The notes under the pieces are model-generated. The model made no database searches, had not been told where the DNA came from, and worked only from the letters and a program-made list of their open reading frames with translations. Below, piece after piece: positions 1 through 33,874 of a DNA stretch of 33,874 nucleotides. The first letter of the stretch is position 1. Every line of letters starts with the position of its first letter. This stretch comes from Halioglobus sp. (lineage in GTDB: Bacteria > Pseudomonadota > Gammaproteobacteria > Pseudomonadales > Halieaceae). Location: contig JAGRIK010000252.1 in NCBI GenBank assembly GCA_020443325.1, positions 1-33,874 of the forward strand. The letters run 5' to 3'. A program made the position numbers and the translations under genes.

Positions 1-92
1 GATGCAGGGCTCGTACCCCAGTAGGCGTTTCACAAAGCGAATTACGTGGAGCGACTGAAACGCCTACTGGGGTGCGAGCCCGTCGACCACGA
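1..92 (+). repeat. Hairpin repeat element, truncated copy III (A hairpin only)
   Basis: Left arm 7-32 (begins GGGCTCGTACCCC, ends GTTTCA) pairs with right arm 56-81 (TGAAAC...GCGAGCCC), a 26-bp stem with one G-T type mismatch. The loop is the 23 nt at 33-55 (CAAAGCGAATT...GAGCGAC). The right arm is followed by GTCGACCACGA (82-92), which is also found beside copy I. The preceding GATGCA (1-6) is the end of the spacer block conserved in copies I and II, so the B hairpin should lie just outside the window on the left. The unit is in the same orientation as copy II at the right end. No gene is visible in 93-186. Confidence 0.9.
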
Positions 93-186
93 CGACCCCA
101 CGACAACGCTACGAAAAAATTCACCTCGTTGCTATTCAAGGAGAAAACAAGCAGAGATATCAGATGAAGGTGTTTTCAACAAGCTG

Positions 187-1446
187 CTAGACAGCGATCT
201 GTGCCTGCAACAGCTTGACCTGGTTCCTGAGCCAGGACGTCAGCCAGAAGTTGGTGCTGTCACTCAGTAGACCCTCGTGCGCAGCGATCGCCGCATTCAC
301 CGCTTCGGGTACGGGAGGGTGTGCGGTCAATACAATGTCCAGCAGGTGAAGCGCCTCTACATACTGCTTGTCGGCCAGTTTTTCCCGCGCCCTGGCAACG
401 ATCGCCTGCGGCCCGCCCGCCAGCTCGATCAGGTCGCCGTTAATCACACTGCGGGGCTGGGCGTACAGTTCGGTGGTGGACTCGTGCTTGAACCAGCCCG
501 CATAGTTTTCCCAGATTGCGCGTACACTCCAGGAGACCTTACCGTAGCCCTCCCCTACCTCCAGTTCAGCCGGCAACCGAATCTCCGCCATCAACGTGGC
601 CAGGTCCACTCCCGCATTCATGCCTTTTACGGTTTCGTCGTGCACATAAAGTATCGCATCGCGCAGTACCTTCAACTCCGAGGCGATGAGGTCCCCACCC
701 ACAACCGGTTCGTGGTGGCCATACAAAATGGTCTCGGCGCCCAGCTCCATCACTACTTCGACCGCGGCTGCGACTGTCAGAGCGTCTCGGTAGCGGTCCC
801 CGCGGATTGTCACCAGGTTGGGGAAATGCCCGAAGGGGCAACCGAACAGGTTTCCGGTGAGGCAAATCCTGTGTTGCGGCAACCAGACGATCAGGGAGTC
901 ATTGGTCTCCGCCCCCGGTACTGCAATAAGCTCAACCTCCAGGCCGCCCAGTGAGAACGCGTAGCGATCCTCTACCAGAATATCGGGTACCGGTGTGTCC
1001 TGCGGCGGAAACTCCGTGAGGCCCTCTTTCGAGTAGTGCTCGAACGCACTGGCAAATTTATCGGTAAATGCGAACGCGGAGCGACTGCCCCTGAAAGCCG
1101 CCAAACGGCTATCGTACGACTGGTGCTCGGGATTGCCCGCCTGGGCGATCACCTGCAGGCCGGGATTATGCTCACGAAAATACCCCACCCCGCCAACGTG
1201 ATCCACATGACCCTGTGTCAGGATCAGGTAGCGCAGGGGCGCACTCGAAAACGCATCGAAATTACGTTTGATGACTGGCGCCTCAATCCCCATTCCGGCA
1301 TTGACCTGAATATTCCCCTCCGGTGTCTGCAACAGGTAGCTGTTGGAAAATGCCTCAGACAACACGATAAAGTCGTTGATGCGTTGTCCGCCAAACCGGG
1401 CGGGATTGGGTTCAACCGGACGCGACCGGTAAAGCGGTACTCTCAT
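187..1446 (-). CDS. MBL-fold hydrolase with alkylsulfatase-like C-terminal part
   Basis: The protein is about 419 aa. The metallo-beta-lactamase core carries T-Q-G-H-V-D-H at about residues 77-83, which is the HxHxDH metal motif with Gln in place of the first His. Further on, GNLFG...PNLVTIRGDRYRD (about residue 200) and GHHEPVVGG (about 250) match the arrangement in the SdsA1/YjcS alkylsulfatase group, and the last ~110 residues resemble the alkylsulfatase dimerisation domain. I recall related bacterial proteins with the same TQGHVDH motif, so the Gln may be a subfamily trait. The chosen ATG has AGGTG five bases upstream. A GTG at 1464 would overlap the upstream stop codon by one base (TAGTG). 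It is co-transcribed with the sulfotransferase, which suggests a job on sulfate esters or related lipids. The substrate is unknown, no signal peptide is visible, and a cytoplasmic enzyme is inferred. Confidence 0.85.
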   Translation of the reverse strand: MRVPLYRSRPVEPNPARFGGQRINDFIVLSEAFSNSYLLQTPEGNIQVNAGMGIEAPVIKRNFDAFSSAPLRYLILTQGHVDHVGGVGYFREHNPGLQVIAQAGNPEHQSYDSRLAAFRGSRSAFAFTDKFASAFEHYSKEGLTEFPPQDTPVPDILVEDRYAFSLGGLEVELIAVPGAETNDSLIVWLPQHRICLTGNLFGCPFGHFPNLVTIRGDRYRDALTVAAAVEVVMELGAETILYGHHEPVVGGDLIASELKVLRDAILYVHDETVKGMNAGVDLATLMAEIRLPAELEVGEGYGKVSWSVRAIWENYAGWFKHESTTELYAQPRSVINGDLIELAGGPQAIVARAREKLADKQYVEALHLLDIVLTAHPPVPEAVNAAIAAHEGLLSDSTNFWLTSWLRNQVKLLQAQIAV

Positions 1447-1463
1447 TGGCTCACCTGTTACCA

Positions 1464-2732
1464 CTACTCCACTTCCACCTTGACGGGGAAGCGATCGAAA
1501 TAGAACGAAAAGCGCGCGCGCAGCTGTGCGGCATCAACACCGAAGTCCTCGCGCAGGTTATACACGACACGCCCGTCCTTGCCCCGTGGGTGTTCATCGA
1601 TAAACTGCTGTAATTCGCTGCGCGCAGACGCCGTCATCTCGAGATTTGCGATCGCATAGATTTGCTCCACTGTGGCGAGATCATCCGCCATAAATTCGTG
1701 GAACAGCACATCGGTGCTCTGCCCGGCAGGCCATACTGCCCTGTCGTCTACACAGACTTGCAGCAAATGCAGGACACGATCAGACCAGTACGTCACCAGG
1801 CCAGTAAGGTCCACCCGCCGGCGATTGATGCGCTGCCCGTAACCGAGCATCGTAATCGCCGACTGGATCACCGACACCGGGTCACGATGGGTGACAGCGA
1901 CAGTGGCATCGGGGAATACTCGGTGCAGCACGGCCAGCTGCTCCAGGTGCTGGGGGCACTTCAACACCCAGCGGGTTTTACTCCCGGTACGATCCCCATC
2001 CTGCCAGGTAAGAATCTTCAAAACGGTTTTCATATACTCGTAATGCGGCGTCTGGTCAGTCGCATAATAGTTGTCGCGCCAGCGCGGGGAGACGCTGAGC
2101 CACTCATACTTATAGGAGGCAAAATCGGGGACCATCAGTTCCAGTTCTTCATGGATATGATCCGGGTTCATCGGGTGCATTGCCGCCAACAGGGGGGTAA
2201 GCGACTGCATCATTTGCCACTGGTCGGCACAACGCTGGTAGCGAGGGTCCACGCCGTCGGCCGTTAGCTGCTCGCCGGGACGCGGGACCGGTTCATACGA
2301 CTCCCACAGCGGCAGGGCGCGCAAGCGCGAATCGGCCGCCATCAGATTGAGCAAATGGGTGGTGCCGGAACGCGGCAGGCCCGCCACGATGATGGGCGCC
2401 TTAATCTGTATGTCATGAATTTCGGGATGGCGGCTGAGTACATCGTGGATCAGCAGGCGACTGCTTGCATGTTGCAACAACTTGTTGCGCAGGGAAAGCC
2501 GACCGAGATTCGTCAGCCCGTCATCGCTTCCCCACTCGTCACACAACAGGTCGAGTCGCTGCAGGAAGTCCGTCGGGCCGAAGTCCTCCAGCCCCGTCAG
2601 CTGCTGGGCGTCCTGCAATATACTGTGGCTGTTCAGCTCGACCTTAAGTGTATCGACATAGGCCATTGCGTCCTGCTGCGAGGCGGTGAGCTGTGGGCTG
2701 GCCAAATCACTTATGCGAATCTCATCACTCAT
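1464..2732 (-). CDS. Sulfotransferase family protein
   Basis: The protein is 422 aa. The PAPS-binding P-loop-like motif GLPRSGTTHL lies at residues 118-127, preceded by the hydrophobic strand PIIVA. A second PAPS motif, VAVTHRDPVSVIQS, lies at about residue 280. This fits the bacterial sulfotransferase family (PF13469 type), which transfers sulfate from PAPS to a hydroxyl group. The roughly 110 residues before the P-loop are typical of the longer family members found in actinobacteria and marine gammaproteobacteria. No signal peptide is seen, so it is probably cytoplasmic. The ATG start is the only reasonable one, but the Shine-Dalgarno sequence is weak. It is the first gene of a two-gene minus-strand unit with the MBL-fold protein. 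The acceptor is unknown; sterols, lipids or phenols are possible. Confidence 0.88.
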   Translation of the reverse strand: MSDEIRISDLASPQLTASQQDAMAYVDTLKVELNSHSILQDAQQLTGLEDFGPTDFLQRLDLLCDEWGSDDGLTNLGRLSLRNKLLQHASSRLLIHDVLSRHPEIHDIQIKAPIIVAGLPRSGTTHLLNLMAADSRLRALPLWESYEPVPRPGEQLTADGVDPRYQRCADQWQMMQSLTPLLAAMHPMNPDHIHEELELMVPDFASYKYEWLSVSPRWRDNYYATDQTPHYEYMKTVLKILTWQDGDRTGSKTRWVLKCPQHLEQLAVLHRVFPDATVAVTHRDPVSVIQSAITMLGYGQRINRRRVDLTGLVTYWSDRVLHLLQVCVDDRAVWPAGQSTDVLFHEFMADDLATVEQIYAIANLEMTASARSELQQFIDEHPRGKDGRVVYNLREDFGVDAAQLRARFSFYFDRFPVKVEVE

Positions 2733-2826
2733 CAGGCAGGGTCTCGCATAAATGTCCAGCTGGCATCAGGCGCTGGGCAATGGCAGATCGAAACTAAACC
2801 CGGATGAGGCAGACAGGAGGGGAACT

Positions 2827-2853
2827 AAAAAGCCAGAGCGGTCGCTCTGGCTT
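2827..2853 (-). terminator. Rho-independent terminator of the DUF3313-like lipoprotein gene
   Basis: Read on the minus strand, a 10-bp stem (AAGCCAGAGC/GCTCTGGCTT) with a 4-nt loop runs into a T-run about 25 bases after the lipoprotein stop codon. It separates that gene from the sulfotransferase unit downstream. Confidence 0.85.
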
Positions 2854-2874
2854 CACTCTCGCAATCTGGCCGGA

Positions 2875-3540
2875 TCAGGGCGTGGCAGTGAGACGCTTCA
2901 GGTGCGCATTCAACAACTGGGCCCAGCGCTGCACGATCCGGTCAAAATCGGCGGTATTGGTGACGACGTTTGCCACCTCGGCGATACCGCCCTCATTACC
3001 CGCTTCCGAATCGATAACCCTGGCGATGAGATCACCGGTCTTACCGTCGAGCAGCTCCAGGTACAGCGTCATGCTGCCAGTACTGGCGACAAAGGTTTGT
3101 TCCATGCCAGGCGTCATTAAGTCAGGGGCCGTAATGCGCAGATTGATTATGGCCGGTCGCAGGATGAGCACACCGGTGCCTCCCGTTTTAACAAACTGGC
3201 GACCGTCCGCCTTCAACACCTTGGTCAGCTCCCTGGCAAACTCCCTGGAGACTCTCTGGCGAATTGTTTGCATATCCTTGTCGCTGACCTGATCCTCGAA
3301 CGTGGCCTCCTCGTTGTAGTTCCGCTGCCAGTTCTTGGCAAAGGCCACATAGGTATCCAGCAATGCGATCTTGTTATACTGGCTCAGATCAGCGCCCGGC
3401 TTCAGGTAGACCGCGCCCAGCTTGGTATCCGGCTCCAGATGCAGGCCGTCGGGGCTCACGGGTGGCAGGCTGGATTGCTGGTTTGCAACACAAGCGGACA
3501 CCATCGCAACAAATATGAGAACGAGGGATTGTTTCAACAT
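2875..3540 (-). CDS. DUF3313-like outer-membrane lipoprotein
   Basis: The protein is about 221 aa with a lipoprotein signal: MLKQSLVLIFVAMVSAC puts the lipidated Cys at residue 17, followed by V-A-N. The body (YNKIALLDTYVAFAKNWQRNYN, LILRPAIINLRI, TGSMTLYLELLDGKTGDLIARVIDSEAG) resembles the DUF3313 lipoproteins of proteobacteria, whose function is unknown. The ATG at 3540 is preceded by GAGGTG at good distance. A GTG at 3549 would lie inside that ribosome-binding site, so the shorter start is preferred. The gene is monocistronic with its own terminator, and is divergent from the bactofilin gene. Confidence 0.75.
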   Translation of the reverse strand: MLKQSLVLIFVAMVSACVANQQSSLPPVSPDGLHLEPDTKLGAVYLKPGADLSQYNKIALLDTYVAFAKNWQRNYNEEATFEDQVSDKDMQTIRQRVSREFARELTKVLKADGRQFVKTGGTGVLILRPAIINLRITAPDLMTPGMEQTFVASTGSMTLYLELLDGKTGDLIARVIDSEAGNEGGIAEVANVVTNTADFDRIVQRWAQLLNAHLKRLTATP

Positions 3541-3733
3541 CAGGTACACCTCAACAGGGAATCGGATAGTGAGAATTGGGCTTAACTTAGTTCATTCATT
3601 GCGACAAATCAATCCTGCAGGCCAGTGTGCGGGCGGGCCACAGCCTGTACCTTACACCCAAACGGGGTACTGGAGAATCTAGCGGCAGACTGGTAGCATG
3701 TCCGGCCAAACCCATGATACGGGGACGATTGCA

Positions 3734-4246
3734 ATGTTTGAGCGAAGCAAGAAGAAAGCCGCTGCAACACAGGCCCAGGATTCCACCCCAACCCAATCCC
3801 ACTCAGTTCCTGCTCCCCCTGTACCTGCGAGGAATACAGCCATGATAGGACCAAGCATAGTTATCAAAGGTGAAGTAACCGGAGAAGAGGATCTGCTCAT
3901 ACAGGGACGAGTTGAAGGCAGAATTAACCTCAACGGCAACCAGGTTTCCATCGGTGAATCCGGCGAGGTCTATGCCGACATCCAGGCCAAGGTGATACAG
4001 ATCAATGGCAAGGTTACCGGCGACATCAACGGCCACGAAAAAGTGATCATCTCCAAATCAGGAAATGTACACGGCAACATCGTCGCGCCGAGGGTCACGC
4101 TGGAAGATGGCGCGATGTTCAAGGGCAGCATCGACATGGATCCGGCTGTGGCCAATGCCGGCAGAACTACCGTCGCGGCGCACCAGCCCAGCCAGGCGTC
4201 CACACCGCAACTCAAGGCCTCTGGCCTCGACTTGAAAAGTGTCTAA
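3734..4246 (+). CDS. Bactofilin (polymer-forming cytoskeletal protein)
   Basis: The protein is about 170 aa. It has a short basic N-terminus (MFERSKKKAAA), a Pro/Gln-rich linker and then a bactofilin domain (about residues 38-135) of short beta-helix repeats: IGPSIVIKGEVTGEEDLLIQGRV, GNQVSIGESGEVYADIQA, VTGDINGHEKVIISKSGNVHGNIV. A disordered tail ends in DLKSV. Bactofilins polymerise without nucleotide and act as scaffolds for cell shape, stalks or polar structures. The start at MFERSKKK fits the usual MF-basic beginning of the family and has GGGGA eight bases upstream; an in-frame ATG at 3698 is less likely. No M23 peptidase, the common bactofilin partner, lies next to it. The next gene starts 51 bases later in the same frame. 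Confidence 0.92.
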   Translation: MFERSKKKAAATQAQDSTPTQSHSVPAPPVPARNTAMIGPSIVIKGEVTGEEDLLIQGRVEGRINLNGNQVSIGESGEVYADIQAKVIQINGKVTGDINGHEKVIISKSGNVHGNIVAPRVTLEDGAMFKGSIDMDPAVANAGRTTVAAHQPSQASTPQLKASGLDLKSV

Positions 4247-4297
4247 CAGGCATGGCAGCGATTTATAATCGAGGTTCTGGTTTTCGCAGTCCAGCCA

Positions 4298-4873
4298 TTG
4301 TCTAAGCTGTCGACCCAGACCTCAAAGTTACTGCCACTCCTGTTCCAGCATCTCGATGAGGAGCGGGCAGTAACTGTTTTGCACGTCGGCCTGGCGTTAC
4401 CGGAGACTGTCGAATTTTTTTCAAACTACCGCTGCAAATTGCATTTCATTGACGTGTTCCCGGCGCTCCCTATTATCGCAACCGAGGAGCCGGCCACAAC
4501 ACAGGCACAACAGTTTCGCGAGCTCCTGCCATTCTCCAGTAACACGGTTTTCGACATCTGCCTGTTCTGGGATTTGTTCAACTTCCTCGACGCCGAGGCG
4601 ATACAGGCATTATTCACTGTGATGCGCCCGCACCTGAAGAAAGGCACTCTCGCTCACGCGTTCTCCGTACACAATCGCAAGGCACCGCAGAAGAATAATT
4701 TTTACGGCATCCAGCAACTGGATGCGCTCACTGTCAGGGACCGCCAGTCAACACCACACTGCTATGCCCCGCACAGCCAGCGCGAGTTGACGGCGCTGCT
4801 TGACGATTTTCGCGTTGAACGCAGTGTCCTGTTGCCCGACAGCCGGCTGGAATTACTGCTTCTCAAATCGTAG
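4298..4873 (+). CDS. SAM-methyltransferase-like protein, degenerate
   Basis: The protein is about 191 aa. The order [29 protein letters not shown], then [38 protein letters not shown], then [13 protein letters not shown] follows the class I methyltransferase fold (motif I strand, post-I acidic residue, motif IV, motif V, late beta strands). The glycine-rich SAM loop is not intact, having HVGLALPE where a DxGxGxG-type motif is expected, so it may not bind SAM normally. The only upstream in-frame start is TTG at 4298 with no clear ribosome-binding site. The reading frame is continuous with that of the bactofilin, whose TAA separates the two. Translational coupling is possible. Function is unknown. 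Confidence 0.65.
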
Positions 4874-4989
4874 CGGCAGCACACACAACCGAGCACACAC
4901 GCGCAGAGATGCATGTGCCTTTCACTATTGGTTATACTTCCGACTGGCATTTCGAATCAGCTACATCGCATCAGACAGGATCTATCCCT

Positions 4990-6387
4990 ATGGCACTACA
5001 CGACAAAGATTCCATTCGCCACAAGATGGACGACGATATCTACGCCTCGGCCGACCTCAGCGTATCCATACCCAAATACAAGTTTCCCGAGATGCAGCTG
5101 GACCCCCGGCACGCTTACACAGTGGTACACGATGAGCTGATGCTGGACGGCAATGCGCGCCAGAATCTGGCCACATTCTGCCAGACCTGGGAGGAACCGG
5201 AAGTCCATCGACTGATGGACGAGTGCATAGACAAAAACATAGTCGACAAGGACGAGTATCCACAGATAGCTGAAATTGAATCTCGCTGCGTGCATATGCT
5301 GTCGGATCTGTGGAACTCACCGGCTGGCGACAACGCGGTTGGGTGCTCAACCACGGGCTCCAGCGAGGCCGCCATGCTGGGCGGCATGGCCATGAAGCGT
5401 CGCTGGGATGCAAGGCGTAAAGCCGAGGGCAAGCCCATCGACAAACCCAACCTGATTACCGGCCCCGTGCAAATCTGCTGGCACAAGTTCACCCGCTACT
5501 GGGACATTGAGCACCGAGAGATTCCAATGGACGAGGGGCGGATGCTGATGACGCCCGAAGAGGTACTGGCGCGCTGCGATGAGAACACGATTGGTGTCGT
5601 TCCCACGCTGGGCGTAACCTTTACCGGGGAGTATGAGCCGGTGGAGGCTGTGTCCCAGGCGCTGGACCGATACCAGCGAGAGACCGGGCTGGACATACCC
5701 ATTCATGTCGACGGTGCCAGTGGTGGATTTCTCGCGCCGTTTTGCTCCCCGGAGCTGGTATGGGATTTCCGGCTACCGCGTGTAAAGTCCATTAACGCTT
5801 CGGGGCACAAGTTCGGCCTGGCCCCCCTGGGAGTCGGCTGGATAATCTGGCGCGAGGCGAAGGATCTGCCAGAGGAACTGATTTTCTGGGTCAATTACCT
5901 GGGGGGCAACATGCGCGACATCGCGCTGAATTTTTCCCGACCGGGCGGTCAGGTCGCCTGCCAGTACTATAATTTCCTGCGCCTCGGGACCGAGGGGTAC
6001 CGTAAAATACACACGGCCTGTTACAACACCGCACAGTTCCTGGCCGGTGAGATCGCGAAGCTCGGCCCGTTTGAAATTATCTACGACGGCGCCATGGACA
6101 GCGGCATCCCCTCGCTGTGCTGGAGAGTCAAGCCGGGGGTAGACCCCGGTTACAGCCTGTACGACCTCGCGAACCGGCTGCGCGCACGTGGCTGGCAGGT
6201 GCCCGCCTACTCACTGCCGGCCAACTGCGAATCGATTCCGATCCAGCGCATCCTGGTGCGTCATGGTGTGAGTCGCGATCTCGCCACGCTGTTACTGGAC
6301 GACATTAAAAATGCGCTGGAGTTTTTCGAGAAGCACCCCGTGCACGCGAAACTGGTTGCTGCCGAGGCGTCGGGATTTCACCACTGA
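4990..6387 (+). CDS. gadB: Glutamate decarboxylase (PLP-dependent)
   Basis: The protein is 465 aa, close to E. coli GadA/GadB. It converts L-glutamate to GABA and CO2, consuming a proton. Family blocks include [20 protein letters not shown] (residues ~49-68), a [22 protein letters not shown]-type segment, HVDGASGGF, and [10 protein letters not shown] with the PLP-binding Lys at residue 274. The protein ends in G-F-H-H. In E. coli GadB a His near the C-terminus closes the active site at neutral pH, and these His residues could do the same (inference). The ATG at 4990 has AGGA nine bases upstream; the longer reading frame from 4909 lacks support. No glutamate/GABA antiporter (GadC) or GABA-shunt gene is adjacent. 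Confidence 0.95.
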
Positions 6388-6603
6388 GGCTGACGCATAA
6401 CCCATTCTGCACACAATGAATCGGACGGTGCCCGGCATTTCGTTACACGGCGGCATCTTCGCAATCCGGATGGTTCATTAACCACACAGCATTCTCGCCT
6501 CCACCGCAGGAATCTCCCGGGTGAGCGCATGTAGGCTGATGCTGCGCGGTCGCTGCCACATGGCTTAGGGCTACCAACCCGGTTAAACTGGTGGATCGGC
6601 ACC

Positions 6604-6825
6604 GTGTTTGCCATTGGAGCCGCCCTGTTTGCACTGGGCGCTATTTTGTCCCTCATTCCGGCACTCGCCGCCTACTGCTCGTTGAGCAATGAGCGGGGCA
6701 ACCTGGTCTTTTTTGTCGGCGCCGTCCCGTTCACAACTTTCACGCTACTCGGTGCGATCGCCTTCTTGGCGGGCGCGCTACTGCTATTACCTGAGGCAGC
6801 CGTGAATGAGACATCCTCCGACTAA
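6604..6825 (+). CDS. Small membrane protein, possibly a YrhK-like remnant
   Basis: The protein is 73 aa with two hydrophobic segments, MFAIGAALFALGAILSLIPALAAY and NLVFFVGAVPFTTFTLLGAIAFLAGALLLL, flanking a short polar stretch. The same frame is open upstream back to a TAG near 6531 and encodes P-T-R-L-N-W-W-I-G-T just before the GTG. In YrhK-like membrane proteins, as I recall them, a similar LNWWIG segment belongs to the first membrane helix. The gene may therefore start upstream with an unusual codon, or be a 5'-truncated remnant. GTGGA lies eight bases before the GTG. Function is unknown. Confidence 0.4.
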   Translation: MFAIGAALFALGAILSLIPALAAYCSLSNERGNLVFFVGAVPFTTFTLLGAIAFLAGALLLLPEAAVNETSSD

Positions 6826-6941
6826 CCCTGCATCCGACAGGCCACATTAGCCCCAATAGCGACGAGCCTGCAGGCGTTGGAACGGACCCTGGATCGCGTA
6901 AATATTTGTTGTGGCCGATGGAGGAATCTATACTCCGGAGT

Positions 6942-7478
6942 ATGAATCATTTGCGCCAATACCCCCGAACCCTGGCACTGTCCCTGCTGTGCTGCTGCCT
7001 GCCGTCCCTTGCCGAGACCGTTTACAAATCTGTCGATGACAGCGGTGCGGTCAGCTTTTCCGATACCCGGCCCCCGGGCGATGTGCTGGTGGAAACAGTT
7101 GTTATCGAAACACAGGCACCGCCGTCCAGTGATTTGACAGCGCAACGACTAAAGGAGATGCGAGAGACTACCGACCGGATGGTGGCCGATCGCATGGCGC
7201 GGGAAAAGCATCGCGCCGAACTGCGCCAGCTTGACGCACAACGATACGCCGAAACCTCCTCGCCGGACCTGTCGGAGTACTACGATACAACAACCAGTTA
7301 CACGGGGTATTATCCGTATCCGGTCCGCCGCGAGTGGCGGCGTCCCAATCGCCCCGTGCATCCGATAGCGCGACCGCCGCGACCTTTTCCCGTACCCTAT
7401 CGACAATCGGACTTTGATTACCCAGCGAAGCTCATCCGTAAAAGTTATGACCCTAAAGTCAGGGAAGCAATGCGCTGA
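6942..7478 (+). CDS. DUF4124 domain-containing secreted protein
   Basis: The protein is about 178 aa. The signal peptide MNHLRQYPRTLALSLLCCCLPSLAE is followed at once by TVYKSVDDSGAVSFSDTRPPG, a DUF4124 domain (K-x-V-D-x-x-G-x-x-x-F-S-D-x-P pattern). Next come a charged, probably helical stretch (LTAQRLKEMRETTDRMVADR) and a Pro/Arg/Tyr-rich tail. DUF4124 proteins are periplasmic or envelope proteins of unknown role. The start is uncertain: GGAG is too close to the ATG at 6942, and in-frame ATG 6918 and TTG 6906 would add 8-12 residues. It was chosen because it gives the best signal peptide. The preceding 80 bases should hold the promoter, but no clear box is seen. Confidence 0.75.
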   Translation: MNHLRQYPRTLALSLLCCCLPSLAETVYKSVDDSGAVSFSDTRPPGDVLVETVVIETQAPPSSDLTAQRLKEMRETTDRMVADRMAREKHRAELRQLDAQRYAETSSPDLSEYYDTTTSYTGYYPYPVRREWRRPNRPVHPIARPPRPFPVPYRQSDFDYPAKLIRKSYDPKVREAMR

Positions 7479-7530
7479 TCCGCGATACAATAGGAACTTT
7501 TCCCAGATACTCCACAGGTAACAATAAATC

Positions 7531-8406
7531 ATGCAAGAACCCCACGAGTTCCGCCTCGACATCGGCGGCATCGAACTGGCCGGTGTCGAATGGCCCGGAG
7601 AGGGAGATCCGGTGTTGTTGCTGCACGCCACAGGTTTTCACAGTCGCTGCTGGACGCAAGTTGTGCAGCATCTTCCAGGGCACCAGGTTTATGCGGTGGA
7701 CCTGCGATTTCACGGCGCCAGCGACAGCCACGGTACAGCAGACTGGCAAATAATGGCCGATGACATTCACCGGCTGATCGAAAAGCTCGACCTGGAACGC
7801 GTGGTAGGGGTTGGGCATTCCATCGGCGGGCACCTGATAGCCCGCGCCGCCGCACGCAGCCCGGGTCGATTCAAACACCTTGTCCTCATTGACCCGGTCA
7901 TCATGTCTAACGACCGCTACGCCCGGTTCCACACATTTTCTACCCAGCTGAAAGCCACTGATCACCCGGTGAGCCGGCGCAAGAATGCGTGGCGGGACGC
8001 CCAGGAGATGTACGAGCGCTTCAGTGGGCGCCACCCCTTCAGCACCTGGCAACCGCAGGTCCTGCGCGATTACTGCGATTACGCGCTGCAGCCAGCCGGT
8101 GACAATGCGCTGCGCCAACTGGCCTGCGACCCGATCAATGAAGCTGGCATCTACCTCAACCAGAAAGGCAACGAAATTATTCTCGCAGAGTTACCCCTCA
8201 TCGTCACTCCCGTGACACTGCTGCGCGCATCTCCGTCTGACGATGCCATCTCCGACCTGAGCTCCTCCCCTACCTGGCCCGGCCTGGCTGACGCACTACC
8301 CGACTGCCAGGAGTTCTACCTGCCGGAATTGAACCACTTCATCCCGATGCAGGAGCCAGAACTGGTAGCGCAGCACATCCGGGCTGCGTATGATCGTGAT
8401 TACTAG
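7531..8406 (+). CDS. Alpha/beta hydrolase
   Basis: The protein is 291 aa. The beta3 strand DPVLLLHATGFHSRCW carries the oxyanion loop HATGF. The nucleophile elbow is G-H-S-I-G-G with Ser97, and a C-terminal LNHFIPMQEPE supplies a likely catalytic His. The acid is probably among the Asp residues after VTLLRASPSDD. This is the typical order of a serine hydrolase of the alpha/beta fold (esterase, lactonase or C-C hydrolase type). There is no signal peptide. The ATG is the first good start, with a weak AGGT upstream. The MAPEG gene begins 21 bases downstream, so the two are probably co-transcribed. The substrate is unknown. Confidence 0.88.
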   Translation: MQEPHEFRLDIGGIELAGVEWPGEGDPVLLLHATGFHSRCWTQVVQHLPGHQVYAVDLRFHGASDSHGTADWQIMADDIHRLIEKLDLERVVGVGHSIGGHLIARAAARSPGRFKHLVLIDPVIMSNDRYARFHTFSTQLKATDHPVSRRKNAWRDAQEMYERFSGRHPFSTWQPQVLRDYCDYALQPAGDNALRQLACDPINEAGIYLNQKGNEIILAELPLIVTPVTLLRASPSDDAISDLSSSPTWPGLADALPDCQEFYLPELNHFIPMQEPELVAQHIRAAYDRDY

Positions 8407-8427
8407 CCACCCTGGAGAACAAGATTC

Positions 8428-8823
8428 ATGAACACCGTTATCGGCAGCTTACTCATTCTTTGCATCCTTCCTATCATCTGTGCCTGGATCGCGGCCTATT
8501 TCCGCCAGCAGCAACTGGGCAGCATCGACAACAAGGAGCCACGCATCCAGTCACAGCAACTGTCAGGTGCCGGGGCGCGCGCGGTAGCCGCCCAGGGGAA
8601 TAGCTGGGAAGCACTGGCGATATTCAGCGCCGCTGCACTGGCGCTGTTCATTGCAGGAGTCGACCTGCAAAGCGTCTCCACGCTGGCAATGGTGTTCGTC
8701 GCCCTGCGCATCGCCTATATCCCGGCGTATATCGCTAACGTCGATATCCTGCGATCACTGATCTTTATCGGCGGCTTCGGAATCTGCCTGTACTTTTTCT
8801 ATCTGGCGCTCAGCGCCAATTAG
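8428..8823 (+). CDS. MAPEG family membrane protein
   Basis: The protein is 131 aa with about four membrane helices: residues 3-25, about 60-78 (ALAIFSAAALALFIAGV), about 84-105 and about 108-128. The conserved core A-V-A-A-Q-G-N-S-W-E-A-L-A-I-F precedes the second helix, as in bacterial MAPEG proteins (PF01124; glutathione-linked or eicosanoid-like membrane enzymes). Later, LRIAYIPAYIANVDILRSL matches the conserved R-x-x-Y...Y-x-x-x...R-S pattern. GGAG lies about ten bases before the ATG. It is second in a unit with the alpha/beta hydrolase. The actual reaction is unknown; many bacterial members are uncharacterised. Confidence 0.88.
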   Translation: MNTVIGSLLILCILPIICAWIAAYFRQQQLGSIDNKEPRIQSQQLSGAGARAVAAQGNSWEALAIFSAAALALFIAGVDLQSVSTLAMVFVALRIAYIPAYIANVDILRSLIFIGGFGICLYFFYLALSAN

Positions 8824-8870
8824 CAGCGTGTTGGACACTCTCTTCTAATTTCTAGCGCTGCCAGGGTCTA

Positions 8871-9144
8871 TCGTGGTCGACGGGCTCGTACCCCAGCAGG
8901 CGTTTCAGTCGCTCCACGTGATTCGCTTGGTGAAACGCCTGCTGGGGCACGAGCCCTGCATCCCAATGCTACGACACGAGGTGTGACGGACGTTAGACTC
9001 TGAAAAGCCGGGGTACAAAGCTTTTGTGATCTAGCCGAATGGTATGGTCTGAGGTTACGGATAGAAAAAGTGTTTCTCACCAAGCGAATTACGTTGGTCC
9101 GGCACCCCGGGAGCGACTGAGAAACACTTTTTCTATCCGTAACC
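8871..9144 (-). repeat. Hairpin repeat element, complete copy I
   Basis: Two long hairpins fill most of this unit. The A hairpin has arms 8882-8907 and 8931-8956 (26 bp) and loop 8908-8930. The B hairpin has arms 9053-9079 and 9118-9144 (27 bp, perfect) and loop 9080-9117. The A loop on the plus strand reads GTCGCTCC...TTCGCTTGG, and the B loop begins CCAAGCGAATTACGT and ends GGAGCGAC, so the loops are reverse complements. The B loop has a 15-nt insertion at about 9095-9109. The spacer 8957-9052 contains a 41-nt block (8957-8997) differing by one base from 33786-33826. The outer flank TCGTGGTCGAC (8871-8881) matches the right flank of copy III in reverse. Orientation is B to A on the minus strand. 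The 425-base gap 8824-9249 holds only this unit and the terminator. Confidence 0.93.
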
Positions 9145-9168
9145 GTCGGGCAAGACTATTCCCTGGGA

Positions 9169-9215
9169 CGAGGGCAAAAAACCGCATCTGTCATCCCCGT
9201 TTTTTGCCTACCTCG
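9169..9215 (-). terminator. Hairpin terminator for the Abhydrolase_10 gene (possible)
   Basis: GGCAAAAAAC (9173-9182) pairs with GTTTTTTGCC (9199-9208), with flanking CGAGG/CCTCG extending the stem across a bulge. It lies 35-80 bases beyond the stop codon of the minus-strand gene at 9250, and the minus strand ends in TTTTTTGCC. Its loop is unrelated to the A/B hairpins of the repeat. Confidence 0.5.
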
Positions 9216-9249
9216 AACTCGTTTGAGACTTCTTCAACACGCTGCCAGA

Positions 9250-10839
9250 TCAGGACCCAGGGACACCGACAACATCTGAAGTCCGCGCCCGCGCCTTGAT
9301 CAGCTCTGCATCCCTGGGCACCAGAAACCCCGCCGCGGCGGCCGCATCGGTGGCGTTGTCAATAGCATCGATATACGCCTGCCTGGTCGGGTAAAGCATC
9401 GCCAGTGTCGCTTCATCAAACAATTCGGTAGTACCGAACAACCCACAAAAAGCGGCGTTTGCAGGCGGCTGCCCCTCGCCCGACAGTACCGCAACGGGCG
9501 CATCCACATAAGGCGTACGGACACCGCCCTGAACGTTGCCGAAGCGGTCGTACAGGAAGTCGGTTCCCTCGGGATTCAATGCCAACAACGGCGCTGAAGG
9601 GGCAGCTTCGCCGTTGCGCAGCCACTTGTCGATTGCGGCGACGGCGGCCTTGGCGACCCAGTGTCCCGGTCCATCATTCACCGGCAGCGGACAGGTGATA
9701 AAAGGCGGTCGGGCATCGTTGTTGGAGATCACATCGGCCACCGTGGGGTCGTCGCCCCGGTCAACCGGCCCCTTGATGGTCGTGTACACATCGGAGTGGG
9801 CGGAACCGGCCACCTCCCACAACCGGATAGTACCGGAGTCGGGCTGGCGCTGGGTGACAGAGTTCAAACGAAAAATATCGGTCTGCGTCTGCAGGGTGAG
9901 CACCGGCTCAGGGAGTCCCTCGCGGATGAATACGGGATCAGGCGTCCTGACCTCGACCTGCGGTAGTTGCGATAGCGCAGCACTGCCATTGCCCCGACTG
10001 TGAATAATAAAACCGTCAAACAAATCGATCGTCGGGTGTATGGCATTCACATAGGTCACGAGGCGGAACGCGGACTGCGACTCACCCACGGCAATCATAC
10101 GCTGCACCCTGAGACCCTCCAGCGGGTCCAGGCCCACCGGGTTGCGAACGGCCTGGGCTGCCTGGGAGAAAATGTCGTAGGAGAAACTGTCGCCGGGGTG
10201 CTGCAATGGACCATAGCGCTGGGGATCGATAACCTTCAGGGGCAAGTCGAATGCGCCACCACCCTCTACACCCGCCCTCTGTGCGGACACGCCCACCCAG
10301 GCGTAGCCCTCGCGCATCAGCTCTGTGTGCATCTGGGTCAGGTCTGGCGCGGCATCGACGCCACCGGAGACATTGAACCACTCCACTACGACCGTGCCGT
10401 TAAAATCGGCCTCGTTCTCGGGCCGCAGCACCACGATCCGGCTCACGTACTCGGCCGCATCTGCCGTCTCCACCTGCCAGTCACCCTCCGGGCGCAATTC
10501 ATCGGTGGCAATATAGGACATCGCCGATCCCGAAATAAAATACTCTGTCTCGCGGTATCCCACCTCCGCTTCATCGAACGAGACACCGGCATAAAATGGC
10601 GTACCCGGCACATAGCCCTGGGTTCTCAGGTCCACCTCGATCGGACCAAAATTTATCACGCAACAGTCCGCCGCTCCGCCGCCGGAGATCGGGCCCTCGA
10701 TCATCGGGTTCGCAGCCTGGGGTTTTTGGTCAGGCGGGTTACTGTCACTGGTATTGCTACAACCGGCGACAATCGAGAGCAATACCATCGCGGTAATGAC
10801 TGCCGGGAATGAGCGGGTACGGTGTTGTCTGGTTTCCAA
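9250..10839 (-). CDS. Abhydrolase_10-type lipoprotein (alpha/beta hydrolase domain)
   Basis: The protein is 529 aa. The N-terminus RTRSFPAVITAMVLLSIVAGC gives a lipobox with Cys27, then a short polar linker and a large alpha/beta-hydrolase domain. The nucleophile elbow is A-V-G-E-S-Q-S-A-F-R-L with Ser near residue 253. VVVEWFNVSGGVDAAPD and GYAWVGVSAQRAGVEGG are typical of the Abhydrolase_10 group (PF20091), which is poorly characterised. The start is TTG at 10839, supported by CCAGGAGAAAATCCCC directly upstream; no ATG before the signal peptide fits as well. The residue after the Cys is Ser, consistent with outer-membrane sorting. It probably has its own promoter, since the MFS gene upstream ends 115 bases before. 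The substrate is unknown. Confidence 0.85.
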   Translation of the reverse strand: METRQHRTRSFPAVITAMVLLSIVAGCSNTSDSNPPDQKPQAANPMIEGPISGGGAADCCVINFGPIEVDLRTQGYVPGTPFYAGVSFDEAEVGYRETEYFISGSAMSYIATDELRPEGDWQVETADAAEYVSRIVVLRPENEADFNGTVVVEWFNVSGGVDAAPDLTQMHTELMREGYAWVGVSAQRAGVEGGGAFDLPLKVIDPQRYGPLQHPGDSFSYDIFSQAAQAVRNPVGLDPLEGLRVQRMIAVGESQSAFRLVTYVNAIHPTIDLFDGFIIHSRGNGSAALSQLPQVEVRTPDPVFIREGLPEPVLTLQTQTDIFRLNSVTQRQPDSGTIRLWEVAGSAHSDVYTTIKGPVDRGDDPTVADVISNNDARPPFITCPLPVNDGPGHWVAKAAVAAIDKWLRNGEAAPSAPLLALNPEGTDFLYDRFGNVQGGVRTPYVDAPVAVLSGEGQPPANAAFCGLFGTTELFDEATLAMLYPTRQAYIDAIDNATDAAAAAGFLVPRDAELIKARARTSDVVGVPGS

Positions 10840-10954
10840 GGGGATTTTCTCCTGGGTCAGGTGGCCTGACCGAAACGCGGATTATTGTAATTCTTACTCG
10901 TCATTGGAACACACTGCGAGCGAGTGCTTCAACACAGGATTCACTTCGCGTCTA

Positions 10955-12292
10955 TCAGCCCGGCTGGCTTAGCGTTGCAGCAGCCACCTTGCCGCGCTTT
11001 TCATCCACCGTGAGCAGAAGCAGCAGCCCCAACACAAAAAACACCAGGGTTGAGAGCATCGCAAGCGGATAGTTGCCATCGGTGAGTTCGCTGATAATGC
11101 CGTAACTGACCGGACCAATAATCGCGGCGGCGCGATTGGCCAATCCCCACAACCCGAATATCTCGGCATTGCGCGACTCGGGGGTCAGCTGGCCGATGAG
11201 CGCACGACCACCGGCCTGGGTAGCGCCCATTGCCAGCCCCATCAGGTTTCCTGCCAGCCAGAGATCAGCGGGTTCGTCTGCCAGCAGCGTCACTGCGATC
11301 GCGGCCACCCATACCAGCAGCGCAACGGCGAGGCTGCGCACCGATCCAAACCGGTCCTGCGCATGACCGAACGCAAATGCGCCTATCGCGGCCGTCAGGT
11401 TAACTACCATGATAAGCGTAATGAGTTGCTGCGTATCGAAACCCATTTCCTCCTGGGCATAGATCGCAGCAACCACAATAACGGTGGCTACTCCGGCCTG
11501 GAAAAGGGTGAGGCACTGCAGGAAGCGAAAGAGATCCGGCATGTGCGCGGCGTGACGCAACGTTCTTTGCACCTGGGCGAAACCGGCCTTGATGTAGGTC
11601 ACGCCATCGATAGCTGGCCTGGGCTTAGCCCGTTCGCGCAGCCACAAAAATGTCGGGCAGGCAGTAATCGCAAAAATAACCGCCGTGATCAGCAGCGCGA
11701 CGGGAACATAATCGGTGGATGCCAAGCCGCGGTCGCTCGCCCAATTGATATACATGAGACACGTGCCCAGTGTCAGCAGTCCTCCGAAGTAGCCCAGGCT
11801 CCAGCCATAGCCGGATATTCGACCCATGCCGTCGCGGTGGGCAATTTCCGGGAGGAATGCGGCGATCAGGTTCTCCCCGACCGCGAACGCGATGGTCGCC
11901 ACAACGAGGAGTACCATTGCGAGGGCTACCTCATTCGGCCCCACCAGTGCGAGACCGGCGGTACCAAGAACACACAACACCGAAGACGCCAGCAGATAAC
12001 GTTTTTTCCTCGCCCGATGATCCGCGACGGCGCCGATAACAGGGCCTGCCAACAACACGAACAGATTCGCAGCGCCAATCGCGAGAGTCCACAGCAAGGT
12101 CGCCGTACCCGGGCTTTGTTCGTCCAGTCCCGCGGCAATAACCCCGACAAAATACGCACTGTAAATCGTGGTCATCACAACAGTGGTGTAGCCGGAATTG
12201 GCAAAATCGTAGAATGCCCAGGCGGCCAACTCGCGCTTGCTGGCGGGGTGGGCACCCGGCAGGGATGTCATCTTGAGGGATGAGTCGGGCAT
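10955..12292 (-). CDS. UMF1/Atg22-like MFS transporter
   Basis: The protein is 445 aa with about twelve membrane helices. ELAAWAFYDFANSGYTTVVMTTIYSAYFV at the N-terminus is the hallmark of the UMF1 family (W-x-x-Y-D-x-A-N-S-x-x). ADHRARKKRYLL after helix 2 is the MFS loop 2-3 motif. A central cytoplasmic loop (WLRERAKPRPAIDGVTYIKAGFAQVQRTLRHAAHMPDLFRFL) separates the two six-helix halves. Related yeast Atg22 is a vacuolar amino-acid exporter, but bacterial members have no firm substrate. The ATG has only a weak GAAGAA upstream. It is divergent from the glycerophosphodiesterase gene across 77 bases, so the promoters probably lie back to back. Confidence 0.9.
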   Translation of the reverse strand: MPDSSLKMTSLPGAHPASKRELAAWAFYDFANSGYTTVVMTTIYSAYFVGVIAAGLDEQSPGTATLLWTLAIGAANLFVLLAGPVIGAVADHRARKKRYLLASSVLCVLGTAGLALVGPNEVALAMVLLVVATIAFAVGENLIAAFLPEIAHRDGMGRISGYGWSLGYFGGLLTLGTCLMYINWASDRGLASTDYVPVALLITAVIFAITACPTFLWLRERAKPRPAIDGVTYIKAGFAQVQRTLRHAAHMPDLFRFLQCLTLFQAGVATVIVVAAIYAQEEMGFDTQQLITLIMVVNLTAAIGAFAFGHAQDRFGSVRSLAVALLVWVAAIAVTLLADEPADLWLAGNLMGLAMGATQAGGRALIGQLTPESRNAEIFGLWGLANRAAAIIGPVSYGIISELTDGNYPLAMLSTLVFFVLGLLLLLTVDEKRGKVAAATLSQPG

Positions 12293-12369
12293 GGGATTCT
12301 TCAGTTACGCCATTTACGCAGACGGCTCGCAAGCGCTAACATCAGAAGCTGACTCCCGGAGAGATAAGT

Positions 12370-13170
12370 GTGTGGACCATGAGTTTACTCGATATTGCGA
12401 TGGTAGTCGTTGACTCATTAATGGCAGTGGTACCCCGGCGGATACCAGAGCGCGCGGCGCTTGAGCGCTGCAAGATCATTTCGCATCGCGGCGAACACGA
12501 CAACAAACGCATCAAGGAAAACACGATCCCCGCGTTCGAGCGCGCTTCGGCCGCCGGTGTATGGGGAATTGAGTGCGATATCCGCTGGACCGCAGACCTG
12601 GTCCCGGTCATTTGCCATGATCCCAGCCCCCGGCGCGTATTCGGCGAGACGAGCGCAGTCAGCAGCCTGACTTATAACCAGTTGCACGCCCGGGTTCCCG
12701 ACATTCCACGCCTGGAAGAAGTGATCCAGCGCTTTGGCGGCAATACCCACCTGATGCTTGAACTCAAGGCAGAGCCCTGGCCCGACCCCGACAGGCAATC
12801 CGGTATCCTGCGCTCACTCCTTGCGCCACTGAAACCCGCAGAGGATTACCATCTGCTGGCACTGGACCCAACCGTTTTCAAGCCGTTGGCTTTCCTGCCG
12901 AGCGAGTGCTTTTTCCCTGTCGCAGAAACCAACGTGAAGTCCATAAGCGCACAGGCGCTTGCGCAGGGTTACGGCGGAATGGGTGGGCATTATCTTCTGT
13001 TGAATACCTCACTGAAGAACAGGCACGATGCGCACAAACAACGCCTTGGCACCGGCTTCCCTGCATCAAGAAACTGCCTGTTCAGGGAACTCAATCGCGG
13101 TATCGAGTGGGTGTTCAGCAATGACGCGGTCGCACTGCAGGAAATTCGCGACCGCCATTTAGGACAATAA
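12370..13170 (+). CDS. Glycerophosphodiester phosphodiesterase family protein
   Basis: The protein is 266 aa. The GDPD motifs are all present: I-S-H-R-G-E (His39, Arg40), E-N-T-I-P-A-F-E-R-A, G-I-E-C-D-I-R-W-T-A-D (Glu68, Asp70), and I-C-H-D-P (His83). These are the metal and acid-base residues of the TIM-barrel GDPD family, which cleaves glycerophosphodiesters to glycerol-3-phosphate and an alcohol. The N-terminus (WTMSLLDIAMVVVDSLMAVV) is hydrophobic and could be a membrane anchor. The start is GTG with GGAGAG six bases upstream; ATG 12379 is an alternative. The region after the barrel's middle is shorter than in GlpQ, as in compact bacterial homologues. Confidence 0.88.
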   Translation: MWTMSLLDIAMVVVDSLMAVVPRRIPERAALERCKIISHRGEHDNKRIKENTIPAFERASAAGVWGIECDIRWTADLVPVICHDPSPRRVFGETSAVSSLTYNQLHARVPDIPRLEEVIQRFGGNTHLMLELKAEPWPDPDRQSGILRSLLAPLKPAEDYHLLALDPTVFKPLAFLPSECFFPVAETNVKSISAQALAQGYGGMGGHYLLLNTSLKNRHDAHKQRLGTGFPASRNCLFRELNRGIEWVFSNDAVALQEIRDRHLGQ

Positions 13171-13172
13171 AA

Positions 13173-13202
13173 CAAAAAAAGCCGCACTGTAAAAGCGCGG
13201 CT
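13173..13202 (-). terminator. Rho-independent terminator of the beta-helix lipoprotein gene
   Basis: On the minus strand AGCCGC...GCGGCT (13202-13180) is followed by a run of seven T and then GTTTTAT. It lies about 30 bases after the minus-strand stop at 13233 and beside the GDPD stop on the plus strand. In the plus direction it lacks a T-run, so it chiefly serves the minus strand. Confidence 0.8.
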
Positions 13203-13232
13203 CAAAGTGTCCCTGGATAGGGAAGAAAAAGA

Positions 13233-16046
13233 TCAGTCGAGCGAACCCTCAATAATCCAGCCCGCCCACCATGTATCGGCAGGGTCTGTGCCCGGTTTGA
13301 CCGCACCAATGAAATCGGTGTTGTCGAACACAAAGCCCGAGCCGTTGTCCACTGCAGGTATCCCGGGTGCCATCACATTAGCCGATGGCTCCATCAGCGC
13401 GTAGGCTGAATCTACCGTGACGGGGTCTTCCCCGGCGTTCGCTACAGCGTCCGCCGCGCGCTTGTCGTAATACCCGTCCAGGCATTCCCCGGGAACATTC
13501 ACCAGCGTGATATTCGAGGGCACAGTACTGTTGGTCAACACAGCGTCATCTATGCGGATACAGCCTGTATCAAAATCCCGGACTGCGGAATTGTAGATAG
13601 CGGTAGTGACAGCACCTCGCAATCGCATACCTGGCTGTTGACCGTTCTGGGACGCCGCGTTGTTGTTCACCGAACCACCGAGAACCAGGATATTCGCCAA
13701 CACAGCATCCGTCTCCGGTACGAAATCGGCATCGCTTGAATTGGCCTCTATACCACGTGGATCGTTACTGCCTGTGGGGGCGGATTTTGATTGGTTCTTG
13801 CGCACGATAGCGTACTGGATATTCCCCATGTAGCCCTCATCGTAATCGATGTCATCGTCGTCGTTGTTGGTCAACACCAGGTGTGTTGCATTGACCGTAC
13901 CGCCGAACCACTCGATGCCATCGTCGAGGTTACCGTGAACCTGGATATAATCGATTTCAGTACTGTAACCGACACCCTGCAGCGTCAAACCGTTGATCTC
14001 GTTATTCGGTCCGGCGATCTTTCCGCCCTCGGCGATGCGCACATAGCGCAGTGCACCGCTGTCATCTGCAGGGTCATTGCCGCCATAGTTGCCGACGATC
14101 GTGCCACCTTCGCCCTTGATATTACAGACAGTGCCCGTGCCAAAGCATGCGCCAGTTCCACCCTGTCCGTATTGCGGCGCGAAACCCTGGATAATAACGC
14201 CGCCCCACTCACCTTCGCCATCGAGATTGTCATCGCTCAGGCTACTGAATGTGATCGGGGCCGCTGGCGAACCCACCGCATGGATCTTGGAACCCCGCGT
14301 CACGATCAACGAGCCCGTATCGAACGCGCGAACATTCACGCCCGGGCGAATAGTCAGCGTAACCCCTGCATTGCGCACCGCCTGTACATCGGCATCGTTG
14401 GCAACCGTTACGTTACCAGCACCGACGATCACCTCGCCGTCCAGACGCCACTCTACCCCGGCGACCATGGTGTAATCCTGGTCAATTTGGCCTGTGATCG
14501 TACAATTCGTGGCATCGTCACTGCAGCTTACAAATGAAGCGGGCTGTACAGGTTCCATCTCGGTAACCGTACCGGGCAATGTCCAACCCTCCCACCAGGC
14601 ATCGCCGTCGGGATCAACTGCGCCGATGAAATCCGTCTGGTCAAAGACGAAACCGGAGCCGTTGTTCACCGCATTGATCACCGGCGCCACGTCCAGTCGC
14701 GCCTGGCTTTCCTGAATTGCCATCGTCTCGCTGTAGGTCAGTACCAGTGCGTCCACATTGTCTTCCACATCGGGTGACTGCTTCTGGAACAAACCGCCTT
14801 CACAATCACCGAGAAAGTTCTCCATTGCGATCACACTGGGTACGATCATGGAACCATCACCATTCACATCAGCGTTGTCGATGCGCACGCAGCCAATATT
14901 GAAATTGCTGACGGAGCTGTTGAAGATCGCGGTTTTCACAGCGCCACGCAGACGCATGCCGGGCTGTTCGCCCTGTGAAGACGACGCGTTATTGTTCACT
15001 TTTCCGCCTATTATAGTGAGGTTGGCCAGCACCGCTTCCGTTTGCGGCACGTAATCGGCATCGCTGGAATTGGCTTCTACCCCACGCGGGTCGTTCGAAC
15101 CCTGCGGTGCGTCATTGATGTTGTTTTTTTCGATGAGCGCGTACTGGATGTTCCCCATATAGCCTTCATCGTAATCGATATCGTCGTCATCGTTGCTGGT
15201 GAGTACCGCGTAACGCAGGTTCACGGTACCACCGAACCACTCAATACCGTCATCGAGATTATTGTGCACCTGGATATACTCCAGCATTGTTCCGTAACCG
15301 ACGCCCTGCAGGGTCAAGCCATTAATTTCATTGTTGGGGCCAGCCACAAGCCCGCCCTCTGCGATGCGCACGTAACGCAGCGAGCCGGAGTTGTCCGCGG
15401 GATCGTTACCGCCATAGACAGACACGTCGGTACCACCCTCACCTTCGACGTTACAGACGTCGCCGGCGCCATAACATGGACCGGTATCTCCCTGTCCATA
15501 CTGGGGGGCAAAGCCCTGGATGATCACGCCGCCCCATTCGCCGAGTCCGTCGTAGTTATCGTCGAGGCTGCTGAATGTAATCGGTTGTGACGCGCTGCCC
15601 TCTGCCATCAGCATGGAGCCACGCGTAACCAACAGCGTACCGGTATCAAACGCACGTATATCGGTGCCAGGCTCAATCGTTAGGGTCACACCCGCGTCGC
15701 GTATCGCCTGTACATCACTGGCATTGCTAACCGTACGATTTCCATCACCCACTGTTACCGTCCCGTCGAGCCGCCACTGCACGTCGCTCGTCAGGGTATA
15801 GTCCTCATCCACCATACCAGTCAGGGTGCCGACCGAGCAGTCCGTATTGAAATCGATAAAGTCTGCCACGACGACCTGGTTACAGTCTCCACCGCTGCTG
15901 GACCCGCCGGAACTGCTGGAGCCCGAACTGCTTGAACTGCCGAATTCATTGGTGATATTGACATTGTCACCATCACTGCCACCGCAACCGACCATGCCGG
16001 AAATAAGCGGCACCAGCAGCGCTGTATACAACTTTTGTTTAACCAT
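13233..16046 (-). CDS. Internally duplicated beta-helix-like surface lipoprotein
   Basis: The protein is about 937 aa. The lipobox MVKQKLYTALLVPLISGMVGC has Cys21, followed by G-G. A Ser/Gly linker (FGSSSSSGSSSSGGSSSGG) leads to two copies of a ~440-residue domain. The first begins near TGMVDEDYTLTSDVQWRLDG and the second near TGQIDQDYTMVAGVEWRLDG. Each then has GVTLTI.PG..., AFDTG.L.VTRGS, GEWGGVIIQGFAPQYGQG, YGGNDPAD.SG.LRYVRIAEGG, a DDGIEWFGGTVN and NDDDDIDYDEGYMGNIQYA segment, and ends in DFIGAV.P...WW.GW. This resembles a beta-helix family common in Bacteroidetes and marine proteobacteria, often beside TonB receptors. The Asp runs suggest calcium binding. The ATG at 16046 has AGGA eight bases upstream. 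It is 105 bases downstream of the TonB receptor gene and probably its partner. The ligand is unknown. Confidence 0.85.
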   Translation of the reverse strand: MVKQKLYTALLVPLISGMVGCGGSDGDNVNITNEFGSSSSSGSSSSGGSSSGGDCNQVVVADFIDFNTDCSVGTLTGMVDEDYTLTSDVQWRLDGTVTVGDGNRTVSNASDVQAIRDAGVTLTIEPGTDIRAFDTGTLLVTRGSMLMAEGSASQPITFSSLDDNYDGLGEWGGVIIQGFAPQYGQGDTGPCYGAGDVCNVEGEGGTDVSVYGGNDPADNSGSLRYVRIAEGGLVAGPNNEINGLTLQGVGYGTMLEYIQVHNNLDDGIEWFGGTVNLRYAVLTSNDDDDIDYDEGYMGNIQYALIEKNNINDAPQGSNDPRGVEANSSDADYVPQTEAVLANLTIIGGKVNNNASSSQGEQPGMRLRGAVKTAIFNSSVSNFNIGCVRIDNADVNGDGSMIVPSVIAMENFLGDCEGGLFQKQSPDVEDNVDALVLTYSETMAIQESQARLDVAPVINAVNNGSGFVFDQTDFIGAVDPDGDAWWEGWTLPGTVTEMEPVQPASFVSCSDDATNCTITGQIDQDYTMVAGVEWRLDGEVIVGAGNVTVANDADVQAVRNAGVTLTIRPGVNVRAFDTGSLIVTRGSKIHAVGSPAAPITFSSLSDDNLDGEGEWGGVIIQGFAPQYGQGGTGACFGTGTVCNIKGEGGTIVGNYGGNDPADDSGALRYVRIAEGGKIAGPNNEINGLTLQGVGYSTEIDYIQVHGNLDDGIEWFGGTVNATHLVLTNNDDDDIDYDEGYMGNIQYAIVRKNQSKSAPTGSNDPRGIEANSSDADFVPETDAVLANILVLGGSVNNNAASQNGQQPGMRLRGAVTTAIYNSAVRDFDTGCIRIDDAVLTNSTVPSNITLVNVPGECLDGYYDKRAADAVANAGEDPVTVDSAYALMEPSANVMAPGIPAVDNGSGFVFDNTDFIGAVKPGTDPADTWWAGWIIEGSLD

Positions 16047-16150
16047 TGTTTGCTTCCTGATCACGTTAAATTGGAGTGCAGATGAACTGCACTTTCTTCG
16101 CTTAGCTAAATAATTCATTTCATCTCCCCGTGCCGCGTTGTAAACAATTA

Positions 16151-19100
16151 TCAGAACGTATAGGTGACACCCACCTTGAAGAATCTGCCCACGTTGTAGC
16201 TTTCAATGGTGTTGTCGTTCTGGGAGTACTCGACCTTGCTGTTGAGAATGTTCTTGATCGACCCCTCCAGAACCAGGTTCTCGTTCCACTCCTTTTCATA
16301 GGTAAAGTCCACGATCACACGGCTGTCCTCGTACTTGGGCCCCGTATTCGCACCGCGTGCAACCCGGAAGATTCGCTTGTCAAAGTAGTTAACCAGCAGG
16401 GTGAACTTCTGTTCCGTGGGATAATGGTCCATGCCCACTTGCAGATTACTGAGCCACTGGGACTGCCCCTGAAGCTCGCGTCCATCCGCACTACTACCTT
16501 CCAGTTCTTTCGACCTGGCGGTCAGATCTACACTGGAATCGATGTAAGACACGTTGCCGCTGACGAAAACCAGGTAATCGTCGGTCTCCAGCACATTCTT
16601 GGTCCCATCAATTTCTATACCCCAGAGATCGGCGCTCTCCTGGTTGATAAAGGTATAGGAGTTTCTTGCCGCCGAACCCGAGGCGTCGACTACCGCTTTC
16701 TCGACCGGGTTGTCGATGGATTTGTAGAAGTAGGCGAGCGACACACTTTCGACGTCAGAAAAGTAGTACTCGAGCCGCAGATCCGAGTTATCAATCGTCG
16801 AGACTTCCAGATCGGGATTACCGAACACTCTCTCATCGGTTTTGTCATCATAGGTCTGCGCCTCGGAGCGTTCTATGATTCCCGGGTACGACACTGTCTG
16901 CGAGTATCCGGCGCGCACCTGTATTTCCTCGGTAGGCCGCCAGGTCAGGTTAACCGCCGGATACCAGTCATCGTAATCCAGCTCGCTGTTCACACGCGGA
17001 TCGTTCGGGTACTGCAACTTCTGGTTGAATTTCTCAAAACGCGCACCCGCTAGCAGCGTCCAGTTCTCGCCAAAATCCGTGTTGGCAGTGAGATAGCCAG
17101 CCTTTATCTCCTCCTGGGAATTGTAGGAGTCGGTGTCCGTGGTATTCGTTGTCAGCAGTACTTTGTTGATGGCAAAGTTGTTGTACGGCAGTATCTCGTC
17201 CTCCAGGCTCTGGTCGATATTCAGGTCGATATCGCTGCCGAATTCGGTGAAGTCGATGCCGAAGCGGTACTGATCAAAGGTCCGGTCCTTGTCAGACCAC
17301 ATCCCGCCGACCTTTATCTGCGTCGCGCTGTTGCTGCCCCAGTCCAGGTCAATAGCGTAATCGGCGCCCAGGTCTTTGCTGGTCTCCTTCAGCTTGGACC
17401 ACCGACGCTCAAACGCGGAGGAGGACAGAAAATCATTGAAATAGGTGTAGGTCCGGCGATCCGGTTCGTCCCGGCGTGTTTCGGAGTAGGCGCCGCGCCA
17501 ATCGAGCTGGTGGATGCCGTGGTCAAAATCAAACTCATTGTGGCCGGTCAGGGACTGGGAGATAAACTCCCGCTCTATCCAGTCGAGCAGATAGACGTCT
17601 GTCTGGTTGTCCTCCAACTGGTCGACACCTGTTTCCACCCGTGTAATATCGTCGGTGTTGTGCAGGTACATGGTCTTGGACATGAGTTCATTGGCGTCAC
17701 CGTACTCATAGCCTACGGCACCGTATCCCGTTATCGCCGTCGTCTCCTCCGAACGCTTGTAATTGCCTTCAACGCCCAGTGGATTGGTGAGTTCTGCGTT
17801 CCCGCGATCCACAGTCTTGCGATCAAAATCGGCAGCGAGATAGTAGCCCCACTCGTTTTCACCGGCAGGTAATCTGTCACCGTAGGCCATAGATACTTCC
17901 GTGTTGGGCAGGCCTGTCTTGTCACCGACTTTGTAGTCGTCCTGGAATTTCACGCCCAACTGCGCGGCTTCTGCCGGTGAGGTGCAACGAACCGGATCGA
18001 TCGCCGGATCGCAGACCGTAAGCGATCGACCACCATCGGTCACATCCAGTACACCGTTGGGAAGCTTTCTCAGGCCGGTATCGTACCCCGCCCAGTCGCC
18101 ATTGCTGCTGGCGTAGCTGAGAATGTCCGTACCGGTCGCGCCCGGGTTATAACCCAGCGAACCGCTGACCTGCAGGATTCGTTCATCCGGAATGCCCTTG
18201 GTTTCGATCTGGATAGCGCCACCGGTCGTCGTCGCCAGCTGGTCGGCCGTGTACGACTTCTGTATGTCGATCCCGCCAACGATAACCGTCGGAAACAGGT
18301 CCAGCTCCACTTCCCTGCGCTGCGTATCCGTACTCGGCATCAGCAGACCGTTAAGTGTGCTGGAGATGTAGCGACCGTCCAGGCCGCGCACAGTCGCATA
18401 CTTGCGATCCACTATCGCAACACCGACTACGCGGTTCAGCGCGGAGCCTATATCGCTGTCACCAAACCGTTCTAACTGAGCCGCGTCAATGGCATTGGTG
18501 ATCGAGACGGCGTAGCGCTCCACACTCGCTGCATTTTCCTGTGGGTTGAACACACCGAGTACGAACACTTCTTCAATCGGCGGCGAGGGAGTGGATGCAC
18601 CGCCGGCGACACCCGCGGCAGCAGCAGTTTCGCCTTGCGAGCGCAGTGTGACGGTCGCATTGACGCCGATATCGGCCATTACGCGCACATCCGGCACAGA
18701 TACGGTCTGGTAGCCGGGGGCACTGATGTTGATCGCATACTCACCGCGCGGAATCTTCAGCGCGTACACGCCGAACTCATCGGAGGTGACAGCATAGTTC
18801 GAATTCGCTGCGGCTATGGTTGCGCCCGCCACAGCTGCCCCACTGGCATCGAGAATCTTTCCAGTGATAAAGCCCTCACCAAGGCCGCCTTCAACGCCAA
18901 ACTTGCGAATCGCGACTTGCGGCTCGTCGCCTGTCGCAAACGTCACTTTTATTTCCACATCTTCCTGCGGTGCCGAGCTGAATTCGATGGGGAAATCCGT
19001 GTTGTCATTGCGATCTACCAGGGTCAGCACGTGATCGCCGGACTCCAACACGGCTTCGGAACTCCCCCTGTCATCTGTAGCACCCAGATTGCGCTCATCC

Positions 19101-19225
19101 AGGAATACCGTCGCACCACTGAGCGGCGCATCGCCAAAAAAGACCATGAGATAGAGGTTGGCAGCAAGCACCGGACAGGATGAGAAAGACAACGCGAAGC
19201 CCGCGCATACTGCTAATCGTTTCAT
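16151..19225 (-). CDS. TonB-dependent receptor with two N-terminal beta-sandwich domains
   Basis: The protein is 1024 aa. A signal peptide (MKRLAVCAGFALSFSSCPVLAA) is followed by an Ig-like region (about 22-110, LSGATVFLDERNLGATDDRGSSEAVL) and a carboxypeptidase-regulatory-like domain (about 118-195, GKILDASGAAVAGATIAAA...GVYALKIPRGEYAINISAPGYQ). Then come an Ala/Gly/Ser linker, a TonB-box-like PPIEEVFVLGVF and the plug (NAIDAAQLERFGDSDIGSALNRVVGV, VRGLDGRYISSTLNG, VIVGGIDIQKSYTADQLATTTGGAIQIETK). The long beta-barrel ends in the aromatic terminus FFKVGVTYTF. It imports an unknown ligand across the outer membrane using TonB energy. The ATG has GGGTGA nine bases upstream. It is first in a unit with the duplicated lipoprotein. 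Confidence 0.93.
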   Translation of the reverse strand: MKRLAVCAGFALSFSSCPVLAANLYLMVFFGDAPLSGATVFLDERNLGATDDRGSSEAVLESGDHVLTLVDRNDNTDFPIEFSSAPQEDVEIKVTFATGDEPQVAIRKFGVEGGLGEGFITGKILDASGAAVAGATIAAANSNYAVTSDEFGVYALKIPRGEYAINISAPGYQTVSVPDVRVMADIGVNATVTLRSQGETAAAAGVAGGASTPSPPIEEVFVLGVFNPQENAASVERYAVSITNAIDAAQLERFGDSDIGSALNRVVGVAIVDRKYATVRGLDGRYISSTLNGLLMPSTDTQRREVELDLFPTVIVGGIDIQKSYTADQLATTTGGAIQIETKGIPDERILQVSGSLGYNPGATGTDILSYASSNGDWAGYDTGLRKLPNGVLDVTDGGRSLTVCDPAIDPVRCTSPAEAAQLGVKFQDDYKVGDKTGLPNTEVSMAYGDRLPAGENEWGYYLAADFDRKTVDRGNAELTNPLGVEGNYKRSEETTAITGYGAVGYEYGDANELMSKTMYLHNTDDITRVETGVDQLEDNQTDVYLLDWIEREFISQSLTGHNEFDFDHGIHQLDWRGAYSETRRDEPDRRTYTYFNDFLSSSAFERRWSKLKETSKDLGADYAIDLDWGSNSATQIKVGGMWSDKDRTFDQYRFGIDFTEFGSDIDLNIDQSLEDEILPYNNFAINKVLLTTNTTDTDSYNSQEEIKAGYLTANTDFGENWTLLAGARFEKFNQKLQYPNDPRVNSELDYDDWYPAVNLTWRPTEEIQVRAGYSQTVSYPGIIERSEAQTYDDKTDERVFGNPDLEVSTIDNSDLRLEYYFSDVESVSLAYFYKSIDNPVEKAVVDASGSAARNSYTFINQESADLWGIEIDGTKNVLETDDYLVFVSGNVSYIDSSVDLTARSKELEGSSADGRELQGQSQWLSNLQVGMDHYPTEQKFTLLVNYFDKRIFRVARGANTGPKYEDSRVIVDFTYEKEWNENLVLEGSIKNILNSKVEYSQNDNTIESYNVGRFFKVGVTYTF

Positions 19226-19595
19226 ATTTGGTATTCACCCTGGCCCTGGAATTCATTGGTTAACGTAAATTGCGCTTATCACAACATCGGTTTCGAACCT
19301 GGATTTACGCGCTTGAGACACGCATTCACGAGGTCGACCTGTGTTCAATGGGCGGCTATCGTAGGGTCACCGGGTGACAGCCTTGTGGCATTTATGTTGC
19401 AGATTTATTAAACATTCTCCCGTTTCACTCAATGTCGAAAGCAGTAAGTCACCTGACCGGGACGTTGGCGCGAGCGCGCCATAAACGAAAATGTATGGAA
19501 TGGGGAACACGGGTGATGACGGGAATGTCGCAAAAGCGGGCGAACTATCGGAGAGGCGCTCGAGTGAGTAGCTTATTGGCCGTGCGGTGGTGCTG
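19226..19595. other. Gene-free region upstream of the TonB receptor
   Basis: This 370-base stretch should hold the minus-strand promoter of the receptor/lipoprotein unit. I see no convincing -35/-10 pair. The notable features are a short perfect palindrome at 19366-19378 and an A/T-rich patch near 19385-19420. A 63-codon plus-strand reading frame at 19432-19623 has no recognisable product and a coding-unlike composition. Confidence 0.5.
19366..19378. promoter_or_regulatory. Palindrome, possible operator of the receptor unit
   Basis: GTCACC-G-GGTGAC is a perfect 6+1+6 palindrome located about 140 bases upstream of the TonB receptor start. It could be a dimeric regulator site. No regulator gene is adjacent and no second copy was seen, so this is a weak call. 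Confidence 0.25.
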
Positions 19596-19988
19596 TTACA
19601 GGCGCAACGTCACCTTGTTATAACCTTCAACGCATGTACTGCTGGCCAGGAAACCTTGCAGCTTGAGTGCCCCAGCGGCGCTGATTCCGGCGGAAGCGGG
19701 ATCTTCACCAGCGGCAGAAAACACCAGTCCACCGTAATAGCCAACTGCCTGTGCGAGGATATTGTCTCGCTCAACCTCGTCAAACCCATCCAGCACTGTA
19801 TGTGTTTTCTCACCATACTCCGCCTCGCTGAGCTGACCCAGTGACTGCTGCGCAAGCACACACGCCAGCTTGCGCGACGCCTGGAATTCCTCGGGTGCAA
19901 AGGATAGCGCAACCCCCTGTGCCGTATAGGCAAGCAGCGGGATCAGGCAAATGCGAACAATGGCTTTCATAGTAAAAACGTTTCTCAT
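19596..19988 (-). CDS. Hypothetical secreted protein
   Basis: The protein is 130 aa. Hydrophobic MKAIVRICLIPLLAYTAQGVA near the N-terminus looks like a cleaved signal peptide. The mature part is mostly helical in appearance (FQASRKLACVLAQQSLGQLSEAEYGEKTHTVLDGF, VERDNILAQAVGYYGGLVFSAA) with one Cys in the first helix and one near the C-terminus (SSTCVEGYN), possibly a disulfide. I do not recognise the family. ATG 19988 has GGAAGG just upstream, though close to the codon; ATG 19970 would also leave a full signal peptide but has no ribosome-binding site. It is monocistronic, in the opposite orientation to the next small gene. Confidence 0.6.
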   Translation of the reverse strand: MRNVFTMKAIVRICLIPLLAYTAQGVALSFAPEEFQASRKLACVLAQQSLGQLSEAEYGEKTHTVLDGFDEVERDNILAQAVGYYGGLVFSAAGEDPASAGISAAGALKLQGFLASSTCVEGYNKVTLRL

Positions 19989-20255
19989 GACCTTCCGGGT
20001 TTTGATCTGGAATGTATTGGCAAAACTGTAAGCAGTAATTCTTACAGTGATATGACAGCAAGGTTACAGCGTTACTGATTTTTCACCGGTGCGGGCACAC
20101 TGCCAATGGGTGGGTCTGACGGTTCCCAAACAGGCTTTCCCTGATCGCAACCACATAATTGTTACAATTTGATGAAAATTTTAGGGCGCGAGGTGGCAAA
20201 GTCGAATCATTTGGGTGTAAGGTTTTTCCGTTGGTTACCAGTCGAGGTATATATA

Positions 20256-20585
20256 ATGAAAACTTTACTTAAAATCCTGGTCATTCCTGCGTTTTTCCTG
20301 TCCAGCCCGATGCTCATGGCCGACAGCGAGAAAGACTGCTTGCTGGAAGGAACGGTGCAGCATGGCGAGCAGGGAGGCGCGAACACCACGAGCGTGAAGA
20401 TTCACTCCATCAGCAAATATGATAGCGAATCTCGCTGCAAGGTGCGGCGCGACCAGAAAATGGAGTTCAAGCTGCCCCAGGACACACGGTTAAAAGATGC
20501 GCCGTCGGGAAGTGATGTGAAATACCGTTATCGCAGCGACGGAAGTGGTCAGGCCGACACGCAACTGATCAGCGTGGGTGCCTGA
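20256..20585 (+). CDS. Hypothetical periplasmic protein
   Basis: The protein is 109 aa. The signal peptide MKTLLKILVIPAFFLSSPMLMA is followed by a basic, probably beta-rich mature part of about 87 residues. It has two Cys residues (EKDCLLEG and ESRCKVRR), likely to form a disulfide. GAGGT seven bases upstream fixes the ATG at 20256; the longer frame from 20169 has no signal at its start. No family is recognised. The repeated VKI/MEFKLP/VKYRYRSD pattern suggests a small beta sandwich. It is followed 79 bases later by the TIM-barrel gene, with no clear terminator between. Confidence 0.65.
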   Translation: MKTLLKILVIPAFFLSSPMLMADSEKDCLLEGTVQHGEQGGANTTSVKIHSISKYDSESRCKVRRDQKMEFKLPQDTRLKDAPSGSDVKYRYRSDGSGQADTQLISVGA

Positions 20586-20664
20586 CGTTTAACTTCATCC
20601 CGGCTGTATACAGGCCCACACCTGATATTGTGCAGTGTGGTGTAGAGCAACACGGGGAACTACT

Positions 20665-21468
20665 GTGAGCGATGCTCGCTTAATCTCACTGGCCGCGGGC
20701 GTCGTCCAGGAGTTTCCCGCCGAAGACGCAGTACGCGCTGCAGCCCCAGCCGGCTTCAACGCCGCCGGCATCTGGTGTGACACGCAGACGTGGAACGCCG
20801 CTACCACTCGCCGGGTCGAGGAGGCACTGGCAGAGACCGGCATCTGCCCGCTGGATCTCGAAGTCGTCTGGCTCAAACCCGGCGAAGCGCCGACCGCGCA
20901 TGACCAGATGATAGACATCGGGCTTGAACTCGGTGTGCGCAATATCCTGTGCGTCTCATCCGAGCCGGAAATGACACGCACAAAGAAGCGTTTTGAGCAT
21001 ATTTGCCGCAGGGCCGAAAGCGGCAACACCCGCATCGTGCTGGAGTTTCTGGCCATTACAGAAATTCGCTCGCTACAGCAGGCCCTCGAAGTGGTTCAGG
21101 ACGTTGCGCATCCTGCGGGTGGTATCCTGGTGGACTCCTTGCACCTGCACAGAACGGGCGGCAGTGCCGACGACCTGGGCGATATTGATCCGCGGCTAAT
21201 GCCCTACATTCAATTGTGCGACGCGAGTGCTGTACTGGGCGATAGCAGCCCCGAGGGACTGATCGAGGACGCGCTGTACCTGCGCCAGCTGCCGGGCGAA
21301 GGCGACCTCGCGCTGCACGACATCCTCGATAAACTCGATCCACAGCTGCCGCTATCACTGGAAATTCGCTCCCGCGAGCTGATGCAGCGGTCTGTTGGTG
21401 ATCCGAACGCGCGCGCCAGGATAGTCTTTCTGGCCATGCAGCACTTCCTGCGTAGTTCAATCGCATAA
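20665..21468 (+). CDS. Sugar phosphate isomerase/epimerase-like TIM-barrel protein
   Basis: The protein is about 267 aa. The order RLISLAAGVVQEFPAEDAVRAAAPAGFNAAGIW, then PLDLEVVWLKPGE, GLELGVRNILCVSS, IVLEFLAITEIRS, GGILVDSLHLHRTGG, YIQLCDAS and LPLSLEIRSREL follows the xylose-isomerase-like barrel (PF01261). Glu in VLEF, Asp and His in VDSLHLHR, and Glu in SLEIRS sit where the divalent metal ligands are expected. Relatives include IolE/IolI-type dehydratases and epimerases, and proteins of aromatic and lipid breakdown. GTG 20665 has GGGGA about eight bases upstream, whereas GTG 20635 has none. It is probably cytoplasmic; the substrate is unknown. Confidence 0.82.
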   Translation: MSDARLISLAAGVVQEFPAEDAVRAAAPAGFNAAGIWCDTQTWNAATTRRVEEALAETGICPLDLEVVWLKPGEAPTAHDQMIDIGLELGVRNILCVSSEPEMTRTKKRFEHICRRAESGNTRIVLEFLAITEIRSLQQALEVVQDVAHPAGGILVDSLHLHRTGGSADDLGDIDPRLMPYIQLCDASAVLGDSSPEGLIEDALYLRQLPGEGDLALHDILDKLDPQLPLSLEIRSRELMQRSVGDPNARARIVFLAMQHFLRSSIA

Positions 21469-21486
21469 GGGCCAAGGAACCATAGC

Positions 21487-21501
21487 GCAGGGCTGCCCTG
21501 C
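21487..21501 (+). terminator. Short GC hairpin after the TIM-barrel gene (possible terminator)
   Basis: GCAGGG-CTG-CCCTGC forms a 6-bp stem about 20 bases after the stop codon. It is followed by a C/T-rich stretch (CTTCTCTTTCCC) after 14 bases instead of a clean T-run, so it may act only weakly. Confidence 0.35.
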
Positions 21502-21585
21502 AGCCGGCTAAAGCTTCTCTTTCCCTACGCCAGGCGTGTAGTATTCATCACACTGACCAGACTGCGGAGCGATGTGGAGTCAGCT

Positions 21586-21990
21586 ATGAATAAGAATGGG
21601 TTGAAGCTGCGTGAATTTCTGTCAATGTATGGGCTTTTCCTCCTGTGCTATACCGTCATTCACCTGAAGTTCGAGTGGAACTTCTGGACCGGCGATGATT
21701 TTGCCATCTTCGCAAAATACGCACAGGGCGACAGCCCGGCCGCGCATCTGGCGGTTGCCAAGCTGGTGTATTTCAGCAAGGCCACCTGGATGATCGTGCT
21801 GGTCTGGTTGTGTGCGCTGAAGTTTCCATTTCGCCGCGCACTGGCCATCAGTTTCGTCTACTACGCGATCGCACTGATGTTCCTGTTTCCGATCAACATC
21901 TATACCGCACTCAATCTGCTGCTGGCCGCCGGGTTTGGGTTCGAGGAATGGCGATTGGCCCGTGCAGAAAGCTCGATACAGGTTTCATAG
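21586..21990 (+). CDS. Hypothetical small integral membrane protein
   Basis: The protein is 134 aa with about four hydrophobic segments: FLSMYGLFLLCYTVIHLKF, LVYFSKATWMIVLVWLCALKF, ALAISFVYYAIALMFLFPINIY and TALNLLLAAGFGFEEW. The loop between the first two (NFWTGDDFAIFAKYAQGDSPAAH) is acidic. GGAG six bases before the ATG at 21586 decides the start over the GTG at 21574. I do not recognise the family. It precedes the histidine-box hydroxylase by 23 bases, so the two are likely co-transcribed. A role in the same membrane process is possible but unproven. Confidence 0.65.
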   Translation: MNKNGLKLREFLSMYGLFLLCYTVIHLKFEWNFWTGDDFAIFAKYAQGDSPAAHLAVAKLVYFSKATWMIVLVWLCALKFPFRRALAISFVYYAIALMFLFPINIYTALNLLLAAGFGFEEWRLARAESSIQVS

Positions 21991-22013
21991 CACCCTAATG
22001 TGGTAATGCAGCG

Positions 22014-22928
22014 ATGCAGGCGTTTTGGAGTGACTACCTCGAACTGGCCACCGGCGCTTTTACGCTGCTTTTCCTGGCCTATCTGTCCCTGCTTTTGACA
22101 TGGCCCGGATTCCTGTTGCTGGAAAAGCTCACGCCCGTGCAGAAACATACCCCCGCGGCCAACTACAAACTGAACTGGAAGATCACCTACAGCAACCTGT
22201 TCCTGGCACCGGCCTTCGTCGCACTGGTGGTGCTGGTCACTGCATTCCTGGTTGATCTCACTGGCCTGCCAAGCCTCAGCCTTTCTACCGCCCAGCTATC
22301 GGTTGGATTACCTGTTGTCGATGTCGTCCTGCAGGGCGGTGTCATATTCCTGACAGCGTGCTTTCTCGGAGACCTGTGGTATTACTGGTGGCACCGGGCA
22401 CAACACAAAATCCCGTTTCTGTGGGAGTTACATAAGCTGCACCACAGCGACGAAAACCTGAACACCACAACGATTTTTCGCTCACACTTTCTGGAGCCGT
22501 CCGGTCAGGCCCTCGTCAAGGGCCTGACTATAGGCTTGATCTTCGATATTTCGGAAGCGCCGCAAACGCTTCTCGCCATTGTAGCGGCGGGGTTACTACC
22601 TGCTGTCTGGGATTACTTCATTCACGCCAATGTGCGAATAGACGCGCTTCATCGCCTGGTGCCGTTTTTCTCCAACCCGCAGTACCACTGGATACACCAC
22701 TCCAGGATGCCCGAGCATCGCGACAAAAACTTTGCCATCTGGCTGCCGATGTTCGACATCGCCTTCGGGAGTTACTACCACCCGCGCAGGGATGAATATC
22801 CACCCACGGGACTGTCCTCCGGGGAAACATTTGAAACCGTCTGGACTGCTCAAACGGCCCCCTTCTCCGCCTGGGCACAAATGTTAAAAAACCGTAAGGC
22901 CAGCCGACTCAACGAGAGAACAAATTGA
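22014..22928 (+). CDS. Sterol desaturase / fatty acid hydroxylase family protein
   Basis: The protein is 304 aa. Its three histidine boxes are H-R-A-Q-H (127-131), H-K-L-H-H (140-144) and H-W-I-H-H (225-229), with an extra His in MPEH just after the last. These eight or more His bind the di-iron centre of the FA_hydroxylase superfamily (PF04116). Membrane segments lie at about 12-35, 60-85, 100-125 and 165-195. Members hydroxylate or desaturate lipids, sterols or carotenoids using O2. The ATG has only a weak ribosome-binding site. The last codons overlap a 10-bp hairpin. The Coq4-like gene follows after 179 bases. The substrate is unknown. Confidence 0.9.
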   Translation: MQAFWSDYLELATGAFTLLFLAYLSLLLTWPGFLLLEKLTPVQKHTPAANYKLNWKITYSNLFLAPAFVALVVLVTAFLVDLTGLPSLSLSTAQLSVGLPVVDVVLQGGVIFLTACFLGDLWYYWWHRAQHKIPFLWELHKLHHSDENLNTTTIFRSHFLEPSGQALVKGLTIGLIFDISEAPQTLLAIVAAGLLPAVWDYFIHANVRIDALHRLVPFFSNPQYHWIHHSRMPEHRDKNFAIWLPMFDIAFGSYYHPRRDEYPPTGLSSGETFETVWTAQTAPFSAWAQMLKNRKASRLNERTN

Positions 22929-22949
22929 CACGGGGGTGAGTGTCAATTT
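22922..22949 (+). terminator. Hairpin overlapping the hydroxylase stop codon
   Basis: AAATTGACAC (22922-22931) pairs perfectly with GTGTCAATTT (22940-22949) around an 8-nt G-rich loop. The TGA stop (22926-22928) lies in the left arm. The right arm ends in T's but no long T-run follows, so it could be a terminator or an mRNA 3'-end stabiliser. Confidence 0.5.
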
Positions 22950-23107
22950 ATCGATGCGCCAGCATGTCGAGCAAGGCCTCCGTGTGCGGAGGATTGGGGT
23001 TCACATCAGGGGCAGAAGTCGTATACTCAGTCCAGCGATACTCACCCGACAAAGGCCATCGTAGCGATACCTTCACGCTCTCGCCACCGCCCGCCAGGAG
23101 GCTCAGG

Positions 23108-24136
23108 ATGACACGTAGAGAAAGACTGCAACAATCGGCCAGGCGGATGGATGCAAAAACCATCGCCGCAGCAGTCGCTGCGGCCAAACGAGGGGAATCT
23201 GAAGGGCGCCTGCAGCTTACCGCCGCAATGGCCTGGGTGGCATACTCCTGCCCGCACGCCTGTGAGGCCGTGTGTGACAATATTGCCTCGGCCTGGCTCG
23301 GTTCCGGTCCGACACCAGAGGTGCCATCCGGATTGCCCGAGGCGCCGCTGGAAGACAGCTTCTGGGAGGCCTTCTGGGCGGTCGTTGACGGCCACGACGA
23401 AGGCTACGATGCGATCTCTATTACCGTAGCCGTCGCTTCCCTTGCGGGTGCCGTAGACCCCAGAATGGGCGAGCTTGCAGACGATCTGGCACACCACCAC
23501 CCGGGCTCTGTGGACGCCATTAAAAATCCCATCCCCGGCCACACCGACATCGATGCACTCGCCCAATGCCCACCGGGCAGCCTGGGTCGCTCGTTGCACA
23601 CCATGATTGTTGACAATGGCTACGATCCGGAAGTGCTCGATCGCGAGGCCATTGCATTGAGCCAACTGCCCCACTCCCTGCATTATCTCAATGCCCGCAT
23701 ATTGCAGATGCACGATGTCTGGCACCTTGTGGCCGGATATGAAACAACCTCCTCCAATGAGATTGCCATCTCGGGCTTTCAACTCGCGCAGTTTGGACAC
23801 AACTATTCATCCATGTTTCTCGCGGCAGTGATGGCAATCAGCACATTCAAGGAACCCCGGGGTTTCACTATTCTCATGCAGATCATCTGGGAGGCCTGGC
23901 AGCACGGCAGGGCAACGCCGGTGATGATGAACATTGAGTGGGAGAAAGAGTGGAACAACTCTCTCGACTCAATACGCAACGCGCACAAAATCCCGAAATA
24001 CCGGAGTATTTTCCCCGCAGACCTGCTGGAGTCGATCGAAACCGCCTCTCTCTGGAAGAAGCTGCAACTGGGCGTACAGCTCACCCGGTACCACTACCGC
24101 TTGCGACAGAATAAGCAGCAGCTGGCACACCAGTAG
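23108..24136 (+). CDS. Coq4 family protein
   Basis: The protein is about 342 aa. The diagnostic metal motif H-D-x2-H-x11-E is complete: His202, Asp203, His206 and Glu218 in HDVWHLVAGYETTSSNEIAI. It is followed by the helix GFQLAQFGHNYSSMFLAAVMAI and PVMMNIEWEKEWNNSLDSIR, as in COQ4 (PF05019). Eukaryotic COQ4 acts in ubiquinone biosynthesis; bacterial paralogues have varied or unknown roles. The ~110 residues before the domain include a Cys pair (SCPHACEAVC) not typical of short COQ4. AGGAGG six bases before ATG 23108 decides the start; the longer frame back to 22940 overlaps the hairpin and is unlikely to be used. It lies 120 bases before two TonB receptor genes. Confidence 0.88.
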   Translation: MTRRERLQQSARRMDAKTIAAAVAAAKRGESEGRLQLTAAMAWVAYSCPHACEAVCDNIASAWLGSGPTPEVPSGLPEAPLEDSFWEAFWAVVDGHDEGYDAISITVAVASLAGAVDPRMGELADDLAHHHPGSVDAIKNPIPGHTDIDALAQCPPGSLGRSLHTMIVDNGYDPEVLDREAIALSQLPHSLHYLNARILQMHDVWHLVAGYETTSSNEIAISGFQLAQFGHNYSSMFLAAVMAISTFKEPRGFTILMQIIWEAWQHGRATPVMMNIEWEKEWNNSLDSIRNAHKIPKYRSIFPADLLESIETASLWKKLQLGVQLTRYHYRLRQNKQQLAHQ

Positions 24137-24256
24137 CTCCAAACCGTCTGTGCGGAGAGTATCCGTCAAGCCGCTCCCTACCGGGCGCAGCCCTGTATGG
24201 AAGCGCGGAACGCAGGACATATAACAGAATTTCGACGACAAAAATAAGGAAAAAAA

Positions 24257-26533
24257 ATGACAATCAACACCAGGACATTGGCCCTTATTCAAAGCGCCCT
24301 GTTTGTAAGCCTGTTGCCTGCACCTGGATTCGCAGAAGATAACTCCACGGGTGATCGCCCCATACTCGAAGAGCTCATAGTCACGGCACAGAAGCGTGAG
24401 CAGAACCTGCAGGATGTGCCGGTGGGCGTTTCGCTCCTGTCGGGCAGGGCCATGATGGAAGCGCAGTTGAAAAATGCGGCCGAGCTGGCCACCCTGATAC
24501 CGACCCTGAATGTGCAGGCCAGTTCCGGGCCTTCCACTGCATCGTTCAATATACGCGGTATCGGCACACAGGCATTCAGCGTCGGCGTGGACCCAAGTGT
24601 CTCCACGATGCTGGACGGTGTCGTAATGGGTCGGTCCGGCATGGCGTTCCTCGATCTGGTCGACGTCCAGCGGGTGGAAGTGTTGCGCGGCCCACAGGGA
24701 ACGCTCTACGGTAAAAATGCATCGGGCGGTGTCGTACACATCATCACCAAGGATCCAACGCCCGAGCTTAGTGGGACTGCAGCAGCCACCGCAATACAGG
24801 ATGACGAATACCGGCTGGATGGCAGTATATCCGGGCCCATCACCGACACGCTCGGCTACCGCTTTACCGCGTCCGGCGTCGACGACGATGGCTATGCGGA
24901 AAACTACTATAACGGCGACAATCTCAACAGCAGCCAGAGCTATAACCTTCGCGGCAAACTCTTGTGGCAGGCCGATGAGAACCTGGAGTTTTTGCTCGCC
25001 AGCGATTACAGCTGGAGCGATTGTAAATGTACTGCGTTGAGTGTTCGCTCTGTGGGGGACTCTCCTGGCCAGGAGGCCCTGCTGGAAGAACTGCTGCCGG
25101 TTGTACCGTCGGACCACAACCAGGACGTCAACAATGACGAGCGCACCTTTACCCACCTGAGAAGCAGCGGCGTTTCACTGACCACCAACTGGGAAGTCAA
25201 TGACTTCACCCTCACGTCCATCACCGCCTACAGGGATTGGAAGAGTGAAAGCTGGGTCGACCTGGACAATCTACCCGGCAATCCGATACAACTAACCGCG
25301 CCCAAGCCCCCGCTCACAAAACAGGACCAGTTCTCCCAGGAGATCCGGCTTGCGTCGCCACCAACGGATTGGGGCTCGTACGTTGTCGGCGCCTATTATT
25401 TCGAGCAGCATATCGACAGTAGCAGTACGCTCCAAACTGACCTGGCATTCCCTAACGCGCCTGAACCCACAGTGCGCGCGGCTTCCACCAAAGTGAGCGG
25501 CGAAAACTCCGCCCTGTTTGGCGAGGTGAATTTCAACCTGAAGAGCGACTGGGTATTGATCCTGGGTGGGCGCCTCACCTATGACGACCTGAACTACCGG
25601 ACCACGGCATACTTGAGTGGCGCAAATGCTTTTGGTGTTTTCGCAGACGATAATGGCGGTGTGCCTGTAAGCGAGACCCTCAACAAAACCAATTTTTCAC
25701 CGAAGGTAGCATTGCAATGGGATGTGACAGACAGCGCGATGGCCTATGTCAGTTATGTCAGCGGCTACAAGGGCCCGGCGTTTGATACCACGCTGGTTGC
25801 CGCCGGCACCGAGATCGACCCGGAAACCAGCGACGCGTGGGAAACGGGCCTGAAATCACGCTGGCTGGATGATCGCCTGTTCATCAACGCCTCCGTGTAC
25901 TACGCCGAGTATAAGGACTTTCAGGCGCAATCCTTTGTCGAGGATCCCAACGTTGTCGGACTCGGTAACTTTATTGTGGTCAATGCGGGCGAAGTGTCTA
26001 CCCAGGGCGTGGAAATAGAGTTCATGGCGGCGCCCATGGATGACTGGACAATGACCGGCGGTATCACCTACACCGATGCAACAATAGAGGACTACCCCAA
26101 GGGTAACTGTAACGGCCCACAAAAGCAGCGCGGCGAATGCCCCGACGGCTTCCAGGACCTGTCCGGTGGCACGCTGCCCTACACGCCGGAGTGGAAAGCA
26201 AACCTCAGTACAGATTACACAGTCCGCCTCCAGGACATTCCGTTTGATGTCGTGCTCGGCATGAATGTGCGCTGGCAGGACCAGGTGCTCTATGAAATGT
26301 CGCAGGACAAGAACAGCGAGCAGGACGCCTATGGTATCGTTGATCTTCGCGCGACGCTTCTGGGCAAAAGTGAGGGATACCGCATAACGGCTTTCGTAAA
26401 GAATGTATTCGATGAAAACTATGCCACACTCATTTTTGGTCACAGTGAGGTGTTAATACCGAACGGCTATCTTCAACTGGTACCGAAGTATGCCAATCGC
26501 ATGGCCGGTGTAGAGTTCAGGTACGACTTCTGA
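24257..26533 (+). CDS. TonB-dependent receptor
   Basis: The protein is 758 aa. The signal peptide MTINTRTLALIQSALFVSLLPAPGFAED is followed by the TonB box region LEELIVTAQKREQNLQDVPVGVS (from about residue 38). The plug motifs are NIRGIGTQAFSVGVDPSVSTMLDGV and VEVLRGPQGTLYGKNASGGVVHIITKDP. A 22-strand barrel is expected, ending in the aromatic C-terminus MAGVEFRYDF. LQDVPV plus GPQGTLYGKNASGG marks the FecA/CirA-like group widespread in sphingomonads and marine gammaproteobacteria, often for hydrophobic or aromatic substrates. An extracellular loop has a C-K-C pair (WSDCKCTALS). AAGGA about eight bases upstream of the ATG is a good ribosome-binding site. The second receptor follows after 22 bases. 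Confidence 0.95.
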   Translation: MTINTRTLALIQSALFVSLLPAPGFAEDNSTGDRPILEELIVTAQKREQNLQDVPVGVSLLSGRAMMEAQLKNAAELATLIPTLNVQASSGPSTASFNIRGIGTQAFSVGVDPSVSTMLDGVVMGRSGMAFLDLVDVQRVEVLRGPQGTLYGKNASGGVVHIITKDPTPELSGTAAATAIQDDEYRLDGSISGPITDTLGYRFTASGVDDDGYAENYYNGDNLNSSQSYNLRGKLLWQADENLEFLLASDYSWSDCKCTALSVRSVGDSPGQEALLEELLPVVPSDHNQDVNNDERTFTHLRSSGVSLTTNWEVNDFTLTSITAYRDWKSESWVDLDNLPGNPIQLTAPKPPLTKQDQFSQEIRLASPPTDWGSYVVGAYYFEQHIDSSSTLQTDLAFPNAPEPTVRAASTKVSGENSALFGEVNFNLKSDWVLILGGRLTYDDLNYRTTAYLSGANAFGVFADDNGGVPVSETLNKTNFSPKVALQWDVTDSAMAYVSYVSGYKGPAFDTTLVAAGTEIDPETSDAWETGLKSRWLDDRLFINASVYYAEYKDFQAQSFVEDPNVVGLGNFIVVNAGEVSTQGVEIEFMAAPMDDWTMTGGITYTDATIEDYPKGNCNGPQKQRGECPDGFQDLSGGTLPYTPEWKANLSTDYTVRLQDIPFDVVLGMNVRWQDQVLYEMSQDKNSEQDAYGIVDLRATLLGKSEGYRITAFVKNVFDENYATLIFGHSEVLIPNGYLQLVPKYANRMAGVEFRYDF

Positions 26534-26555
26534 GCAAAACCGAGGTGTAGTTATC

Positions 26556-29129
26556 GTGAGTGTTTACCGCGGGGCGCGTGACCGACAGCGGACTGTTTCG
26601 ATGCTGCTGGCTCTCCTCGCCTGCCCGACGACGCCTGTAGCTGCGACAGAGAACGTACCTCACGCTGCCTACCAGGGCCCGTTGACATTGGAAAAAGTGA
26701 TCGTAACGGCCAGAAAGCGCGAAGAGGCGCTGCAAGATATACCGGTAGCCGTGTCTGCTTTTTCAACCGAAGCCCTCGAAGTCGCCGGCATCGCCAACAC
26801 ACGCGATCTCCAGGAGTCTGTTCCCGGCCTGATTTTTACTGAGATGGGCAATAAGGCACCCTCAATTTTTATTCGCGGTATCGGCCAGAGAGAAGCCTCT
26901 CCCGTCCTGGATCCCGGCGTGGGCGTTTATATTAATGGCATTTACATCGCACGTACCGACAGCCAGCTGCTGGACGTGGTGGACACCTCCACGATACAGG
27001 TGTTGCGCGGGCCGCAGGGAACACTGTTCGGAAAGAACAATACCGGTGGCGCGGTACTGTTAGCCACACAGTTACCTGACACCGCAGAGTACGAGGGCGG
27101 TCTATCAACGCGCCTCGGAAACCACGGTCGCCGCGACCTGAAAGCGAGCGGAAACATTCCCATCATTGAGGACAAACTGGCGGCACGGATCAGCCTCAAT
27201 ACCACCAACCTGGACGGCTACCTGAAAAACACCTACAACGACAAGAAATACGGCGATGAAGACAGGCTCGGAGCGACCGCCCGGCTGTACTGGCAACCGA
27301 CCGACACATTCAGCACCGATGTTTTTTACTACTGGTCCAAAATTGACGAGAACGGTGCGGGCCTGACGTGTTTTTTCCAGAATCCGAATGGTGGTTTCAA
27401 CACATTTACCTGGCCGGGATTCACGACACCCAACGCGTACCAGTCCCGCTGTAATGCCAGCGAGTCAGAAGCGGATGACGACAGGGTTCTCATCAATGGC
27501 CCTTCCCGTTTTGAAATGACCAGCCAGATTCTGGGCGTAACGCTTAACTGGGAATACGATGATTTTGACATCAAGAGTATCACGGCGTGGAGTCTCCAGG
27601 ACGATATCGGGATTGTGAATGACAGCGATGCCACTGATATAACGGGTGTCGAGACAGATGGACTTGCCGTGTATGGCGCACTACAACGCTCCCTGGATGC
27701 GGGACAGGGAAACTTCTCACTCCCCAACGGGGAAAAGCGCAACCAGTACAGCCAGGAACTCCAACTCTCGGGAAACGCATTTGACGAGCGCCTGTCCTAC
27801 ACAACCGGGATTTTTATCGCGCGCGAGGAGATCGACGATAACCTGTACGGCAACCTGGTGGGCTTCAATGGCTACTCCTACAAGGCCGACGTGGGTACGC
27901 TGGTACCTAAATTGATTGGCACCCGCAGCGATCTCACCAACGACAGCTATGCCATATTCGCGCAGGGCACCTACGATGTCAGCGACTGGTATCAGCTTAC
28001 ACTGGGCACCCGCTACACCACGGAAAAGCGGGAGCGGGAAGCCACGCTGTACGAGTCCGATTGCGAGGCGATAGCCGCGGAAAATCTCGTACCCGGCGCG
28101 AGCGGCGCCACCTGCGCATTCGATGTACTGGCGCTTGCCGACCCCAGTGGGTTCTATGCCAATCCACCGTCGTACCTGCCGATACGCCTGGTGCAGGAGT
28201 ACGAAACACTGGGCGGCGAGATCATCCGGGCCAGCAACGGCAAGGTAAAGGAAGACAAGGAGTGGTCGAAGTGGACACCCACAATCACCAACGCAATCAA
28301 TATTCCCGACAGCTATCTGCAGGGTACCGCATTTGACAGCACGCTGTTGTATTTCACCTACAGCAAAGGGTTTAAATCCGGCGGCTTTGAAATGAAAGGG
28401 CTGGAAATCTCCGAGTTTGAGCCGGAGTCCGTGACCAACTACGAACTCGGCCTGAAACTGGACGCATTCGATCAACGCATACGGTTCAACACCGCGCTGT
28501 ACTATATGGACTATGACGATATCCAGATCCGCATTGCGGAACAGGGTCGCTCATTCGCCGATATTCTCCTGTTTATTGACAATGCCGGTGCCGCGACCAT
28601 CCAGGGCTTCGAAATGGAGCTCACGGCGCTTCCCACGCCCAATGTCATTCTCTCGGCGACGACGAGCTATACCGACGCAAGTTACGATGATTTCATTGCC
28701 TCCGACGTCGACACGTCCACGATCCCCCCGACACAGTCCGTGATAGACCGGTCAGGTGAGGATTTCGCGGGCATACCTGAACTCACCTATTCGTTGTCGG
28801 CGATGGTCATCCTGCCCACGGCGATAGGCGACTTTGCGCCACGCCTGTCCATGTACTACCGTGATTCCTTCTATACCGGGCTGGATGCGACTGCCTGGGA
28901 CGAGGCCTTTCGCGACAGTGCCACCATTGATGATGTCACCTTGTGGAACCTGCATGTTGGCTACACACCGGCTAACAAGGACAACATCCAGGTGTGGCTG
29001 TACGTCGACAACCTGACGGACGAACAGTATTTCCAGGGTGGCTTCTCCAATACGGAATCGCTGGGAGCCGGCTCCTACGCCCTGGGGCCACCGAGGTCCT
29101 ATGGCATTGAGGCCTCACTGGCCTTCTAG
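26556..29129 (+). CDS. TonB-dependent receptor, second of a tandem pair
   Basis: The protein is 857 aa with the same architecture as the upstream receptor: signal peptide (RTVSMLLALLACPTTPVAA), TonB box region LEKVIVTARKREEALQDIPVAVS and plug motifs IFIRGIGQREASPVLDPGVGVYINGIYIAR and IQVLRGPQGTLFGKNNTGGAV. The barrel is longer and ends in YGIEASLAF. Barrel motifs such as TYSKGFKSGGFEMKG and DNLTDEQYFQGGF are typical. The start is GTG with GAGGTG about eight bases upstream; ATG 26601 would leave too short a signal peptide. The two receptors are clearly related but diverged and probably take up different or paired substrates. No terminator is evident after the stop, and the S8 gene converges from the other strand 65 bases later. 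Confidence 0.95.
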   Translation: MSVYRGARDRQRTVSMLLALLACPTTPVAATENVPHAAYQGPLTLEKVIVTARKREEALQDIPVAVSAFSTEALEVAGIANTRDLQESVPGLIFTEMGNKAPSIFIRGIGQREASPVLDPGVGVYINGIYIARTDSQLLDVVDTSTIQVLRGPQGTLFGKNNTGGAVLLATQLPDTAEYEGGLSTRLGNHGRRDLKASGNIPIIEDKLAARISLNTTNLDGYLKNTYNDKKYGDEDRLGATARLYWQPTDTFSTDVFYYWSKIDENGAGLTCFFQNPNGGFNTFTWPGFTTPNAYQSRCNASESEADDDRVLINGPSRFEMTSQILGVTLNWEYDDFDIKSITAWSLQDDIGIVNDSDATDITGVETDGLAVYGALQRSLDAGQGNFSLPNGEKRNQYSQELQLSGNAFDERLSYTTGIFIAREEIDDNLYGNLVGFNGYSYKADVGTLVPKLIGTRSDLTNDSYAIFAQGTYDVSDWYQLTLGTRYTTEKREREATLYESDCEAIAAENLVPGASGATCAFDVLALADPSGFYANPPSYLPIRLVQEYETLGGEIIRASNGKVKEDKEWSKWTPTITNAINIPDSYLQGTAFDSTLLYFTYSKGFKSGGFEMKGLEISEFEPESVTNYELGLKLDAFDQRIRFNTALYYMDYDDIQIRIAEQGRSFADILLFIDNAGAATIQGFEMELTALPTPNVILSATTSYTDASYDDFIASDVDTSTIPPTQSVIDRSGEDFAGIPELTYSLSAMVILPTAIGDFAPRLSMYYRDSFYTGLDATAWDEAFRDSATIDDVTLWNLHVGYTPANKDNIQVWLYVDNLTDEQYFQGGFSNTESLGAGSYALGPPRSYGIEASLAF

Positions 29130-29194
29130 GCACGCCTTCCACAAGCGCACCCAGGGCTCACAAAATACCATGCCGTCGCTCCGGGTCTGCACGT

Positions 29195-31930
29195 TCAATC
29201 CCGGCGCCTCAGGGCCCCCTCTGGAATGGAACCAACTCGTGTCGTACCGGTGGTCGCGGCAGCGGTGGGAAGGGAGACAACAAACTCCACCGGGAAGTTC
29301 AGGCCGGTGATATCACTATCCACCAGCAGGTTTATCGGCTGGTCAATCGTCAGCCAGGCGCCGCAAGCCTCCCCGGCATCGCAGATGGTCACGTCATTAT
29401 CGGCATCGGTGCCGGCCACAATCTCGTAGTCTCCCGCCGCAACACCAGTAAATTGAAAGGGATAGTCGCTGCCGTTCCCGCCGCTGACATACTGCGCCAC
29501 AGTTTCATCGCGGGCCCGATCATAAAGCAGGACGTAAATCACCCCCACGTCATTCCCGCCGGCCGCACCACCGACCGAGACCAGCACCTGTACGGTGACA
29601 GCATTGACGCTGGAAAGCGCAGTGATATCGGCCGTGTAGATACCCGTGGACAACTCGTCGCGGTTAACAGTCACCTGGTATTCGCCGAGCCCCACCGGAT
29701 CGACAGCCAACGGCTCAATCTGCAACCAGGGCGCCGATGCAGACAGTCCCGACAACACCAGCTCCCCCTTCCCGCCATTGCGTAAAAACAGTGTGAGCGC
29801 TGTGCTGCTGTCGCCAAAATTCAGGGTACTGGCTGAGCTCACAAGGCGCGGATTATCCGCCGGGGAGGTGCCCGTCGCTTCCACCGCGGCCAGGACGGCG
29901 CGCTGCGCATTGATCAGACCGTGGCCATACTGGTTATCCCGACCGGGCTGTCCAAGATCATCACTGAGCGCACCCGCTACCAGCATGGCATCGATATCAT
30001 CGGGTGTGAGGGCGGGGTTGACACTTTTCATCAACGCCAGAACACCGGCGACATGCGGAGCGGCCATCGAGGTACCGTTGAGGAAGGTGTAGGCAAAGTT
30101 CACACCGGCGGGGCTCAGCGTTGCTGCAGTGCTCAACACACCGTCCGGATAACCATCCCCGTTCAAATCGACACCGGAGTTGCCACCGGGCGCCGCAAGA
30201 TCTATCCGAGAACCGGTGTTGGAGTAAGCTGCCAGCCGCCGCTGTGCATCCACGGCGGAGACAGAGATCACCCCGTCATAGGAGGCGGGATATCCCGGTG
30301 CGGCACTGGCCTCATTCCCCGCCGCCGCTACCACCGCTACGCCCGCCGCACGCACCTCGTTGAACAGATCCTGGGTGGACTGGCTAAAGGGCGCTCCCCC
30401 GAGGCTGAGGTTGATGATGTCCGCCGGTTTCGCCGGTAGTGTGTTTGAATCGTTGGCCAATCCGGCGGCGAAGCGCACCGCCTGGTCGACATCGTAGCTG
30501 GTGCCACCGCCGCCGGCCCCCAACGCGCGCACGGGCATCACGCGTGAACCGTAGGCGCTGCCCGCCACACCGATCCGATTATTTCCCCGTGCGGCCACAG
30601 TTCCGCTGACATGCGTACCATGGAAACCCTGGGAGCCGCTGCCAGTCGTGTCCACCGGCTCCTGCGGATTGGAGTCGATGCCATCACCATCGCCCGCACT
30701 GGCCGGATCCCTCACGAAATCGTAACCCGCCACCAGCTGCCCTTGAAGATCGGGATGACTGGCGAGGATGCCAGTGTCGATCACCGCAACCACAACATCA
30801 GGAATACCCGTCGTCATATCCCATGCCTGCGGCAACCCGATCAGGGGGTAATGCCACTGCAGGCGAAACGCCTCGTCATCGGGCGTGGCCAGCGCGCTGA
30901 CGCGATAGTTCGGCTCCGCATACAGTACTTCAGGGTCTTTGCGCATGTTCTTGATGGTTATCAGGGTTTCCCAGTGCGCACGGGCAGCAGGGTCGGCGAT
31001 AGAAGCGAGTTTGCCGGCTACTTTACCGAGTCGCTCATGCTTTTGCTGCGCACTGGCCAGCTCCGGACGCAGGGACAGCAGACGGCCACGACCGCGACCA
31101 CCGGCGCGCTGTTCCAATCCCATCCTGCGTGACACTTTTTCGTGTGCGGTCGAGGCATCCAGCAACTGGGTATCGTTCTTGTAGGCCACTACCGCCTGCC
31201 ACGGCACTATTTCGACGTGCTGCGACGGCGCCTGCACCTCAAACGCGCCAGGTGCTCCAATGGCAAGTATGTAGGTGGTCGCACCATCGAACGCGTAGGG
31301 ATTCACCAGATAGGTGCCGTCGCGGGGCACTACCAGCGACTCTACCCGCCCGACGTCTACCGATGCACTGACAAAGTTGCCCTGTGCATCAAACAGGTAA
31401 AGATCGGCGTCCGCCCGCTCAAAATCACCGACCAGCATGGTCACATGCTGCCCTTCCAGCAGATCCACCTGAAAATAATCGTCGATATCGCCCGCTTGCC
31501 GGGACCTGCCCTCTGCCCCGGTACCCGGCTGGTTAATATATCCGCCGAGTGTCACCGGGTTGGGAATAAACTGGGGCTGGTTCGGACTATCATTGCTGAC
31601 CGCAGTGCGCGTTGGATCATTGGTGTCGGAATCGACCGCCTGGCTCGCGGATGTCTGGATCGTACCGCTGAGCGTAAACGTCTGTGCGACTGGCGGCACC
31701 GTGGGCGCAGTATCCGCCGAACTGTCGCTCCCACCGCCACCACCACCGCCTCCACAGGCGGTGACAAACAGCGTGAGAACAAGCGCGCCCAGTGTGGGCC
31801 ACGTATACCCTGCAGACACGGGGTTACCGTGATCCCCGCACGCATCGACAACACGGTTATTCTCAACAGCGACTTCCAGAGCGCAAAATACGTGAAAGAA
31901 GCGGCAGAATGGTTTTTTGGTTTCGATCAT
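29195..31930 (-). CDS. S8 (subtilisin-like) serine peptidase, lipoprotein
   Basis: The protein is up to 911 aa. A lipobox-like TLGALVLTLFVTAC at about residues 46-59 leads to a poly-Gly tract (eight Gly) and a Ser/Asp linker. A PPC-like beta domain follows (about 130-230, DDYFQVDLLEGQHVTMLVGDF...GTYLVNPYAF). The S8 domain has the full triad: VIDTGI (Asp ~384), GFHGTHVSGT (His ~439) and NGTSMAAPHVAG (Ser ~620), with AAGNEASA as oxyanion region. A C-terminal beta-sandwich tail has a late Cys pair (ITICDAGEACGAWL-like). ATG 31930 has an AGG six bases upstream, but puts ~45 residues before the hydrophobic core; GTG 31819 would give a normal lipoprotein signal. It is probably an exported protease anchored in the outer membrane. 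Confidence 0.92.
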   Translation of the reverse strand: MIETKKPFCRFFHVFCALEVAVENNRVVDACGDHGNPVSAGYTWPTLGALVLTLFVTACGGGGGGGGSDSSADTAPTVPPVAQTFTLSGTIQTSASQAVDSDTNDPTRTAVSNDSPNQPQFIPNPVTLGGYINQPGTGAEGRSRQAGDIDDYFQVDLLEGQHVTMLVGDFERADADLYLFDAQGNFVSASVDVGRVESLVVPRDGTYLVNPYAFDGATTYILAIGAPGAFEVQAPSQHVEIVPWQAVVAYKNDTQLLDASTAHEKVSRRMGLEQRAGGRGRGRLLSLRPELASAQQKHERLGKVAGKLASIADPAARAHWETLITIKNMRKDPEVLYAEPNYRVSALATPDDEAFRLQWHYPLIGLPQAWDMTTGIPDVVVAVIDTGILASHPDLQGQLVAGYDFVRDPASAGDGDGIDSNPQEPVDTTGSGSQGFHGTHVSGTVAARGNNRIGVAGSAYGSRVMPVRALGAGGGGTSYDVDQAVRFAAGLANDSNTLPAKPADIINLSLGGAPFSQSTQDLFNEVRAAGVAVVAAAGNEASAAPGYPASYDGVISVSAVDAQRRLAAYSNTGSRIDLAAPGGNSGVDLNGDGYPDGVLSTAATLSPAGVNFAYTFLNGTSMAAPHVAGVLALMKSVNPALTPDDIDAMLVAGALSDDLGQPGRDNQYGHGLINAQRAVLAAVEATGTSPADNPRLVSSASTLNFGDSSTALTLFLRNGGKGELVLSGLSASAPWLQIEPLAVDPVGLGEYQVTVNRDELSTGIYTADITALSSVNAVTVQVLVSVGGAAGGNDVGVIYVLLYDRARDETVAQYVSGGNGSDYPFQFTGVAAGDYEIVAGTDADNDVTICDAGEACGAWLTIDQPINLLVDSDITGLNFPVEFVVSLPTAAATTGTTRVGSIPEGALRRRD

Positions 31931-32058
31931 CGCGCGCCTACCTTTTGGGCTACTGCCTCATCCGCAGTGCATTTACGACTGACTTTTCAGTTGATTTCGA
32001 CGGCGCTACCGGGACGCCGCACAGGATACGCTCCATCGCCAGGGCAACCCGGCCCCGC

Positions 32059-32457
32059 CTACTCCTCGAACTCCAGCGGAATCGCTCCGCGATAAATATG
32101 CGATTCTATCTGCGCGGGCGTCTGCGGCAGCACCTCAAGCCTATCACCATCACCGTAGCCGATCCCGAAACACGAACTGTGATCCGGCCACACTTCACAG
32201 TACTGGGCACTGTCATTGATAAACCAACGCGCGTGGAGCACCGCCTCCTCGCCTTTTATCTTTACCAGCAAAACACCGTCATCACGCATATATTGCCGAA
32301 ACTCCACACCGTTATAGCGGCCGTACAATGAATTGCCACTGATCAGTTTATGAAGATCCTCCGAGCTACTGATGGGCTCAGCGCTAACCGACACCGCAAA
32401 CAGCACACCCAGTGCTGCCAGCAACGATCGAAAAATCCGTGGTGTTCGCCAGCGCAC
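32059..32457 (-). CDS. Hypothetical secreted protein, DUF995-like
   Basis: The protein is 132 aa. The signal peptide MRWRTPRIFRSLLAALGVLFAVSVSA is followed by a small beta-rich domain. LISGNSLYGRYNGVEFRQYMRDDGVLLVKIKG, then ARWFINDSAQYCEVWPDHSSCFGIGYGDGDRLEVL, shows two Cys residues that may form a disulfide. The G-x-x-Y/W...Y-C-x-x-W...C layout recalls DUF995-type periplasmic proteins, but I am not certain. The start is GTG, decided by AAAGGGGGA five bases upstream. It lies 128 bases upstream of the S8 peptidase gene on the same strand and could share its transcript. Confidence 0.65.
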   Translation of the reverse strand: MRWRTPRIFRSLLAALGVLFAVSVSAEPISSSEDLHKLISGNSLYGRYNGVEFRQYMRDDGVLLVKIKGEEAVLHARWFINDSAQYCEVWPDHSSCFGIGYGDGDRLEVLPQTPAQIESHIYRGAIPLEFEE

Positions 32458-32648
32458 GCTATCCCCCTTTCAAGCATCATTTAACTTGCAGTTTAGGCTT
32501 TTGTTCCCGCCAACAAAAGAATCGATATAACTTGTTTCGCACCGGCCTTTTGCTAGCATTGCCCCGCAATGGTTCGGGCCTTCTGGAATACTTGGCACCA
32601 CCAACAAACGGGTACTTTACACGCGCTAACAGGCTTACGAGGTATTTA

Positions 32649-33488
32649 ATGGCAGATTTACAGGAAAAAGTAGCGCTGGTTACCGGTGCGGCGCGCTATC
32701 GCGGCATCGGTCGAGCCATCGCCATGCGCCTGGCCGCCGATGGCGCCCATGTTGTCGTCTGTGGCCGCAACAGGGCACCCGACACATTTCCCGAGCACGA
32801 AAAGGACATGGGCTGGCGCGGCATCGACTCCGTTGCCGAAGAAGTGCGCGCGATGGGTCGTCGCGCCCTGGCAATCACTGCGGACATCACCCGCAAGGAC
32901 GAAGTGGTGGCCATGATCGATAGCATCAAGGCCGAGTTTGGCCGACTCGATATCATCGTGAACAACGCGGGCGATGCCAGCAACGCCGGGTCGTCACCCA
33001 TTTTTGAAACCGATGAGGCGGTTTGGTACAACACCATGGACGTGAATATCAATGGTGTCTTCCTGGTCAGCAAATGGGGCGGCCGCTTCATGCAATCCTG
33101 TGGCAATGGCGGCAGCATCGTGATGATCGCCTCCCTCGCGGGGCGCGTTGGCCTCGTCGAGTACGGCGCCTATTGCGCCTCCAAGTTCGCCGTCATCGGC
33201 TTCACCCAGCAACTCGCGCTGGAACTCGCCAAAACCGGAATCCGCGTCAACTGTGTGAGCCCCGGCTCGCACAGTACCGACATGATGGACGGCACCATTG
33301 CCCGCACCTCGGAAAAGTACGACCTGCCCGACGGTGCGCTCAAGGAGCAGCTGGATAATTTCATCCCCATGGGCAGGCAGGGCAAAGTCTCGGAGCTGGC
33401 TTCGGTCGTATCGTTTGTCTGCTCTGATGATGCCAGCTATGTGACCGGACAGACGATCAATGTCGATGGCGGTGCTCGGCTGGATTGA
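32649..33488 (+). CDS. Short-chain dehydrogenase/reductase (SDR)
   Basis: The protein is 279 aa. The Rossmann motif V-T-G-A-A-R-Y-R-G-I-G (residues 11-21) is the classical T-G-x3-x-G-I-G cofactor loop with two extra residues (A-R-Y-R). N-N-A-G is at 105-108, and the catalytic Ser162, Tyr175 and Lys179 are present (IASLAG, YCASK). C-terminal VTGQTINVDGGARLD is typical of classical SDRs. The enzyme oxidises an alcohol or reduces a ketone using NAD(P)(H). ATG 32649 is supported by GAGG about seven bases upstream, and the frame open upstream to 32412 is not coding. The Arg residues in the loop may favour NADP (inference). It is possibly linked to steroid or lipid metabolism; the substrate is unknown. 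Confidence 0.92.
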   Translation: MADLQEKVALVTGAARYRGIGRAIAMRLAADGAHVVVCGRNRAPDTFPEHEKDMGWRGIDSVAEEVRAMGRRALAITADITRKDEVVAMIDSIKAEFGRLDIIVNNAGDASNAGSSPIFETDEAVWYNTMDVNINGVFLVSKWGGRFMQSCGNGGSIVMIASLAGRVGLVEYGAYCASKFAVIGFTQQLALELAKTGIRVNCVSPGSHSTDMMDGTIARTSEKYDLPDGALKEQLDNFIPMGRQGKVSELASVVSFVCSDDASYVTGQTINVDGGARLD

Positions 33489-33651
33489 AGTGGGGCATGA
33501 ATCGCTAATTGGGTTGTCAGTTTCGATTTCGCTTACTTAGCCCTCGATACGGCGCGTAGAAATAGTCTCTAGCGAGAGCGAGAGTTGGGGGGAAACTAAC
33601 CGAGATGAAAACTGAGGTACTTCCGGCGCCTGGGAAATGGCGTTGTAGCGC

Positions 33652-33874
33652 GGTTGCGGATGGAGAATGTGTTTCTCAGTCGCTCCACGTAATTCGCTTG
33701 GTGAGAAACACATTCTCCATCCGCAACCTCAGTGCACACCATACGATTAGATCACTAAAAAATCTTCCATTCATACAATTCACAATCTAACGTCCGTCAC
33801 ACCTCGTGCCGTAGCATTGGGATGCAGGGCTCGTACCCCAGTAGGCGTTTCACCAAGCGAATCACGTGGAGCGA
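33652..33874 (+). repeat. Hairpin repeat element, copy II cut by the window end
   Basis: The B hairpin has arms 33652-33678 and 33702-33728 (27 bp, perfect) and loop 33679-33701 (GTCGCTCC...TTCGCTTGG). The spacer is 33729-33826, ending in the 41-nt conserved block 33786-33826. The A hairpin's left arm is 33827-33852 and its loop 33853-33874 lacks only the last base; the right arm is outside the window. Compared with copy I, the B left arm differs at four positions and the right arm carries the matching change at each. The 163 bases between the SDR stop and this unit (33489-33651) contain no gene or clear terminator. Confidence 0.93.

Follow-up and report, generated by a model that had tools for sequence, protein, structure and literature searches.

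A Repeated Two-Hairpin Element With a Constant Bipartite Loop on Stems of Almost Free Sequence in Halioglobus and Its Relatives

REP-type repeats are known by the tags at the foot of their short hairpins and by their RAYT transposases, and mitochondrial double-hairpin elements are paired hairpins that spread. We know of no constant inverted loops in the latter. According to the accessible part of their description (PMC3116915), REPINs are built as inverted hairpin doublets. GTAG-tagged REPs have mostly very short loops, as the accessible part of another study states (PMC3733652), and certain loop positions of TnpA-REP group 3 substrates matter in recognizing the folded single strand, according to an excerpt of a third (PMC8266576). 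Here we describe a family of long hairpins found in a draft genome of Halioglobus sp. (G000), in some of its relatives and in a few Lysobacter. The window, the whole stretch of DNA that was analyzed, comprises 33,874 nucleotides of that draft genome (contig JAGRIK010000252.1). An earlier note on it had described a repeat unit at 8871-9144 with two long hairpins whose loops are complementary to each other, and had offered a loop-loop contact as well as a MITE-like element, a structured RNA or a recombination site as interpretations. Our analysis supports a repeated, structured, mobile two-hairpin unit and speaks against the loop-loop contact as its working feature.

The window copy is situated between two ORFs, and further copies lie at both contig ends (window 1-92 and 33651-33874, the latter cut off). 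The features are as follows.

8825..9247, no strand: whole inserted unit of 423 bp, with no counterpart at the orthologous site of the congener G012
8821..8833, + strand: left terminal inverted repeat, TAGCAGCGTGTTG, overlapping the stop codon of ORF 8428-8823
8882..8956, + strand: hairpin A, stem of 26 bp and loop of 23 nt
8908..8930, + strand: A loop, short form, GTCGCTCCACG-TGA-TTCGCTTGG
8957..9052, no strand: spacer separating hairpins A and B, mean pairwise identity 0.83 (12 units)
9053..9144, - strand: hairpin B, stem of 27 bp and loop of 38 nt
9080..9117, - strand: B loop, long form of the A-loop motif in opposite orientation
9095..9109, - strand: insert of 15 nt in the B loop, reading CGGGGTGCCGGACCA on the - strand and separating TCGCTCC from ACG
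9235..9247, - strand: right terminal inverted repeat, TGGCAGCGTGTTG read on the - strand
7..81, - strand: A hairpin of a second copy, left contig end
33652..33728, + strand: B hairpin of a third copy, near the right contig end
33827..33874, - strand: A hairpin of the third copy, truncated in the loop by the contig end

The arms of hairpin A (8882-8907 and 8931-8956) are 96% complementary, and those of hairpin B (9053-9079 and 9118-9144) form a perfect stem of 27 bp. The fold energy of 8850-9160 was far beyond that of dinucleotide-shuffled sequences (z = -11.55), none of 100 shuffles being as good. Two hairpins with stems of 26 and 27 bp are present where they had first been noticed. The loops had been called inverted copies of each other apart from an insertion and, in some A loops, one or two base differences, and this holds: the 23-nt loop recurs in opposite orientation in B with the 15-nt insert (9095-9109) and a single altered center base. 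The span 8871-9144 proved to be a real repeat and merely the inner part of the 423-bp unit 8825-9247. Alignment of 25 G000 copies showed that homology extends well past 8871-9144, and this alignment together with a search for the terminal inverted repeat (TIR) showed that G000 units end in inverted repeats resembling CTAGCAGCGTGTTGAAAAA.

Three further observations concern the window and its assembly. Both contig ends fall within element copies, and 29 single G000 hairpins are close to the end of a contig or locus; the assembly seems to break at element copies. ORF 8428-8823 is probably the sole MAPEG match of the Pfam scan. The long ORF 13233-16118 (- strand) contains direct repeats at 13541-15207 (226 and 69 nt, at a distance of 1329 bp) and perhaps encodes an internally duplicated protein.

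Counting the copies, as the earlier note had proposed, gave 106 loop motifs in G000 at up to three mismatches, and none for a reversed control pattern; used as a query against the G000 assembly, the 274-bp unit returned 134 matched pieces. The window flanks are contiguous in G012, where positions 51903/51904 of contig C16 adjoin at the point at which the window carries 8825-9247 (423 extra bases), and the hairpin pair of G000 therefore travels in a MITE-like unit. The flanks matched to the window unit are separated by 91 bp in Halioglobus japonicus BC5_1 (G014). The G012 site is the one clean empty site; a second G000 unit that was tried (L022) matched on a single flank. An insertion comparison in Pseudohaliea rubra gave 431 vs 81 bp for the compared stretch. 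CTAG-like ends flank the G000 unit on both sides, and the empty site lacks a clean target duplication. The empty G012 site, the 423-bp unit with terminal inverted repeats and the multiplied copies support the suggestion of a MITE-like mobile element.

Sixty TIR sites were found in G000, many of which terminate at contig ends. The additional TIR sites that were inspected lay at contig ends, in a short hairpin-less unit on contig C293, or in a match on C294, which sits inside coding sequence and was read as chance; inspection of ends and hairpins revealed no transposase in them. The C293 unit (L269, ~6216-6304) is very short, has no hairpins and is made up of two end repeats plus outer parts. 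Two single TIR matches were also obtained in G011. A plasmid search with the TIR query returned 43 records (37 Sinorhizobium, 1 Halioglobus), with E 0.9 among the matches listed.

These data bear on an alternative to which we give only a slim chance, namely that the hairpin pair is a passenger and the TIR-bounded G000 unit alone is mobile. Many G000 copies do lie within TIR units, and the C293 unit has the TIRs without hairpins. Against this, G012 and G014 carry hairpins with the same loop yet lack any match to the G000 TIR, and no G000-type TIR was seen flanking the hairpins in the loci examined of P. rubra, G052 and Lysobacter; the outer ends of P. rubra units are inverted, as judged by eye. 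The loops are also better kept in G000 than the second end repeat, which showed 0-4 mismatches in 18 positions where found.

The hallmark of the family is a constant, bipartite loop signature, TCGCTCC-ACG-NNN-TTCGCTT-N-G, carried on stems whose sequence is nearly unconstrained. In 179 motifs that had 45 bp of context on either side, taken without any stem filter, the paired fraction of stem positions was 0.918; sliding one arm lowered it to 0.27-0.36. A stem was present at 169 of these motifs; the other ten are inserted-loop, chimeric, shifted or weak forms and include both H. pacificus copies. At the H. pacificus locus L130, two loop motifs in the same orientation lie 272 bp apart on weak stems. 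Pairing was specific to each copy: in seven groups it reached 0.885-0.975, vs means of 0.54-0.82 when arms were swapped between copies, and none of 300 swaps equaled it in any group, the hairpins having been chosen at a stem score of at least 10, a choice that favors pairing. Loop constancy was assessed in G000 units chosen by one end repeat, so that selection was independent of the loop. There were no mismatches at 560 fixed loop positions in 14 such units (16 rows minus L208 and L212, which repeat L029 and L028), and a loop pair was missing at three TIR starts, the two C293 ends and C294. By comparison, pairwise identity in 12 of the 14 units, with the near-duplicates L003 and L028 left out, was 0.83 in the spacer and 0.78-0.81 in the outer parts. 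The loop center is TGA or TAA in 46 of 46 G000 loops, ATA in 26 of 27 G052 loops and mixed in G012. Two fixed half-sites around a variable center suggest recognition by a protein. The loop was also considered as coding sequence for a short peptide and rejected as such, its variation, judged by eye, not being at third codon positions. A different insert of ~14-20 nt, between CAG and TCGCTCC, was seen in three P. rubra loci (L329, L232, L239) and in L340 of G138.

The P. rubra loops that were listed fall mostly into two versions, ACG-ATA-TT (I) and CCG-ATA-CA (II). In all 16 inverted (+-) pairs examined, both hairpins carry the same version (9 I/I and 7 II/II), an outcome that random pairing would yield about once in 11,440. 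One neighbor couple in -+ order (L240) mixes the versions. The contact between the A and B loops, as a kissing complex or pseudoknot in the earlier note or as strand exchange, could be the function of the element, and both the inverted loop copies and the agreement of loop versions within all 16 inverted pairs examined in P. rubra would fit such pairing. We nevertheless consider it very improbable: the A and B centers are equal in only 4 of 14 G000 units, seven of these 14 units have the 15-nt insert in just one of their loops, and 17 of 20 Lysobacter elements are lone or in same-orientation clusters. Some hairpins are chimeric (A arm, loop, B arm), and these are not proof of recombination in the loop because a deletion between the short repeats shared by the inner stems suffices to produce them.

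Whether A and B always occur as a pair, as the earlier note had wondered, depends on the lineage. Among 99 Halieaceae elements with full context, 68 are inverted pairs, six are other clusters and 25 are lone hairpins; the 20 Lysobacter elements with full context comprise three inverted pairs, five same-orientation clusters and 12 lone hairpins (31 singles near an end were excluded from these counts). The inverted-pair arrangement thus describes most Halieaceae elements and fails for most of those in Lysobacter. The median spacing of the hairpins is 166-173 bp in G000, G012 (JAUICG), G014, G052 (JARFQU) and G051 (JAIBDN), and 122 bp in P. rubra DSM 19751 (G137).

The family is patchily distributed. 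At up to three mismatches in the loop motif, 3 of 18 genomes of the genus and 9 of 140 genomes of the bacterial family are carriers, G000 included in both. A looser loop pattern raised the latter to 11 of 140 by adding G022, with a single one-mismatch match that we attribute to chance, and G138, whose sole copy has an insert in its loop. P. rubra has 72 loop motifs. A scan of named genomes returned at least 63 stretches, with P. rubra, Halioglobus species, MAGs and four Lysobacter (L. concretionis, L. antarcticus, L. ruishenii and Lysobacter A03) among the matches listed. In a sample of 369 genomes of the class, four single two-mismatch matches were found besides G000; the reversed control matched in three genomes, and the four matches were read as chance. 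IMG/VR held no exact match for two patterns, the loop query found a single weak match among plasmids, and the 11 matches to phages were weak (E 2-8 among those listed), none spanning 80% of the query.

More gene 3' ends (137) than 5' ends (72) face the elements, as counted with a simple ORF script for neighbors within 1200 bp and excluding ORFs that overlap a hairpin. With a script of the same kind, which may over-call in G+C-rich DNA, 29 of 65 elements in named genomes lay between called ORFs, 29 inside one and seven at an edge; of 20 hairpins in ORFs of at least 200 aa, 15 were in the first or last quarter and five in the middle (L092, L124, L154). The excess of facing 3' ends would fit RNA elements, in which hairpins transcribed close to gene ends influence mRNA stability or use the loop to bind a protein or a small RNA, an inverted pair yielding one sense loop on either transcribed strand; structure kept through compensatory change would fit them as well. 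This reading is, in our judgment, distinctly unlikely. The loops occur in both orientations, which points to DNA. Rfam 15 gave no match at gathering score in the window, its four weaker matches being three microRNA families and part of a group II intron (E 0.17-3.6). A scan of 8700-9400 limited to loops of 3-8 nt detected no intrinsic terminator, and a T run follows neither stem.

Six loci are common to two species. The flanks of five shared G000 loci are 79.5-86.4% identical, and the sixth (L115/L096) was judged through a neighboring protein that is 96% identical; one of the shared loci (L218/L038) could be aligned on one side, with one comparable loop. Across these loci there was a single mismatch in 200 fixed loop positions, while the center differed in 7 of 10 loops and both arms of the stems had changed together. 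At one locus (L199:1526-1609 vs L060:1472-1555) the stem is almost wholly different between the two species and the loop orientation is flipped, and at another (L210/L039) the 15-nt loop insert is present in one species and missing in the other. Loop constancy at these old shared loci is stronger than predicted for a purely selfish repeat. Old copies at shared loci keep their loops, and the sites would therefore still be used, recopied, or valuable to the host.

This conservation raises the alternative that the elements are DNA sites adopted by the host, with cruciform hairpins whose loop is a standing site of a host nucleoid, replication or repair protein and whose mobility is past only. It is in keeping with the loops, which remain constant at loci that species share although the flanks and stems there do not, with the presence in G000 of four of the eight G012 elements and with the genome-typical loop centers, though G012 is mixed. 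The patchy presence of the family (9 of 140 family and 3 of 18 genus genomes), its multiplication as TIR units in G000 only and the empty site in G012 fit it poorly, and overall we regard it as unlikely.

A search for a partner protein did not point to a RAYT. The RAYT-type family PF01797 (Y1_Tnp) was matched in 33 of 140 family genomes, several of them without the loop motif; of the carriers, G000, G014, G052 and G061 had a match, and G012 and P. rubra (both 98% complete), G136, G119 and G051 had none. The survey does not fit a RAYT as mover, given the two 98%-complete carriers without a match. An adjacent transposase was likewise rejected: clustering of ORFs and Pfam scans of the neighbors revealed ordinary families, with no transposase or recombinase among the families listed for 182 of 219 neighbor proteins and for six window proteins (25 of 97, 52, 58 and 44 families in the four scans). 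No attC core boxes were noticed by eye. None of the open-access papers searched contained any of five stretches of the loop sequence, and no earlier description of the family was found among the matches listed; subscription papers might hold one.

Taken together, the findings point to a mobile or domesticated repeat with a putative partner protein, and we favor, with somewhat better than even confidence, a non-autonomous REPIN- or MITE-like repeat that has its tag in the loop, where the putative protein reads it. The fixed blocks around a free center, the match of loop versions within pairs and the constancy of loops after insertion suggest that a protein recognizes the loop in folded DNA. The unit of identity would be a long hairpin presenting a constant bipartite loop, TCGCTCC-ACG / variable center / TTCGCTT-N-G; in Halieaceae, two such hairpins, usually inverted and ~170 bp apart (~120 in P. 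rubra), appear to spread jointly. If the loop is read by a trans-acting protein, one that probably acts specifically on folded or cruciform DNA, recognition would for that reason hold the loop constant, and the stem would merely be required to pair. The stem may then drift by compensatory change, through either selection or template-switch repair of quasi-palindromes. In G000, the pair is part of a 423-bp unit that has terminal repeats of its own and has multiplied. Counting against this reading are the lack of a transposase or recombinase among the families listed, the lack of a clear target duplication, the strong loop constancy at old shared loci, the single clean empty site, the lone hairpins (25 of 99 elements in Halieaceae and 12 of 20 in Lysobacter), the mixed -+ couple of P. 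rubra and the 29 of 65 elements that fall inside called ORFs. More tentatively, and with rather less than even confidence, we propose a system for recombination or of nucleoprotein type that has no relation to RAYT/HUH transposases. It would read a bipartite motif of ~20 nt solely when a hairpin, whatever its sequence, displays the motif at its tip; the loop versions, whether specific to a host genome or co-resident as I and II are in P. rubra, would represent separate specificities, and selection would keep the sites after insertion.

How, then, does the family compare with known systems? Like MITEs, the G000 unit is short (423 bp), ends in terminal inverted repeats, contains no gene of note and has an empty site; unlike in MITEs, the internal loop is better conserved than the terminal repeats, and no parent transposon was seen. 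A likeness to mitochondrial double-hairpin elements lies in the paired, spreading hairpins. The family consists of palindromic repeats in many copies (106 motifs in G000 and 72 in P. rubra), as REPs and REPINs do, and the accessible part of the REPIN description (PMC3116915) supplies further parallels with REPINs and BIMEs: many copies, inverted pairs, compensatory change, lone copies beside pairs and a choice of two folds, with each hairpin formed separately or the ends paired with each other. The earlier view that no REP, ERIC, attC or IS-end family is known with this plan must accordingly be narrowed, the doublet having its precedent in REPINs as that part presents them; what does set the family apart is loop conservation, stem length and the lack of a RAYT match. 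Relative to the same source, the hairpin loop is invariant here instead of a foot tag, the stems measure ~20-30 bp, and the carriers G012 and P. rubra have no Y1_Tnp match. A foot tag is rare in our hairpins: of 160, 21 have GTAG or GTGG no more than 8 nt from the foot, and two have CGTC. GTAG- and CGTC-tagged REPs and TIRtrons, as far as the accessible part of PMC3733652 describes them, resemble the family in combining stem-loops and a constant tag with variable stems. In the excerpt of PMC8266576, TnpA-REP group 3 substrates have significant loop positions, which parallels the constant loop here, but their loops are of 3-4 nt and accompanied by GTAG, in place of a bipartite loop of 23-38 nt. 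The family leads a life similar to that of REPs, yet keeps its identity in the loop, on long stems of free sequence, and it does so in nearly complete genomes that have no RAYT match. With P. rubra DSM 19751 and L. concretionis as named carriers, the missing protein is directly searchable, and the co-resident loop versions of P. rubra, unmixed in all 16 inverted pairs examined, offer a ready test of loop recognition.
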